From Chloroflexota bacterium (GTDB lineage: Bacteria > Chloroflexota > Limnocylindria > Limnocylindrales > CSP1-4), in NCBI GenBank assembly GCA_021783095.1, contig JAJXUG010000013.1, positions 25,451-89,450 of the forward strand: a DNA stretch of 64,000 nucleotides. The letters run 5' to 3'. This document shows positions 1-64,000 of this stretch, piece by piece. The translations under genes and the position numbers were made by a program. The notes under the pieces are model-generated. The model saw nothing but the letters and a program-made list of their open reading frames with translations, was not told the DNA's origin and did not search any database. Position 1 is the stretch's first letter. Every line of letters starts with the position of its first letter.

Positions 1-55
1 CCTGCCGGTGACAGCCGCGCGCCTCCCGTCCGCCGCCGACACGTAGACTGCTCGC

Positions 56-1561
56 GTGCCATCGCAACGACCCCGGGGCGGCGCCCGTCCTGAACCGCTC
101 TTCACCCCGCCGCCCGAGCGCCAGCCGCTCGCGGCCCGCATGCGCCCGCGCACGCTCGAGGAGTTCGTCGGCCAGGCGCACCTCGTGGGCGAGCGCGGCC
201 CGCTCCGCCGCTCGGTCACCCGCGGCCACCTCGGCTCGATGCTGCTGTGGGGCCCGCCCGGCACCGGCAAGACCTCGCTCGGGCGCCTGCTCGCCGACGC
301 CGTGGGCGCCGAGTTCCGGACCGTCTCGGCCGTGATGTCCGGCGTGGCCGAGGTCCGCGCCACGATCGCCGAGGCGCAGGAGCAGCTGGCGCTGAACGGC
401 CGCCGCAGCGTCCTGTTCATCGACGAGATCCACCGCTTCAACAAGGCGCAACAGGACGCGCTCCTGCCCCACGTCGAGGATGGGACCGTCACGCTGATCG
501 GGGCCACGACCGAGAACCCGTACTTCGAGGTCAACTCGGCGCTCCTCTCGCGGATGCGCGTGTGGCGCCTCGAGCCGCTCACCGACGAGGACATCGCCTC
601 GATCGTCCGGAGCGCCCTGGCCGACGCGGAGCGAGGGGTTGCGGGGCCCTTCGGTCCGAGGGGCGGCGTGGCCATGGGCGACGAGGCGTTCGATCACCTC
701 GTCGACGTGGCCGGCGGTGACGCCCGCCAGGCGCTCACGATCCTCGAGGGGGCGGTCGCGCTCGCCGAGGACGAGGACGCCCGCGACGAAGCCGGCCGGG
801 TCTCCCCCGCCCTCACCCACGTCGAGTCCTCCGCCCAGCAGCGGGTGCTCGCCTACGACCGCGCCGGCGACGGCCACTACGACACCGTGTCGGCGTTCAT
901 CAAGAGCCTCCGAGGCAACGACCCGGACGCCGCGCTGTACTGGCTGGCGGCGATGATCGCGGCCGGCGAGGACCCGCGGTTCGTCGCGCGGCGCCTGATC
1001 ATCTCGGCGTCCGAGGACGTCGGCAACGCGGATCCCCGCGCCCTCCAGGTGGCGGTCGCCGCCGCCCAGGCGCTCGACTACGTGGGCCTCCCGGAGGCGC
1101 AGTACGCCCTCGCGCAGGCAACCGTCGCGCTATGTGTGCTACCGAAGAGCGACGCTGTGGGCCGCGCGTACAGCGCTGCGATGGCCGACGTGCTCGAGCG
1201 CGGGGCGCTCCCGGTGCCCGCCCACCTGCGGAACGCGGCGGACCGGCGCCTCAAGGCGCACGGAATCGGCGTCGGGTACAGGAACCCGCACGACTATTCC
1301 GGGCATGATGTCGAGCAGCAGTATCTGCCCGACGAGCTCCGCGGCAAGCGGTACTACTACCCCACCGACCAGGGCCAGGAGGCGGGCATCCGGGAGCGGA
1401 TGGAGCGGCGGCGCGCGGCGCGCGAGGAGCAGCCGAACCCCCGCCCCGTCAGGCGCGAGGGCCCCGCCGGCGACATGTCCGCCTTCGGGCGCGCGATGCA
1501 GTCGGCGGGCGAGGCGCGGCGCAAGATCGCCGAGGCCGAGAGGCGCGACGCCGAGGGCTGA
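56..1561 (+). CDS. rarA: Replication-associated recombination protein A (RarA/MgsA family AAA ATPase)
   Basis: RPRTLEEFVGQ.HLVG, Walker A GPPGTGKTSLGRLLA, FIDEIHRFNKAQQDALLPHVEDG, and MgsA_C tail (NAADRRLKAHGIGVGYRNPHDYSGH). Confidence 0.95.
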   Translation: MPSQRPRGGARPEPLFTPPPERQPLAARMRPRTLEEFVGQAHLVGERGPLRRSVTRGHLGSMLLWGPPGTGKTSLGRLLADAVGAEFRTVSAVMSGVAEVRATIAEAQEQLALNGRRSVLFIDEIHRFNKAQQDALLPHVEDGTVTLIGATTENPYFEVNSALLSRMRVWRLEPLTDEDIASIVRSALADAERGVAGPFGPRGGVAMGDEAFDHLVDVAGGDARQALTILEGAVALAEDEDARDEAGRVSPALTHVESSAQQRVLAYDRAGDGHYDTVSAFIKSLRGNDPDAALYWLAAMIAAGEDPRFVARRLIISASEDVGNADPRALQVAVAAAQALDYVGLPEAQYALAQATVALCVLPKSDAVGRAYSAAMADVLERGALPVPAHLRNAADRRLKAHGIGVGYRNPHDYSGHDVEQQYLPDELRGKRYYYPTDQGQEAGIRERMERRRAAREEQPNPRPVRREGPAGDMSAFGRAMQSAGEARRKIAEAERRDAEG

Positions 1562-1845
1562 GGGCCCACCGGCCGACGCATCCGAAGAGCACGGCCATTG
1601 GGATCAGCCTGCCTTTGCCCGCGCTGATCGGCGGCAGTCAGGCGCCCCGGTTGATCGCGATCGCAACCGTCCGTGTCACCGCCGGTCCGCCGAAGCCCGG
1701 AGCCGGCACGAACTCGTCGGTAGGCCCGGGAGCGCCTACCCGACGACCTTGACGGACGGCACGCCTGTGAAGCCGAGGAACAGTGTTGGGGGCCTGCGCA
1801 GGTGCCGAGCACGCGGTGGTGCGCCCAGTCCCATGAGAACCGACG

Positions 1846-2445
1846 TCACCGTCCGCGCCGGTGACGTGCTCGCAGACGCTCGGCGCGCGCGGTCACGTCC
1901 GCGTGCTGACGCTTCAACTCTGCAGCGCGCTCGGGACTGGTGCCGAATTCGAAAGCCTCGAGGTCATCGGTGATCCACGCGACGTAGTCGTCCCTAAGCG
2001 CCGACCACTGGGCGTCGGGCGGGCCGAGCAGCCGGAGCGCCTGAACAGCCGCGGCTCCCGTCTCGAGGACGGTCCGCCTCTGCCCCTCGCTGGCCTCGCC
2101 GGGCGCCGGCAACCGTCGGACCTCGCCGCTGTACCTCGCGAAGGCGGCGTGGAGCTGGCGGTCGAAGGCGGTGCCCGGATCGACCACGGCCTCGAGCCGG
2201 GCCAGCAGCATGTCGCCCAGCGGCGTCAGCAGGACGACGCAGGCCCCTTCCCCGAGAATAGCCACAAAGTCGCCGATCCTGGGCGGCCCAACGCGGACGG
2301 ACCAGTGGGAGGCCGCCAGGAGCCCCAACGCCGCAGCCGCGATGGCCGCGATCATCACCAGCAGGCGGCGCAGGCCGTACCGCCGCTGGGTCGCCACGAC
2401 GCTGGCCGCGACGGCGGCCAGCCCCGACAGGACATAGATCGACAT
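1846..2445 (-). CDS. Hypothetical membrane protein directly downstream of the RHS gene
   Basis: 199-aa ORF with two N-terminal hydrophobic segments; starts 3 nt after the RHS stop codon on the same strand. Confidence 0.6.
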   Translation of the reverse strand: MSIYVLSGLAAVAASVVATQRRYGLRRLLVMIAAIAAAALGLLAASHWSVRVGPPRIGDFVAILGEGACVVLLTPLGDMLLARLEAVVDPGTAFDRQLHAAFARYSGEVRRLPAPGEASEGQRRTVLETGAAAVQALRLLGPPDAQWSALRDDYVAWITDDLEAFEFGTSPERAAELKRQHADVTARAERLRARHRRGR

Positions 2446-2448
2446 CGT

Positions 2449-4290
2449 CTACTTGCAGCGGTCGACGGCAATCGGGTCGCCGTTCTCGTCCGTTCCGTTG
2501 AGGGTGATCGCCACCAGCGAAACGATAATGCCGATGCCGACCAGGATTGGCCCCTTCTTGCCTCCGAAGTTGAAGGGCTGGCCACCGGGTTCCCCGCGGT
2601 CCAGCGGCTCCGGGTTGGTCAGGACAGTCGTGGTCGGCGTCGTCGCCTTCCCCACCGCATTCACGACGGCCGTGCCGGCGACCACCACCGCGGCGGTGCA
2701 GGCGAGGAATGCGATGAAGCCGACGGTCGCGCCTCCTGCGGCTCCAGCCAGGCCTCCCACCACGGTTCCGCCACCCGGCTCGGCGACGGTGCCGCCGACG
2801 GCACCGGCCTCACCCCCAGCGACGGCCCCAGCGGGGATGAGCTCGAGGCACCGGCCACTCGGATCGGCGGCGTTGACTGGGTTGTCAGCAGCGTAGCCGA
2901 ACGCGCAGCGGTAAGGCTCGGACGCGGGCGTTCCGACGGGGTCCGGCGCGAGGAAACGCCCGATCGTCGGGTCGTACTGGCGGGCGCGCAGGTAGTAGAG
3001 CCCGGTGACGCTGTCGAGGTACTGGCCCGTGAAGAGGAAGGAGTTCACGGGCGCGGCGGAGGTCGCGCCCGACTCGCGAAGTTGTCCGAACGGCTGGTAC
3101 TCGCCCCACCAGAGCGGCGTGCCCGTGCTGCCCGTGATGTCCGTGACCGAGCCGAGCGCGTCCTCGTGGTACCAGTAGGGCCCCTTGTTCGGGGTGGACT
3201 GGCTCAGGAGCGCCTGGCCGTAGGTGTACCGTCGGATGAGACCCCCGCTTCCGTCCGTCTCGCTCACGACCGTGGGCAGCGGAAAGGCGCGGTCGACGAC
3301 GTAGCGGATGGTCTTGGAGGCCTGGGTCCCGGTGGCGGCGCTGAGGCGGATGCCGTCGCCGCTGTAGGTGTACGTCTGGACAGTCGTCCCGACAGTCGCC
3401 GACACCAGTTCGTTGGCGAGGTTGTACGCGTATCCGGCGGTACCCGCGGTGAGCTCATTGCCGTTGGCGTCGTAGGTGTACGCGACCGTGCCGCCGCCCG
3501 GCGCCGTGACACTCGACAGGCGGTCGGCGGCGTCGTACGCGTACGTCGCCGTGCCGAGGTAGTTGGTCTGCGTGAGGCGGTTGCCCACGCCATCGTAGGT
3601 CCACGTGGCGAAGGTGTCGGCGGCCGGCGGCGGGTTGTTGACGGGCGGGCGGTTCGGGACGGGCGTCACCAGGACAGTCGGCGCCTGCGCAGCCCCGCAG
3701 CCCGAGTAGCACACTCCGGTGAGGCGGTTCGCGGCGTCGTAGGTGTAGATCATCGTGTCGCGCGACGTGACCATCTGGGTGCGGTTGCCGTCGGCGTCGT
3801 ACGCATAGGTGAAGCTCGACAGGAGTCCGGCGCCACTGGTGGTGGCGACGCCGGTGAGCCGTCCCGCCGCGTCGAAGGCGTTGGTGGTCGTGAAGCCGTC
3901 GGGGGTGGCCGTCGAGGCGAGGTCGCCGGCCGCGTCGTATGTGTAGGCGCTGGCTGCACCGCCCGACGTGGCGCTCGCCATCCGGCCATCGGCGTCGTAG
4001 GTGTAGGTGGTCACCGTCCCGTCTGGGTAGGTTCGGGTCAGCAGGTTGCCGCCCGCGTCATAGCCGTAGCGAAAGACGCTGGTGCCCCGAGTGTCGGTCA
4101 ACAGGCGGTTCATGGAGTCGTACGCGAGCGTCTCCGTTCCCGCTCCGTCGGTGAGCGTCGTGCGGTTGCCGTCCGCGTCGTATCCATATGTGACCGGCGC
4201 GGTCGATGAGGCGGCGTACGTTATGCCGGCGAGCCGGTTGATGGCGTCATACGCGTAGGTCGTCGTGCCGTTCGCGTCGAGCAGGGTCAC
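2449..4290 (-). pseudogene. RHS-repeat protein, C-terminal part (frame-shifted from the 4353-6668 part)
   Basis: Tandem YTYDAxGxL repeats, then RHS core end (YYLRARQYDPTIGRFLAPDPVG...NPVNAADPSGR) and a Gly/Ala-rich hydrophobic tip. Reading frame continues upstream of the ATG to the frameshift near 4390-4400. Confidence 0.8.
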
Positions 4291-4352
4291 CCGGTTGCCA
4301 GCGGCATCGTAGGCCGAGGTCTGCGTGTGGCCGTCTGGATCCGTCGTCCGCG

Positions 4353-6668
4353 TCAGGCGGCCCGCGAGGTCGTAGGCGTAGGTCGTGCGTGCTGGTTGGC
4401 GTCGGTCCGGGTGACGAGGTCGCCGGTCGCGTCGTACGCGTAGCGGGTGACGTCGTTCAGGGGGTCCGTCGCCGACGTGAGGTGATCCGCGGCATCGTAG
4501 CTGTACTCCGTCGTGTGGCCGTTCTGGTCGGTGACGCCCACCTGGTTGCCGGCTGGATCGAACGAGGCGCGGGTGACGTGGCCGAGCGCATCGGTGATGG
4601 CGACGAGGTTGTCAGCAGCGTCGTATGCGAAGCTCGAGGTGTACTGGCTCGGGTTAGCGCCGGTGGCGTTGCCTCGCGGATCCACCTCCGTGAGGCGCCG
4701 TCCGGCGACGTCGAAGGTGAAGGTGGTGCGCTCGCCCAGGGGGGAGCTGATCGAGGTGAGGTCGCCGTTGGCGTCGTAGGAGTACGCCGTCGTGTTGCCA
4801 CGCCGGTCGGTGCTGGACAGGCGCTGGCCTTGCGCGTCGTAGGTGGCGGAGGCGGACGCGCCATCGGCGAACGAGGTCTTGGTCAGGTTGCCCGCACCGT
4901 CATAGGTGTAGGTCGTGGTGTTCCCACGGCCGTCGGTGCTGGTCAGCAAGTCGTTGGCTGCGTCGTAGGTGAACGACTCTGCGTAGGACAGGGGCGACGG
5001 GGCCGTTCGGGTCAGCACATCGCCGGCGGCGTCGTGGGTCAGCGTCGTCGTCCGCCCGTTCGCGTCGGTTACCGACGCCACGTTGAAGCCCGCGTCGTAG
5101 GTGTAGCTCGTGACGTGGCCGAGAGGATCGGTCGAGCTCGCGAGCAGGCCGTTCGAGTAGACGTCCGTCCACACGCCGCCTCGCGCGTCCGTCATCGTCG
5201 AGGTCGTCGTGGCGGCATTCCACGCGAAGGCCGTCGCGTCGCCGAGGGCATCCTTCTGGCCTGTGACTCGGCCGCTGACCGGGTCGTACGTGTTCGCGAC
5301 GACAGTGTGGCCATTCTGGTCGACGATCGCAGCGAGACGGCCGGTGGCATCGTACGTGTACCCGGTCGTGCCGCCCCGCACGTCGGTCACGCTCGCGAGC
5401 TGGCCGCTCGCGTTGTAGGAGTACGTCACGGTCCGCCCGATCGGATCGGTCAGGCCGCTGATGTGCCCCGCGGCGTCGTGCGCGACGGTCACGACCCGCC
5501 CCGCAGTGTCGGTGATCGAGGTCAACAGGCCCCCGGTGTAGCCGAGGGAGACGGTGTTGCCGTTCGCGTCCGCCTCGGCGACCAGATTGCCCGATGCGTC
5601 GAACCGGTAGGCGACGCGGTCGTGTCGGGTGAGGCGGTACCCGCCGGACACGGCAGCGAGCGTGGACGTCGCTCCGGCAGGAGTCACGAACCCGCCCGAG
5701 CCGTTCGACGCGAAGGGGTACTCGGCGCCGTCGTCTGCCACGAACACCGCGTTGCCCGAGCCGTCGAGCACGAGGCGTGTGCCGTAGCTGAAGCTCCAGC
5801 CGGGGCCGAATGGCCCGACTGCTGCGTCGAGCGAGTTGTAGGCTCGGGTGAAGGAGAACGGGACGCCACGCCCGGGCATCGTCAGGTCGTTCGCCTGAGT
5901 GTCGTAGTTGCCCGTGGCCGTGTTGACCGGCTCCGCACGGCGGGCCACCCACCTGGGCCCGAATCTCCCCGAGCCCGTCCCGTAGCTCTCGGCGGCGCCG
6001 GGTCCGCTTGGCACGGTCGCCACGACGGAAAGGTCGAGGAAGTCATCGCTGACGCCATCATCGGTGCCCAGCACAGCGAGGAGGTTGCCCGCCCCGGCCG
6101 TGAAGCTGCCCGCCGGGACGGCCAGGCTGTACTGGTTCTGGGAGGCGCAGCCGCCGCCGCTCTGGGATCCGATCTGGGTGCCGTTCCAGTAGACCGTCGC
6201 GCCGTTGTCGGCGCCGAAGTAGACGGTCACCGCGGTCGTCCCGGCCGGCAGCGTGACGGGGTGGCGGAGGAGGATCTGCGTCCCGACGGGCCAGGCGGTC
6301 TGCACTGTCGAGGCGACTGGGCACGAGGCGCCCGACCCGAACGCGGCGCTCCCGACGGTCCAGCTGGAGTCGTCGAAGATGGTGCTCTGCCAACCCGAGG
6401 GCGGGCCTCCCGCGCCGACGACCTGATAGCGGTACCCGCTCGCCTGGTACGAGAGCGCAGTCGCCGCGCCGGAGGCGGCGAGCGGGAGGTTCGTGGGCGC
6501 GGTGCCGCCGGACGGACCGGCCGACGGGGATGCGCTCGCCGTGGGCGACGCGCTGGACGGCCCCTGCGCCAATACTGCGGGCGGCACGACCGCCAGCAGC
6601 GACGACACTAGGGCAACGGCCAATCCGACTGCGACTTCCCGTCGCCGCGCGACGCCGAGCATGGACAT
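4353..6668 (-). pseudogene. RHS-repeat protein, N-terminal part with signal peptide
   Basis: Signal-like MSMLGVARRREVAVGLAVALVSSLLAVVPPAVLAQ; DUF6531-like PVNTATGNYDTQANDLTMPGRGVPFSFTRAYNS; many YDAxG repeats. Runs out of frame at ...DANQHARPTPTTSRAA*. Confidence 0.8.
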
Positions 6669-7029
6669 GCAGGACCGCCGACCGCCCACCGCGGCTCCTC
6701 CCTGGCGGTACGTCGTGCAACCCGGCGAAGTTGCCGGTGGCGTCAGCGTCGACGCGTTGCCGCGCACTGCCCAGCACGCTAGAGCACGGGTCAAGGGACA
6801 TATGACTCAGCACCTCTACCCTCCCGCCATCAAGACCGGTCCACATGGCTCTAGTAGTCCTCCGCTGCGCCGCAGTCCGCGATGCGCGGCGGCAAGTGCC
6901 AGATGCCCGATCCCCCAGGCCACACACGTGGCGGTCGGCTCTCGTTCTGCCGAGCCTTGCGGCTGCGTAACGCCCTCGGGGACGGCTCGCTGCGAGCCAT
7001 GAGTTCGCCTTGAGGCGAGTGCTCGCTAC

Positions 7030-7503
7030 ATGCTGGCGCAGGCTGCCTCGTACATCGCCACCGCGCCCAAGTCGAACCGATCGGGCGCCGCGTACTGGCA
7101 GGCGGTGCAGGACGTGGTGGACCGCGGCTCCCTGCCGGTGCCGAACCACCTGCGGAATGCCGCCGACCGGCGCATGAAGGCCCACGGCATCGGCGTCGGC
7201 TACAAGTACCCGCACGACTTCGCCGGCCACGACGTCGACCAGCAGTACCTGCCGGATCCCCTGAAGGACCGGCGCTACTACCTGCCCACCGACCAGGGCT
7301 ACGAGCGCACGATCGGCGAGCGCATGGCGTACCGCGAGGGCCAGCGCGAGGAGGCGCGGGCCGCCGGCCGGACGCCGCGCAACCCGGTGCCCGGCCCCAC
7401 GGGCGAGGGCGCGGGCATGGGTGCCGCCTCGAAGATCATCCGCACCCGGGAGGAGAGCCGCCGCAAGCTCGCCGACACCGCGAAACGAGACGCCGGGGGC
7501 TGA
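7030..7503 (+). pseudogene. Truncated second copy of the MgsA/RarA C-terminal domain (no AAA domain)
   Basis: GSLPVPNHLRNAADRRMKAHGIGVGYKYPHDFAGHDVDQQYLPD matches rarA 1201-1390. In-frame similarity continues a few codons upstream of the ATG (LEASARY-MLAQA vs GLPEAQYALAQA). Confidence 0.75.
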
Positions 7504-7550
7504 ATGCTGGCGAGGGCGGCCTGCCGGAACGCGGTCGTATAGTCCGCCAC

Positions 7551-8078
7551 GTGGACGCATCTGCGTGGGCTGCCGCGATCGACTCCTGGCACGACTTCTA
7601 CCTTGCGATCGCCTCGGCCTCGGCTGCCCTCCTCGGACTCCTGTTCGTGGGCGTGTCGATCAATCTCGCGTCGATCACGGCCGCCGAGCGGGTGGACCTG
7701 CGGACCAGGGCTGACCTGGCGTTCTCGAACCTGCTCTACCTGCTCGGGATCTCGCTGATCGTCCTGATCCCGGGGCTCGACCCCGGATCCCTGGCGATCA
7801 GCCTTGCCTTCGTGGCGGGGCTGGGATTGCTGCGCCTTGGGCGGCGCGTGTTCGGCCTGGCGCGCCACAGCCGCCGTGCCCAGGACTTCCGCACCGTCCG
7901 CCGAATCGCATGGACGCTGGTCGCGGACCTGCTGCTCCTCTTCGTCGCCGCGAGAGTGCCTGACGCGCAGGACGCCCACTTGCTGCTCGTCCTGCCGGTC
8001 GCTGCGTTCCTGCTCCTCATCGGCTCTGCCGACGTTGCCTGGAGCCTGCTGGTCCTCGAGGCCGACGCGCGGGCATAA
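7551..8078 (+). CDS. Hypothetical multi-spanning membrane protein
   Basis: 175-aa ORF with about four hydrophobic segments; no recognised motif. Confidence 0.55.
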   Translation: MDASAWAAAIDSWHDFYLAIASASAALLGLLFVGVSINLASITAAERVDLRTRADLAFSNLLYLLGISLIVLIPGLDPGSLAISLAFVAGLGLLRLGRRVFGLARHSRRAQDFRTVRRIAWTLVADLLLLFVAARVPDAQDAHLLLVLPVAAFLLLIGSADVAWSLLVLEADARA

Positions 8079-8213
8079 CTGCGCACTGGACTCCTCGACG
8101 CGGAGCCCTGGCAGCACGACCTGACGCGCCGTCACGCGGGGCCGATCGGGGGCAGAATGCAGCCACGTCCATCGGCCCCAGAGCGCTCGCGAGCGCCCTC
8201 AGCGGGGGAAGCC

Positions 8214-10361
8214 ATGCGCCGCGTCGTCATCCAACTCGGGACTCGCGTCCTCCTCGCAGCCGGGGTCGCCCTCGTGCTGGCGCTCCTCGTCGCGCCGCTC
8301 GCCGCAGGGGCCAGCCCGAAGCGCCTCGCCGGCCCGGTCACCGACGACGCCGGCGCCCTGCCGTCGGGCGCCGCGGCACAGATCCAGAGCGCGTTCGACC
8401 GCGTGCAGACCACGACCGGCGTCCAGCCCTGGGTCTGGTACGTGGACACGACCAACGGCGCCGACCCCGGACAGTTCGCGACCGACACCGCCAACGCGAG
8501 CGGCCTGGGCGGGGCGGACCTCCTCCTCGTCATCGCGATGCAGGACCGCGCCTACGGCTACTGGAAGGGCGACGCCGTCAAGCTGTCGGACAGCGACCTC
8601 GAGCTGCTCCTCTCGCGCACGCTCCCGGCCAACCTTCGCGCCGGCACTCCGGACAAGGCCGCGATCGACTTCGCCGACCAGCTCGGCGCGGCGCTCGCCC
8701 CGGTGCCGACGTCGGCCGCGACGGCCGCGGCCGCGAGCGCCGCGGTGGTCACGCCGCCCGCCGTCCCGGCATCGGGCGGCGGTGACGCCACCCTCGGCAC
8801 CCTGCTCGCGATCCTCGTCGTCCTCGTGGGCACGGGCCTTGTCATCTGGTACCTCGCGACGCACCGCCAGGCGACCGGCAACGTCCCCGCCACGAGCGGC
8901 GGGCCACGGGACGACCTCGGGCGCCTCTCCACCCAGGACCTCGAGGCACTCGCCAACAGCATCCTGCTGCAGACCGACGACGGGGTGCGCGACTCCGAGC
9001 AGGAGCTGGGCTTCGCGCAGGCGCAGTTCGGCGATGACGCCGCGGCACCGTTCGCCGAGGCGCTCGCCGGCGCCAAGACCGACCTCAAGGGCGCCTTCAC
9101 GATCCGCCAGCAGCTCGACGACGCGACGCCCGAGACGCCGGCGCAGCGCCATCAGATGCTGGTCGCGCTGATCGGGGCCTGCCGCTCTGCGCAACAGCGG
9201 CTGGACGCGCAGACGCAGCGGTTCGAGCAGCTCCGCGCCCTCCAGCAGCAGGCGCCCGGGATCATCGAGACGCTCCCCGCGCAGGCCGATGCGCTCGAAT
9301 CGCGCGTCGCTGCGGCAGCCCAGACGATGGCCCACCTCCGGACCTACGCCGACCCCGACTGGCAGGCTGTGGCACCGAACCTCGACGAGGCGTCGAAGCG
9401 CGTCGCGGCGGTGCGGGCGGCGGTGGACGCCGGACGCGCAGCGGTCACCGCCGGCGAGGGACCGAAGGCTGCCGCCGCGGCGCAGGCGGGGCAGGACGCG
9501 CTCGCGCAGGGCGCCCGATTCCTCGACGCGATCGACGCGCTGGCCAAGGAGCTCGACGCGGCCGCCGCGGCTGTCGCCTCCCAGTTGACGACCGCGGAGC
9601 AGGACATCGCCCGGGCGAAGGCGGCCTCGGGCGCCAAGGGCGCCGACCCGTCGGCCGCAGCGCGGGTGGCCCAGGCGGAGCAGCTCCTCGCGGATGCGAG
9701 GACCGCCCTCAACCCACCGAAGCCCGACGTGACGACCGCCCTCGACAAGGCGCGCCAGGCCGACAAGACCGCCGACGACGTGCTCGCGCAGGTCCGCTCG
9801 GCGCAGGAGGCGGCCGCCCGCGCCGCGGCGCAGCTCGACGCGTCGGTCCGGACGGCGCAGGCATCGGTCACCCGTGCGGGCGGTCTGATCGCAACCCGGC
9901 GAGGCGCGGTTGGCGCCGAGGCGCGCACCAGGCTCGCGGAGGCGCAGCGGCACCTGGACCAGGCGATGGCACTCGCCCCGACCGACCAGGCGGGCGCGAC
10001 GACCGAGGCCGACGCCGCAAGCCGTCTCGCCAGCGAGGCAGAGTCACTCGCCCAGCGCGACTACGGCAACTGGAACGATCCCTGGATGGGCGGTGGCGGG
10101 GGGCGTGGCGGGGGTGGCGGCAACGCTGGTGCGGACATCGCCGGGGCGATCATCGGCGGGATCATCGGCGGCATGCTGAGCGGCGGCGGCCGACGCGGCG
10201 GCGGCCCGTTCGGCGGCGGCGGCTTCGGTGGCCCGTTCGGCGGGGGCGGCGGCTTCGGCGGATTCGGCGGCGGCTGGGGCGGGGGTGGCGGCTTCGGCGG
10301 CTCGTCGGGCGGCGGCTCGTTCGGCGGCGGGGGCGGCTCGTCCGGGAGCGGCCGATGGTGA
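8214..10361 (+). CDS. TPM-domain (YgcG-like) membrane protein with coiled-coil region and Gly-rich C-terminus
   Basis: TPM-like VTDDAGALPSGAAAQIQSAFDRVQTTTGVQPWVWYVDTTNG; TM segment; long helical region; GGGGGFGGFGGG tail. Start chosen at MRRVVIQLG. Confidence 0.75.
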   Translation: MRRVVIQLGTRVLLAAGVALVLALLVAPLAAGASPKRLAGPVTDDAGALPSGAAAQIQSAFDRVQTTTGVQPWVWYVDTTNGADPGQFATDTANASGLGGADLLLVIAMQDRAYGYWKGDAVKLSDSDLELLLSRTLPANLRAGTPDKAAIDFADQLGAALAPVPTSAATAAAASAAVVTPPAVPASGGGDATLGTLLAILVVLVGTGLVIWYLATHRQATGNVPATSGGPRDDLGRLSTQDLEALANSILLQTDDGVRDSEQELGFAQAQFGDDAAAPFAEALAGAKTDLKGAFTIRQQLDDATPETPAQRHQMLVALIGACRSAQQRLDAQTQRFEQLRALQQQAPGIIETLPAQADALESRVAAAAQTMAHLRTYADPDWQAVAPNLDEASKRVAAVRAAVDAGRAAVTAGEGPKAAAAAQAGQDALAQGARFLDAIDALAKELDAAAAAVASQLTTAEQDIARAKAASGAKGADPSAAARVAQAEQLLADARTALNPPKPDVTTALDKARQADKTADDVLAQVRSAQEAAARAAAQLDASVRTAQASVTRAGGLIATRRGAVGAEARTRLAEAQRHLDQAMALAPTDQAGATTEADAASRLASEAESLAQRDYGNWNDPWMGGGGGRGGGGGNAGADIAGAIIGGIIGGMLSGGGRRGGGPFGGGGFGGPFGGGGGFGGFGGGWGGGGGFGGSSGGGSFGGGGGSSGSGRW

Positions 10362-10521
10362 GGGCTCACGGCGCCCCGCAGGCGGGAACCACGTCAGCTT
10401 GTCCGCAACGCCGTCGGCGTGCGCCGCGCGTACGATGGTCACCACCTGCGCTGCGATCCCCGCGCACCTAATGGACTGATCGCGGCTCCGCCCGGGGCCG
10501 CCAGCAGCTGGAGGGGCAGTC

Positions 10522-11238
10522 ATGGCCCAGTCATCAATCCTCGGACGCGTCAGCCAGCTCGTTCGGGCGAACGTCAACGCGCTCATCGACGGCGCCGAGG
10601 ATCCGCAGAAGATGCTCGACCAGCTCGTCCGCGACTTCACGGACAACATCCGCGAGGCCGAGGAGGCGGTCGCCCAGACGATCGGCAACCTGCGCCTCCA
10701 GGAGGAGGACTCCAAGGAGGCGTCCGACGCCGCGGCCGAGTGGGGCTCCAAGGCCGCCGCCGCATCGAAGAAGGCCGACGAGCTGCGCGCCGCCGGCAAC
10801 CCCGACGCCGACAAGTTCGACAACCTCGCCCGGGTGGCGCTCAAGCGCCAGATCTCGTACGAGGACCAGGTCAAGGCCTTCGCTCCCCAGATCGAGCAGC
10901 AGAACGCGCTCGTCGAGCAGCTCAAGAACGGGCTCAACCAGATGCGCGCCAAGCGCGAGGAGCTGGTCCAGAAGCGCGACCAGCTGATCGCCCGCGCCAA
11001 GATGGCCCAGGCGCAGGTGCAGGTCCAGCAGTCGCTCAAGAGCGTCAACGTCATGGACCCGACGAGCGAGGTCGCCCGGTTCGAGGACAAGATCCGCCAC
11101 GAGGAGGCGAAGGCCACGGGCATGGCCGAGGTCGCCGCGAGCTCGCTCGACGCGCAGTTCGCGAGCCTCGAGGACGATGAGAGCAACGCTGAGGTCGACG
11201 CCCGGCTGGCCGCCCTCAAGGCGGGCAGCGCGTCCTAG
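10522..11238 (+). CDS. pspA: PspA/IM30 (Vipp1) family protein
   Basis: SSILGRVSQLVRANVNALIDGAEDPQKMLDQLVRDFTDNIREAEEAVAQTIGN is a clear PspA/IM30 N-terminus. Confidence 0.9.
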   Translation: MAQSSILGRVSQLVRANVNALIDGAEDPQKMLDQLVRDFTDNIREAEEAVAQTIGNLRLQEEDSKEASDAAAEWGSKAAAASKKADELRAAGNPDADKFDNLARVALKRQISYEDQVKAFAPQIEQQNALVEQLKNGLNQMRAKREELVQKRDQLIARAKMAQAQVQVQQSLKSVNVMDPTSEVARFEDKIRHEEAKATGMAEVAASSLDAQFASLEDDESNAEVDARLAALKAGSAS

Positions 11239-11412
11239 GCCTCCGTCACCGACACGCGCAGCGACGCGGGTTCCTGGCCGAACGGCAGGCCCCCGCGTCG
11301 TTTGTTGTGCGCCTCGCCCGTATCGCCGCCCCACGGCGCTGATCCACCTGGGGACGGCGCGGCCGCGCTCGGCGGGCCGGCCGAGATCGGCGGAGCGTCA
11401 GGGCGCCTCGCC

Positions 11413-11928
11413 TCAAGCCGCCGCGGCTGCCCGCTCCAGCTCGGCGACGTCGATCTTCTTCATCTTGAGCATCGCCTCCATCGCCCGGCCGGCGCGCCCG
11501 GGATCCGGGTCGCCGAGCAGGCGGCCCAGCGCCGCCGGCACCACCTGCCACGACACCCCGAAGCGGTCCCTGAGCCAGCCGCACTGCTGCGCGGCCGGGT
11601 CGCCGCCCTCGGTGAGCCCGTCCCAGAGCGCGTCGAGCTCCGCCTGCGTCTCGCACGTCACCATGAACGAGACGGCCTCGGTGAACGTGAACTGCGGCCC
11701 GCCGTTGAGGCCCACGAACGGCTGCCCGGCGAGGCGGAAGTTGACCAGCATCGCCGAGCCCGGCGGGCGGCCGTGAACCTCCTGGCCCACCTCGGTGTAC
11801 CGGGACACGTTGTCGATTCCGCTATCTGCGAACAGCGTGCAGTAGAACTCGGCCGCCTCCTCGGCCTGGCCATCGAACCACAGGTAGGGGGTGATCGGCC
11901 CGAGCGGGCGGATCGGCAGGGACGTCAT
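11413..11928 (-). CDS. VOC-family (PhnB-like) protein
   Basis: ITPYLWFDGQAEEAAEFYCTLFADSGIDNVSRY ... LNGGPQFTFTEAVSFMVTCETQAELD ... DRFGVSWQVVP. Confidence 0.85.
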   Translation of the reverse strand: MTSLPIRPLGPITPYLWFDGQAEEAAEFYCTLFADSGIDNVSRYTEVGQEVHGRPPGSAMLVNFRLAGQPFVGLNGGPQFTFTEAVSFMVTCETQAELDALWDGLTEGGDPAAQQCGWLRDRFGVSWQVVPAALGRLLGDPDPGRAGRAMEAMLKMKKIDVAELERAAAAA

Positions 11929-11948
11929 CGTGCCTTCTCCTCAACTCA

Positions 11949-12440
11949 CTACGAGCTGCTCGCCAGCTCGCCGGCGAGCAGCTCGTCGAGCCGCTCGAAG
12001 CCGTCGTTCATGCCCTCGCTCGCCCCGGCGGCGAGCATCGCGTCGCGCGCCTCGACCGTCTGGTGGACCGACCGGAGCTTGGCGATGGTCCTGTCGCCCG
12101 CCTCGACCAGCTTGAGCTCGTCGAGCGAGACGTACCCGGGCGCGCCCTCGTACTCGAAGGTCTGGAGCAGGGTGTAGGGGTCCGCGCCGGTCCGGTGGAA
12201 CGAGCCGTGGAAGGCGTGCTCCACGCCGTCCTCGCCCGAGTGGACGTAGCGGTAGGCGCCGCCGTGCTCGTCGAGCTCCCAGTAGTCGATGCGCATCTGG
12301 AGCCGTCGAGGGCCGAGCCAGCGGACGATCAGCTTGGGGTCGGTCCAGGCGCGGTAGACGAGCTCTCTCGGGGCGTCGAACTCGCGCTCGAGCTCAAGGA
12401 ACGGGGTGCCTGGGGTCGCGGTGATGCGGATCGTGGCCAT
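11949..12440 (-). CDS. SRPBCC/AHSA1 family protein
   Basis: FLELEREFDAPRELVYRAWTDPKLIVRWLGPRRLQMRIDYWE. Confidence 0.85.
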   Translation of the reverse strand: MATIRITATPGTPFLELEREFDAPRELVYRAWTDPKLIVRWLGPRRLQMRIDYWELDEHGGAYRYVHSGEDGVEHAFHGSFHRTGADPYTLLQTFEYEGAPGYVSLDELKLVEAGDRTIAKLRSVHQTVEARDAMLAAGASEGMNDGFERLDELLAGELASSS

Positions 12441-12475
12441 GGAACAGGTGCCTCCTGACAAAGTTGGGACGCGGG

Positions 12476-12835
12476 TCAGCGGGGCGGGCGCTGGAGTTCG
12501 TCGAGGACCTCGTCGAGGCGCTCGAACCGTTCCTCCCAGGCCTGGCGGTAGCGCTCGAGCCAGTCGTCGGCCTCCCGGAGTGCCTCCGGCTCGAGGCGGC
12601 TCAGGTTGGCGGTCCCCCGCCGGCGCCGGGACACGAGGCCCGCGGCCTCGAGGACCTTGAGGTGCTTCGACACGGCGGGCTGGGACATCCGGAACGGCGC
12701 ACCCAGCTCGCCCACGGTGGCCTCGCCGGCGACGAGGCGCTCCAGGATCGCGCGCCGCGTGGGGTCCGCCAGCGCGCCGAAGACGACGCTCAACTGGTCG
12801 GCGGGCGGCTTCTCGATAACCACTTGGTTATGCAT
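12476..12835 (-). CDS. ArsR-family HTH transcriptional regulator
   Basis: LSVVFGALADPTRRAILERLVAGEATVGELGAPFRMSQPAVSKHLKVLEAAGLVSRRRRG; start placed at MHNQVVIEKP. Confidence 0.9.
   Translation of the reverse strand: MHNQVVIEKPPADQLSVVFGALADPTRRAILERLVAGEATVGELGAPFRMSQPAVSKHLKVLEAAGLVSRRRRGTANLSRLEPEALREADDWLERYRQAWEERFERLDEVLDELQRPPR
12816..12831. promoter_or_regulatory. Inverted repeat ATAACCA-CT-TGGTTAT overlapping the first codons of the ArsR gene; candidate operator
   Basis: Perfect 7-2-7 inverted repeat read directly from the sequence. Confidence 0.5.
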
Positions 12836-13065
12836 GCCCACATCGAACCCCGCCGCGCCCGGCTTGTCAAGCCCCCGCGCCGGGCAGCGCCAGCGGGCCC
12901 GCCGGCCGGCCCTCGAGCTCGTCGCGCAGGACCGCCAGCACGAGCCCGGTCCCCTTGCCCTCGGCCTTGGCCGTGAACAACGGCTCGAACAGGTGCGCCT
13001 TGGTTGCCGCGTCCAGCCTCTTGGAAGCGGCCGAGGCCGAATCCCGCTCCGACGAAGCGCCCCGG

Positions 13066-13377
13066 TCAGCCGGCCTTCGGCTTGCGGCCACGACCGCCCG
13101 GCAGCTGGGCGGTCGAGACGTAGATGGTCCTGCCGCGGATCGCCATGTTGACGTCCGGGCGGTGGGCGGCGATCACCCGCTTCACGGCGGCCCGCATGGT
13201 GGGCACCTTGTCGGCCGGGTCGAGCTCGATCGCGACGATGTCCTCGTCGCTCCGCAGGCGCGCGAACGCCTTGCGGATCTCCTCCTCGCGCTGCAGGGCG
13301 GCCAACTGGCGCGGGCTCAACGCGCGCTCGCGCACCTTGGGCGCGAGCTCTTCCAACTTTGCGGCACGGATGCGCAT
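13066..13377 (-). CDS. Hypothetical protein
   Basis: About 103 aa, MRIRAAKLEELAPKVRERALSPRQLAALQREEEIRKAF...; internal start inside a longer, mostly spurious ORF. Confidence 0.5.
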   Translation of the reverse strand: MRIRAAKLEELAPKVRERALSPRQLAALQREEEIRKAFARLRSDEDIVAIELDPADKVPTMRAAVKRVIAAHRPDVNMAIRGRTIYVSTAQLPGGRGRKPKAG

Positions 13378-13557
13378 GGATCCTCGATGTCTGCGTGGCG
13401 TGACGTCGGCACGCATGATGACACGGTGCGCATCCGCGGAACACCCGTTCGGCGGCAGTCCTACCCAGAATTGCCGATGGTGGGGGCTCCAAACCTTGTG
13501 CTCCGCGTCGTATGCTTCAGCCCTTGGCGCACGGTGCGCCGTTGAGGGAGGTCCACG

Positions 13558-14196
13558 ATGACGGATCCGGCCGGGGGCGCGCCTACTCCCCCTCCGCCTT
13601 CTGGCAACTGGCAGGCACCGCAGCCCCCGCCGGCAGGCGCTCCGGGCGGGTTCAACCCCAACTTCCAGCAGGCTCCTGTGGAAGTGGGTCCCGCGCCGGG
13701 CATCGTCTACGCGGACATCACGACACGCATCATCGCGTTGGTCATCGACTCGCTGATCCTGTTCGTCGCCTACGTCGTCGTGCTGATCGTCCTGGGGATC
13801 CTGGGCGGCTTCATCGGCTGGTTCCTGGGCAGCATCGTCTACCTCGCCGGGAGCGCCGCGTACTTCGTCTACACGTGGACAACGCAGCGTGCGACGTACG
13901 GCCAGAAGATGATGAAGCTCGAGACCGTGAATGCGGCCGACGGCGCGACGCTGACGCAGCCGCAGGCGATCCGCCGTTGGGCGTTCATGTACGGCCCGGC
14001 CGTCATCTCGTTGGTCTTCTCGCGGATCCCGGCAGGCGATCTCGGCTCGCTGCTCTTCCTCTCGTCGATCGGCCTGCTGATCTCCCTGATCGGCTTCGTC
14101 TACTCTCTGTACCTGCTCTACTCCTGCACGCAGAGCCCCAAGCGCCAGGGTTTCCACGATGTCCAGGCCGGCACCGTGGTCATCAAGCACCTCTAG
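13558..14196 (+). CDS. RDD-family membrane protein
   Basis: Pro-rich N-terminus, then ITTRIIALVIDSLILFVAYVVVLIVLG...RATYGQKMMKLETVNAADGATLTQPQAIRRW. Confidence 0.85.
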   Translation: MTDPAGGAPTPPPPSGNWQAPQPPPAGAPGGFNPNFQQAPVEVGPAPGIVYADITTRIIALVIDSLILFVAYVVVLIVLGILGGFIGWFLGSIVYLAGSAAYFVYTWTTQRATYGQKMMKLETVNAADGATLTQPQAIRRWAFMYGPAVISLVFSRIPAGDLGSLLFLSSIGLLISLIGFVYSLYLLYSCTQSPKRQGFHDVQAGTVVIKHL

Positions 14197-14216
14197 CCGT
14201 CCCCAACGCCCAACCC

Positions 14217-14251
14217 AAACGGGGCCGGTCCGCCGGCCCCGTTTTCGTTTT
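14217..14251 (+). terminator. Rho-independent terminator downstream of the RDD gene
   Basis: AAACGGGGCCGG-TCCG-CCGGCCCCGTTT stem followed by TCGTTTT. Confidence 0.85.
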
Positions 14252-14497
14252 GCCCGGACACACGTGGCCGCGCGTAAACCGGTGGGTGAACACCACGCTG
14301 CCGAGGCGTCGGTTCGTTGCCCCACAGGCGACGGATGGACGGCGAATCGCAGATGCGCTCCCGCTGAGCGGTCAACTCGTCCCCTGACGGGCGACGAACT
14401 GACGGTCTCGGGGCCGCCGCGTGCACCCGCCAGGTTACGGGCGGTCGGGAGGGGCGAACGCAGCGTCTGGCGTGGGCGCCGGTTTCGGGGGACCGGG

Positions 14498-14911
14498 CTA
14501 CGGCTCGAAGTCGAGGCTCTTGGCGTGGCGCGGCCGGAAGACCGCCAGCGGCCGCCGGTCGAACGCCGCCACCCGGTGGACGCCGAGCCGCTCCGCGGTC
14601 GCCACGAGCAGCGCGTCCGCAAGGCGGGGCCGATGCTCGGCCGCCTCCCCGATGAGCTCCGCGGCGCGCCGCATGTCATCGGGCGTGGGCGCCACGAGGC
14701 GGATCGACCCGGCCACCACGCTCGCCACCACGGCCAGCGACGCGGCGGCGCCCAGCTCGCGCTGGAGCAGCATGTCGACCTCGGCGAGCGACAGGGCTCC
14801 CAGCAGCAGCGGCTCGTCCACGCGCTCGAACCACGCCGCCGCTGCCCGGTGGTTGAGGTCCGCGGCGTCCGCCGCCGCGACCACGACGGAAGGGTCGAGC
14901 AGCACGGCCAT
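14498..14911 (-). CDS. PIN-domain toxin (VapC-like)
   Basis: MAVLLDPSVVVAAADAADLNHRAAAAWFERV...RLADALLVATAERLGVHRVAAFDRR. Confidence 0.85.
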   Translation of the reverse strand: MAVLLDPSVVVAAADAADLNHRAAAAWFERVDEPLLLGALSLAEVDMLLQRELGAAASLAVVASVVAGSIRLVAPTPDDMRRAAELIGEAAEHRPRLADALLVATAERLGVHRVAAFDRRPLAVFRPRHAKSLDFEP

Positions 14912-14913
14912 CG

Positions 14914-15162
14914 TCAGGCCCCGCCCTGCCGTCGACCGGCCTCGCGGCGCGTGATCGCCCGCCCGTCGAGCGACAGGCGCCCGTGGTTGCTGCGGCCGAT
15001 GCCCAGGAACGGGAACTCGGGCGTCGCCTCGTTCGATTCGAGCCAGGCCTCGAGCGCCGCGGCGATCACGGACGTCTTGGTGGTTCGCTGGCGCCGCACG
15101 TGGCGGTCAAGCCGGTCGAGCAGGTCGGCGTCGAGCAGGACGGTCGTCCGGACGGTCTTCAT
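14914..15162 (-). CDS. Ribbon-helix-helix antitoxin paired with the PIN toxin
   Basis: MKTVRTTVLLDADLLDRLDRHVRRQRTTKTSVIAAALEAWLE; 2-nt gap to the PIN gene. Confidence 0.8.
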   Translation of the reverse strand: MKTVRTTVLLDADLLDRLDRHVRRQRTTKTSVIAAALEAWLESNEATPEFPFLGIGRSNHGRLSLDGRAITRREAGRRQGGA

Positions 15163-15174
15163 ATGACGTCATAT
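15161..15174. promoter_or_regulatory. Perfect 14-bp palindrome ATATGACGTCATAT at the antitoxin start codon; candidate operator
   Basis: Direct reading; overlaps the antitoxin ATG (CAT at 15160-15162) and lies upstream of the divergent aminotransferase gene. Confidence 0.55.
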
Positions 15175-15248
15175 CTACCACGGTGGACGCGACGGCGCCA
15201 TTCCGCCACCATGCAGCCCATTCCCTCGCGCCCGCCTGGAGGACCCCG

Positions 15249-16406
15249 ATGACCCGTTTCGAGCCCAACCTGCGCATTCCCGGGCCGACCGCCCTGCCCC
15301 CCTCGGTCCGCGAGGCCGGCGGGCGCCAGATGGTCAACCACCGCGGCGACGAGTTCAAGGCGCTCACCAAGCGTGTCGAGGCGGCGATGAAGCCGTTCTT
15401 CGGGACGGAGCACGACGTTATCCTCCTGACCTGCGCGGGCACGGGAGGCCTCGAGGCGGCGGTGGTCAACGTCCTGTCCCCGGGCGACGCCGTGCTGGCC
15501 GTGACCATGGGCGCGTTCGGCGACCGCTTCGCCAAGGTGGCCGAGGTGTACGGCGCCGCGGTGACCAGGCTCGAGGTCGAGTGGGGCCAGGCGCCCGGGG
15601 CGGCGGCGGTGCGCGAGGCGGCGGCGGCAATCCCGGGTCTCAAGGCCGTGCTCCTCACCCACAACGAGACCTCGACGGGCGTGACGAGCGACATCGCGGC
15701 GCTGGCGGCGGCCGTGCGCGAGGCTGCGCCGGACGCGCTGGTGCTCGTGGACGGCATCTCGGCACTGGGCGCGGTGCCGTTCGCGATGGACGCCTGGGGC
15801 TGCGACCTCGTGGTCACGGGCTCGCAGAAGGCGTGGATGTCGGCGCCGGGCATGGCGTTCGCCGCGGTGGGACCGCGCTCGTGGGCGGCGGCCGAGACCG
15901 CGACGATGCCCCGCTTCTACCTCGACCTGCGGCGCCACCGCGACTCGCAGGTCAACGGCGAGAGCCCGTGGACGCCGGCCGTGGCCGTGATGTACCAGGT
16001 GGACGAGGGCATCCGGCTGATGCAGGCCGAGGGCGAGGGCGTGTACGCCCGCCACGCCGCCTGCGCCGCCGCCACCCGCGCGGGCCTCCGGGCGCTGGGC
16101 TTCGCACTGCTGGCCGACGACGCGGTCGCGTCCAAGACCGTCACCGCCGCCTGGATCCCCGAGCGGCTCGACTGGAAGGCGTTCAACGCCGGGCTCAAGC
16201 GCCGGGGCCTCGTGCTGGCGGGCGGCCAGGGCAAGCTCAAGGGCCGGATCTTCCGGGTCGGCCACCTGGGCTCCGTCACCACCGACGACATCATCGCGGC
16301 TGTCAGCGCGATCGAGGCGCAGGCCATCGAGGCGGGGATCAAGGTCGAGCCCGGCGCCGGCGTCGCGGCGGCCCAGGCGGCGCTGGTCGCCGCGGAGGCC
16401 CGGTGA
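15249..16406 (+). CDS. Class V aminotransferase (alanine-glyoxylate / serine-pyruvate aminotransferase-like)
   Basis: RIPGPTALPPSVREAGGRQMVNHRGDEFKAL ... LLTCAGTGGLEAAVVNVLSPGD ... DLVVTGSQKAWMSAPGMAF (PLP-lysine). Confidence 0.9.
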   Translation: MTRFEPNLRIPGPTALPPSVREAGGRQMVNHRGDEFKALTKRVEAAMKPFFGTEHDVILLTCAGTGGLEAAVVNVLSPGDAVLAVTMGAFGDRFAKVAEVYGAAVTRLEVEWGQAPGAAAVREAAAAIPGLKAVLLTHNETSTGVTSDIAALAAAVREAAPDALVLVDGISALGAVPFAMDAWGCDLVVTGSQKAWMSAPGMAFAAVGPRSWAAAETATMPRFYLDLRRHRDSQVNGESPWTPAVAVMYQVDEGIRLMQAEGEGVYARHAACAAATRAGLRALGFALLADDAVASKTVTAAWIPERLDWKAFNAGLKRRGLVLAGGQGKLKGRIFRVGHLGSVTTDDIIAAVSAIEAQAIEAGIKVEPGAGVAAAQAALVAAEAR

Positions 16407-17989
16407 TGCGGATCCTGGTCGTCGAAGCGCTCGCGCCCGAGGGCCTCGAGCTGCTCCGCCGCCACCACGAGGTGGACGAGCGCCTTGGGCTGCCGCGCGA
16501 GGAGATCATCTCGATCCTGCCCGAGTACGACGCGCTGGTCGTCCGGAGCCAGGTCAAGGTGGACGCCGAGATGATCGCGGCCGGGACGCGGCTCGTGGTC
16601 GTGGGGCGTGCCGGCGTGGGCGTGGACAATGTGGACCTCGAGGCGGCCACGCGGGCGGGCATCACGGTCGTCAACGCGCCGACGGGGAACACGATCGCCG
16701 CCGCGGAGCTGACGCTGGCGCTCCTGTTCGGGCTGGCCCGCAGGACCGCCGCCGCCGACGCGTCGATGCGCCGGGGCGAGTGGAAGCGCTCGCTGTTCAC
16801 GGGCATGGAGGTCCGCGGCAAGACCCTGGGCATCGTCGGCCTGGGCAAGATCGGCCAGGCGATCGCCGTCCGCGCCCGCGCCATGCAGATGACGGTCATC
16901 GCGTCGGACCCGTTCGTGACCCCCGAGCAGGCAACCAACCTGGGCGTCGAGCTGGTGTCATTCGACGACATCGTCACGCGCTCGGACGTCATCACCGTCC
17001 ACGTGCCCAAGACCAAGTCGACCACCGGGCTGATCAACGCCGCGGTCATCGAGCGCATGAAGCCGGGCGTGCTGCTGCTCAACGTGGCCCGCGGCGGCGT
17101 CATCGACGAGGCGGACCTCGCGGCCGCCCTGCACAGCGGCCGGGTGGCCGGCGCCGGGATCGACGTCTACACCGCCGAGCCGCCCACGGGCAACCCGCTC
17201 CTCGATGCGCCCAACACGCTCCTCACGCCGCACCTGGGCGCGTCCACCGAGGAGGCGCAGGTGGCCGTCGCCGAGGAGGTGGCCGAGCAGGTCCTCGAGG
17301 TGCTCGACGGGCGCCCCGCGCGCTACGCCGTCAACGCCCCGCTGCTGACACCCGAGACGGCGCAGGCGATCGCGCCCTACCTGCCGCTCGCCGAGACCCT
17401 CGGCCAGTTCGCCGCCCAGATGGTCCCGGGCGCCCCGCACACCCTCACGATCGAGATCGCGGGCGAGCCGGCGGCCTACGACGCCTCGTCGCTCGTCGCG
17501 GCGGTGCTGCGCGGGCTGCTCGAGGCGACGACCGAGGAGCGCGTCAACCTGGTCAACGCGGCGACGCTGGCCAAGGCGCGCGGGATCACGGTGGTCGAGC
17601 GCAAGACGCCCGACGCCGGGGCGCTCGCCTCGCTGCTCACGCTCAGCGCGCAGGCGGACGGCGGGAGCATCACGGTGGCCGGGACCGTCGCGCGCGGCGA
17701 GCCTCGGCTGGTCCAGCTGGGCGGGTACGCGATGGACCTCGCGCCGGCCGAGCACATGCTGATCACCAGCCACCGGGACCGGCCGGGGACGGTGGGCCGC
17801 GTGGGCGTGATGCTGGGCCAGTCGGACGTCAACATCAGCTCGATGACCCTCGCCCGGTCCGCGCCCCGGGCCGACGCGTTCATGGTGCTCGCGCTCGATG
17901 ACGACCCGCCGCCGTCCGTGCTGGCCGCCATCCGCGCCGACGAGTCGGTGATCGACGTCTGGTCGGTCGCGCTGGGCGGGCGGCGGTGA
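16406..17989 (+). CDS. serA: D-3-phosphoglycerate dehydrogenase (long form with ACT domain)
   Basis: VVGRAGVGVDNVDLEAATRAGITVVNAPTGNTIAAAELTLALLF; KTLGIVGLGKIGQAIAVRA; C-terminal ACT HRDRPGTVGRVGVMLGQSDVNISSM. ATG overlaps the upstream stop (ATGA). Confidence 0.95.
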   Translation: MRILVVEALAPEGLELLRRHHEVDERLGLPREEIISILPEYDALVVRSQVKVDAEMIAAGTRLVVVGRAGVGVDNVDLEAATRAGITVVNAPTGNTIAAAELTLALLFGLARRTAAADASMRRGEWKRSLFTGMEVRGKTLGIVGLGKIGQAIAVRARAMQMTVIASDPFVTPEQATNLGVELVSFDDIVTRSDVITVHVPKTKSTTGLINAAVIERMKPGVLLLNVARGGVIDEADLAAALHSGRVAGAGIDVYTAEPPTGNPLLDAPNTLLTPHLGASTEEAQVAVAEEVAEQVLEVLDGRPARYAVNAPLLTPETAQAIAPYLPLAETLGQFAAQMVPGAPHTLTIEIAGEPAAYDASSLVAAVLRGLLEATTEERVNLVNAATLAKARGITVVERKTPDAGALASLLTLSAQADGGSITVAGTVARGEPRLVQLGGYAMDLAPAEHMLITSHRDRPGTVGRVGVMLGQSDVNISSMTLARSAPRADAFMVLALDDDPPPSVLAAIRADESVIDVWSVALGGRR

Positions 17990-18864
17990 CGTCCGGAGCG
18001 CCGCTCACCGGCCGTGGGGACGGCTCGCCGCTGGCCCCTGACGGCCTCGACGCGACGGTCGTGCTGCTGCGGCACGGCGAGAGCGAGTGGATCCGCGAGG
18101 GCCGGTTCCAGGGCCAGGCCGAGGCGCCGCTGTCGGCCCTCGGGCGGCGGCAGGCCGCGCTCGCGGGCGAGCGGCTGGCCCGGCCCCACGCCTCCCCGGC
18201 GCTGCCCGTTCCTGGCGGCCTGCCCCGCGAGATCGTCCACTCGCCGCTGGGCAGGGCGGCCGACACGGCGCGGGCCGTGGCCCTGGCGATGGCCGACCTC
18301 CGGACCGGGGGCGAGGCCGACGCCGCCGGCCCTCCCCTCCCCGTCCTGCGCCCCGAGCCCGGGCTCCTCGAGATCGGTCAGGGCGTGTGGGAGGGCGTGA
18401 CCGCCGACGAGATCGGGCGCCGCTGGCCCGCCGAGATCGCCGGCTGGCGCCGGGACCCGCTGGCCATGCACGCGCCTGGCGGCGAGTCCGTCGCCGAGGT
18501 GGACGCCCGGGTGCGCCCCGCCCTGGCGCGCGTGCTCGACGAGCTGGGGCGCGATTACCCTCGCGGCACCACGGACCGCCCGCAGGTCCACGGGTACAGC
18601 GGGGCCGGCCAGCCGGCAGCCCAGCCGTGGTCTGTGCTCGTGGCCCATGACGGCGTGTTCAAGGTGGTCATGCTCGCCCTGCTCGACCTGCCGCTCTCGA
18701 AGTTCTGGTCGTTCTCGCTGGGCCTGACGGGGATCTCCGTGGTGGAGATCCGGGGCGGGCGCCCCGTGCTCCGGGCGCACAACTGGACCGGCCACCTCGC
18801 GCCCATCGAGGACGAGCTGGAGCGCGAGATCGCCGACCGCCGGTCGCGGTCCGGGGCGATGTAG
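17986..18864 (+). CDS. Histidine phosphatase (phosphoglycerate-mutase-like); possible phosphoserine phosphatase
   Basis: VVLLRHGESEWIREGRFQGQAEAPLSALGRRQAAL ... LEIGQGVWEGVT; overlaps the serA stop. Confidence 0.85.
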   Translation: MTSGAPLTGRGDGSPLAPDGLDATVVLLRHGESEWIREGRFQGQAEAPLSALGRRQAALAGERLARPHASPALPVPGGLPREIVHSPLGRAADTARAVALAMADLRTGGEADAAGPPLPVLRPEPGLLEIGQGVWEGVTADEIGRRWPAEIAGWRRDPLAMHAPGGESVAEVDARVRPALARVLDELGRDYPRGTTDRPQVHGYSGAGQPAAQPWSVLVAHDGVFKVVMLALLDLPLSKFWSFSLGLTGISVVEIRGGRPVLRAHNWTGHLAPIEDELEREIADRRSRSGAM

Positions 18865-18921
18865 CCCCGACCTCGCCCCTCACCCGGGGACCCGCACCAG
18901 CGCGCCCGCGGGGACCCCGCC

Positions 18922-21246
18922 TCAGCGCCGCCGCCGGCGCCGCAGGATCCGCGCGAACACCAGCCGGGTCAGGGACAGCCGGAGGCGCCGCATCGCCGAC
19001 GCCACGGCCTGCTCGTGCTCGGGCGGGAGCTGGACCCGGGCGTAGGTCGTCTCCACCTTCGCCTCGGCCACCGTCCGGATGTCGGGTCTCGCCACCGGGA
19101 CCAGCTCGCCGAGCGAGGTCGCGTACTCGTACACGGTCTCCGTCGGGCGCTGCGCGAAGCCGAACCGCGACGCCAGCCGCGACACCGCGCTCCACGCCGT
19201 GTCTGGGCTCACCTCGCCGCGCGGCCCGCGCCACCACGCCACCACGATCAGGGAGCCGAGGCCGAGCAGGAGGAGCCCCGCGAGGAGGACGGCCAGCGCC
19301 CGGTCGGTGGACTGGGACGGCGGCAGCGGCGTCACGCCACTCGATCCCTCGGCGGGGACCGTGCGGCGGGTGGGGGCCGGCTTGATCGGCCCCTCGTCCG
19401 GGGTCTGGAGCGGCGCCGCGGCGGATGGCACGGGAGCGCCCACCGGGATCGGGGCCGGCCGCCCCACGCCGCCGCCGGTCGGGTCGAAGGGGATCCAGCC
19501 GTAGCCCGGGAAGAAGACCTCGACCCACGCGTGGGCCTGGCGGTTGAGGACCGTCTCCTGCCCGCCCACGATCGCCGACGGCAGGAACCCCTGGACGAGC
19601 CGGGTCGGGATGGGGTTGGACGGGTTGGCGGCCCGGAGCAGGATCGCCATCGTGGACGCGTAGTGCAGGCAGTAGCCCTCGCGGTACTGGGCGAAGCACT
19701 CGACGGCGCTCGCACTCTGGCAGTTCACGCCCCGGACGTCGGTGGTGTAGGTGAAGGGCCCGTCGCGCAGGTACTGCTGCATGGTGTTGGCCAGGTCGTA
19801 CGGGTTCTTGCTCGGCGACTTGGCCATCACCGTCTGGAGCAGCTCCCGGGCGTACGGCCCCAGTGAGCCCTGGGGGACCTGCGTGTACTCGGCCGTGACG
19901 TCCGCGGGATAGACCGTCGAGGCCGCGCGGAGCTTGTTCTGGGTGATGCCGTTCACGTCGGTGAGGCGCGGCACCAGGGCGGTCGCCGTGTACGCCGTGT
20001 CCGGCGCGACGTCGTCGTAGGCGAACCAGCCCTCGACGCCGCTGATGGCGAGGCTGGACGGCATCCCCACCGTGGACGCCAGCCCCGGCGTGAGGAGCCT
20101 GGTGTCGTGGTAGCCGACCGGCTGGACGGCCACCGAGACCTTGGCGTAGAGGTCCGGCGCCGGGACCTCGGGCGAGCCGAGGAGCAGCGAGGCGTCGGCG
20201 GGCACGTTGGCGGTCCGGGGGTCTGACTGGAGCCAGCCGCCGAGCGCGAACTGGTCGTACGTCGCCGCCCGCCACGGGAGGCCGGCGGCGGAGGACGGCA
20301 CGGAGGCGGTGAACGCCACGCCGTCGTCGCTGAACCACTGGGCCGAGATGCGCGCCGACGAGCCGAACGAGACCCCGCCGCCGCCGCGCAGGTCGCCGCC
20401 GGTGGGGAACAGGCGGCCCACTTGCTCGCCGATCTGGATCAGCTGGGTCCGCAGCCCGCCCCAGGCGCCGGCGAGCGGGCTCGAGGCGGCCCGCTGGGTC
20501 AGCACCAGGGCGCCGAGCATCGCGAGGATGATGAACACCGTGCCGCCGCGCAGGTACAGGAAGGCGACGGACCCCGGGTCGCCGATCCGCCGCCGTGCCC
20601 ACGCGAGACGCTCCCCGAACGTGTGCATCTGGATCAGCAGGAACAGCGAGACGGCGGCGTACAGCACGAGCCAGCCGAGCTGGTCGCGGTTCGTGAGCGC
20701 CATGTTCGCCAGCAGCACGAGCCCCACCACGACGACCGCCGAGAGCGGACGGCGGTGGCCGAAGACGGCGTACGAGCCGAACTGCATCGTCCCCCACACC
20801 AGGCCGCCCAGCACCAGGACGTAGTGGACCTCCTGGGTGGTGAACTCGAGGTTGCGGACGGTGAGGTCGAGGTAGGCCTGGACGGTGCCGTCGGCGGTGA
20901 CGCGGAACGCCTGGGCGGGGCTCGCGCCGGGCATCACGGCCCAGCCCGCGATGATCGGGATCAGCAGCCCCGCCAGCACCGCCCCGATGATGTGCGTCGT
21001 CCGGCGGCCCCAGCCGAGCTTCGGCCCGGCGAACCCGACCAGGGCGCCCAGCACCGCGATCTCCGAGAGGCAGTCGGTGAGGTACCCGCGGCCGTTGACC
21101 CACGCCGGCTCGTCGATCGCCGTCCCGATGATCAGGGCGAGCAGTGTCACCAGGACGACGACGGACCACCCCTCCTCGGGCGCCCATCGGAGGACGCGGC
21201 CCTCCGCCTCGTCCCACCGCACCCGGGCCCCGTGCACAGCAGTCAT
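18922..21246 (-). CDS. Transglutaminase-like (DUF3488/TgpA-type) membrane protein
   Basis: N-terminal TM segments; C.QYREGYCLHYASTMAILLRAANPSNPIPTRLVQGF...RQAHAWVEVFFPGYGWIPFDPT. Confidence 0.9.
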   Translation of the reverse strand: MTAVHGARVRWDEAEGRVLRWAPEEGWSVVVLVTLLALIIGTAIDEPAWVNGRGYLTDCLSEIAVLGALVGFAGPKLGWGRRTTHIIGAVLAGLLIPIIAGWAVMPGASPAQAFRVTADGTVQAYLDLTVRNLEFTTQEVHYVLVLGGLVWGTMQFGSYAVFGHRRPLSAVVVVGLVLLANMALTNRDQLGWLVLYAAVSLFLLIQMHTFGERLAWARRRIGDPGSVAFLYLRGGTVFIILAMLGALVLTQRAASSPLAGAWGGLRTQLIQIGEQVGRLFPTGGDLRGGGGVSFGSSARISAQWFSDDGVAFTASVPSSAAGLPWRAATYDQFALGGWLQSDPRTANVPADASLLLGSPEVPAPDLYAKVSVAVQPVGYHDTRLLTPGLASTVGMPSSLAISGVEGWFAYDDVAPDTAYTATALVPRLTDVNGITQNKLRAASTVYPADVTAEYTQVPQGSLGPYARELLQTVMAKSPSKNPYDLANTMQQYLRDGPFTYTTDVRGVNCQSASAVECFAQYREGYCLHYASTMAILLRAANPSNPIPTRLVQGFLPSAIVGGQETVLNRQAHAWVEVFFPGYGWIPFDPTGGGVGRPAPIPVGAPVPSAAAPLQTPDEGPIKPAPTRRTVPAEGSSGVTPLPPSQSTDRALAVLLAGLLLLGLGSLIVVAWWRGPRGEVSPDTAWSAVSRLASRFGFAQRPTETVYEYATSLGELVPVARPDIRTVAEAKVETTYARVQLPPEHEQAVASAMRRLRLSLTRLVFARILRRRRRR

Positions 21247-22457
21247 GCGACGAGCACCTCGCCCAGACGGCGCGACGGGCCGATGACGTAGGTCGGGATC
21301 TCGAACTCGGCGAGGGTGTGGCGCAGGGCCCGGGACCTCTGGCGCACCGCGTCGCCGTCGAGGTCGCTGGCGTCGGGGTCGAACTGCGACTGGTCCAGCG
21401 AGATGACCACCACGCCGACCCCGCGGGACCGCAGCGACGCCAGGGGACGGATGAACGACGGGTCCTGCGTGGCGGTGATCACGACCGCGGTCATGCCCCG
21501 GCGCAGCCGGGCGAGGCCGGTCACCAGCACCTCGTCAAGGGTCGTGCTGCCGTCGGCCTCGACGGCCGCGAGGAGCTGGAGGATCTTGAGCCGCTGGCGC
21601 GCCCCGCGGTCGGCGGGGATCACGGTGGTCCGGTGCCCGCTCACGGTGAGGCCGACGGCGCGGTTCTCGCCGATCGCCTTGTCCGCGATCGAGGCCGCCG
21701 CGCGCACGGCCACTTCGGTCGTGGAGTGCTCGCCCTCGCCGACCTCCAGCTCCACGTCGAGGTCCAGGACCAGCCAGACGTCGGTCGTCTGCTCGAGCTC
21801 GAACTCCTTGACGAAGATCTCGCCGCTGCGCGCGGTCGTCCGCCAGTGGATGCGGTTCATGGAGTCGCCCGGGGCATACGGGCGCACGGTGGTCGCGAGC
21901 GGGGTCGTCTGCAGCGTGCGCTCGGGAGAGGCGTTCGCGCCCTCGATGCTCGCGGGCGGCAGGCGCCAGAACGGCAGCGCGTCGATGCGCGGGTAGACCA
22001 CCAGGGTGATGCCGTGGCCGACGCCGGCGGACGCCTCGAAGAACCCGAACGGGTCGCCGGTGCGCACCTGGAGCGGGTCGATGCGGAAGTGCCCGCGCTG
22101 GGCCAGCGGGATGCGGACCATCCAGGACCGCTCGCCCCGGCCGCCGAGCGAGAGGGCGCGCCCTGGCAGCCCGTCCGGCAGCGAGGTGGGGTTGTGCACC
22201 TCGAGCCACGGCTTCGGCAGCCGTCCGGTGTTGCGGACCGTGTAGGTGATCCGCAGCCGGTCGCCGACGTGCCCGGTGAGCTGGCTCACGGCGTAGCCGG
22301 CCTCGAGGTCCGCGAGGCCCAGCCGCGTGATGATGTAGCTGCCGCCGCCGACGAGCAGGCCGAGGTACACGAGGAAGAACAGGAACGCGTACCCGGTCGA
22401 GAACGCCGCGACCGCGATCACGATGGCGAGGCCCAGGAGCTGCAGCCGACGAACCAT
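21243..22457 (-). CDS. DUF58-domain protein
   Basis: VRPYAPGDSMNRIHWRTTARSGEIFVKEFELEQTTDVWLVLDLD is typical of DUF58; start at MVRRLQLLG. Confidence 0.9.
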   Translation of the reverse strand: MVRRLQLLGLAIVIAVAAFSTGYAFLFFLVYLGLLVGGGSYIITRLGLADLEAGYAVSQLTGHVGDRLRITYTVRNTGRLPKPWLEVHNPTSLPDGLPGRALSLGGRGERSWMVRIPLAQRGHFRIDPLQVRTGDPFGFFEASAGVGHGITLVVYPRIDALPFWRLPPASIEGANASPERTLQTTPLATTVRPYAPGDSMNRIHWRTTARSGEIFVKEFELEQTTDVWLVLDLDVELEVGEGEHSTTEVAVRAAASIADKAIGENRAVGLTVSGHRTTVIPADRGARQRLKILQLLAAVEADGSTTLDEVLVTGLARLRRGMTAVVITATQDPSFIRPLASLRSRGVGVVVISLDQSQFDPDASDLDGDAVRQRSRALRHTLAEFEIPTYVIGPSRRLGEVLVA

Positions 22458-22476
22458 CGTCGTGCCTTCCCCGCCG

Positions 22477-23466
22477 CTAGTCTGCGACCGCGCTCGGGCT
22501 GGTCTCGCGCGGCCCCCCGACGGTGCGGCGGGCCGATTCGATGGGCGTCGAATCGAGCAGCTCCCGGACGACATGGGCCGACGACACGTCGTGGATCGTG
22601 CTGGCGGTCTTGATGATCACCCGGTGGGCCAGCGCGGGCTCGGCGAGCGCCTTGACGTCGTCGGGGATCACATAGTCGCGGCCCAGCAGCCCGGCGAGCG
22701 CCTGCGATGCCCGGTACAGGGAGATCGACCCGCGCGGGCTGGCGCCCAGGTAGACGTCGGGGTGGGCGCGCGTCGACGACACGAGCCGGACGATGTAGCT
22801 CGCGACCACCGGGTCCACATAGATGTCGCGGACCGCCGCCTGGAGGCCACGGAGCTCGTCGCCGGTGCACACCTCCTCGAGGTCGTCGAGCGGGTGCGTG
22901 ACCTTCTGGGCGTCGAGCACGCGGAGCTCGTCCGCCAGCGCCGGGTACCCGAGCCGGATCCGGAGCATGAAGCGATCGAGCTGCGCCTCGGGCAGGGCGA
23001 ACGTGCCCTCGTACTCGATGGGGTTCTGCGTCGCGATGACCAGGAACGGGTCGGGCATCTGGTGGGTCACGCCGTCGATCGTGGCCTGGCGCTCGTCCAT
23101 GCACTCGAGCAGCGCGCTCTGGGTCTTGGGCGTGGCCCGGTTGATCTCGTCGGCGAGCACCACCTGGCTCATGATCGGGCCCGGCCGGAACTCGAACTCC
23201 TGGGTCTTCTGGTTGTAGATCGACAGGCCGGTCACGTCGGACGGCAGCAGGTCGGGCGTGAACTGGATCCGGCGGAAGGTGCAGCCGAGGCTCCGGGCGA
23301 TGGACTTGGCGAGCACGGTCTTGCCCGTCCCCGGCACGTCCTCGATCAGGACGTGGCCCCGGCACAGGAGCGCGACCAGCGCGAGGCGCACCTCCTGGTG
23401 CTTGCCCACGATGACCCGCTCGACATTGTCGAGGACTCTGTCGCCGATGGTTGCGATGCTGCCCAT
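22477..23466 (-). CDS. MoxR-family AAA ATPase
   Basis: [44 protein letters not shown] ... [23 protein letters not shown]; start at MGSIATIGD. Confidence 0.95.
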
Positions 23467-23711
23467 TGGACTCCCGTCGTGATGGCGGCCACGCCGCGTG
23501 CTCCCTCTCGAGCCGAGGACTGGCCCGACAACATCCCCTCGGGCGCCGCTCCACGGGAACGGGGGACGACGCCGTGCGACTGCCGGGAGTGTACGGCGCG
23601 TGGCAGAAACCGGTTCTCCCCGCGCGGGCCTCGGACGCTGTGCGCGCGATGCCAGTGACGACGTCGGGCGCCCCAGCCGTGTTCCACACGGGTCCCGCGG
23701 CGATGGCCCGC

Positions 23712-23942
23712 TCAGCCGCGGAACAGCGTCATCGCCCCGACCCAGAGCACCATCAGGCACCCGATCGCGGCCATCGTGGCAAGGAACGCCTCGCCGCCCG
23801 CGAACGAGGCGGCGGCGACAACGGCGAACAGGCCGGCCATGACGAGCGCGACCGCGGCCATGCCGATCCGCTCGAGCAGGGGCCGCCGACGGGCCGCTGC
23901 CGACCGGTCCTGCTCCCCCGGGGGGTTCGGGAGATTGTCCAC
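23712..23942 (-). CDS. Small membrane protein
   Basis: 76-aa ORF with two hydrophobic segments. Confidence 0.45.
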
Positions 23943-23975
23943 CAGCGCAGCCTACAGGCCCGCTCAAGCCCGCGC

Positions 23976-25598
23976 CTACGGGCGCCCGTACAGCGTGAAG
24001 TACTGGGCGAGCAGATTCCCGGCCAGCGGAGCCGCCCGTTCCCCGCCCCTGCCGCCCTGCTCCACGACCACCGCGATGGCGACCTTCGGGTGGTCCACCG
24101 GCGCGAACCCGATGAACCACGAGTTCGGCTCGCCGGTCCCGCCGAGCTGCGCCGTGCCGGACTTGCCGGCGGTCGGGATCCCGGGCACCGCCGCGCCAGT
24201 GGTGAACAGCCGCCCGAGGTCCCCCTCGACCGCCTGCTCCATCGCCTGCTTGATCGCCCCCGCGTCCTCGGACGAGAGCACCCGGCGCCAGGTGTCAGGA
24301 GCGATCGTCCTGGCGCCGGACGAGGTCCCGGTGAGCGCCGTCACGAGGTGTGGCTTCATTAGCCAGCCGTCGTCGGCGACCACGCCCGCCACCAGCGCCA
24401 TCTGCAGCGGCGTCACGACCGCCTCGCCCTGCCCGAACGCCGCGGATGCGAGCTCGGCGTCGTCGGCGAACCCACCGGGCGCCGAGCCCTGCCCATTGGT
24501 GAGCCGGCTGGGCGCGGTGGGCAGGTCGAACGGGAGGGGCTGCCCGAAGCCCAGCTTCGACGCCTCCGACACGAACCGCGCGCCACCGATCTGGATGCCC
24601 GTCAGGGCGTACCAGATGTTGCAGCTCACCTCGGTGGCGCCGTAGAGGTCGAGCGCACGGCCGTCCGTCTGGGGGTGGTGGCCGTCCGTGATCCGGAACC
24701 CGTCCACGAGGAGCCCGGTCTTCTCCGCTGCGGGCTGCTGCGGGTAGGTCGTGGACGGGGTGATGGCGCCGCTGTCCAGCCCGGCGATCGCGGTGACGAT
24801 CTTGAGGACGCTCCCCGGCACGTACTGGCCCAGCGTGGCGCGCGGGAGCAGTGGCAGGTCCTTGTTGGCCTGGAGCGCCTTCATCGTGGCGGCCGCGGTC
24901 GCGGGATTGGCGATGGCGGATGCGTTGAACGTGGGGGTCGACGCGAGGGCCAGCACCTCGCCAGTCGTCGGGTCGAGCATCACGACCGCGCCCCGGTCGG
25001 TCCCGAGGCCGGCCACGGCGGCGCGCTGGAGCCGCAGGTCGAGCGACAGCTGGAGGCCCAGCACCTGGTTGGCGTTGGGGAACAGCTTGCCGGTCAGGCC
25101 AGCCAAGGGGTCGCCGGTGGTCAGTCCGAGGAGCTGCGCGTTGTAGGCGCGCTCGAGGCCGGCCGTGCCGAACTGGGCGGACGCATAGCCCACGACGTCG
25201 CTCACGCTGGGATCGCGGTACTGGCGCTGCGCCTCGCCGTTCTTGTCGCGCACGCTGCGCGCCAGCCAGGTGCCGCTGCGGTCGACGATCTGGCCGCGCA
25301 GTGTCCGCCGGGCGGCGGCGATGACCGACGGGTTGTCCGGCCGGGTCGAGAGCCGCTGGGCCTCGATGACCTGCCACCAGCCCGCGCCCACCGCGAGGAC
25401 CGCGAAGGCCAGGACCAGCGCGATCCCGGTCCGGACGATGTTGGCGCCGACCGGCCGGGCGCCGCGGGCCGAGGAGCCGGGTGTCGGCGACCAGCCTGCG
25501 GTCCCGACCGGCGCGGGCGTGGGGCCCTCGGCGTCGTCGAGCACCCATCCCCGGCCCTCGTCCCAGGGCTCGCGCGGGGTCGGCGGCTCGGCCGTCAT
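23976..25598 (-). CDS. pbpA: Penicillin-binding protein transpeptidase (PbpA/FtsI-like)
   Basis: [27 protein letters not shown] (SxxK), [22 protein letters not shown] (KSGT). Confidence 0.92.
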
Positions 25599-27055
25599 CG
25601 CGTCCTCCTCCGCCCCGGCAGACCGCGCCAGCGTCGCCGTCTCGGCGGGGGCGGCGGCACGGCCCCGCGGTCGGAGAGCGCCAGCAGCAGCCCCACCGCG
25701 AGCGCGTTGGCGAGCAGCGACGACCCGCCGTACGAGATGAACGGCAGCGTGATCCCGGTCAGCGGGATGAGCTTGAGGTTGCCGGCCGCGATGATGAACG
25801 CCTGGATTCCGATCACCAGCGAAAGCCCGGCCGCGAGCAGCGCCCGGAACTCGTCATGGGCGGTTGCCGCGATCCGCAGCCCGCGCTCCACGATCACCAG
25901 GTACAGCCCGAAGATCGCGAGCAGGCCCACGAGGCCCAGCTCCTCGCCCAGCGCGGCGAGCGGGTAGTCAGTGTGGACCGCCGGCACGGGCAGGTGGCCG
26001 GCGATCGTCGGCAGGCCCGCTCCCAGCCCCACGCCCAGCAGCCCCCCGCGGGCGAAGGCGTACAGCGCCTGGACGGTCTGGAAGCCGCTGCCCAGGGGGT
26101 CGCGGAACGGGTCGAGCCAGTTGTCGACGCGCTGCTGGACGTGGCCGAACAGCTGGTACAGCACGAACGAGCCGGCGAGGAACAGGACCATCCCGCCGAT
26201 CACGAACGACAGGCGCCCGGTGGCCACGAACAGCAGGGCGAGGAACACGGCGAAGAACAGGAGGGCGGCGCCGAGGTCGCCCTGGACCACGACCACGCCC
26301 AGCGCGATGGCCCACATGGCCACCATCGGAGCGAGGTACGGGATGGGCGGCAGGCGCAGGGGGCCGATCCTGGTGCTCTCCTCGGCCAGCAGCGAGCGGT
26401 TCTCCGAGAGGTAGGCCGCGAGGAACACCACCAGGATCACCTTGAGCAGTTCGGACGGCTGCCCGCTGATTGGCCCGATCGAGAGCGTCAGCCGCTCCCC
26501 GTTCGTGTCTGTGCCGAACACGAACGTCATCGCCAGCAGCGCGACGCCCGCCGCTGCCCATGTGTACTTGTACGCGCGGAGCCAATGGTCCGAGCGGACC
26601 AGCAGCGCCAGCGTCGCGGTCACCGCGAGCGAGATCAGCAGCCACAGCAGCTGGAGCTGGCCGAGGCGCAGCTCGAAGGACCCGAGCGACTGCGTGACCA
26701 GGTCCTGCGGCAGCCGCTGCATCAGCAGCAGGCCGATGCCGCCCAGCATCGCGACGGCAGGCAGCAGGACCTGGTCGGTCCGGCGCCCGGCGAGCACGAA
26801 CACGATGTGGACGACGAGGAGCGCGCCGAGATAGACGCCCAGCCCACGGGGATCGGGCGGGGCGAAGCCGAACGCGCCCAGCTTCTCGCCGCCGGCCTGC
26901 GCCTTGAGCCAGTGCTCGGTCGCCCCCAGCGAAGCCCCGCCGACAAGGAGCGCCATGGCCACGATGGCCAGCAGGCCGAACTCGACGGGGCGGGGGCGCG
27001 GCCGGATGCGGGGCAGCTGCCTCGACGTCGGACGCGCCTGCGCGAGCGCGCTCAC
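25595..27055 (-). CDS. rodA: FtsW/RodA/SpoVE family glycosyltransferase
   Basis: GPISGQPSELLKVILVVFLAAYLSE ... VVVQGDLGAALLFFAVFLALLF ... TGITLPFISYGGSSLLANALAVGLLLALS. Confidence 0.95.
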   Translation of the reverse strand: MSALAQARPTSRQLPRIRPRPRPVEFGLLAIVAMALLVGGASLGATEHWLKAQAGGEKLGAFGFAPPDPRGLGVYLGALLVVHIVFVLAGRRTDQVLLPAVAMLGGIGLLLMQRLPQDLVTQSLGSFELRLGQLQLLWLLISLAVTATLALLVRSDHWLRAYKYTWAAAGVALLAMTFVFGTDTNGERLTLSIGPISGQPSELLKVILVVFLAAYLSENRSLLAEESTRIGPLRLPPIPYLAPMVAMWAIALGVVVVQGDLGAALLFFAVFLALLFVATGRLSFVIGGMVLFLAGSFVLYQLFGHVQQRVDNWLDPFRDPLGSGFQTVQALYAFARGGLLGVGLGAGLPTIAGHLPVPAVHTDYPLAALGEELGLVGLLAIFGLYLVIVERGLRIAATAHDEFRALLAAGLSLVIGIQAFIIAAGNLKLIPLTGITLPFISYGGSSLLANALAVGLLLALSDRGAVPPPPPRRRRWRGLPGRRRTR

Positions 27056-27083
27056 GAGCGGCCCCGGGCGCTCGTGCGGCCGC

Positions 27084-27518
27084 TCACGAGTGGCCCCGGT
27101 CGAGGCGGAAGCGCACCTCGCCGACCTGCAGCTGGTCGCCGAAACCGAGCGCGGTCGGGCCCGCCACCAGCACGCCGTTCACGTAGGTGCCGTTGGTGCT
27201 GCCGCGGTCCTCCACGTACCAGACCCGGCCCCGGAACGTCAGGACGGCGTGCTCGGTTGACGCGAACGGGTCGTCCACGATCACGGTGTTCGTGAGATCG
27301 CGCCCCAGCGTGGTGACCGCGTCGAGCGGATAGGAGGCACCCGGGGCGGGCTCGCCGCGCGGCGAGGCCACCACCACCAAGCGCCCCAGCTCGGCCGGCC
27401 CGCGAGCGGCGGTGCGGAGGTCGCGCAGCAGGACCCGGGCCACCGCGAACAGGAAGATGTAGATCAGCCCGAGGAACAGCAGCCGCAGGACCCAGAGCGC
27501 CAGGACGAAGCCGTCCAC
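27084..27518 (-). CDS. FHA-domain protein (FhaB-like)
   Basis: N-terminal TM; DAVTTLGRDLTNTVIVDDPFASTEHAVLTFRGRVWYVEDRGSTNGTYVNG. Confidence 0.9.
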   Translation of the reverse strand: MDGFVLALWVLRLLFLGLIYIFLFAVARVLLRDLRTAARGPAELGRLVVVASPRGEPAPGASYPLDAVTTLGRDLTNTVIVDDPFASTEHAVLTFRGRVWYVEDRGSTNGTYVNGVLVAGPTALGFGDQLQVGEVRFRLDRGHS

Positions 27519-27520
27519 GG

Positions 27521-28429
27521 TCAGCGGGGCAGCTGCTCGACCACCACGACGACGTCGCCGATCTGGAGGCGGTCGCCGGGGCCGAGGACGATCTCGTCGA
27601 CGCGAATCCCGTTCACCCGGGTGCCGTTGGTGCTGCCGAGGTCGGTGTACACCAGCGTGCCGTGTCGGGTTTGGAAGCGGCCGTGGTGCCGCGAGACGCG
27701 AGTGTCGGCGATGACGAGCCCGTTGTCGGGCGCCCGGCCCAGGGTGAGCGGCTCGCTCACGACCCGGACCTCGCGCTCGCGGCCGCCGGGCTCCAGGACT
27801 CGCAGCAGGGCGCGGCTGGGGGGCGGCGGCGCGGGCCGCACCGCGTAGGGCCGATCGCCGGCCCGGAGCCCGTGCTCGAGCGCGGGCTGGGGCGCGGGCG
27901 GCGGGACCCGGGCCGGCAGCAGCGCGCCAGGATCGGGGTCCCCCGTCGTCGCAGCGGGCCGAGAGGACGGCACGGCGGGCGATGGCACGGGAAGGGGCAC
28001 GAAGGGCGGCGGCTCGTCAACCGGCGGTCCGAGGGGCGCCGCCGTCGACCGGGCCGCGCCGTCGCTGGCATCGACCTCCACCCGGCCGGGCTCAACGGAC
28101 GGGTCGGCGGCCACGCTGACCACCGGCCGGGCGGCCAGGTGGTAGGCGTGCAGTCGCGCGAAGGCCAGCGCCTGGTCCGCCAGCCACACGGCGAGCGCGT
28201 CGAAACCGCCGGAGCGGCTGGCGAGGTCGTCGAGATCGGACGGGTGGAGCCGGATTCGGTACTGGCAGGGAACGGTCGTGGAGGCGCCGCGGCCGGTCCG
28301 GCCCGCCTCCATCGCGCGCTCGACGCGGCGCTCCACCTGAACGGCCTGGAGGCGCGACCGGAACAACCGGGCGGAGGTCCGCTCGAACACACGCTCGAGG
28401 AGGCGTTCGAGGTCAGCGACGGCAACCAT
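27521..28429 (-). CDS. DUF3662 + FHA protein (FhaA-like)
   Basis: LERLLERVFERTSARLFRSRLQAVQVERRVERAME (DUF3662) and C-terminal FHA LGRAPDNGLVIADTRVSRHHGRFQTRHGTLVYTDLGSTNGTRVNG. Confidence 0.9.
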   Translation of the reverse strand: MVAVADLERLLERVFERTSARLFRSRLQAVQVERRVERAMEAGRTGRGASTTVPCQYRIRLHPSDLDDLASRSGGFDALAVWLADQALAFARLHAYHLAARPVVSVAADPSVEPGRVEVDASDGAARSTAAPLGPPVDEPPPFVPLPVPSPAVPSSRPAATTGDPDPGALLPARVPPPAPQPALEHGLRAGDRPYAVRPAPPPPSRALLRVLEPGGREREVRVVSEPLTLGRAPDNGLVIADTRVSRHHGRFQTRHGTLVYTDLGSTNGTRVNGIRVDEIVLGPGDRLQIGDVVVVVEQLPR

Positions 28430-28596
28430 GGCATCGGCAACCGTACCAGAGCCAGCCGAGGTAGCCCGAACGGGGCCGAACCATTGTCGGCGGTCAGGCG
28501 GTACCTCGAGGGAAGGCCGCCCAGAGCACGCTGGCTATACTCTGGATCCTGCCCGGCTGCGCGTCGGGTGCGTCCAGCGGCGGAGACCGGGGGCAC

Positions 28597-30297
28597 ATGA
28601 CGGAGATCCTCACCGAGTCGTTCTGCGAGCGGTGCGGCACTCGCTACACATTCGAGACCGCACGGCCCCAGAACTCGCGCCTTGGTCGTGCGCGCACCCT
28701 GACGAAGGGCCTGCGCAATTTCGTCCTGTCCGACGACCCGCTCTCGGTCGCCATGGCCGACGCCAGGGGCGAGGAGGAGCGTGCCGCGACGTCGCTCCAG
28801 CTCGACGCCTTCCACAAGACGTTCAACTTCTGCCTGTCCTGCCGCCAGTACACGTGCAGCAACTGCTGGAACACCGGGGAGGGGCGTTGCCTCTCGTGCT
28901 CTCCCCGACCTGACACGGTCCCCGTCGAGCCCGTCGAGGCGATCGATTCGGCGGCGATCGCCGAGCGGCTGGCCGCGATGACCGCGCCGCCCGCGCCGAC
29001 CCCCCACGACGTCATCGGCGTGTCGGCCTGGCCGGAGGAGGACCTTCCGCGCCGTGGCGCGGCGGAGACGACGCACGCGGAGGTGGCGGCGCCCGAGCCC
29101 GAGGCCGTGCCCGCACCGCCGGAGCCTGCGGCGGTCGAGGCGGCCACGCCCGAGCCCGAGGCGGGTGTCGAAGCCGTCGTGCCTGCGCCCGAATTGGCGG
29201 CTTTGGGGGCCGTCGCCGCCGAGGCCGAGCCGGTCGAGGCGGTCATCCCTGAGCAGGAGGCCGAACCAGTCGCCATCGCGCCCGAGCCTGTGGTGGCCGA
29301 GCCCGTGGTGGCCGAGCCGGCGGCTGTCGAAGCCGTCGAAGTCGAGGCCGAGCCGGCAGCTGTCGAAGCCGAGGCACCGGCGGCGCATCGTGTGCATGGC
29401 CTGCGGCCCGGCGAGAGTCTCGCCCACGCGATCGCGGCGTACGAAGCCGAGCGGGCGGCCCAGGAGGGCGAGCCTGCGGAAGGCGTCTCCATCGCGACGC
29501 CCATCGAGCAGCCCGATGCCGCGCCCGAGGCGGCCGAGCCTGTCGCCGATACGGTGCTCGCGCCGGAGCCCGTCGTCGCCGAGCCCGCGCTCGTGGAGGC
29601 TCTGCCCATCCCCGTCGCGGCGGAGCCGGCATCGGCCGCTGCCCCGAGCGAACTCGAGCCGGAGCCGACTCCCGAGCCTATTGCGGCAGAGCCGATCGCG
29701 GCGGGCCTCGAGCCCCTCCCGGCTGAGCCCGAGCTGACCCTGGTCGCTGAACCCTTCGTGCCCGAGGCGATCGCGACATCGCCGGAGCTGGAGCTCATGG
29801 CGGGCCTGGTCGAACCCGCCGCCGTCGTCGAGCCCGCCTCAGTCGAGCCGGAAGCGCTCACTGGCAGGGCCGAGCCTGCCGTGCCGGTCGAGCCTGCCGC
29901 GCCGCAGCCGGAGCCCGCGGCCGCGGCGCCCGAGCACGTGGTGGAGCCCACCCCCGCCCCGCCGGCGCGGCCGACGCCCGCCTCGATGGCTCCGGGCTGG
30001 CTGACCGTCGCGCCCGACGACGGTGCGGCTCCAGTCTGGCCACAGCGGCCCACCTGGCCCGTTCGCGCGCCGCTCGAGGGCGGAACCCTGGCGGGCCGCA
30101 GGATGGTGCCCATCAACGACGCCACGGCACTGTGGGCGGCATCAGCGCGCGAGGTGCTCGAGACCGGGCCGCTGGCGGATCATTCCTCGTTCGTCGCCCC
30201 CGCAGCCGCACCCACCGCGCAGCCGTGCGTGGGCTGCGGCCTGCCGCTCTCGGCGAACGCCCGCTTCTGCCGCCGATGCGGGAGCCGCCAGGGCTGA
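28597..30297 (+). CDS. Zinc-ribbon protein with long Ala/Pro/Glu/Val low-complexity linker
   Basis: N-terminal CERCGTRYTFE...CLSCRQYTCSNCWNTGEGRCLSC, VEPEP-type linker, C-terminal CVGCGLPLSANARFCRRCGSRQG. Confidence 0.75.
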   Translation: MTEILTESFCERCGTRYTFETARPQNSRLGRARTLTKGLRNFVLSDDPLSVAMADARGEEERAATSLQLDAFHKTFNFCLSCRQYTCSNCWNTGEGRCLSCSPRPDTVPVEPVEAIDSAAIAERLAAMTAPPAPTPHDVIGVSAWPEEDLPRRGAAETTHAEVAAPEPEAVPAPPEPAAVEAATPEPEAGVEAVVPAPELAALGAVAAEAEPVEAVIPEQEAEPVAIAPEPVVAEPVVAEPAAVEAVEVEAEPAAVEAEAPAAHRVHGLRPGESLAHAIAAYEAERAAQEGEPAEGVSIATPIEQPDAAPEAAEPVADTVLAPEPVVAEPALVEALPIPVAAEPASAAAPSELEPEPTPEPIAAEPIAAGLEPLPAEPELTLVAEPFVPEAIATSPELELMAGLVEPAAVVEPASVEPEALTGRAEPAVPVEPAAPQPEPAAAAPEHVVEPTPAPPARPTPASMAPGWLTVAPDDGAAPVWPQRPTWPVRAPLEGGTLAGRRMVPINDATALWAASAREVLETGPLADHSSFVAPAAAPTAQPCVGCGLPLSANARFCRRCGSRQG

Positions 30298-30298
30298 T

Positions 30299-31297
30299 CT
30301 AGTCGCGCGCGACCTGATGCTCTGGACGACCAGCGCGCTCGACGTCCTCAGCCAGCCGCTCCGCGTCGGTGGCGACGTCGCGCGAGAGCCGCCGGACGGC
30401 TCCTTCGAGATATGACCCCTCCCGCTTCCGGACGTCGGTCCAGGCCGCGCCGAGGAGCAGCAGGTTGAACGCGATCGAGAGCCACGCCAGGAGCGCGATG
30501 GCGGCCACGAGCGTGCCGTAGACCGCCGCCGCGCCCACGATCCGCGGCGCGATGAACGCATAGAGCTGCGTGAGCAGCGCGAGCGCCAGCCCGACCACCG
30601 CGGCCGGCAGCCGGAGCGCGCGCCAGGGCACATGCTCGCTCGGCACGTGCCGGTAGCACACGGCCACGGCCAAGACGAACGCCAGGAGGGAGCCTACGGG
30701 CGATGCGAGCTGGACGACCGTCCCGAGCAGCGCCGCGAGGTCGGGGCCGCCGGGGGCGTTCTGGCTGATCCAGGTCGCCACCGACCCTGCGGCCACCAGC
30801 GCCACGGGCAGCACGACCAGGATGGCCATCAGGGCCACGCCGCGCACCGTCTGGGCGATCGCGTTGCGCCGGGGCGCGCCCAGGAACACCCGCGAGAGCG
30901 CGGTGTCGAGGTTCGCGTAGAAGCGACTCGCCCCCCAGAGCAGCGTGATGATCGCCAGGATCGAGGTGGGCACCGCCCCCGACGAGACCTGCTCGAAGGC
31001 CACCGACGCGAGGTCCTTGAAGGGCGGCACGGCGTCCGCGATGAGCGTCACGATCTGCGTCTGGTCGGCCGGGTTCCTCACCAGCCAGCCCATCACGGCG
31101 AGGCCGAGCAGGAGCCCGGGAAGGATGGCGAGCAGCGACGCGTAGGCCAGCCCGCTCGCGATGAGGCCGCCGCCCGCGCGGTCGTAGGTCTCCATGACGT
31201 CCCGGAGGTGCGCGACGCCGGGGTTGCCGGCGAGCCGACCGGCCACATGCTCGGCGAAGGCCCGCATCCCGTCCGAGCGCGGCTCACCTTCGCTCAT
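30299..31297 (-). CDS. YihY/BrkB-family membrane protein
   Basis: DRAGGGLIASGLAYASLLAILPGLLLGLAVMGWLV ... YRHVPSEHVPWRALRLPAAVVGLALALLTQLYAFIAPRIVGAAAVYGTLVAAIALLAWLSIAFNLLLLGAAW. Confidence 0.85.
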   Translation of the reverse strand: MSEGEPRSDGMRAFAEHVAGRLAGNPGVAHLRDVMETYDRAGGGLIASGLAYASLLAILPGLLLGLAVMGWLVRNPADQTQIVTLIADAVPPFKDLASVAFEQVSSGAVPTSILAIITLLWGASRFYANLDTALSRVFLGAPRRNAIAQTVRGVALMAILVVLPVALVAAGSVATWISQNAPGGPDLAALLGTVVQLASPVGSLLAFVLAVAVCYRHVPSEHVPWRALRLPAAVVGLALALLTQLYAFIAPRIVGAAAVYGTLVAAIALLAWLSIAFNLLLLGAAWTDVRKREGSYLEGAVRRLSRDVATDAERLAEDVERAGRPEHQVARD

Positions 31298-31301
31298 GGC
31301 C

Positions 31302-31538
31302 TCAGGGCAGGTCCTCGAACAGCCCCGGCTGGATGTGCTCGGCCGGCACTCGTCGCGGGGCCGCGATCAACGCCCGGACCTCGCCCCGCCGCACGTAGCG
31401 GCGCCCGCCGAGCTTGATGCTCGAGAGGCGTCCCGACCTCGCCCAGCCGCCGATCGTCGCGGGTGCGAAGTGCACGTTCGACGTGGCGAGGAGCTCGGCG
31501 GCCTCCCCGAGCGTGATCCAGTCGGCGGCGGAGGGCAT
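31302..31538 (-). CDS. Helix-turn-helix (MerR/excisionase-like) DNA-binding protein
   Basis: WITLGEAAELLATSNVHFAPATIGGWARSGRLSSIKLGGRRYVRRGEVRALI. Confidence 0.75.
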   Translation of the reverse strand: MPSAADWITLGEAAELLATSNVHFAPATIGGWARSGRLSSIKLGGRRYVRRGEVRALIAAPRRVPAEHIQPGLFEDLP

Positions 31539-31542
31539 GGAT

Positions 31543-31866
31543 TCAGTCCTGGCTGCCGGACGAGGATGACGATGACGGCGACGAGGACGCGGACGACGAC
31601 GAGGACGACGACTCGCCCGGACCCGACCCGGGGGAGTCCTGCTTGGCCTCGGCGTGCCTGGAGGCCTTGGTGCCGCCGCCGCTCCCGCCGCGGTCCTTCT
31701 TCGCCCAGCCCGAGCCCTTGAAGTGGATCGTGGGCGCCGAGAACTGCTTGCGCATCGTCCCCTCCGCGCCGCACGACGGGCAGAAGTTCGGGGCGGGGTC
31801 GTTGATCCCGTGGAGGATGTCGGAGCGATGGTCGCAGGCGGTGCAGAGGTAGTCGTAGACGGGCAT
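31543..31866 (-). CDS. FmdB-family zinc-ribbon protein with Ser-rich tail
   Basis: MPVYDYLCTACDHRSDILHGINDPAPNFCPSCGAEGTMRKQFSAPTIHFKGSGWAKKD, then a poly-Ser tail. Confidence 0.88.
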   Translation of the reverse strand: MPVYDYLCTACDHRSDILHGINDPAPNFCPSCGAEGTMRKQFSAPTIHFKGSGWAKKDRGGSGGGTKASRHAEAKQDSPGSGPGESSSSSSSASSSPSSSSSSGSQD

Positions 31867-31889
31867 CGTTGAGGGCCTTCGTTGGGCGG

Positions 31890-32675
31890 TCAGCCGCGGA
31901 GCATCCGCATGCCGCACTTGGGACAGTAGAACGCGCGCTCGTGCCCTGACGCGAAGCCGCAGTGGGCGCAGACCAGCCCGCCGCGGCCCGCAGCCGGGAC
32001 GGGGCGGTCGACGGCGGTCAGGCCCATCGCGTGCTGACTGCCGAGCACGTTGCCGAGGATGCCGGCCAGGATCCGCTGGGCGATCCGGTCCGTGTCGCCG
32101 CGGATGCCGCGACCGCCCCAGCCGACGACGGCGCGGACGATCATGTCGCCCGTCGCCTCGTCCCAGTGGGAGGCCACGCCGCCGACGATCGCGTTGTAGT
32201 CGGGGTAGCCCGACGTGTCGGTCTCGCCGTCGAGCAGCGCGCACGCGAAGGTGTCGAACGCGAGGTCCACCGCGTCGATGGACTCCAGGACGACCAGCGC
32301 GTGCCGCGTGATCGGGCTGAGCTCGTGGTGCGCGTGCAGCCACTGCATCGCCTCGGACGGGCGCGCGATCTGCGGCATCGCCTGCGAGAACTCGAGCGGG
32401 AGCGGGTCGACCACCTCCACGTCGCTCTTGGCGAAGCCGATCAGCATCTGGGGCAGCTCGCCGAGCGCGCGCGGACCGGCGCGCATCCGGACCCCTTCGC
32501 TGCTCTTGCCCGCGTAGTAGAGCTTGAGGGCGAACTCTTGCGCGACCACCTCTTCGGGCGGCCCCATGCGGGTGGCGCCCCTGCGGGCGGGCTTGGCGGG
32601 CGGCTCGGGTTCGCCGCCGCGCCGCTTCAGGAACTCGAGCGGCACGCAATCCTCCATGACACGGCACTCGGCCAC
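31890..32675 (-). CDS. Hypothetical protein with C-terminal zinc ribbon
   Basis: 261-aa ORF ending CAHCGFASGHERAFYCPKCGMRMLRG. Confidence 0.6.
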   Translation of the reverse strand: MAECRVMEDCVPLEFLKRRGGEPEPPAKPARRGATRMGPPEEVVAQEFALKLYYAGKSSEGVRMRAGPRALGELPQMLIGFAKSDVEVVDPLPLEFSQAMPQIARPSEAMQWLHAHHELSPITRHALVVLESIDAVDLAFDTFACALLDGETDTSGYPDYNAIVGGVASHWDEATGDMIVRAVVGWGGRGIRGDTDRIAQRILAGILGNVLGSQHAMGLTAVDRPVPAAGRGGLVCAHCGFASGHERAFYCPKCGMRMLRG

Positions 32676-32707
32676 GTCAACGTCATCCTAGCAGCGACCG
32701 CGCACGC

Positions 32708-35437
32708 TCACTCCCGACCTGGCCGCCCGAGGCGCTCGCGCAGGCGCGTCACCTGCTCGGCCAGCTCCGCCTCGCGGGCGCGGGCCCCCTCGACGATCGG
32801 CGGTGGCGCCTTGGACGTGAACGCCTCGTTCGCGAGACGGCCCTTCGCGGCGTCCCACAGCCGCTCGGCGTCGGCCAGCTCCTTCTCCAGCCGCGCGCGG
32901 TCGGCCTCGGCCGTGGACGCGTCCACGGCTCCGGTGCTCACGATGGCCTCCGCGGGCCCCGCGATCACGGCCAGCCCCGACGCCGTCGCGTGGAGCGCAT
33001 CGCGGGTCTCGTGGCGGCGCAGGGGCCGCGCGTGGGAGAGGCGCTCGATCGCGGGCCGCAGCACCTCCAGCGAGTCGGCGAGCGACGGCTCCACGAACAC
33101 GTCGAGCGGCAGCCAGGCGGCCGGCTCGAGCTTCGCGTCCGAGCGCGCGTTGCGCACGGCGCGCACGAGCTCCACCAGGGCACCCACCTCGGCCTCCGCG
33201 GCCCCGTCGCGCTCCCCCGCCCCCGGCCAGCGGGCCACGATGAGCAGGGCGGGGTCGTCTGCCGCGTGGGGGATCGACGCCCACAGGCGCTCGGTGATGA
33301 ACGGCATGACCGGGTGCAACAGGCGCAGGTACGTGTCGAGGGCCTCGACCAGCGTCCACCACGTCGCCTCGCGGTCGGCCTCGTCGACCGTCGCGTCGGC
33401 GAGGCGCACCTTGGCGAGCTCGATCCCCCAGTCGCAGTACTCGCCCCAGATGGCGTCGTACAGGAGGCGGGTCACCTCGCCGAAGGCATAGTCGGCCACC
33501 GCCCTGTCGACTGCGGCAACGGTCGCCGCGGCGCGCGAGCGGACCCAGCGCTCGGCGGGGCCGAGGCGCGCCGGGTCGGGCGAGCGGCGCGGCGCGTCAG
33601 CAGGGATGCTGGCCGGGCGCGCTCCCAGCACGAAGCGCGTGGCGTTCCAGAGCTTGTTGGCGAAGTTCCGGGCGTTCTCCACCTTCGCCATGCCGAACTT
33701 CTGGTCGAGCCCCGGCGTCGTGCCGTGGACCACCGCGAACCGGAGGGCGTCGGCGCCGTGCTCGTCGATGGTGCCCAGCGGGTCGACGGTGTTGCCCTTG
33801 GTCTTCGACATCTTCTGGCCGTACGGGTCCCGGATGAGGCCCGACAGGTAGACGGTGTGGAAGGGCGCCTCCCCCGTGAGTTCGAGGCCGAGCATCATCA
33901 TCCGGGCAACCCAGAAGAAGATGATGTCGTAGCCGGTCTCCATGACCGAGCCCGGGTAGAACCGGGCGAGGTCGTCGGTGGCGTCGGGCCAGCCGAGCGT
34001 GGAGAAGGGCCACAGGCCGCTGCTGAACCACGTGTCGAAGATGTCTGGGTCCTGCTGGAGCGTGGTGGCGCCGGCACCGCAGACCTCGCACGCTGCCGGT
34101 CCCGCCACCTCGGCGGTGACCGTCGCGTGGCCGTCCGGGCAGTACCAGGCCGGGATCCGGTGGCCCCACCACAGCTGCCGGGACACGTTCCAGTCCCGGA
34201 TCGTGGTCATCCAGTGCTCCCAGACCTTCTCGAAGCGCTCGGGCAGGATGGCGGTGCGGCCCGATCGCGTCGCCTCCAGCGCGGCCGCGGCGAGCGGCGC
34301 GGTCCGGACGAACCACTGGGTCTTGAGCCGGGGCTCGACGGCGTCGGAGCTGCGCTGGCAGCGGCCGATCACCATCTCGTGGGCCTGCTCGCCCTCGAGG
34401 TCGCCGCGGGCGGACAGGTCCTCGAGGATCGCCGAACGGGCCTTGTAGCGCTCCATGCCGTCGTAGCGCGTGCCCGTGTTGGCCACGTGGGCGGCGTCGT
34501 CGAGCACCGTGGGCATGGCGAGGTCGTGGCGCTTGCCCGTCTCGTGGTCGTCATGGTCGTGGGCGGGCGTGATCTTCACGGCGCCCGTGCCGAACGCGGG
34601 GTCCACCACGTCGTCGGCGATGACCGGGACGTCGCGCTCGACGAACGGGATGCGAACGCGGCGGCCGATGAGCTTGGTGTACCGCTTGTCGCCGGGGTGG
34701 ACGGCGACCGCGGTGTCGCCGAGCAGCGTCTCGGGCCGCGTGGTCGCCACGGTCAGGCTCGCCGCCTCGGGCTCCCCCGTCGCCTCGTCGACCAGGTGGT
34801 AGCGGATCCGCCAGATCGTGCCCGTCTCGGGCGTGGGGATCACCTCGAGGTCCGACACCGACGTGCGGCAGCCCGGGCACCAGTTGACCAGCGCCTCGGC
34901 GCGGTACGCGAGGCCCTTGCGGTACAGGCGCAGGAACGCCTCCCGCACGGCCTTGGAGCTGACCTCGTCCATCGTGAACCGCAGCCGGCTCCAGTCGCAG
35001 GAGCCGCCGACGCGGCGCTGCTGGGTGAGGATCTGGTCCCGCGTCTCGGCGACGAAGGCGCGCATCCGCTCGAGGTAGCGCTCGCGGCCCAGGCTCGCGC
35101 GGCTCTCCCCCTCGCCCGCGAGGATCTTGTCGAGCACGAACTGGGCGGCGATCGAGGCGTGGTCGAGGCCGGGCAGGAACAGGGTTGGCCGGCCGGCCAT
35201 CCGCGCGTGGCGGATCATCAGGTCCTCGACCGTGGTGCGCTGCGCGTGGCCAAGGTGGAGCGAGCCCGTCACGTTGGGCGGCGGCTGGATGATCGTGAAC
35301 GTGGGCATGGACCAGTCCGCGGTCGAGCCCCTGCCGTCGGGCGCGAACACGTCAGCGTCCAGCCAGCCCTGGTAGATCTCGTGCTCGAACTCGGCCGGCG
35401 CGTAGGCCTTGGCGAGCGTCCCGGTCGGCTCGGTCAT
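32708..35437 (-). CDS. valS: Valine--tRNA ligase
   Basis: IIQPPPNVTGSLHLGHA (HIGH), DPYGQKMSKTKGNTVDPL (KMSKS), DWNVSRQLWWGHRIPAWYC; start at MTEPTGTLAK. Confidence 0.96.
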   Translation of the reverse strand: MTEPTGTLAKAYAPAEFEHEIYQGWLDADVFAPDGRGSTADWSMPTFTIIQPPPNVTGSLHLGHAQRTTVEDLMIRHARMAGRPTLFLPGLDHASIAAQFVLDKILAGEGESRASLGRERYLERMRAFVAETRDQILTQQRRVGGSCDWSRLRFTMDEVSSKAVREAFLRLYRKGLAYRAEALVNWCPGCRTSVSDLEVIPTPETGTIWRIRYHLVDEATGEPEAASLTVATTRPETLLGDTAVAVHPGDKRYTKLIGRRVRIPFVERDVPVIADDVVDPAFGTGAVKITPAHDHDDHETGKRHDLAMPTVLDDAAHVANTGTRYDGMERYKARSAILEDLSARGDLEGEQAHEMVIGRCQRSSDAVEPRLKTQWFVRTAPLAAAALEATRSGRTAILPERFEKVWEHWMTTIRDWNVSRQLWWGHRIPAWYCPDGHATVTAEVAGPAACEVCGAGATTLQQDPDIFDTWFSSGLWPFSTLGWPDATDDLARFYPGSVMETGYDIIFFWVARMMMLGLELTGEAPFHTVYLSGLIRDPYGQKMSKTKGNTVDPLGTIDEHGADALRFAVVHGTTPGLDQKFGMAKVENARNFANKLWNATRFVLGARPASIPADAPRRSPDPARLGPAERWVRSRAAATVAAVDRAVADYAFGEVTRLLYDAIWGEYCDWGIELAKVRLADATVDEADREATWWTLVEALDTYLRLLHPVMPFITERLWASIPHAADDPALLIVARWPGAGERDGAAEAEVGALVELVRAVRNARSDAKLEPAAWLPLDVFVEPSLADSLEVLRPAIERLSHARPLRRHETRDALHATASGLAVIAGPAEAIVSTGAVDASTAEADRARLEKELADAERLWDAAKGRLANEAFTSKAPPPIVEGARAREAELAEQVTRLRERLGRPGRE

Positions 35438-35455
35438 CGTCCTGGCTCCTGGGCT

Positions 35456-35712
35456 CCTGAAAACGGAACGCCCCGCTCGTCCAGCGGACGATCGGGGTCG
35501 TGGTGCCACCTGCTGGTTCCGTGGCCGGGGCCTGCGGGTCATCCCCGCGACCTCGCTCCGGTCACGCTCTGCGGCGCGCTATCGGGCGCCACCCGCACGG
35601 CTCGCGAGCGACCTTCGGTCCCGTCGTGCCCGCGCGGCTCGCACCGTCCCGCGCTCGCTTCCGGCCGACTCGCGCCTACTCCTCTCGGTCAACGCCGTGA
35701 TCGCCGGAGTCT
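35456..35712 (-). promoter_or_regulatory. T-box leader (tRNA-sensing riboswitch) upstream of valS
   Basis: On the minus strand: GAGAGGAGTAG..., AGCGAGCGCGGGACGGTGCGAGCCGCGC (stem I-like), T-box core CAGGTGGCACCACG at 35499-35512, then a terminator hairpin before valS. Confidence 0.85.
35459..35497 (-). terminator. Regulated terminator of the T-box leader
   Basis: Minus strand CCCCGATCGTCC-GCT-GGACGAGCGGGG (12-bp stem, one A-G mismatch), then CGTTCCGTTTTC. Confidence 0.85.
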
Positions 35713-35866
35713 AGCATGGGGTCCGATTCGTGCCCGGAGTCAATGTGAACATGCCCAAGTTGTTGAAGACACACTGTGGTCAACGTGGCACCGTGCTTTG
35801 CCGCCTGAGAACTTCCCGAGTGCGCGAGGCCGGCGCGATGTTGACGATCCCGTTCGTGGACATCTT

Positions 35867-38800
35867 CGGAGAACCCCGCACCTGCGCGGGGACGACGTGG
35901 GCATGCTGGCCTCCCCGAGGATGCTCGCCGGCAAGCCCCCGCGTGCGCGGGGACGACCGCCGCAGCACGCGGGCCCGGCGGGCGACCACCGGATAACCCC
36001 CGCGTGCGCGGGGACGACAACACGATCAACCTCCAGTGCAACGACGCGGACGGATAACCCCCGCGTGCGCGGGGACGACCCGATGCCGGCGGCGATCAGC
36101 GTCTTGCCGTTCGGATAACCCCCGCGTGCGCGGGGACGACTCGTCGCCCCAGTCGTCGGCCCGGCCGCTCGTCGGACAACCCCCGCGTGCGCGGGGACGA
36201 CCAGTCCAGGAACGTCCAGAACGGGTTGCCGCCCGGATAACCCCCGCGTGCGCGGGGACGACGCGGGCTCCCCTCGGTCGATGACCTCCGACGCCGGATA
36301 ACCCCCGCGTGCGCGGGGACGACGTCCATGGCGCCCCGTGTCGGGGCCTCTCGTGCGGATAACCCCCGCGTGCGCGGGGACGACCCGAGATAGGCGAGCA
36401 TCGCCTCGAAGCCGCACGGATAACCCCCGCGTGCGCGGGGACGACTTGCCGCCGTCCAGGACCGTGGTGATGAACTCCGGATAACCCCCGCGTGCGCGGG
36501 GACGACGACGCGGCGTGCGTGCTGTTCGCGGCGCACAGCGGATAACCCCCGCGTGCGCGGGGACGACGGCCGGATCGTGGTGCCACCGAGCGCGGCCACC
36601 GGATAACCCCCGCGTGCGCGGGGACGACCGCTGGGTCACGGACGCATTCGGGGCTCATCGCGGATAACCCCCGCGTGCGCGGGGACGACTTCTCGGTGGA
36701 CAGGCCCGTGATCGACGCGGTCGGATAACCCCCGCGTGCGCGGGGACGACATTTGGTTCCGGTTACATGGGCGGTCGGGACTCGGATAACCCCCGCGTGC
36801 GCGGGGACGACTTGGTCGCATCGTAGAAGCCCTTGGCGGTCACCGGATAACCCCCGCGTGCGCGGGGACGACGATGAGGTGTACCCGCACAAGCCGCGGG
36901 TGTCCGGATAACCCCCGCGTGCGCGGGGACGACCCGGCGAACAGGCTGCCGAACGCCGCGCGGTACGGATAACCCCCGCGTGCGCGGGGACGACCCGTTG
37001 GTGTCGGTGAGCGAGAGCCCGTAGGACGGATAACCCCCGCGTGCGCGGGGACGACTAGCGCCGGGTCACCGGCCTGTCCGCCATCGACGGATAACCCCCG
37101 CGTGCGCGGGGACGACCTGCTCGCCGACGTGGTCCCGATGGCCGAGGACGGATAACCCCCGCGTGCGCGGGGACGACTAGGGCGTCGCCGGGCCGCCTGC
37201 GGCCGGGCTCGGATAACCCCCGCGTGCGCGGGGACGACATCGGGCCGTCGGGGCAGCCGTCGAACCTGATCGGATAACCCCCGCGTGCGCGGGGACGACC
37301 AGGGGTTCGGGGCGGACGGGCACCTCCAGTTCGGATAACCCCCGCGTGCGCGAGGACGACGCAAGCCTCCTGACGCCGCAGGGCGCGCTGGCCGGATAAC
37401 CCCCGCGTGCGCGGGGACGACGAGCACCGGGGCTCGTTCAACGCCTTCCGCACCGGATAACCCCCGCGTGCGCGGGGACGACACCAACATGACCCTGCGG
37501 GTCAACTCGAGCTACGGATAACCCCCGCGTGCGCGGGGACGACGCGAGCTCCTTGCGCTGCTCGGGCGTCAGGTGCGGATAACCCCCGCGTGCGCGGGGA
37601 CGACGCCGGGAAGTTGGTGGTGTTGTTGGTCACCGACGGATAACCCCCGCGTGCGCGGGGACGACGCGGGTCGCGATCCCGACCGGCGTCCAGCTCTGGG
37701 ATAACCCCCGCGTGCGCGGGGACGACGACACCAGCGCGGTGTGGTACGGCTCCTACAACGGATAACCCCCGCGTGCGCGGGGACGACTCGGCGCACTTGG
37801 CGATCTGGTTGCGCGGCATCGGATAACCCCCGCGTGCGCGGGGACGACAGGGGACCGATCGCCGGGAGGGAGCCGCCGTACGGATAACCCCCGCGTGCGC
37901 GGGGACGACAACGCGAAGTCTGCCAAGTCAATAACCCATCGCGGATAACCCCCGCGTGCGCGGGGACGACGGGCGCCCGTGGAAGGGCGTCAAGGGCGAC
38001 TACGGATAACCCCCGCGTGCGCGGGGACGACCCGTCCACGAGGCCGACCGAGACGCTCGGCTCCGGATAACCCCCGCGTGCGCGGGGACGACTCCAGCCC
38101 GCGATGCTCCAGATGATGACGGGCCGGATAACCCCCGCGTGCGCGGGGACGACGGCCCGCGGGGGCCGATCCCGACGATCCGAGTCGGATAACCCCCGCG
38201 TGCGCGGGGACGACAGCAGCACCCCGGCGAGCGTGGACAGGTAGGACGGATAACCCCCGCGTGCGCGGGGACGACGCGATGTTCGGCAGCGCCGACCAGC
38301 TGAACGTCGGATAACCCCCGCGTGCGCGGGGACGACCCGCCCACCAGCGTCAGGATCGCCCCGGACTGCGGATAACCCCCGCGTGCGCGGGGACGACGCC
38401 ATGCGGGCCGCAATGGGGACGGTGCCCGTCGGATAACCCCCGCGTGCGCGGGGACGACCACGGGGCTGGCTCCGTCGGTGCGATGCAGCTCGGATAACCC
38501 CCGCGTGCGCGGGGACGACCCGACGACCTGGTCGGCCGGGGTCGCGGCGCCCGGATAACCCCCGCGTGCGCGGGGACGACTCGGGACAGGTCACGTCGGG
38601 GTTAGGACCGCGCGGATAACCCCCGCGTGCGCGGGGACGACTGGTGGGTGGTCGCGATGAGCGAGGGCGCGATCGGATAACCCCCGCGTGCGCGGGGACG
38701 ACCCGTACCCGACGTTGTCGAGCAGGAGGGTCTGCGGATAACCCCCGCGTGCGCGGGGACGACCCGATGATCGGGATCCGCCTCGAGCGGCCCTGCGGAT

Positions 38801-39434
38801 AACCCCCGCGTGCGCGGGGACGACGTGTACGGCGCGATGGCCGTGGACCAGGCGCTCGGATAACCCCCGCGTGCGCGGGGACGACGGGCGGCACCCGACT
38901 TACCGTTACTAACGTTACGGATAACCCCCGCGTGCGCGGGGACGACGGCCACCGGATCACCGGGTCCGGCGTGGTGATCGGATAACCCCCGCGTGCGCGG
39001 GGACGACCTCCTCAGAGGGGATGTAGACCATTCGGCCTCCGGATAACCCCCGCGTGCGCGGGGACGACATCTCGATCCCGATGGCGCGGCGGCCGAGCGA
39101 CGGATAACCCCCGCGTGCGCGGGGACGACACCATGTAGGCGAGGCTGCGGGTGCCTGTGTTCGGATAACCCCCGCGTGCGCGGGGACGACGGGTTGTCGG
39201 TGCCGATCGTGCCCGTGCCGCCCGGATAACCCCCGCGTGCGCGGGGACGACTTGGCCGCGAACGTCACGGCCGAGCCCGTCGCCGGATAACCCCCGCGTG
39301 CGCGGGGACGACATCGAGTCGGGCGAGGAGGCGGACCCGGCGTTCGGATAACCCCCGCGTGCGCGGGGACGACGTGTAGTAGCGGGCGGCCCGGCGGGGG
39401 TCGGCCGGATAACCCCCGCGTGCGCGGGGACGAC
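35867..39434 (-). CRISPR. Type I-E CRISPR array, 59 repeats / 58 spacers (29 + 32 nt, exact 61-bp period)
   Basis: Repeat in crRNA orientation GTCGTCCCCGCGCACGCGGGGGTTATCCG. Repeat ends fall at 35896 + 61k up to 39434 (k = 58). The two leftmost repeats are degenerate, placing the leader at the right beside cas2. Confidence 0.99.
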
Positions 39435-39475
39435 ACTTCAAATTGGAGACCCTTTGCCTCCGGTCCGAGCTCAGA
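39435..39475 (-). promoter_or_regulatory. CRISPR leader-proximal segment between cas2 stop and first repeat (41 bp)
   Basis: Minus strand TCTGAGCTCGGACCGGAGGCAAAGGGTCTCCAATTTGAAGT directly precedes the first consensus repeat. Confidence 0.65.
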
Positions 39476-39748
39476 TCAGCGGATGCGAACGAGTGAGAGC
39501 CCGTCGAAGTCTACGATCTCGCGACTCGGGTCGCCCCAAATCCGGAACGCGAAACCCTGCTCGTTGTCCGTGCCGTAGACGAGCACGGCCGATCCATCCC
39601 CGGCATGGTGGCAGACGCGTTCCCATAGCTTCTCGCGCACTGCGGCGGTCACTCGGCCCAGGAACACGCCCGTACGAGGTTCGAGGAGCCAGCGGGTCAA
39701 CTCTCCGCGCAGCGAAGCCGGCACTCGCTCGAGGATGAGCAACGTCAC
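39476..39748 (-). CDS. cas2: CRISPR-associated endoribonuclease Cas2 (type I-E)
   Basis: MTLLILERVPASLRGELTRWLLEPRTGVFLGRVTAAVREKLWERV...GFAFRIWGDPSREIVDFDGLSLVR. Confidence 0.97.
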   Translation of the reverse strand: MTLLILERVPASLRGELTRWLLEPRTGVFLGRVTAAVREKLWERVCHHAGDGSAVLVYGTDNEQGFAFRIWGDPSREIVDFDGLSLVRIR

Positions 39749-40710
39749 GGACGACCGTCCGGCTGATCTGCCTCGCCGTAGTTGGTCCCGCCGGCGACAC
39801 TGGCTGCGCCCGGATCCCAGAGTCCACCTGGATATGCCACATCTTCGTCGAAGGCGGCCACATCGATGTCGGCCGCGGCTCCGAGCACGGCGTCAATGTC
39901 GGGCAGGATCAACTCCACGAGTCTCGAGGCGTGGAAGACGTCGCGACATCGTGTGCGAACCCGCCGCTCAAGATCGCCGCCCCCGGCGGCCACGGCCTCG
40001 AACGCGATGGGGATGGTCAGGTCGACCTTGTACAGGTCGGCGATGTCGTACACGAAGGACAACTGCTTGCCGGTATGGATGAAGCCGAGCCCAGGCGAGT
40101 AGCCGGCGCTGACGATCGCTGCCTGGACGACGCCGTAGAGGGCGCTGTTTGCTGCCGATAGGGCGCGGTTGACTGGATCCGCCGCGTCCCATCGATCACG
40201 CTGGTACGACCGCCCGGCCCATGGTAGGCCCGACTCCCGGCTCGCCCTGGCATAGGCCTCGCGCACTCGAACCCCCTCCATCCCGCGAACCTGCCGTAGC
40301 GTGAGGTCGTCGTCGACTGGCTCGGCGAACCGGATCGTGTACATCCGGCGCACGATTGCCATCCTCGCGGCCGGGTGCGACACAAGCGCCGCCTGACGCA
40401 GCAAGCGCCTCGCGCTCCTCGTTTCGCCCATGCCCTGGGCATAGAACCTGACGCCGGCTTCGCCGGTCCACATGACCAAGCAGCCCGTCTCGGCCAGCGC
40501 CCGGATCGCGGCGTGCGTGACTGTCGTCCCAGGGCCGAGCATTAGCGTCCCGAGGCTCGCACAGGGGATCGGCACCCTTCCCGAGGCTTCGAATGCGGCA
40601 ACGGATCGGCCATCCTGCTCGATCTTCGCGTGCTCCAAGTAGAGGAACGTCCAGCTGTCACGGGTTCGCGGAAGCAGGTGCAGATCTCGAAGCGGCCCAA
40701 TCGGCGACAT
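39745..40710 (-). CDS. cas1: CRISPR-associated endonuclease Cas1 (type I-E)
   Basis: DSWTFLYLEHAKIEQDGRSVAAFEASGRVPIPCASLGTLMLGPGTTVTHAAIRALAETGCLVMWTGE; NSALYGVVQAAIVSAGYSPGLGFIHTGKQLSFVYDIADLYK. Confidence 0.97.
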   Translation of the reverse strand: MSPIGPLRDLHLLPRTRDSWTFLYLEHAKIEQDGRSVAAFEASGRVPIPCASLGTLMLGPGTTVTHAAIRALAETGCLVMWTGEAGVRFYAQGMGETRSARRLLRQAALVSHPAARMAIVRRMYTIRFAEPVDDDLTLRQVRGMEGVRVREAYARASRESGLPWAGRSYQRDRWDAADPVNRALSAANSALYGVVQAAIVSAGYSPGLGFIHTGKQLSFVYDIADLYKVDLTIPIAFEAVAAGGGDLERRVRTRCRDVFHASRLVELILPDIDAVLGAAADIDVAAFDEDVAYPGGLWDPGAASVAGGTNYGEADQPDGRP

Positions 40711-40732
40711 CTCCCCTCCGGTCCCGCCAGGA

Positions 40733-41494
40733 TCAAGGTCGGCGCAGCTCTTCGTCAGTCGGAAGAGGAGCAAGCGTCAAAAGTCCGCAACCATACGCCT
40801 TGGCCGGCCCCACGCCGTTCAGAAGTGCGTCGCGCAGGAGATGGGCGTTGACCACACGCGCCCGACCCTCGAACGTGACTGTCGCGATCTGGACTCGCCG
40901 GCCCGGACCGGTACGAGCGGACTTCCGGAAATCGAGGCGCTCGCGGTTGCATTCCCGCAGGTCGAGCGCCCCAGCCTGTGAGGATCCGGCGATCTCAAGG
41001 CCCCACCGGCCTGCGCGTTCGATGAGCCAGCCCGTCTGGTGCGCAAGGGTTCGATGAGGCACTCGGAACCCTCGATGTCGGCCGGCCGCGGACTCGAGCG
41101 CTCGCCGTTGCGAGGCGCTGGGCGCAAGAGGCTCCATCACGGACTGCACAGGATTGACCCGGACCTTGAATACGTACTGCTGCCCCTCCGCGAGCCGCCC
41201 GAGAAGCGGCTGGTAGTCGGCCGTCTCTGCGAGGCCGTCATCGGACCCTGGGAACCCAGCCTCCTCTACGATGTGCGTGAGCGACGGCCGGGGCTCGCTC
41301 ACGATGAGCAGTTCGACGCGATGCCTGACCTCGCTCGCTGCCTGCCAGTCAGGTTCGAGCCTCCAGAGCACTCGCGGCCCGGCAGGCGATGGAAACGCCG
41401 CAAGGACAGCGGCGTGTACCACCTGTGGATTGCTCAAGTACACGCGCGCCTTGGCGCGCCTTGGGTTCAGCCAGACTCGAGACAGGTAGGGCAT
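40733..41494 (-). CDS. cas6e: Cas6e (CasE/Cse3) crRNA endoribonuclease
   Basis: MPYLSRVWLNPRRAKARVYLSNPQVVHAAVLAAFP...LLRDALLNGVGPAKAYGCGLLTLAPL. Confidence 0.95.
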   Translation of the reverse strand: MPYLSRVWLNPRRAKARVYLSNPQVVHAAVLAAFPSPAGPRVLWRLEPDWQAASEVRHRVELLIVSEPRPSLTHIVEEAGFPGSDDGLAETADYQPLLGRLAEGQQYVFKVRVNPVQSVMEPLAPSASQRRALESAAGRHRGFRVPHRTLAHQTGWLIERAGRWGLEIAGSSQAGALDLRECNRERLDFRKSARTGPGRRVQIATVTFEGRARVVNAHLLRDALLNGVGPAKAYGCGLLTLAPLPTDEELRRP

Positions 41495-41497
41495 CGG

Positions 41498-42304
41498 TCA
41501 CCCCCCAAGCAGCGCAAAGGGATCATGTGGCGTGGAAGACCCACGAGCGGCGCCAGTTGATGGACAACCAGTCGGTATCTCCACCCAACCTCGCGTCACG
41601 CGCCTGATCCCAAGTCGCCTGGTCAGAGGGTCGAACGAGATCGGAAGGTCCTCGAGCAGCTCGGCTCGCCCATCGTCAGCGGCAGCATCGAACACGGTTG
41701 CCAGCCGCACGACCGTGCCCAACGGCCGGCGGGCCACTACCTGGTCTCGCCGGAACGGCGACAGCTGCCATGGCAGCGCCGAGAGCACGACGTCAATGTC
41801 CTCGTCGAGCACCTCGCGCCCGCCGTCGCGTATCAGGAGCGGCTGGGCAGGAGGACACGAACGCCGCCCGAGGGCCAATGGGAACGCGGGGTGAAGGAGT
41901 GCGTCAGCAAGACCCCCGATGACATCACGCCGCCCGCGCACGGCGGCTACGAAGACCGCATCCTGCAGGTAGAAACGCTCGGTGAGGTGGGTCCTCTTGG
42001 TCGCCGACTTCTGGATTCCGCTTGGATACACCGCGGCAGAGAGCAGTGGCACCTCTCGGTAGTCACTCACGGTGTGGTAGTCGCGCAGGAGCGCCCCAGG
42101 ATCATCGACGCGAACGCCGAGCCGTAGTTCGACGAGATCATCGATCGGATCGACGCGACGCCTACCCTGAGCGGCAGCGAGCAATCCGACAATCCCCGAC
42201 TTGGTGGGCGCCAGGCCGGTGTCCCTGCGGTTGAATTGGCTGCGGATCCCCCAGGACTGCAGTGGGCCCGCGAGTCGAAGCGCGATCGTCGCGTACCCGT
42301 TCAT
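41498..42304 (-). CDS. cas5e: Cas5e (CasD)
   Basis: YATIALRLAGPLQSWGIRSQFNRRDTGLAPTKSGIVGLLAAAQGRRR. Confidence 0.95.
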   Translation of the reverse strand: MNGYATIALRLAGPLQSWGIRSQFNRRDTGLAPTKSGIVGLLAAAQGRRRVDPIDDLVELRLGVRVDDPGALLRDYHTVSDYREVPLLSAAVYPSGIQKSATKRTHLTERFYLQDAVFVAAVRGRRDVIGGLADALLHPAFPLALGRRSCPPAQPLLIRDGGREVLDEDIDVVLSALPWQLSPFRRDQVVARRPLGTVVRLATVFDAAADDGRAELLEDLPISFDPLTRRLGIRRVTRGWVEIPTGCPSTGAARGSSTPHDPFALLGG

Positions 42305-43452
42305 TCGGATGCGACCTGTGCGCGCCCCAGGAGTGAGGAGCCAAGTCGCCCAAGCATGTCGTCGAAGGTCAGGGCATCCCCGAACGCGGCCCGGACATCA
42401 GCGCTGCTCGTCCGCCCAGGGTCATATGTCGCGGCGACAAGTCGGGGCTCGTCTGCCCACATGGCCGTCGCCGCGCGAAATTCGCTGGCGAGCCGACCTA
42501 CCGAAGCCGATTCAATGCCGTCCGAGGCCTCCACGGGTCGCTCAAACGCCGTGACTAGGTTGACCGGCTGATCGTCGCGCACTACCACAAGCACAAGCGA
42601 GGGGCGAGTCCGGTGTGCGAACGAGTTCTGGTAGCCGCCTGGGATGGACTTCGCAAACGCCTCCACAAAGCCGAGCGTTCCCGCCACTGCCCCAGAGGTG
42701 TCCTCGAGCGTCTCCGCCAGTTGATGGACGGCTACGGTCGCGTACCGGTAGAGCGTCGCGGAGTTGAACTCGATCGTGCCGATCATGCCGGCACCAGTCT
42801 CCTCGGCAGGGTTCGTGTCATCGACCGCGGTGAAGTAGTCGAACTGCAGGTCGACGGCGTGCGTACTCACCGCATGAGCGACTTGGGTAGAGGCGTCCAC
42901 GTTGAGGTCCGCGAGATCCGCGACCATTCTCCCGAACAGTGCGACATCCAGAGAGTGCCCGGCGCGCAGGATCGGCTTGATGTCGACCTTCGCGGCTTCC
43001 GTCTTGAGCCCTTTGGCGTCCAGCGTTCCAAGCCTCGTCGCCACCGCTCCGACGGCGGCCGCGATGCGGTCAACCTGACTTTCGCCTACGAAGAGCAAGT
43101 AGCTGGTGTGGTTCTTATCCTTCTTGTCCATCGTGATCCCGGTGGCTTCGACCACTGCCGTGGCGACGCGGAGGGCCACCTCAGGGTCAATGGCCTGCTC
43201 TCGGACGAGGCGCTGAGCGACGAGGTCCGCAAGCCGCTTGGTACGGACGCCGAGCGACTCTCCCGGCATCGCATCCGAGAGGGCGAGCCGAGTCGCGCGC
43301 TTCCAAGCTTGCGATGAGACGCGTGCGCGGCGCGTCCCCCCGTAGATGGCCTGCTTGGGACTGCCGGTGTCGTCTCGGTTGATGTTGGCCGGCGGCACGG
43401 ACTGGATGACGTGGACGTCCACGAAGGTGCGCGGATACCTGCTAATCGGCAC
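42301..43452 (-). CDS. cas7e: Cas7e (CasC/Cse4), Cascade backbone subunit
   Basis: FVDVHVIQSVPPANINRDDTGSPKQAIYGGTRRARVSSQAWKRATR; GTG start inferred near 43452. Confidence 0.93.
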   Translation of the reverse strand: MPISRYPRTFVDVHVIQSVPPANINRDDTGSPKQAIYGGTRRARVSSQAWKRATRLALSDAMPGESLGVRTKRLADLVAQRLVREQAIDPEVALRVATAVVEATGITMDKKDKNHTSYLLFVGESQVDRIAAAVGAVATRLGTLDAKGLKTEAAKVDIKPILRAGHSLDVALFGRMVADLADLNVDASTQVAHAVSTHAVDLQFDYFTAVDDTNPAEETGAGMIGTIEFNSATLYRYATVAVHQLAETLEDTSGAVAGTLGFVEAFAKSIPGGYQNSFAHRTRPSLVLVVVRDDQPVNLVTAFERPVEASDGIESASVGRLASEFRAATAMWADEPRLVAATYDPGRTSSADVRAAFGDALTFDDMLGRLGSSLLGRAQVASE

Positions 43453-44053
43453 GGTGATGATCCCCTCCTGAGTTGTCCGGGTTTGCGGGCTTGCCAGCTT
43501 GCTGACCGTCTTGCGGCGCTCCCCAGCTGAAGTAGTCCCGTCCCCACCGTCGCCTGACTCTGGCGGCACGGTCTGGGATCGACCACAAGACGAGATCCCG
43601 GAACAGTTCGGTGTAATCGAACCCCAGCGCTTCGCCCCGAAGGAGTCCCACGAGCGACCGGAGGTGCCAGGCAACGGCGTCGACCGTCGGCGCAGTCGCG
43701 GCGGCGCTTACCCTTCCGTCGATCGCCTCGCCCCGCTCGCGGTAGGCATCGGACCATCGGAGGCGATGCAGGGCGCTCGCCACCGAGTGCCCCGGCTCAT
43801 GGACAAGGCGGTCGTGCTTCGACTGCTGATGAAACCCGAAGAGAACGAGCGCGTGGTGCTCGGCGACGAGCGCGGCCGACGGTGCTGCCGTCCCGGAATC
43901 TTCGACCGAGTAGAACCGCCACATCGCGGGCACAGAGCCCGCGGGCCGGCCAGCTCCCGACCGGAGCGCGGCAAGGTCCTCCCCCGGTGGATCGCCACCT
44001 TCGCGCATCACCCGTTCCCAGTAGTGGGAAGACTGCGTCTTGGGCTCCGCCAT
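43442..44053 (-). CDS. cse2: Cse2 (CasB)
   Basis: ALHRLRWSDAYRERGEAIDGRVSAAATAPTVDAVAWHLRSLVGLLRGEALGFDYTELFRDLVLW; position between cas7e and cse1; start MAEPKTQ overlaps the cse1 stop. Confidence 0.9.
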   Translation of the reverse strand: MAEPKTQSSHYWERVMREGGDPPGEDLAALRSGAGRPAGSVPAMWRFYSVEDSGTAAPSAALVAEHHALVLFGFHQQSKHDRLVHEPGHSVASALHRLRWSDAYRERGEAIDGRVSAAATAPTVDAVAWHLRSLVGLLRGEALGFDYTELFRDLVLWSIPDRAARVRRRWGRDYFSWGAPQDGQQAGKPANPDNSGGDHHRAD

Positions 44054-45690
44054 CACTTCGCACCCCCTGCTGCGAGCTGGGCCTTCTCTCTGTGCCCGAG
44101 CGTCTGGTGCACCTTCCGCCTGTACTGCATCTCGGCCGTCGCGGCGCGGTGCCACCACTCAGCGTTCCCCTTCGCGGCATCCGGCTTAGCGCGCTCATCA
44201 CGCCTCCCGCGAAAGGCGCTCGGACTCACGGCCGCCAGCATTGGCTCTGCAACCTCAAAAGCGATGCTTTCGGCGGTGGCCATCCATTGGTCTAGCGCCT
44301 CCATGTACGACAATGGGCTCGCCTGAAGCCGGGCCAGGAACTCACGGACTGCGGGATCCAGGCGACCGAGGAGACTCTCTGCCGAGCCGAACTCCGGCTG
44401 CGATGCGCCGGACGCTCGACGCAGGTCCGCCGCCAGCTGCCCGATGGCCATCCGAAGCCCGTCGCTCATGCGCGCCACCTTGACGATCGCATCACGCAGC
44501 GCCGGATCCGGGGTCAGCGCCGCCATCGGGAGCGGCACGGAGTCAACGATCACGTTCTCGATGACTGCCTGCTGATTGCCGTACTCGACCCCGATGGCGA
44601 GCACCTGTATGGGAAGGCCCTCTGGAAGGCGACCCTCGGCCACCAGGTCCGCGAGCTGCAGGATGAGGGAGGAGGTAACAGTCTCTCCGGGGCCCGGCAT
44701 TCGCCCGGCAGCGTCAAGGGCGAGCAGCCCGGGCAGCCCTTGCCACAGGGCCCGGTCCGATCGATGTCGCTGCGGCCGTCGCTTGACCTGACCGTCGGAA
44801 GCGTCGACGTCGACCCGCCGCATGCAGTGCGGCTCGACGTCGCTCGGCCAAAGCGAAAGGCGGTCTCCTGCCGTGAGTACGACACGGGTTATCTCCCCTT
44901 CGGCATCGTCAGGCTGGACAAGCCTGATTCTGCGGCTTTGCCAGGTCCAGAGATCGAGCAGACCCCTCGCAGGACGGGTTTCCCACCCCGGCCCAACATG
45001 CTCGGGCCGCCGCCAGACCGGACTGTCATCCCGGGCCAGGAGCCCCGCCCGGACTGGGAGGTTCAGCATGAGCGTGGCGAACAGCGTGTCGGCCCATGGA
45101 ATGAGGAGGCCCAGACGACCGGCGCAGCCCACGGGATTGCCCATCGTCTTGCCATGTGCGCTCAGTGGATCGCCGACCGCGCCGGTCTTGATCCCGGACG
45201 TGTCCCAGCACTGCGTTGCGAGCATCGCGAGCGCCGCTTCCCCCGCGCTGAGTCCGAGGTTGTCCGCCTCGGTTCGGGCACTGAAGAGCGGGACGTTGTT
45301 GCCGCTTGCGATCGCCGGGATTAGCAGGGATACGGGGCGTGTCTCGTGGTTCAATGCCTCGAGTCCGGCAACCTGACCGAAGGGATGCTCCGGATGGAAC
45401 AGGTCGAACCGATCGTGGTGCTCATCCAGGTAGGCGGAGGTTGCCGCCGAGTCGAGCCGCCCCAGCTCGAACCGATCCGCCCACTCCGCATAGTCCCTCG
45501 GGAGTCCGCAGGCATCCACCACGACCGGCAGCACCACTTGACGCAGGAGCGCCGCAAGCTGGAGCGGATCAACAAGAGCGAGTTGGCATTCGTGCGCCCG
45601 CTCCATCGCCTCGCGCAGGCCAACCTGCTCTGGCCCTCGCGTTGAAATGATCGAAATCCAGGGCCTGTCAATCAGATTGTAGATCACCAT
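44053..45690 (-). CDS. cse1: Cse1 (CasA/Cas8e)
   Basis: MVIYNLIDRPWISIISTRGPEQVGLREAMERAHE ... LARDDSPVWRRPE; typical Cse1 N-terminus. Confidence 0.95.
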   Translation of the reverse strand: MVIYNLIDRPWISIISTRGPEQVGLREAMERAHECQLALVDPLQLAALLRQVVLPVVVDACGLPRDYAEWADRFELGRLDSAATSAYLDEHHDRFDLFHPEHPFGQVAGLEALNHETRPVSLLIPAIASGNNVPLFSARTEADNLGLSAGEAALAMLATQCWDTSGIKTGAVGDPLSAHGKTMGNPVGCAGRLGLLIPWADTLFATLMLNLPVRAGLLARDDSPVWRRPEHVGPGWETRPARGLLDLWTWQSRRIRLVQPDDAEGEITRVVLTAGDRLSLWPSDVEPHCMRRVDVDASDGQVKRRPQRHRSDRALWQGLPGLLALDAAGRMPGPGETVTSSLILQLADLVAEGRLPEGLPIQVLAIGVEYGNQQAVIENVIVDSVPLPMAALTPDPALRDAIVKVARMSDGLRMAIGQLAADLRRASGASQPEFGSAESLLGRLDPAVREFLARLQASPLSYMEALDQWMATAESIAFEVAEPMLAAVSPSAFRGRRDERAKPDAAKGNAEWWHRAATAEMQYRRKVHQTLGHREKAQLAAGGAK

Positions 45691-45702
45691 GGCGCCACGT
45701 CT

Positions 45703-45716
45703 AAGTGAAGTACCGT
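45703..45716. promoter_or_regulatory. Predicted Cascade self-target upstream of cse1: PAM AAG (45703-45705) plus seed-match TGAAGTACCGT (45706-45716)
   Basis: Pseudo-spacer 45793-45803 is TGAAGAACCGT: 10/11 identical, single mismatch at position 6, 5'-AAG immediately upstream. Confidence 0.75.
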
Positions 45717-45764
45717 AATCTGTGCCGCGGGGTACACTATAGTCTCTCCGTCAAGTGCTCACCG

Positions 45765-45854
45765 ATAGTCCTCGCGACGCGAGGGTTGCCCTTGAAGAAC
45801 CGTGGCGTACTTGTGGTCCCCGCGTCAGCGGGGCGCGCCTCTCCGTTAGGCGCG
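45765..45854 (+). ncRNA. Putative CreR/CreA-type crRNA-like RNA (pseudo-repeat 1, 20-nt pseudo-spacer, pseudo-repeat 2, 3' hairpin) in the cas3-cse1 intergenic region
   Basis: Pseudo-repeat 1 (45765-45792) ATAGTCCTCGCGACGCGAGGGTTGCCCT has 21/29 matches to the repeat with one loop deletion and a compensated T-A stem pair. Pseudo-repeat 2 (45813-45833) GTGGTCCCCGCGTCAGCGGGG has 17/21 matches and an intact 6-bp CCCCGC/GCGGGG Cas6e-type hairpin. Abutting hairpin CGCGCCT-CTCCGTT-AGGCGCG at 45834-45854. Confidence 0.78.
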
Positions 45855-45875
45855 AGCGAGCGCAGGGGTTGTGCA

Positions 45876-48752
45876 TCACTCGAGCACCAAACCGAGCAGA
45901 TGGTCATACCGCACGACTTGTCCGGCGATGCTGGCGCGGCCGTCCTCGCCAAGGGCGAGGGGATGGTAGAGCCCCAACAGCGGGTGTCGGCCCCACGGTT
46001 CAGGTCCGGCGACGTCGCGGCCAGCGCGCCTCATTCGGGCCGGCAGGCGCACAAGAGACGCGAGCGCCTCGTCGACGCCAGCCTCGTCGTCCACGAACTT
46101 CCCGTCCACGACGAGGGGGCGGCCGCCGAGCGTGGCCAGATCACCGCCGTCGCGAGTCCGAACCAGGACAACCTCAGCCGCCTGCTGCCCCTCACGGACC
46201 ACGCCTGCTGACGCCTCTTCATCGGCCAACTCGTAGCCCAGATTGTGAAGGCCCGCGAGCGTCCGGGCCGCGAACGACCCCCGGACGCTCAGCAGGCCCC
46301 GCTCAGCGTCCGCCACAAGGCCCCGCAAATACCGCTGCTCCTCGAGCTCAGCGAGCTCCGCCGCAGCGCTCCAGCCCGAGGGAACAAGCACCTCGTCACC
46401 ATAGACGGCTGCGACCAGCCGCGGTACTTCGTCGGGGATCAGCCAGCCGCGATCCAAAGCCGGCTCGACGAGCGCAGCCGTCCTCAGAAGGCGGTGGTCC
46501 CTGTAGATCGCCCTGCTGCCCAAGGCGAACCTCGGCGCCGACCCAGCCGGCCGTTCCCACCCGCACACCAGCACACGTGGTTCGCGGAGCCTGGGTGGTC
46601 GCCATGACCGCTCGTGTCGGTGGAGCCGCCCGATGCGTTGCAGCAACAGATCGACGGGAGCGAGATCGGTGACCAGCAAGTCAGCGTCCACGTCAAACGA
46701 CTGCTCGGCGACCTGCGTGGCCACGAGTATGTGCCGGTGCGGGCGGCGATCCGTGCCGCGTCCCAGGAGGGCGAGCTCGCGCTCCGTACGAGAGGCTCGT
46801 TCGCCCACGATCAGCCGGCCATGGAGCAGTGCGACGTCGTCGCCGAACCGCTCCCGGAGCGTCGAGAAGGTCCGCTGCGCCAAGCTCACGGTGTTGCGGA
46901 TTACAACGGCGCAACCACCTTCCTCGAGGGAGTCGCCCAGAACCGCGGCGATCGCTGTTCCATCCTCGTCGAGGGGCTCGATGGATTCGATCCGGACGAG
47001 CCGGGAGGGGCGCCATGCCGAGCTGCGCGCCAGTCGCGACCACGGCCGGCCCCCGGCGACGCCGACCGCACGCACGCTTGGATAGGAGGCCTCGTCCATC
47101 GCGCCGACCGCCGCCTCGGCGTCAAGGTCCGGGTCGCGCCGACCGGCAGCCTGGAAGGCGCCCTCAAGGTATGCCCTTGCCAGCGCCTTCCGCATGGCCG
47201 GCGGGAGAGTGGCAGTAAGCAGGATCACGGGCGCCTGCGCAGACCCGAGCCAGCGCAATGCCTCGAACAAGTACTGGGCCATGTACACGCTGGCTGCGTG
47301 CACCTCGTCGAGGACAACCACCTTTGTGGCGAGCCCTGCGTGGCGCAGCATGGCGAACGGAGTCCGGGTCGCGGCAAGCAGAAGGTTGTCGATGGTGCCG
47401 ACCGCGATCGGTGTCAGGAGGCCCCGCTTCGGACCAAGAAACCACTCCGCGGCGTTTGCGTGCTCGGGCAGGTGCGAGCCTTCTTCGTGAGGCGACGACT
47501 CGTCGTCTATCGGCCCGAGGTGAAGTCGAGCGACAATCGCGCGCCATTGCGGGTTAAACATCCGCTTCCCGTGCAGCAAGGCGACGTTGGAATCGATCGC
47601 AGCACTTGCGGCCCACGAGAGCACCCGCTCAAACATGGGGTCGCTGGTCGCCTGCGTCGGCATACCAACGAACAAGCCATGCATCCCGAAGCGAGCAGCG
47701 AGTACCTCCGCGGCCCCCAAAGCCGCCTCGGTCTTGCCCTCCCCCATCGGGGCCTCGATGACCAGCAATCCGGATCCGGGTACGTCTGATGCGAGCCCGA
47801 CTGTCGCCTGCTGAACCGGGCGTGGCTGCACGCCGAAGCGGTCCGCCACGAGGTCGACTCCATTGGCGGGCCGTGCCGCCCAGCCGTTGCCCAAAGAGAG
47901 CGCACGCCAGGCGCGCGGCGCGCGGCGACGGGCCAGTTCCATGCCAACCTGCATGGGATTCGACACGGGAGGGAAGACGATCTCGTTGCTGGCGAGCCAG
48001 TCGGCCATGATCAGGAGCCCTGCGAACGTCAACTGGTCGCCGCGGCTCGGTGTGCCCGTGGGAGCAGCATCCCCAACCGAGGCGAAACCAGCCGCCCCGG
48101 CAACGAGCTCGACGAGTCGGGTTTGAGCCGCGTCCCACTCCCGGGTCCGACCATGATCGTCGGTGTCGGAGGGGGGCTTGACGAGGGCGACTGGCGGGAC
48201 GCGGCCGTGATGCCCCGCCAAGATCGGCCATGTCCAGTCGACGGCGTCCCGTCTCCAGCCGGCTTCTCCCGCAACCTTCCGAAGAATGGCGGCGCTTGCA
48301 CGGGAGTGATGCCAGGCGGAGTTCGAGGCGCTGATGCGGCCCCACGTCAACCCGGATGCCTGCACCGCGCTCCCCAAGGCCGGAATTCGACCCTGAAACA
48401 GGGGTGTGGCCTTCCCGACGTCGTGCACGCCGCACAGGAAGGCGAAGAGCTCGCGACCTCGGCCGTCCGCAATTCCGTCCATCCGACCACGAAGCCCAGT
48501 TGGGGCGAATTGGTCCCAAACGACCTCGCCCATCGCGGTCGTGTCGTACAGGTGCTGGAGGAGCAGGTGCGCTCCCCTGCCGCCACCCGGCGACTTGCCC
48601 CACAGCGTGAGTAGACCCGGCTCGGAAGCCGCGAGTTCAGCGGACGATTGCGACAAGAGGGCACCCCCGGGTTTCGAGCCACCAACGGGCAGCCTCGAAG
48701 CCAACCAGAATGGTCCCACACTTGCAGGAGCCAATGACAGCTTGTCTGTCAC
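45876..48752 (-). CDS. cas3: Cas3 helicase-nuclease (type I-E)
   Basis: HD: AFLCGVHDVGKATPLFQ; Walker A-like MGEGKTEAALGAAE; DEVH: VVVLDEVHAASVYMAQYL; motif VI-like LLLQRIGRLHRH. GTG start inferred at VTDKLSLAPASVGPFWLASRL. Confidence 0.93.
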   Translation of the reverse strand: MTDKLSLAPASVGPFWLASRLPVGGSKPGGALLSQSSAELAASEPGLLTLWGKSPGGGRGAHLLLQHLYDTTAMGEVVWDQFAPTGLRGRMDGIADGRGRELFAFLCGVHDVGKATPLFQGRIPALGSAVQASGLTWGRISASNSAWHHSRASAAILRKVAGEAGWRRDAVDWTWPILAGHHGRVPPVALVKPPSDTDDHGRTREWDAAQTRLVELVAGAAGFASVGDAAPTGTPSRGDQLTFAGLLIMADWLASNEIVFPPVSNPMQVGMELARRRAPRAWRALSLGNGWAARPANGVDLVADRFGVQPRPVQQATVGLASDVPGSGLLVIEAPMGEGKTEAALGAAEVLAARFGMHGLFVGMPTQATSDPMFERVLSWAASAAIDSNVALLHGKRMFNPQWRAIVARLHLGPIDDESSPHEEGSHLPEHANAAEWFLGPKRGLLTPIAVGTIDNLLLAATRTPFAMLRHAGLATKVVVLDEVHAASVYMAQYLFEALRWLGSAQAPVILLTATLPPAMRKALARAYLEGAFQAAGRRDPDLDAEAAVGAMDEASYPSVRAVGVAGGRPWSRLARSSAWRPSRLVRIESIEPLDEDGTAIAAVLGDSLEEGGCAVVIRNTVSLAQRTFSTLRERFGDDVALLHGRLIVGERASRTERELALLGRGTDRRPHRHILVATQVAEQSFDVDADLLVTDLAPVDLLLQRIGRLHRHERSWRPPRLREPRVLVCGWERPAGSAPRFALGSRAIYRDHRLLRTAALVEPALDRGWLIPDEVPRLVAAVYGDEVLVPSGWSAAAELAELEEQRYLRGLVADAERGLLSVRGSFAARTLAGLHNLGYELADEEASAGVVREGQQAAEVVLVRTRDGGDLATLGGRPLVVDGKFVDDEAGVDEALASLVRLPARMRRAGRDVAGPEPWGRHPLLGLYHPLALGEDGRASIAGQVVRYDHLLGLVLE

Positions 48753-48933
48753 AGCCTCCGATCGGGCTTGCCTGGCGTCTCGTGCGGGCCGCGCCGCAAA
48801 AGGCGCCTGTTCATCGCCGGGCGACGCGGTCGGGCATCTTCGTCGGCGCCTTCCGGCGTCAGTCGCCCGGGTCAAGAGGACCTCACACCCGCCACCGCTT
48901 CCTGACCGGACGTCTGGGCGGGAACAGCGCGGG

Positions 48934-49455
48934 CTACCTCGCGCCGGGGACCTCCGCACCCGTCGCCTCGACGCCGGACGGAACCAGGCCCTCCGCCGCC
49001 CGCTCCGCCGTCGTGCCGCCCTGCGCCGCGTCGCCGGTCGCGCCGTCGTCCGTGCTGGAGCGCAGCGTCAGCTCCTGCTCAGCCGCGCGCAGCCAGTCCA
49101 CCGCGCCCAGGACGAGCGGCACCGCGCCCGCGATGAGGAACCACGGCCCGAACGCCCCGGCCAGGGCCACCGTGGCGATCCCGAAGCCGACCGCCAGCGG
49201 GGCACCGCTCCGGGTCGGCACGGGCCCGGATTCGTCCGCGAAGGGCGCCTCGGTCGTGGCGGTCCCCCCTTCCGAGCCTGTCCCGGGATGCTCCTGCCGG
49301 ACGCCGCGCCGGAGGACCACGAACGCGGCCCCGGTGGCCAGGCCGAACCCGATCAAGAGCATGGTCCCGGCGGGCTCGTGGCTGAGGAACCAGTAGGCCC
49401 CGCCCACGAGGAGGGCATAGACCGCGAGACGGCCGAAGTAGCGGACCTCTTCCAT
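48934..49455 (-). CDS. ctaF: Cytochrome c oxidase subunit IV-like (CtaF)
   Basis: [50 protein letters not shown]; overlaps the ctaD stop. Confidence 0.75.
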   Translation of the reverse strand: MEEVRYFGRLAVYALLVGGAYWFLSHEPAGTMLLIGFGLATGAAFVVLRRGVRQEHPGTGSEGGTATTEAPFADESGPVPTRSGAPLAVGFGIATVALAGAFGPWFLIAGAVPLVLGAVDWLRAAEQELTLRSSTDDGATGDAAQGGTTAERAAEGLVPSGVEATGAEVPGAR

Positions 49456-51173
49456 CAGCCGGCACTTGCCTCGGGCGTGGTGGCCTGGGCGCCACCGTGG
49501 CCGCCACCAGACCCGTCCTCGCCCCCCGCGCTCGACTCGCCGGCCCGTCGCGCGGCTTCGGCCTCGGCGGCCATCCGGGCGTCGAACACCGGCCGGAACG
49601 AGCGGATCGGAGGCAGGCGGTCGAAGTTGTGGTGGGGCGGCGGTGACGACGTGGCCCACTCGAGCGAGTTCCCGCCCCACGGGTCGGCGGGCTGGTCCGG
49701 CGGCCGGCGCAGGGCCCGCCAGATCGCGAACAGGAACGGCAGCATCCCGATGGCGAGGATGATCGCGCCGACGGTGGAGATGAAGTTGAGCGTGTCCCAC
49801 CCGCGGTCGGGCGGGTAGTCGGCGATCCGCCGGGGCATGCCCTCGGCGCCGAGGATGTACTGGGGGATGAAGGTGACCGCGAAGCCGACCATCCACATCA
49901 GCCAGTGCACCCGGCCGAGCCGCTCGTCGAGCATCCGCCCGGTGAACTTGGGGAACCAGAAGTAGACCCCCGCGAACCCGGCGAACATCGTCCCGCCGAT
50001 GAGCACGTTGTGCAGGTGGGCGACGACGAAGTAGGTGTCCTGCGCCTGGTAGTCGATGGGCGGCGACGCGAGCATCACGCCCGTGATCCCGCCGATCGTG
50101 AACACGTACAGCAGGCCGATGCACCACAGCATCGGCATGGTGAACCGCAGGCTGCCGCCCCACATCGTGGCGGTCCAGTTGAAGATCTTTATCCCGGTCG
50201 GCACGGCGATCAGCAGCGACAGGAACGAGAAGAACGGCAGGTCCACCTGCCCGGTGGTGAACATGTGGTGCGCCCACACGCCCATGGACAGCCCGGCGAT
50301 CACGATCGTCGCCAGCACCATGAACCGATAGCCGAACAGCGGCTTGCTCGAGAAGACCGGCACCACCTCGCTGACGATGCCGAAGTACGGCAGGACGAGG
50401 ATGTAGACCTCCGGGTGGCCGAAGAACCAGAACAGGTGCTGCCACAGCACCGGGTCGCCGCCCCGGGTGGGGTCGAAGAAGCCCCCGCCGAAGTGGCGGT
50501 CGATGTACAGCGCGGCCAGCGCAGCGGTGATCGACGGGAAGGCGAACAGGATCAGGGTCGAGGTCACCAGGATCGTCCAGGTGAACATCGGCATGCGCAG
50601 CATGTTCATGCCGGGGGCCCGGCGGGCGTAGATCGTGACCATGAAGTTGAGGGCGCCCAGGATCCCGGACACGCCCACCAGGGCCACCCCCACGATCCAC
50701 AGGTCCATCCCGGCGCCGGGCGAGAACGTCGCGCCCGACAGCGGCGGGTAGGCCGTCCAGCCCGCCGCCGCGGCGCCGCCGGTGGTGAGGAACCCGGACA
50801 TGACGATCAGCCCGCCGAACAGGAACAGCCAGTACGAGAGGGCGTTGAGCCGCGGGAACGCCATGTCGGCGGCGCCGATCTGGAGGGGGATGAGCGCGTT
50901 CGCGAAGCCGATGGCGAGGGGGCCCGCGAAGAACAGCAGCATCAGCGTGCCGTGGACGGTGAACAGCTGGTCGTAGGTCGAGGCGTCCACGAACTGCTGG
51001 CCCGGCGCCGCGAGCTCGAGCCGGATGAGCTCGGCGATCGCCCCGCCGATCAGCGCGAAGCCGAGCGCGGTGGCGACGTAGAGCATGCCGATCCGCTTGT
51101 GGTCGGTGGTCGTGAGCCAGTCGAGCAGCGAGGTGCGCGGAGCGGCGGAGGCGACGGCCCCGAGCGCGCTCAC
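49455..51173 (-). CDS. ctaD: Cytochrome c oxidase subunit I
   Basis: [23 protein letters not shown] ... [15 protein letters not shown] ... [30 protein letters not shown] start overlaps the ctaC stop. Confidence 0.96.
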
Positions 51174-51910
51174 GGGACGGCGCTCGCGCTCGGGGCCAGG
51201 CTGGCGCCCCCGACCTGGCTCGCAAGCCAGGCCTGGTACGTCGCCATGTCGACCGCCCTGACCGAGAACAGCATGGCGTCGTGGCCCACGCCGCAGAACT
51301 CCGCACAGGAGCCCGGGTAGACCCCGGGCGCGGTGATCTGGATGTCGAAGGTCGTGACGTGCCCGGGGATCGCGTCGCGCTTGAACAGGAACGCAGGCAG
51401 GAACATCGCGTGGTTCACGTCGAGGGACTCCAGGGTGACGTGGACGGGTGTGTTGACGGGCAGGACGATCTGGAGCGGCTTCTCGGTGGTCCCGGTGTTG
51501 GTCACGTTGGCGTCCGTGTAGACCACCTGCCACTGCCAGCGGAAGGCGACCACGCGGATGTTCACCCCGCCCGGCTGAACGGCGTCCAGCGACCCGAGGG
51601 TGAGGACGGTCAACACGAACAGGGCGAGCACCGTGGCCAGCGGGATCGCCGTCCAGATCGCCTCGATCCGGACGTCGCCCATGTGCTGCACGGGCAGCCT
51701 GCCGTCGCGCCGCCGGTACCGCAGCACCGACCAGGTGACCAGCGACCAGACGATCCCGGCCACCACGATGCCGGCGACGAGGAACACGTCGTACAAACCC
51801 GAGATGTCCTTGCCCTGCACCGTCGCGCCCGCGGGCATGCAGCCGGCGACTCCCGAGGCCACGACGCCGAGGAGGGCGGCCGCCCGCCACCCTCGGCCCA
51901 GCCGCCTCAC
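51170..51910 (-). CDS. ctaC: Cytochrome c oxidase subunit II with CuA site
   Basis: [33 protein letters not shown], CuA motif [15 protein letters not shown] start inferred. Confidence 0.93.
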
Positions 51911-53391
51911 GGCTCCTGCTCCGCGTCGCGGAAGCCGCCGCCCGGGCCCCGAACCAGCAGGACGGCCGGGGGTTCCGGCTTCGTCCCCGTGCGCGCCCGC
52001 CGCTCGTGGCCGTCGCGGACGTCGCGCGCCATCCGGTACACGACCAGCCATGTCACGACCGGCGCGAGGACCAGGAGGAAGCGGAAGATCATCGTCACCG
52101 TCTCGACCGGCAGGTCGAGCATGACGGCCAGCACGTCGTTGCCGCCGGCCAGCGTCAGGACGAGGAACACCGCAACGCCGGCCGCGCCAGTCGCGGTCCG
52201 GATCGGCGTCCGCCAGGGGGGGTCGAGCAGGTTGTGCTCGGCGTGGTCGTGGGTCAGCCGCGCCTCGAGGAACGGCCACAGCGCGAGCGCCCCGACCAGG
52301 ATCCCCGGGATGAGGACTCCGGGGACGAACGGAGAGGGGATGGTCACGCCCAGGATCGTCGGCTCGATCGGCAGCCCGAGCCGCAGCGCGCCCTCGAGCC
52401 AGCCCACGTACCAGTCGGGCTGGGCGGGCACGGTGGCCACGTACGGGACGTAGGGCCCGTACAGCCAGACGGGGTTGATCTGGATGAGCCCCGCCACGAG
52501 CGTGATCACCGCAGCGGTGAGGAAGAACAGCCCGGTCGACCGGAAGACCTGTCCCGGCCAGAACGGCAGCCCCACCACGTTGTCCTCGCGGGCGCCGTGG
52601 CCCCGGTACTGGGTGTGCTTCTGCAACCACAGGATCGCCAGGTGGGTCGCGACGCCGCCGATGAGCAGGCCCGGCAGCAGCATCACGTGGAACACGAACA
52701 GCCGGCTCAGGATCCCCACCGTGGGGAACTCGCCCCCGAAGAACAGCGAGGCGAGCCAGGGCCCGATGAACGGCACGGAGAGCATGACCGAGTCGATGAT
52801 CCGCAGGCCGGTGCCCGACAGGAGGTCGTCGGGGAGCGAGTAGCCCGTGATCCCCTCGCCGAGCGCCATCAGGAGCAGGCCGATGCCGACCAGGTAGTTG
52901 ACCTCACGCGGCTTGCGGAAGGCGCCGGTGAAGAACACGCGGGCGAGGTGGACGGCGATGGCGCCGAAGAACACCAGGGCCGTCCAGTGGTGGACCTGGC
53001 GCATCAGGAGCCCGGCCTCGACCTCGAAGGAGAGCCGCATGACCGATGCGTAGGCGGCCGACACCGACGCGCCCTGGAGGATCGTGTACGGGCCCTGGTA
53101 CGTCACCTGGCGCCCGTCGGGCGTGTAGAACAGCGTCAGGTACGTGCCAGTGGCCACCAGGATGATGAACGCGAACAGGGCGATCTCGCCCAGCAGGAAG
53201 CTCCAGTGGTCGGGGAACACCTTGCGCATCGCGACCCGCACGGTGGAGGCCAGCCCGAGCCGGGTGTCGAACCAGCCCAGAACGCGCTCGAGCTCCGTCC
53301 GCCGCTCGGGCAGGTCGGACGCGGGGCCCTCGGCGGGCATTGCGGCGTCGCCGGGCCGTGCGCCGTCCACCGGCCGCTCGCCCTCAGCCAT
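51907..53391 (-). CDS. qcrB: Cytochrome b (menaquinol-cytochrome c reductase)
   Basis: [81 protein letters not shown]. Confidence 0.94.
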
Positions 53392-54235
53392 CGTGCATGT
53401 TCCAGAAGCCAGGGCCCACGGTGTCTGTGAAGTCGCCCAGCGCCACGATGGTCCCGTCAGCCTCGATCCGGATGGGGAGTTGCGGGAGGGGCCTCGACGC
53501 CGGGCCGAAGACCGGCTGCGCCCCGTCAAGCACGTCGAAGGTGGACTGGTGGCACGGGCAGATCAACCGGTGCTCGACGCTGCGGTACAGGCCAACCGGG
53601 CATCCCGCGTGGGTGCACAGCTTCGAGTACGCCACGTAGCCGTCCGGCGCCCAGGCCATGCGGTCGGCCGCCAGGCGCAGCAGCCCTGGACCCACGCGGA
53701 TGAGGAGCGTCTGCCCGTCCGCCGAACCCGGGACGCCCTCGGGGAAGCCGGTGACGATGCCCCCGACCGGCACGTCGCTCGCCTTGATCGGCTGCCCGTC
53801 GAGGCCCACCATCCGCAAGCCGCGGCGCCACGGGGTCTGGAACAGGCTGCGGCCCGGAGCGGGGCCGAGCGACAGAACCGGGATGGCGAGGGCAGCCGCC
53901 AGGCCCGCGAAGGCGCCGCCCAGGGCGCGGATCAGCAGCGACCGCCGGGTGATCGCGCGCTCCTCGGCAACGATGTCGCGCACGGCGGTGCTGGCCGGGT
54001 CGGCGGCGGGGTGCCGTGGCTCCACGTGGAGATCGTTGGGCAGCAGGCGCTGCGACCAGACGATGATCCCGGCCCCGATCCCGCCCAGGCTGATCGCCAG
54101 CAGGACCGCCTCGACCTGCGTCTGGCCGCCGGCCAGGTAGACGCCGAGCAGCGCGAAGCCCGAGACCATCGAGACGCCGAAACTGAGCGCGATGCGGCGC
54201 TCTGCTCGCCGGGTGTCGGGGCTGGGATGATTCAC
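53384..54235 (-). CDS. qcrA: Rieske iron-sulfur protein
   Basis: CTHAGCPVGLYRSVEHRLICPCHQSTFDVLDGAQPVFGPASRPLPQLPI. Confidence 0.95.
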   Translation of the reverse strand: MNHPSPDTRRAERRIALSFGVSMVSGFALLGVYLAGGQTQVEAVLLAISLGGIGAGIIVWSQRLLPNDLHVEPRHPAADPASTAVRDIVAEERAITRRSLLIRALGGAFAGLAAALAIPVLSLGPAPGRSLFQTPWRRGLRMVGLDGQPIKASDVPVGGIVTGFPEGVPGSADGQTLLIRVGPGLLRLAADRMAWAPDGYVAYSKLCTHAGCPVGLYRSVEHRLICPCHQSTFDVLDGAQPVFGPASRPLPQLPIRIEADGTIVALGDFTDTVGPGFWNMHDG

Positions 54236-55176
54236 CCGCGACCGCCTGTCGGATCGCCCTGGTCGTCTGCGGGATCACTCGCCGTCCCCGCGCCCGTTCG
54301 GTGGGGATCACCGGCCGCCTCCTCGGCGAGGGGATCGCCCGCCGTGTCTCGCCGAACACCCACCCACCGAGCAACCAGGAGAAGCCCGAGCAGCGTCACG
54401 CCCGCGATGAAGCCCTCGGTGACGGGCCCGACCTCGGGAGAGGTGGCGCCGCCCGGGTGGGGCGCGTCCCGCAGGAAGGCCACGTAGGCCGCGAGGCTGT
54501 CGAGCTGGTCCGGGCTGAACGAGAAGCGCGGCATGGGGGCGGGGCCGGTGATCACGGCCTCCCCCACCGTCGTGGCGTCGGCCTTGTTCAGCGCCGGTGC
54601 CACGAAGCCGCCGCCCACGGCGCCCCCGCCACCGGCGGGCCCGTGGCAGGCAGCGCAGTTGGCGGTGAACAGATCCCATCCCGCCCTGACGTCGGCGCCT
54701 GAGGTGACCACGTTCGGGATCGCGGGGCCATTCCCCAACGACGCCACGTACGCGACGAGCGCCTGTCGGTCGGCATTGGAGAAGTACGGGGTGCCCCGCT
54801 GGGCCGGGGCACCCGGGTTGGCGAGCGGCATGCGTCCGGTGCGGAGCATGAAGTCTGCGAGCGCCGCGCCGGCGTTGCGGATGTCGGGCCCGTTGGCCGT
54901 CCCCGCGCCCTGGACGCCGTGGCAGGCGGCACAGCTGGTGAGGAAGAGATCCGCGCCGCGGCCCGCCTCGGTGACCGCCTGCCCGTCCACATGGCCGAGG
55001 GGTGTGGTCGCCGCGCTGACGACGCCCGCCACGGCGCCGAGTGCCAGCCCGCCGACAAGCAGGAGGGCCCCGTAGACGGCGAGGAGCCGGCGGACGGGTG
55101 CCGCCCGGCGCTGGGCAGGCGCGGACGCCGGGGCTGGAGCGTTGCCGGTGGAGGACGCGGGCAATCGGTCGTGCAT
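54232..55176 (-). CDS. qcrC: Diheme cytochrome c (QcrC-like)
   Basis: Two CxxCH motifs (CAACHGVQG, CAACHGPAG), N- and C-terminal TM segments; start at MHDRLPASS. Confidence 0.9.
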   Translation of the reverse strand: MHDRLPASSTGNAPAPASAPAQRRAAPVRRLLAVYGALLLVGGLALGAVAGVVSAATTPLGHVDGQAVTEAGRGADLFLTSCAACHGVQGAGTANGPDIRNAGAALADFMLRTGRMPLANPGAPAQRGTPYFSNADRQALVAYVASLGNGPAIPNVVTSGADVRAGWDLFTANCAACHGPAGGGGAVGGGFVAPALNKADATTVGEAVITGPAPMPRFSFSPDQLDSLAAYVAFLRDAPHPGGATSPEVGPVTEGFIAGVTLLGLLLVARWVGVRRDTAGDPLAEEAAGDPHRTGAGTASDPADDQGDPTGGRG

Positions 55177-55193
55177 GTCGGGGTCTGTCTGTG

Positions 55194-55592
55194 ATGCTAA
55201 GCGAAACACGCGAACTCGTCCTGCGGAGGCTGGCCCCAGTGATCGCAAACGCCCACCATCTCTTGGCGCCGCTCGTCGCCGCGTCTGCCCTGGTGCTCCT
55301 CGTGGTCGTGTTCTCCGGCGCCGCCCGACACCGTCCCGTCCGGTTCGCCTCGGACCGCGTGATCCTCCTGGCGCTCGCGCTCGTCGGGCTCGGCATCGTC
55401 AGCGGGCTCGTCGTGTTCCTGACCGGTGGCGCCCCCTCGGACCCGCTCCACTTCGTCTACGCGATCGTCGCGCTGGCGGTCCTTCCGGTGGCCAGATTCT
55501 GGGATCGGTTTGCCCGCCACCGTGCCCTCGCGCTCGGCATCGGCGCCGTCGTGCTCGCGGCCCTGATGCTGCGCCTGTTCCAGACCGGCTGA
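55194..55592 (+). CDS. Hypothetical four-TM membrane protein, divergent from the bc/cox operon
   Basis: 132-aa hydrophobic ORF MLSETRELVLRRLAPVIANAHHLLAPLVAASALVLLVVVF.... Confidence 0.55.
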   Translation: MLSETRELVLRRLAPVIANAHHLLAPLVAASALVLLVVVFSGAARHRPVRFASDRVILLALALVGLGIVSGLVVFLTGGAPSDPLHFVYAIVALAVLPVARFWDRFARHRALALGIGAVVLAALMLRLFQTG

Positions 55593-55798
55593 GAGGGCTC
55601 GACCGACAAGGCGGGCGGCACCGCCGCTCGCGGACCGCCGCCCTCACGGGACCGGTCGGCTGGGCTCCATCCACGCCAGGAGCACCCCGCCAGATCCTCC
55701 CGCATCGGCGGAAGCATCGAGCGCCGCAGCCTGCCCGGCTTGGGCGCAATCCCGGGCGAGCGCGCTCGAGCAGTCCCGCGGAACGCCGCGGGCGCCGG

Positions 55799-57106
<1,308 letters not shown>

Positions 57107-57128
57107 GCGTTCGGTCTCCCGCGCTTCG

Positions 57129-57803
57129 CTACTGGTCTGTCGCCGGCCCGGGCTGACCGCCGCCCTGGCCCGCCCCCTCGCCGCCGGTGAGGTTCGCGTC
57201 GTGCGCCTGCGCGATCAGCGAGTCCCCCTGGAGCGAGTAGATCGCATCGATGATGCCATAGGCCTTCGCCTCGTCGGGCGACATGAAGTTGTCCCGGTTG
57301 GTGTCCGCGTCGACCCTCTCGAACGGCTGGCCGGTGTGCTTGGCCAGGATCTCGGTGTTGCGCCTGACGAGGAACTCCCACTCCCGCATCTGGATCACGG
57401 CGTCGGGCGCGTTGCCGCGGAAGCCGCCAGAGCCCTGGTGGATCATGATCCGGCTGTTGGGCAGCGCGTACCGCTTGCCCGGCGCGCCGGCGGCGAGCAG
57501 GACGGCCGCCATGGACGCTGCCATGCCGATGCAGATCGTGTTCACCGGGGCGCGCAGATACTGCATGGTGTCGTAGATCGCGAGGCCCGCGTTCACCACG
57601 CCGCCGGGCGAGTTGATGTAGAGGCTGATGTCCTTCTCCGGGTCCTCGGACTCCAGGAACAGCAGCTGGGCGATCACCAGGTTGGCGAGGTGGTCCTCGA
57701 TCGCGTCGCCCAGGAAGATGATCCGCTCGCGCAGCAGGCGCGAGTAGATGTCGTAGGCGCGCTCGCCTCGGCTGGTGGACTCGATGACCATCGGGACGAG
57801 CAT
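57129..57803 (-). CDS. clpP: ATP-dependent Clp protease proteolytic subunit ClpP
   Basis: [56 protein letters not shown] ... [14 protein letters not shown] ... [10 protein letters not shown]. Confidence 0.98.
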
Positions 57804-57852
57804 CGTCGGTCTCCCTGCGGTGCCTTCCGGCGTCGATTCGGCTGGGCCGGCG

Positions 57853-59319
57853 TCAGGCGCCGGCGGGCTCGCCCTCGACCTCGGCCTCGCCGTGGTCGTG
57901 GGGCTCGCCCTCGTGGAGGCTGCCCGGGAGTGTGCCCGGATCGGTGGCGTCGATGGCCGCCGAGGCCTGTGCCTGCGGGGTGTCGAGGGCCGACGGGGCG
58001 TCGTCCTCGAGGTGCGGCAGCGCCGGGTGCTCGGGGTGCGCGGCCAGCCAGCGATTGACGAGCGACTCGACGAGCTGCGAGCGGCGCAGCGTGCTGCGGA
58101 TGAAGTTCTGGCCGCGCTCGGACTCGAAGTACTTGACCGTCTTCTGGTCCTTGTAGCGCGCGCGGGCCAGCTCGACCTGCTCCGCCACCTCGGCGTCGGA
58201 GACCTGGAGCCCCTCCTCGTCCGCGATCCTGGACAGCACGAGCAGGGTCTTGGTCCGCTGCTCGGCGCGCGGGCGGAACTCGGCGTGGAGCTCCTGCTCC
58301 GTCTGGCCGGTGGCCTTGAGATAGGCCGGCTCCGCGATCCCCTGCCGGGCGAGCGTGGATCGGAACTCGTCGTGCATCACCTCGACCTCCTGGTCAATCA
58401 GGATGTCGGGCAGCTCGAGCGTGGCGTTGGCCACCGCGTAGTCGATGATCTTGTCGCTGAACTCGTGGCGCGCCCGGTCGAGGGCGTTGCGGCGCAGGCG
58501 CTCGGCGACGTCCACCTTGAGCGACGCGAGGTCCGGGTAGTCGCCCATGTGCTGCGCGAAGTCGTCGTCGGCGGGCGGGAGCACCTTCTCGCGGAGCTCC
58601 CTGAGGTCGACCTCGAAGTGCGCCTGCTGGCCGGCGAGGCTCTCCTCGGCGTAGTCGTCGGGGAACGTGATGTCGAACTCGGTCGACTCACCCGGCTTGA
58701 GGCCGACGAGGTTCGCCTCGAAGCCCGGGATCAGGCGGTCCTCGCCGATGATCAGGGGCATGCGCTCGGTCGTGCCGCCCTCGAACGGGACGCCATCACG
58801 GGTGCCGCGGTACCCGATGACGGCCCAGTCGCCGTTCTGCGCGCCCCGGTCCTCGACCGCCTTGAGCGTCGCGTTCTGGTCGCGCAGCTCCTCGACGACG
58901 TTGTCCACCTTGGCGTCGTCGACCCCGTCGATCTCGGGCGCGAATGTGAAGTCCTGGTAATCCCCGAGCGTGACCTCGGGCCGCACCTGGACGGTCGCCT
59001 TGAAGCGCAGCGGCTGGCCCTCGACGGCCTCGAGGATCTCGACGTCGGCGTTGGTCAGGGGCACGATCCCCTGCTCGATGATCGCGTCGCGATAGGCGGA
59101 CTGGACGAGCTGCTCCACCGCCTCGTCGAGCACGGCGCCGGGGCCGAGCACGCGCTCGAGGATGGGGCGCGGGGCCTTGCCGGGGCGGAAGCCCGCAACG
59201 CGGGTTCGCCGCGACAGGCGGCCGGTGGCCTCGCGGACAGCGCGGTCCAGCCGATCGGCCGGGACCTCGACCTCGAGGAGGATGGAGCTCTTGGGGGCGG
59301 GGGAGGCGGTCACATTCAT
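57853..59319 (-). CDS. tig: Trigger factor
   Basis: [46 protein letters not shown]; upstream of clpP-clpX. Confidence 0.95.
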
Positions 59320-59460
59320 CGCCCGGGGAGTATAGGGCGGGCGGCTGGATCACCGGGCGCGAAGCGGACGCCCGCGCCCCGCGACTCCCGGGGGCACGCT
59401 CAGCGGCACGGCGAGCGGCACGGCGATCGGCGGTTCCCGGGCGGTAGACTCCGAGCCCAC

Positions 59461-59548
59461 GGGCGAGTGGCGAAATGGCAGACGCGCCGGCCTTAGGAGC
59501 CGGTGCCGCGTGAGCGGCGTGTCGGTTCGACCCCGACCTCGCCTACCA
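59461..59548 (+). tRNA. tRNA-Leu (anticodon UAG), CCA encoded
   Basis: Acceptor GGGCGAG/CTCGCCT, anticodon arm CCGGC-CTTAGGA-GCCGG, long variable arm, GTCGG-TTCGACC-CCGAC T-arm, discriminator A then CCA. Confidence 0.95.
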
Positions 59549-60009
59549 GCCCCGCCGCGCACGGGTTTGGCGCGCCCCGCAACCCGCGCGCCTTGCCTCC
59601 TCCGGGCGCGCTCGTTGTCGCACTACCGCGCGTCGTCTCCCATCTGCGAACGTGGCTCGTGCTATCCGTGCACGGCTAGCTCGGATGTGCCGGGTACGAG
59701 GTGGTTTCGTGCTGCAACGCCCAGTCGGTCCGTCGACACCCACCTACGAGCCCGTCGCGTGTTCGGCGCCTGGCAGTGCTGGACGCCGCGTTGAGCACGA
59801 CGGAGGCTCGTGAGTGGCGGCGCGGCGCCGAAATCAACGCGATCGCCCGCGTCGCCAGACCGGAAATCCGGTCGAGGGGTGGCGGGATCGCCGACAGCAC
59901 GAGCGTGGGTCGTAGGTGGCGGCTGCGCACGTCTGCCGGCCGCCCGCGCGCGACCGGCCGGCAGTCCGCGAAGCGGCAGGCCCACAACGGTTGAGGCGAG
60001 GCGCGGTGT

Positions 60010-60762
60010 CTAGGCGGTCCGGATGATCTGGAGCACGGCGTCCTCCACCACGTGGAACTCGGGGTAGAGCCGGTCGGGATCGGTCCAGACGCGGTAGTCC
60101 CAGACGATTGCCCACAGCCCGAAGGTGACAAACGACGCCAGCAGCCAGACCAGGAAGTTGCGGCGCTTGCCCTCGTCGACCCGGAACGTGATCGGGCTGC
60201 GCAGCATGCCCATCTGGAGCCAGGCGAGGCTCAGGCCCTCGTCGAAGTGGGCCTCGAACCGCTGGCGGTCGTCCCATGCCCGGTTGACCTTGTAGTAGAC
60301 GACGATCCCCCACAGGCCGAAGGTGATGATCACCAGCAGGAAGTTGAGCCCGGCGCCGATCGGCTTGAGGGCGCTCGCAGAGGCTGCGCCCACGTCGGCG
60401 CGCAGCTGGTCCGTGATCGGCCGGACGACAACGAGACCGGCCGCGGCGGCGCGCTGCTCCGTGTACTCGACGAGGCCCTGGTAGTAGGCGAGCTTGCGCC
60501 GGCTGAACGCGTCGATGCGGGACATCCGTCGGTAGAAGAAGTAGATCGCGCCGATCCCGAGCGTGATCCAGTTCACGAGGAACACGAACAGCCACCAGTT
60601 CAGGAAACGGGTGTCCGTCTCGCCACGCAGCCGGACGGCCTGTTCGATTCGGGCGGCGCTCTGGGCGGTGGCCGCGCCGACGGGGAGGCTCAGCGCGGCA
60701 GGCGGCATCGGCGGCACGGAACTGGGCGGCATAGGGGGAAACGACACTGAGCGACCCTCCAA
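60010..60762 (-). CDS. Membrane protein with repeated WxxxFLVNWITLGIGAIYFFYRR / LxVIITFGLWGIVVYYKVNR / ASFVTFGLWAIVWDYRVW units (DUF4234-like)
   Basis: Three similar TM motifs; family name is a tentative recognition. Confidence 0.65.
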   Translation of the reverse strand: MEGRSVSFPPMPPSSVPPMPPAALSLPVGAATAQSAARIEQAVRLRGETDTRFLNWWLFVFLVNWITLGIGAIYFFYRRMSRIDAFSRRKLAYYQGLVEYTEQRAAAAGLVVVRPITDQLRADVGAASASALKPIGAGLNFLLVIITFGLWGIVVYYKVNRAWDDRQRFEAHFDEGLSLAWLQMGMLRSPITFRVDEGKRRNFLVWLLASFVTFGLWAIVWDYRVWTDPDRLYPEFHVVEDAVLQIIRTA

Positions 60763-60954
60763 CGTTCAAGCTGCGGGGTCGTCCCGGCACCGCCCGCCGA
60801 CGCTTGGCACGCCGGGCACGGGCCATCTGTCCCCCCTCGCCGGGTGTGGTTCTCGCGGGCCCAGCGATGGGCTGGATGGCCAGAGGAGCCCGCCTTGCCG
60901 AAGTGTATCGAAGCGGCCCGGCCCGGTGGCCCCCGGTCCGCGGCGGCCAAGCGG

Positions 60955-61501
60955 TTAGGCGCGCTTGTTGCGGATCTTGTCGATCTGCTCCTGGAAGGAC
61001 GGGCCGTCGGGGCGGAGCATGTCAGCCGCGAGCTGCTTGCCGTACCTGACCGCGAGCGGCCGCCCGGCGGTGAGCAGCAGCCCGCCGATGATGCCCACCA
61101 AATCGCGCTGCTTGCGCTCCGGCGCCTTCTCGTCGAGGTAGCGGGCGAAGTCGCGCTCGATCGTGCCGCGTACCCGCGCGCCGTCGCCGCCCAGCTTGCG
61201 CAGGGAGGCGTCGATCTCCCTCGGCAGCATCGACTTGGGCAGCGGGTCGGGCTTGCCGAAGATGGCGTTGCGGGCGCCGCGCAGGACCCGCTTGGGCCCG
61301 CCCACGAGGACGAACCCGGCGCCTGCGGCAGCCCCCGCCGCCTTGACCGGGTTGCGCTTGACCTTGGCCTTGACGTCCACCGCGGCACGCGCGGAGGCCT
61401 CCAGGCGGACCAGCTCCTCGTCGAGCCGTCCCCGGGCCGCCAGGACCTCGGCCCGAGCCGCTAGGACTTCGGCCCGAGCGGATTCCGTGCCTTCGCCCAC
61501 T
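60955..61501 (-). CDS. Hypothetical protein (YtxH/DUF3618-like membrane-associated)
   Basis: ESARAEVLAARAEVLAARGRLDEELVRLEASARAAVDVKAKVKRNPVKAAGAAAGAGFVLVGGPKRV; exact start uncertain. Confidence 0.5.
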
Positions 61502-62240
61502 CGATCGTCTCCCTGGTGGTGTCGATGGTCTGCTGCGGCCAGAACCGAAGCTTGATGGTCTCGAAGTCGACGCCCCCGGCCGCAACTCGCGCGAGCAGGA
61601 CGCCGATGTACACGGCGAACAGGACGGCCAGGCCCAGCGCGGCGCCCACGCGCCAGCCGAAGTCGTAGGCGAGGAACGCGCCGACGAGCCCGCCGAGGAT
61701 CGCTCCGCCGATGAGCCCGGCGACCGCGCCGCCCACGCCCATCGCGCGCGCCCCGCCGATGAGCCCGACCAGCGCGCCCAGCGCGCCGACCACGACGACC
61801 GCGACGAGCCAGGTCCGCAGCGGCGGGTCGACGTTGACGCTGAGCGTCTCGCCGATCCGCTGCCAGAGCATGTACGGCCAGCTTGCCCCGAGCACGATGA
61901 AGGCCACGAAGCCGGCGATGACGGCGATCGCGACCGCTGGGGCGCGCCCCTCGAGCCTGAGGGCCGAGATGACGGCGGTGACAGCGATGGAGAGCAGCAT
62001 CTCGGTGCCGAGCAGCAGGCCCCAGCCGATGCTGCCGAACAGCCACTCGCCCGTGAACAGCAGGAGGGCGACCGGCAGGAAGACGCCGAGCAGCAGCAGG
62101 ACCGCGATCGCGACGCCGACGAACACTGCCGCGGAGGCGATCTCGCCCTTGATGACCTCGGCCTCGGCCCTGCCGAGGGCGATGTGCGAGCGAACGACGA
62201 CCAGCAAGGCGTCCTTGGTGGCCTTGAGCTGGGCGATCAA
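61461..62240 (-). CDS. Phage-holin-family (YqjE-like) membrane protein
   Basis: LVVVRSHIALGRAEAEVIKGEIASAAVFVGVAIAVLLLLGVFLPVALLLFTGEWLFGSIGWGLLLG. Confidence 0.65.
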   Translation of the reverse strand: MIAQLKATKDALLVVVRSHIALGRAEAEVIKGEIASAAVFVGVAIAVLLLLGVFLPVALLLFTGEWLFGSIGWGLLLGTEMLLSIAVTAVISALRLEGRAPAVAIAVIAGFVAFIVLGASWPYMLWQRIGETLSVNVDPPLRTWLVAVVVVGALGALVGLIGGARAMGVGGAVAGLIGGAILGGLVGAFLAYDFGWRVGAALGLAVLFAVYIGVLLARVAAGGVDFETIKLRFWPQQTIDTTRETIEWAKARNPLGPKS

Positions 62241-62551
62241 GCCCGGGGGGGCGGTCCCGGCGCCGCCGGCGGTCGACCCGCTCGGCTCGTCAGCCGTCTC
62301 GTCTCGCGGCGCGCCTCCGCCTGTCTGGCCGCCCGGTGCGCTTCCGCCGCCCGCGGCCGGGGCAGGGTCGGTCGCGGGACCCTCCGATTGGGGGTTGGGC
62401 CGGTCGGGATCCAGCGGTCGTCCTCCGCGGTCTGGCTCGGGGCCTCGGGCGAGGTCGCTCTCATCATACCCGTGGTGGTGGCGCCGAGCGTGACTGGAGA
62501 CCCGGCGAGACGGCCCGGTGCCGTTGCAGCGGCGCGGAGTACGCTGGCGAA

Positions 62552-63769
62552 ATGGACGAGCCCACCCGCCCCGCGCTCGCGCGTGCCCGGGCGATCCTCG
62601 CAGCCGAGATCATCGCCATCGGCACCGAGCTCACGGTCGGCGAGACCACCGACACCAACAGCGGCGAGCTGGCCCGGTCGCTGGTTGCGCACGGCGTCGC
62701 CGTCACCCGCGTCACGGATCTGCCCGACCACCAGCCCACCGTCGTCGAGACGCTGCTCGCGGCACTGGCCCGGGCTGACCTGGTGGTGTGCACCGGCGGG
62801 CTGGGCCCGACGCCCGACGACCTCACTCGGGAATCGGTGGCCGAGGCCTGCGGCGAGCAGCTGCGCGTCGATCCCCGGGCGCTCGCGTGGCTCGAGGGCC
62901 TGTGGGCTCGCCGGAACCAGCAGTTCCCCCCGTCGAACATCAAGCAGGCCTGGGTCATCCCGTCGGCCACGACCCTGGCCAACCTCCACGGCACCGCGCC
63001 CGGCTGGTGGGTCGACCGTCCCGACGGGCGCGTCATCGTGCTGCTGCCGGGTCCGCCGCGCGAGCTCGGGCCGATGTGGCGGGACATGGTCCTGCCGCGA
63101 CTGGTCGAGCGCGGGGTCGGCGACGACATGGACGTGCGGACGCTGCGCCTGACCGGGATCGGCGAATCGCAGGTGGCGGACAGGCTGGGCGAGCCGCTGC
63201 TCAGGCGCTCGAATCCGGTCGTCGCCACCTATGCCCGCCACGAGGCGGTGGACGTGCGGATCTCGGCCCGTGCCGAGTACGGCCGACCGGCCGTCGAGGT
63301 GGGTGACGAGGCGGAGGCCGCCGTGATGGGCATCCTCGGCGAGCACGTCTGGGCGCGCGGCGACACCAGCTGGGCCCAGGCGCTCGGCGAGGCGCTGGCC
63401 AGCCACGGCTGGACGATCGCCGTCACCGAGCGCGGCAGCGAGGGCGCCCTCGTCGCGCTGCTGCGCGGGATGCCCGGGCTGCGCAGGGCCGAGGTGATCG
63501 GCCCGGGCGCGGAGCCGGGGCCGCGGGCCTCCTTCGAGAGCGATCTCGAACTCCGCGAGGCCGAGCGCATCCGGGCTGAGGGCCGTGCCGACGTGGGGCT
63601 CGCGATCCGGGTCGAGACGGCCGGGCAGGACACCGCCGTGCATGTGGGCGTGGTCACGCCCGCGGGGCGCCACGCCGAGCAGCGCCTCGCCTTCCTCGGC
63701 GGGCGTCAGGGCGCGGACCGGGCGGCGATCGCCGGGGCCGCGGTGCTCCAGGCGTTCCTGCGCCGCTGA
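62552..63769 (+). CDS. cinA: CinA-family protein (competence/damage-inducible)
   Basis: AEIIAIGTELTVGETTDTNSGELARSLVAHGVAVTRVTDLPDHQPTVVETLLAALARADLVVCTGGLGPTPDDLTRESVAE. Confidence 0.92.
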   Translation: MDEPTRPALARARAILAAEIIAIGTELTVGETTDTNSGELARSLVAHGVAVTRVTDLPDHQPTVVETLLAALARADLVVCTGGLGPTPDDLTRESVAEACGEQLRVDPRALAWLEGLWARRNQQFPPSNIKQAWVIPSATTLANLHGTAPGWWVDRPDGRVIVLLPGPPRELGPMWRDMVLPRLVERGVGDDMDVRTLRLTGIGESQVADRLGEPLLRRSNPVVATYARHEAVDVRISARAEYGRPAVEVGDEAEAAVMGILGEHVWARGDTSWAQALGEALASHGWTIAVTERGSEGALVALLRGMPGLRRAEVIGPGAEPGPRASFESDLELREAERIRAEGRADVGLAIRVETAGQDTAVHVGVVTPAGRHAEQRLAFLGGRQGADRAAIAGAAVLQAFLRR

Positions 63770-64000
63770 TCGCCCGGCGGCGTGCCCGCTCGGCCTCGCA
63801 CTCCTCGCACATGACCGCGCGGGTACGGGCGCCATTCGGGCATGGAAGTCTGCAGATGCTCGCCCGGCGAGACATCCGGAAGGTCCTCGGGACTGGTGAG
63901 TCGCGTCAGGGTCGGGAGCGCCCCCCGCGCGCACGGGCCACGCCGCGGGCCCCCGGTCCGGGCCGGCGCCCGCGCACGCCGCCGGATGCGGCGACCACTG

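Follow-up and report, generated by a model that had tools for sequence, protein, structure and literature searches.

A probable CreR-type cas autorepressor in the cas3-cse1 gap of a Chloroflexota type I-E CRISPR-Cas locus, with co-varying guides and targets in related loci

The window analysed here, a 64,000-nucleotide stretch of DNA from a Chloroflexota bacterium, contains a type I-E CRISPR-Cas locus in which the gap between cas3 and cse1 very probably encodes a CreR, an RNA that would direct Cascade to its own cse1 promoter region and thereby serve as a cas autorepressor. The same reading had been proposed in an earlier note on the sequence, which also held that a lack of guide-target co-variation among relatives would count against it. 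We find strong co-variation: of the 89 related I-E loci, 60 contain the module, with 38 distinct seeds among the 49 loci studied in detail and 40 perfect seed calls in a scan for which shuffled sequences predict 0.15.

A repeat-spacer-repeat module outside the array

The type I-E operon in the window is complete, as Pfam recognizes Cas3, Cse1, Cse2, Cas7, Cas5, Cas6e and Cas1, and Cas2 was identified by eye. The components of the locus are as follows.

35929..39434, minus strand: I-E CRISPR array of 58 repeats, period 61 nt (29-nt repeat plus 32-nt spacer)
39476..44158, minus strand: cse2-cas7e-cas5e-cas6e-cas1e-cas2e, the remainder of the operon (Pfam; cas2 by eye)
44053..45690, minus strand: cse1/cas8e (Pfam PF09481, E=1.5e-86), start codon at 45690, the gene that begins the presumably repressed operon
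45876..48959, minus strand: cas3 (Pfam Cas3_HD and Cas3 C-terminal domains), stop at 45876; located upstream of the gap rather than downstream of the target

The gap between cas3 and cse1 (cas8e) is 185 bp long (45691-45875). Its plus strand, opposite to the strand of the cas genes, carries a pseudo-repeat, a pseudo-spacer and a second pseudo-repeat in series (psiR1-psiS-psiR2). On re-reading the DNA, we recovered base for base the positions and letters that the earlier note had given for these three elements, the protospacer adjacent motif (PAM) and the target.

45703..45716, plus strand: CreR target, comprising the PAM AAG (45703-45705) and an 11-nt seed protospacer, TGAAGTACCGT (45706-45716)
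45765..45792, plus strand: pseudo-repeat 1 (psiR1), ATAGTCCTCGCGACGCGAGGGTTGCCCT, with stem CCTCGC/GCGAGG and 8-nt handle GTTGCCCT
45793..45812, plus strand: pseudo-spacer (psiS), TGAAGAACCGTGGCGTACTT, 20 nt (32-12), for which four Cas7e are predicted from L = 6N-4
45813..45833, plus strand: pseudo-repeat 2 (psiR2), GTGGTCCCCGCGTCAGCGGGG, with the Cas6e-type hairpin CCCCGC-GTCA-GCGGGG
45834..45854, plus strand: hairpin CGCGCCT-ctccgtt-AGGCGCG directly 3' of psiR2, a possible terminator that has no U tract

The gap thus presents repeat-like flanks that lie outside the array, surround a short pseudo-spacer and reside beside cas genes, which is the arrangement that characterizes CreRs. When compared with the consensus of the 58 array repeats, GTCGTCCCCGCGCACGCGGGGGTTATCCG, psiR1 is identical at 21 of 29 positions with one gap, and psiR2 at 17 of 21 over the first 21 repeat positions. 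The psiR1 stem carries compensated changes (CCTCGC/GCGAGG versus CCCCGC/GCGGGG in the array), such that both sides differ and pairing is retained. The exact hairpin GTCCCCGC-N4-GCGGGG is present in 57 copies in the array and only once elsewhere in the genome, at psiR2. The first 11 nucleotides of psiS correspond to the target with a sole mismatch at position 6, and 12 bp (45691-45702) separate the PAM from the cse1 ATG, both as previously described. A full 20-nt protospacer at this site would extend to 45725.

The hairpin 3' of psiR2 folds with a stability of -12.1 kcal/mol, which is ordinary relative to shuffled sequences, and a search for a terminator with a U tract at the window module found none. 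Among related loci, the segments 3' of psiR2 have a mean stability greater than that of shuffled sequences. Folding of the window RNA precursor indicates that psiR1 is able to mispair with psiR2. Covariance models from Rfam gave no match at E<=1.

The guide-target match is not due to chance

We conducted a shuffle test in which psiS was held fixed, the remainder of the gap was shuffled with dinucleotide composition preserved, and both strands were evaluated with any AAN PAM allowed. Across positions 1-5 and 7-11, none of 20,000 shuffles produced a perfect (10/10) seed match, and two of the 20,000 produced at least nine matches. Within the 64-kb window, no AAN site other than the target reaches even an 8/10 seed match, and the 3.96-Mb genome contains the sequence TGAAGNACCGT at two places only, in the target and in psiS. 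Because shuffles do not reproduce the match and the seed is found nowhere else in the genome, the correspondence between psiS and the target is not a chance event. The probability of roughly 5e-6 offered earlier was an uncontrolled count, although its order of magnitude is not contradicted by the shuffles.

Guide and target co-vary among related loci

Cse1 is rare among the nearest relatives of this bacterium, being present in 3 of 126 genomes of its order and 3 of 177 of its class (the window genome included in both counts). In the two relatives that carry it, Cse1 is 33-34% identical and cas3 abuts cas8e, which makes an assessment of covariation among close relatives impossible. More distant Cse1 loci across the phylum mostly have no gap, and a coarse scan of them revealed no clear module. 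A BLAST search of the gap against plasmids returned no homolog, an outcome to be anticipated when the letters of a module change. The most similar Cse1 proteins that we identified are encoded by Streptomyces and Kitasatospora plasmids (approximately 40% identity; loci L054-L061) and by 80 genome loci from Frankia, Parafrankia, Streptosporangium, Nonomuraea, Actinomadura, Micromonospora, Salinispora, Saccharopolyspora, Streptomyces, Euzebyales, Nitriliruptoria and others. Most related loci have a cas3-cas8e gap of 110-330 bp.

A self-match scan of these gaps that made no assumption about the PAM returned targets flanked by AAN, paired with copies that reside beside repeat-like hairpins. A stricter scan of 81 gaps, which called for a PAM beginning with AA, a seed at positions 1-5 and 7-11, and a downstream hairpin, yielded perfect seeds in 40 gaps and 9/10 seeds in six, compared with 0.15 and 0.90 expected from shuffles. 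The same scan of the other strand of the 81 gaps gave no 10/10 call. The detailed set of 49 loci includes three (L071, L085 and L119) in which psiR2 lies past the end of cas3 or forms a weaker stem. Searches that began from psiR2-like sequences added 11 loci with 10/10 seeds, and in all 60 loci the orientation and placement of the module are the same as in the window.

Each psiS in the detailed set matches the target of its own genome at an average of 9.88 of ten positions, versus 4.70 of ten for the targets of other genomes. Across positions 1-5 and 7-11, 484 of 490 comparisons are matches, a figure that must be read with the selection criterion (at least 9/10 at these same positions) in mind, so that the informative features are the abrupt edges of the match, the diversity of the seeds and their rarity in shuffles. 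Just inside and outside these edges, position 6 is matched in 9 of the 49 loci and position 12 in 11. We considered the possibility that the position-6 mismatch is itself a selected feature, and make no claim of it since this frequency fits free drift. When mapped on the Cse1 tree, substitutions at the ten positions number at least 102 on the psiS side and at least 105 on the target side. Guide and target therefore co-vary, and their pairing is maintained by selection. Four of the six seed mismatches are a G in psiS facing a target A at position 2, a combination that corresponds to an rG.dT wobble and suggests that the pairing partner is an RNA. The binding rules that the earlier note had drawn from established Cascade behaviour (position 6 free, pairing that stops after position 11, and an AAN PAM) are apparent across the relatives.

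One gap carries an additional arrangement. In Frankia nepalensis (L076), two target-like sites, AAT-TGGGTGCCGGT and AAC-TGGGTGCCTGT, reside in tandem 19 nt apart and possibly constitute a double CreR operator.

Pseudo-repeat stems differ in their retention

A psiR2 stem of at least five Watson-Crick pairs is present in all 49 detailed loci. The psiR1 stem is intact in the window and kept in 22 of the 49 loci, and is lost in the other 27, where the handle and 3' arm are mostly kept. Cas6e cutting at psiR1 therefore cannot be general. Judging from these stems, psiR1 processing is probably dispensable in many loci, and many CreRs may acquire their 5' end independently of Cas6e cleavage.

Guide lengths fall on a six-nucleotide lattice

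We defined guide length as the distance from the start of psiS to the start of psiR2, and our searches were open to lengths from about 7 to 43-45 nt. Among the 60 loci, guides of 14 (12 loci), 16 (1), 20 (24), 21 (3), 26 (4), 32 (15) and 33 nt (1) were observed, such that 55 of 60 are exactly 14, 20, 26 or 32 nt long. These loci are related by descent and hence are not independent, and on the Cse1 tree of the 49-locus set guide length changed at least nine times, with every change falling on or beside the lattice.

In type I-F1 Cascade, the relation L = 6N-4 links spacer length L to the number N of Cas7 subunits (PMC7296934). Type I-E Cascade is active with spacers shortened by 6 or 12, according to a passage in the same source that cites Kuznedelov et al. 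2016. Since CreR guide lengths fall on the 6N-4 lattice, we infer that these RNAs build Cascades with three to six Cas7e subunits, and with four in the window.

The target would overlie the cse1 promoter

In 34 of the 49 detailed loci, the distance between the target and the cse1 start codon is 10-36 nt. Three elements in the window gap bear on where transcription might begin.

45712..45717, minus strand: TACGGT, which probably serves as the -10 hexamer for cse1 and coincides exactly with target positions 7-12
45733..45738, plus strand: TACACT, a possible creR -10 element predicted from sequence, 26 nt upstream of psiR1
45736-45743: palindrome ACTATAGT, in the interval from which creR and cse1 diverge and overlapped by TACACT

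On the coding strand, the hexamer formed by target positions 12 to 7 starts with TA in 29 of the 49 loci, and TAAACA is its most common form. The hexamer under the target is thus likely to be the cse1 -10 element. Enrichment of a -35 element upstream of this hexamer was tested in the homologous loci and was not found, and a promoter scan of the window gap detected no plausible sigma-70 site for either creR (plus strand) or cse1. By eye, TAnnnT elements are similarly placed in several relatives, and it is possible that the palindrome represents a symmetric -10 element shared by the two divergent transcripts.

A Streptomyces sub-clade (L055, L056, L061, L114, L118, L121, L124, L125, L128 and L138) exhibits a different spacing, with the target approximately 110-127 nt from the cse1 start. 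The intervening leader, 84-134 nt long, is structured and contains recurrent short hairpins such as ACGTCTGGGGAGACGT, and it could represent a 5' untranslated region element or a hidden small RNA.

These features suggest a mechanism for the window module. Cas6e would process a short transcript, divergent from cse1, at psiR2 and perhaps also at psiR1, which would leave an RNA of about 49 nt consisting of the 8-nt handle, the 20-nt guide and a hairpin. Judged by its guide length, this RNA would assemble a Cascade with four, not six, Cas7e subunits. The AAG PAM and ten seed pairs (positions 1-5 and 7-11, with position 6 flipped out) would then place the complex on the likely cse1 -10 element. Because the target underlies this element, CreR-Cascade would occupy the -10 region and block transcription of cse1-cse2-cas7-cas5-cas6e-cas1-cas2, and because pairing ends after position 11, the block is expected to occur without cleavage of the chromosome. 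The cas3 gene lies upstream of the target and so would be outside this control. Transcription, assembly, repression and a feedback that senses Cascade are all predicted here from the published CreR systems. Relief of repression by abundant crRNAs or anti-CRISPRs is carried over from published work on CreRs (PMC13131331, PMC12737573) and would operate in the window by analogy, as would the derepression that the earlier note proposed for cells in which Cascade is depleted or blocked by anti-CRISPRs.

Alternative explanations for the module

The psiR1-psiS-psiR2 layout and the 11-bp seed are also shared with CreA (PMC10989794, PMC9458426), and hence the guide might instead repress a hidden toxin RNA or small protein, as in CreTA or CrePA systems, with cas regulation being secondary. 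The long structured leader of the Streptomyces sub-clade could hide such an RNA. However, the 12 bp between the PAM and the cse1 ATG in the window, like the spacing of at most 36 nt to the start codon in 34 of 49 loci, provide no room for a toxin gene between target and cse1. We therefore reject the CreTA reading of the window module and consider a hidden toxin or small protein very unlikely to be its main purpose.

The degeneracy of both pseudo-repeats, together with the fact that self-matching spacers can be acquired, could be explained if the module were a decayed mini-array holding one self-derived spacer, a functionless relic of self-acquisition. Such a relic would not be expected to accumulate about 100 compensated seed changes while always keeping the psiR2 stem intact and the guide lengths quantised, all of which need continuing selection; moreover, the spacer matches its target at only ten seed positions, and the co-variation contradicts this reading. 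This explanation is exceedingly improbable. An ordinary array with a self-targeting spacer was rejected as well, given that the repeats are degenerate, the spacer is 20 nt rather than 32 nt, and the match is limited to the seed. An equally poor prospect is a repeated operator for a protein regulator of the cas promoter that involves no RNA guide. The presence of an 11-bp motif twice within one promoter region does resemble a pair of operator sites, but most genomes have a different motif, whose two copies nonetheless agree with each other, and position 6 remains free. In addition, one copy is located between a repeat-type handle and a Cas6e-type hairpin, and the other is accompanied by a PAM beginning with AA.

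Relation to known CRISPR-associated regulators

CreRs of types I-B, I-E and V-A have already been published (Liu et al. 2023, Cell Host Microbe), as cited in passages of PMC13131331, PMC12737573 and PMC12948488. The I-E CreR is therefore a known kind of regulator, and the window module is a further example rather than a new kind. It shares with published CreRs its repeat-like flanks, a short guide with a limited match to its own cas promoter, the lack of a toxin gene, and a subtype, I-E, that is already represented. The CreR passages of these three sources do not describe quantisation of guide lengths on the 6N-4 series, placement on the divergent strand between cas3 and cas8e, or an E. coli candidate; nor did the literature searched, in which the primary CreR paper is represented through reviews, mention length quantisation or an E. 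coli CreR. Short guides in type I-B systems repress without interference (PMC10989794). The CreTA/CreA systems of haloarchaeal type I-B and Acinetobacter type I-F resemble the window module in their psiR1-psiS-psiR2 layout, their 11-bp promoter seed and their use of Cascade as the repressor, but they target a toxin gene, whereas the window module targets the cas8e promoter region.

In Streptococcus pyogenes, the long-form tracrRNA (tracr-L) is a short-guide RNA that redirects Cas9 to its own promoter, and anti-CRISPRs relieve the repression. The likeness to the window is that a Cas effector is reprogrammed by a short-guide RNA against its own promoter, although tracr-L belongs to a class 2 system, operates with Cas9 and tracrRNA, and does not have a repeat-spacer-repeat unit. 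Cas9 autorepression is cited in a passage of PMC13131331.

A candidate CreR in E. coli K-12

A gap scan of the E. coli K-12 MG1655 region NC_000913 2875000-2892000 (L142) identified a comparable arrangement between cas3 and casA, at the following positions within that region.

~9482-9510, plus strand: pseudo-repeat of the candidate creR, with the guide beginning at 9511
~9354-9367: candidate target with PAM AAG

On the strand opposite to the cas genes, the pseudo-repeat ACCTTCCCTACTTAAGTAGGGATAAACCG ends in the exact repeat end GGGATAAACCG and has a compensated stem, CCCTAC/GTAGGG. Outside the array, GGGATAAACCG is present in a single copy within the 17-kb MG1655 region. The guide TTATTGGTCTT matches AAG-TTATTCGTTTT, earlier in the gap, at positions 1-5, 7, 8, 10 and 11. 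When the MG1655 gap is shuffled, 0.025% of the sequences contain an equivalent site with an AAG PAM, a proportion that rises to 0.25% if any of four common PAMs is allowed. The K-12-type gap is present in 1,128 of 5,426 E. coli genomes. A comparison of five E. coli variants revealed no change in either the pseudo-repeat or the guide seed. Strain P276M, which is divergent, retains an intact target within surroundings that have been rewritten, and position 12 is mismatched in the variants other than K-12. In Thermus HB8 and in the other E. coli I-E type, the gap is almost absent.

The anti-Pcas promoter of this gap, whose role is recorded as unknown, produces an RNA of 150-200 nt (PMC10011333, PMC7074321), and this transcript resembles the window creR in being a divergent RNA from the cas3-casA gap of an I-E locus. 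The E. coli arrangement differs in having one pseudo-repeat rather than two and in residing in an AT-rich, H-NS-silenced region. We lean towards the view that the K-12 gap carries a creR on the anti-Pcas strand.

Implications

The evidence is evenly balanced on a broader proposal, namely that type I-E CreRs constitute an old family that assembles dedicated small Cascades, in which guides kept by evolution at 14, 20, 26 or 32 nt correspond to three, four, five or six Cas7e subunits, and which perhaps reaches E. coli K-12 with the anti-Pcas transcript acting as a CreR on the casA promoter region. If the E. coli candidate is genuine, the role of anti-Pcas would become testable in the best-studied type I system (PMC10011333). 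The quantised guide lengths would be a direct sign that cells build sub-stoichiometric Cascades for the purpose of regulation. Furthermore, dozens of natural seed/target pairs offer a readout of Cascade rules, in which positions 1-5 and 7-11 are needed, position 6 is free, pairing stops at 11, and a G.T wobble is tolerated at position 2. For the window I-E system and about 60 relatives across Actinomycetota, the CreR reading predicts how each system adjusts its own Cas levels and reacts to anti-CRISPRs.
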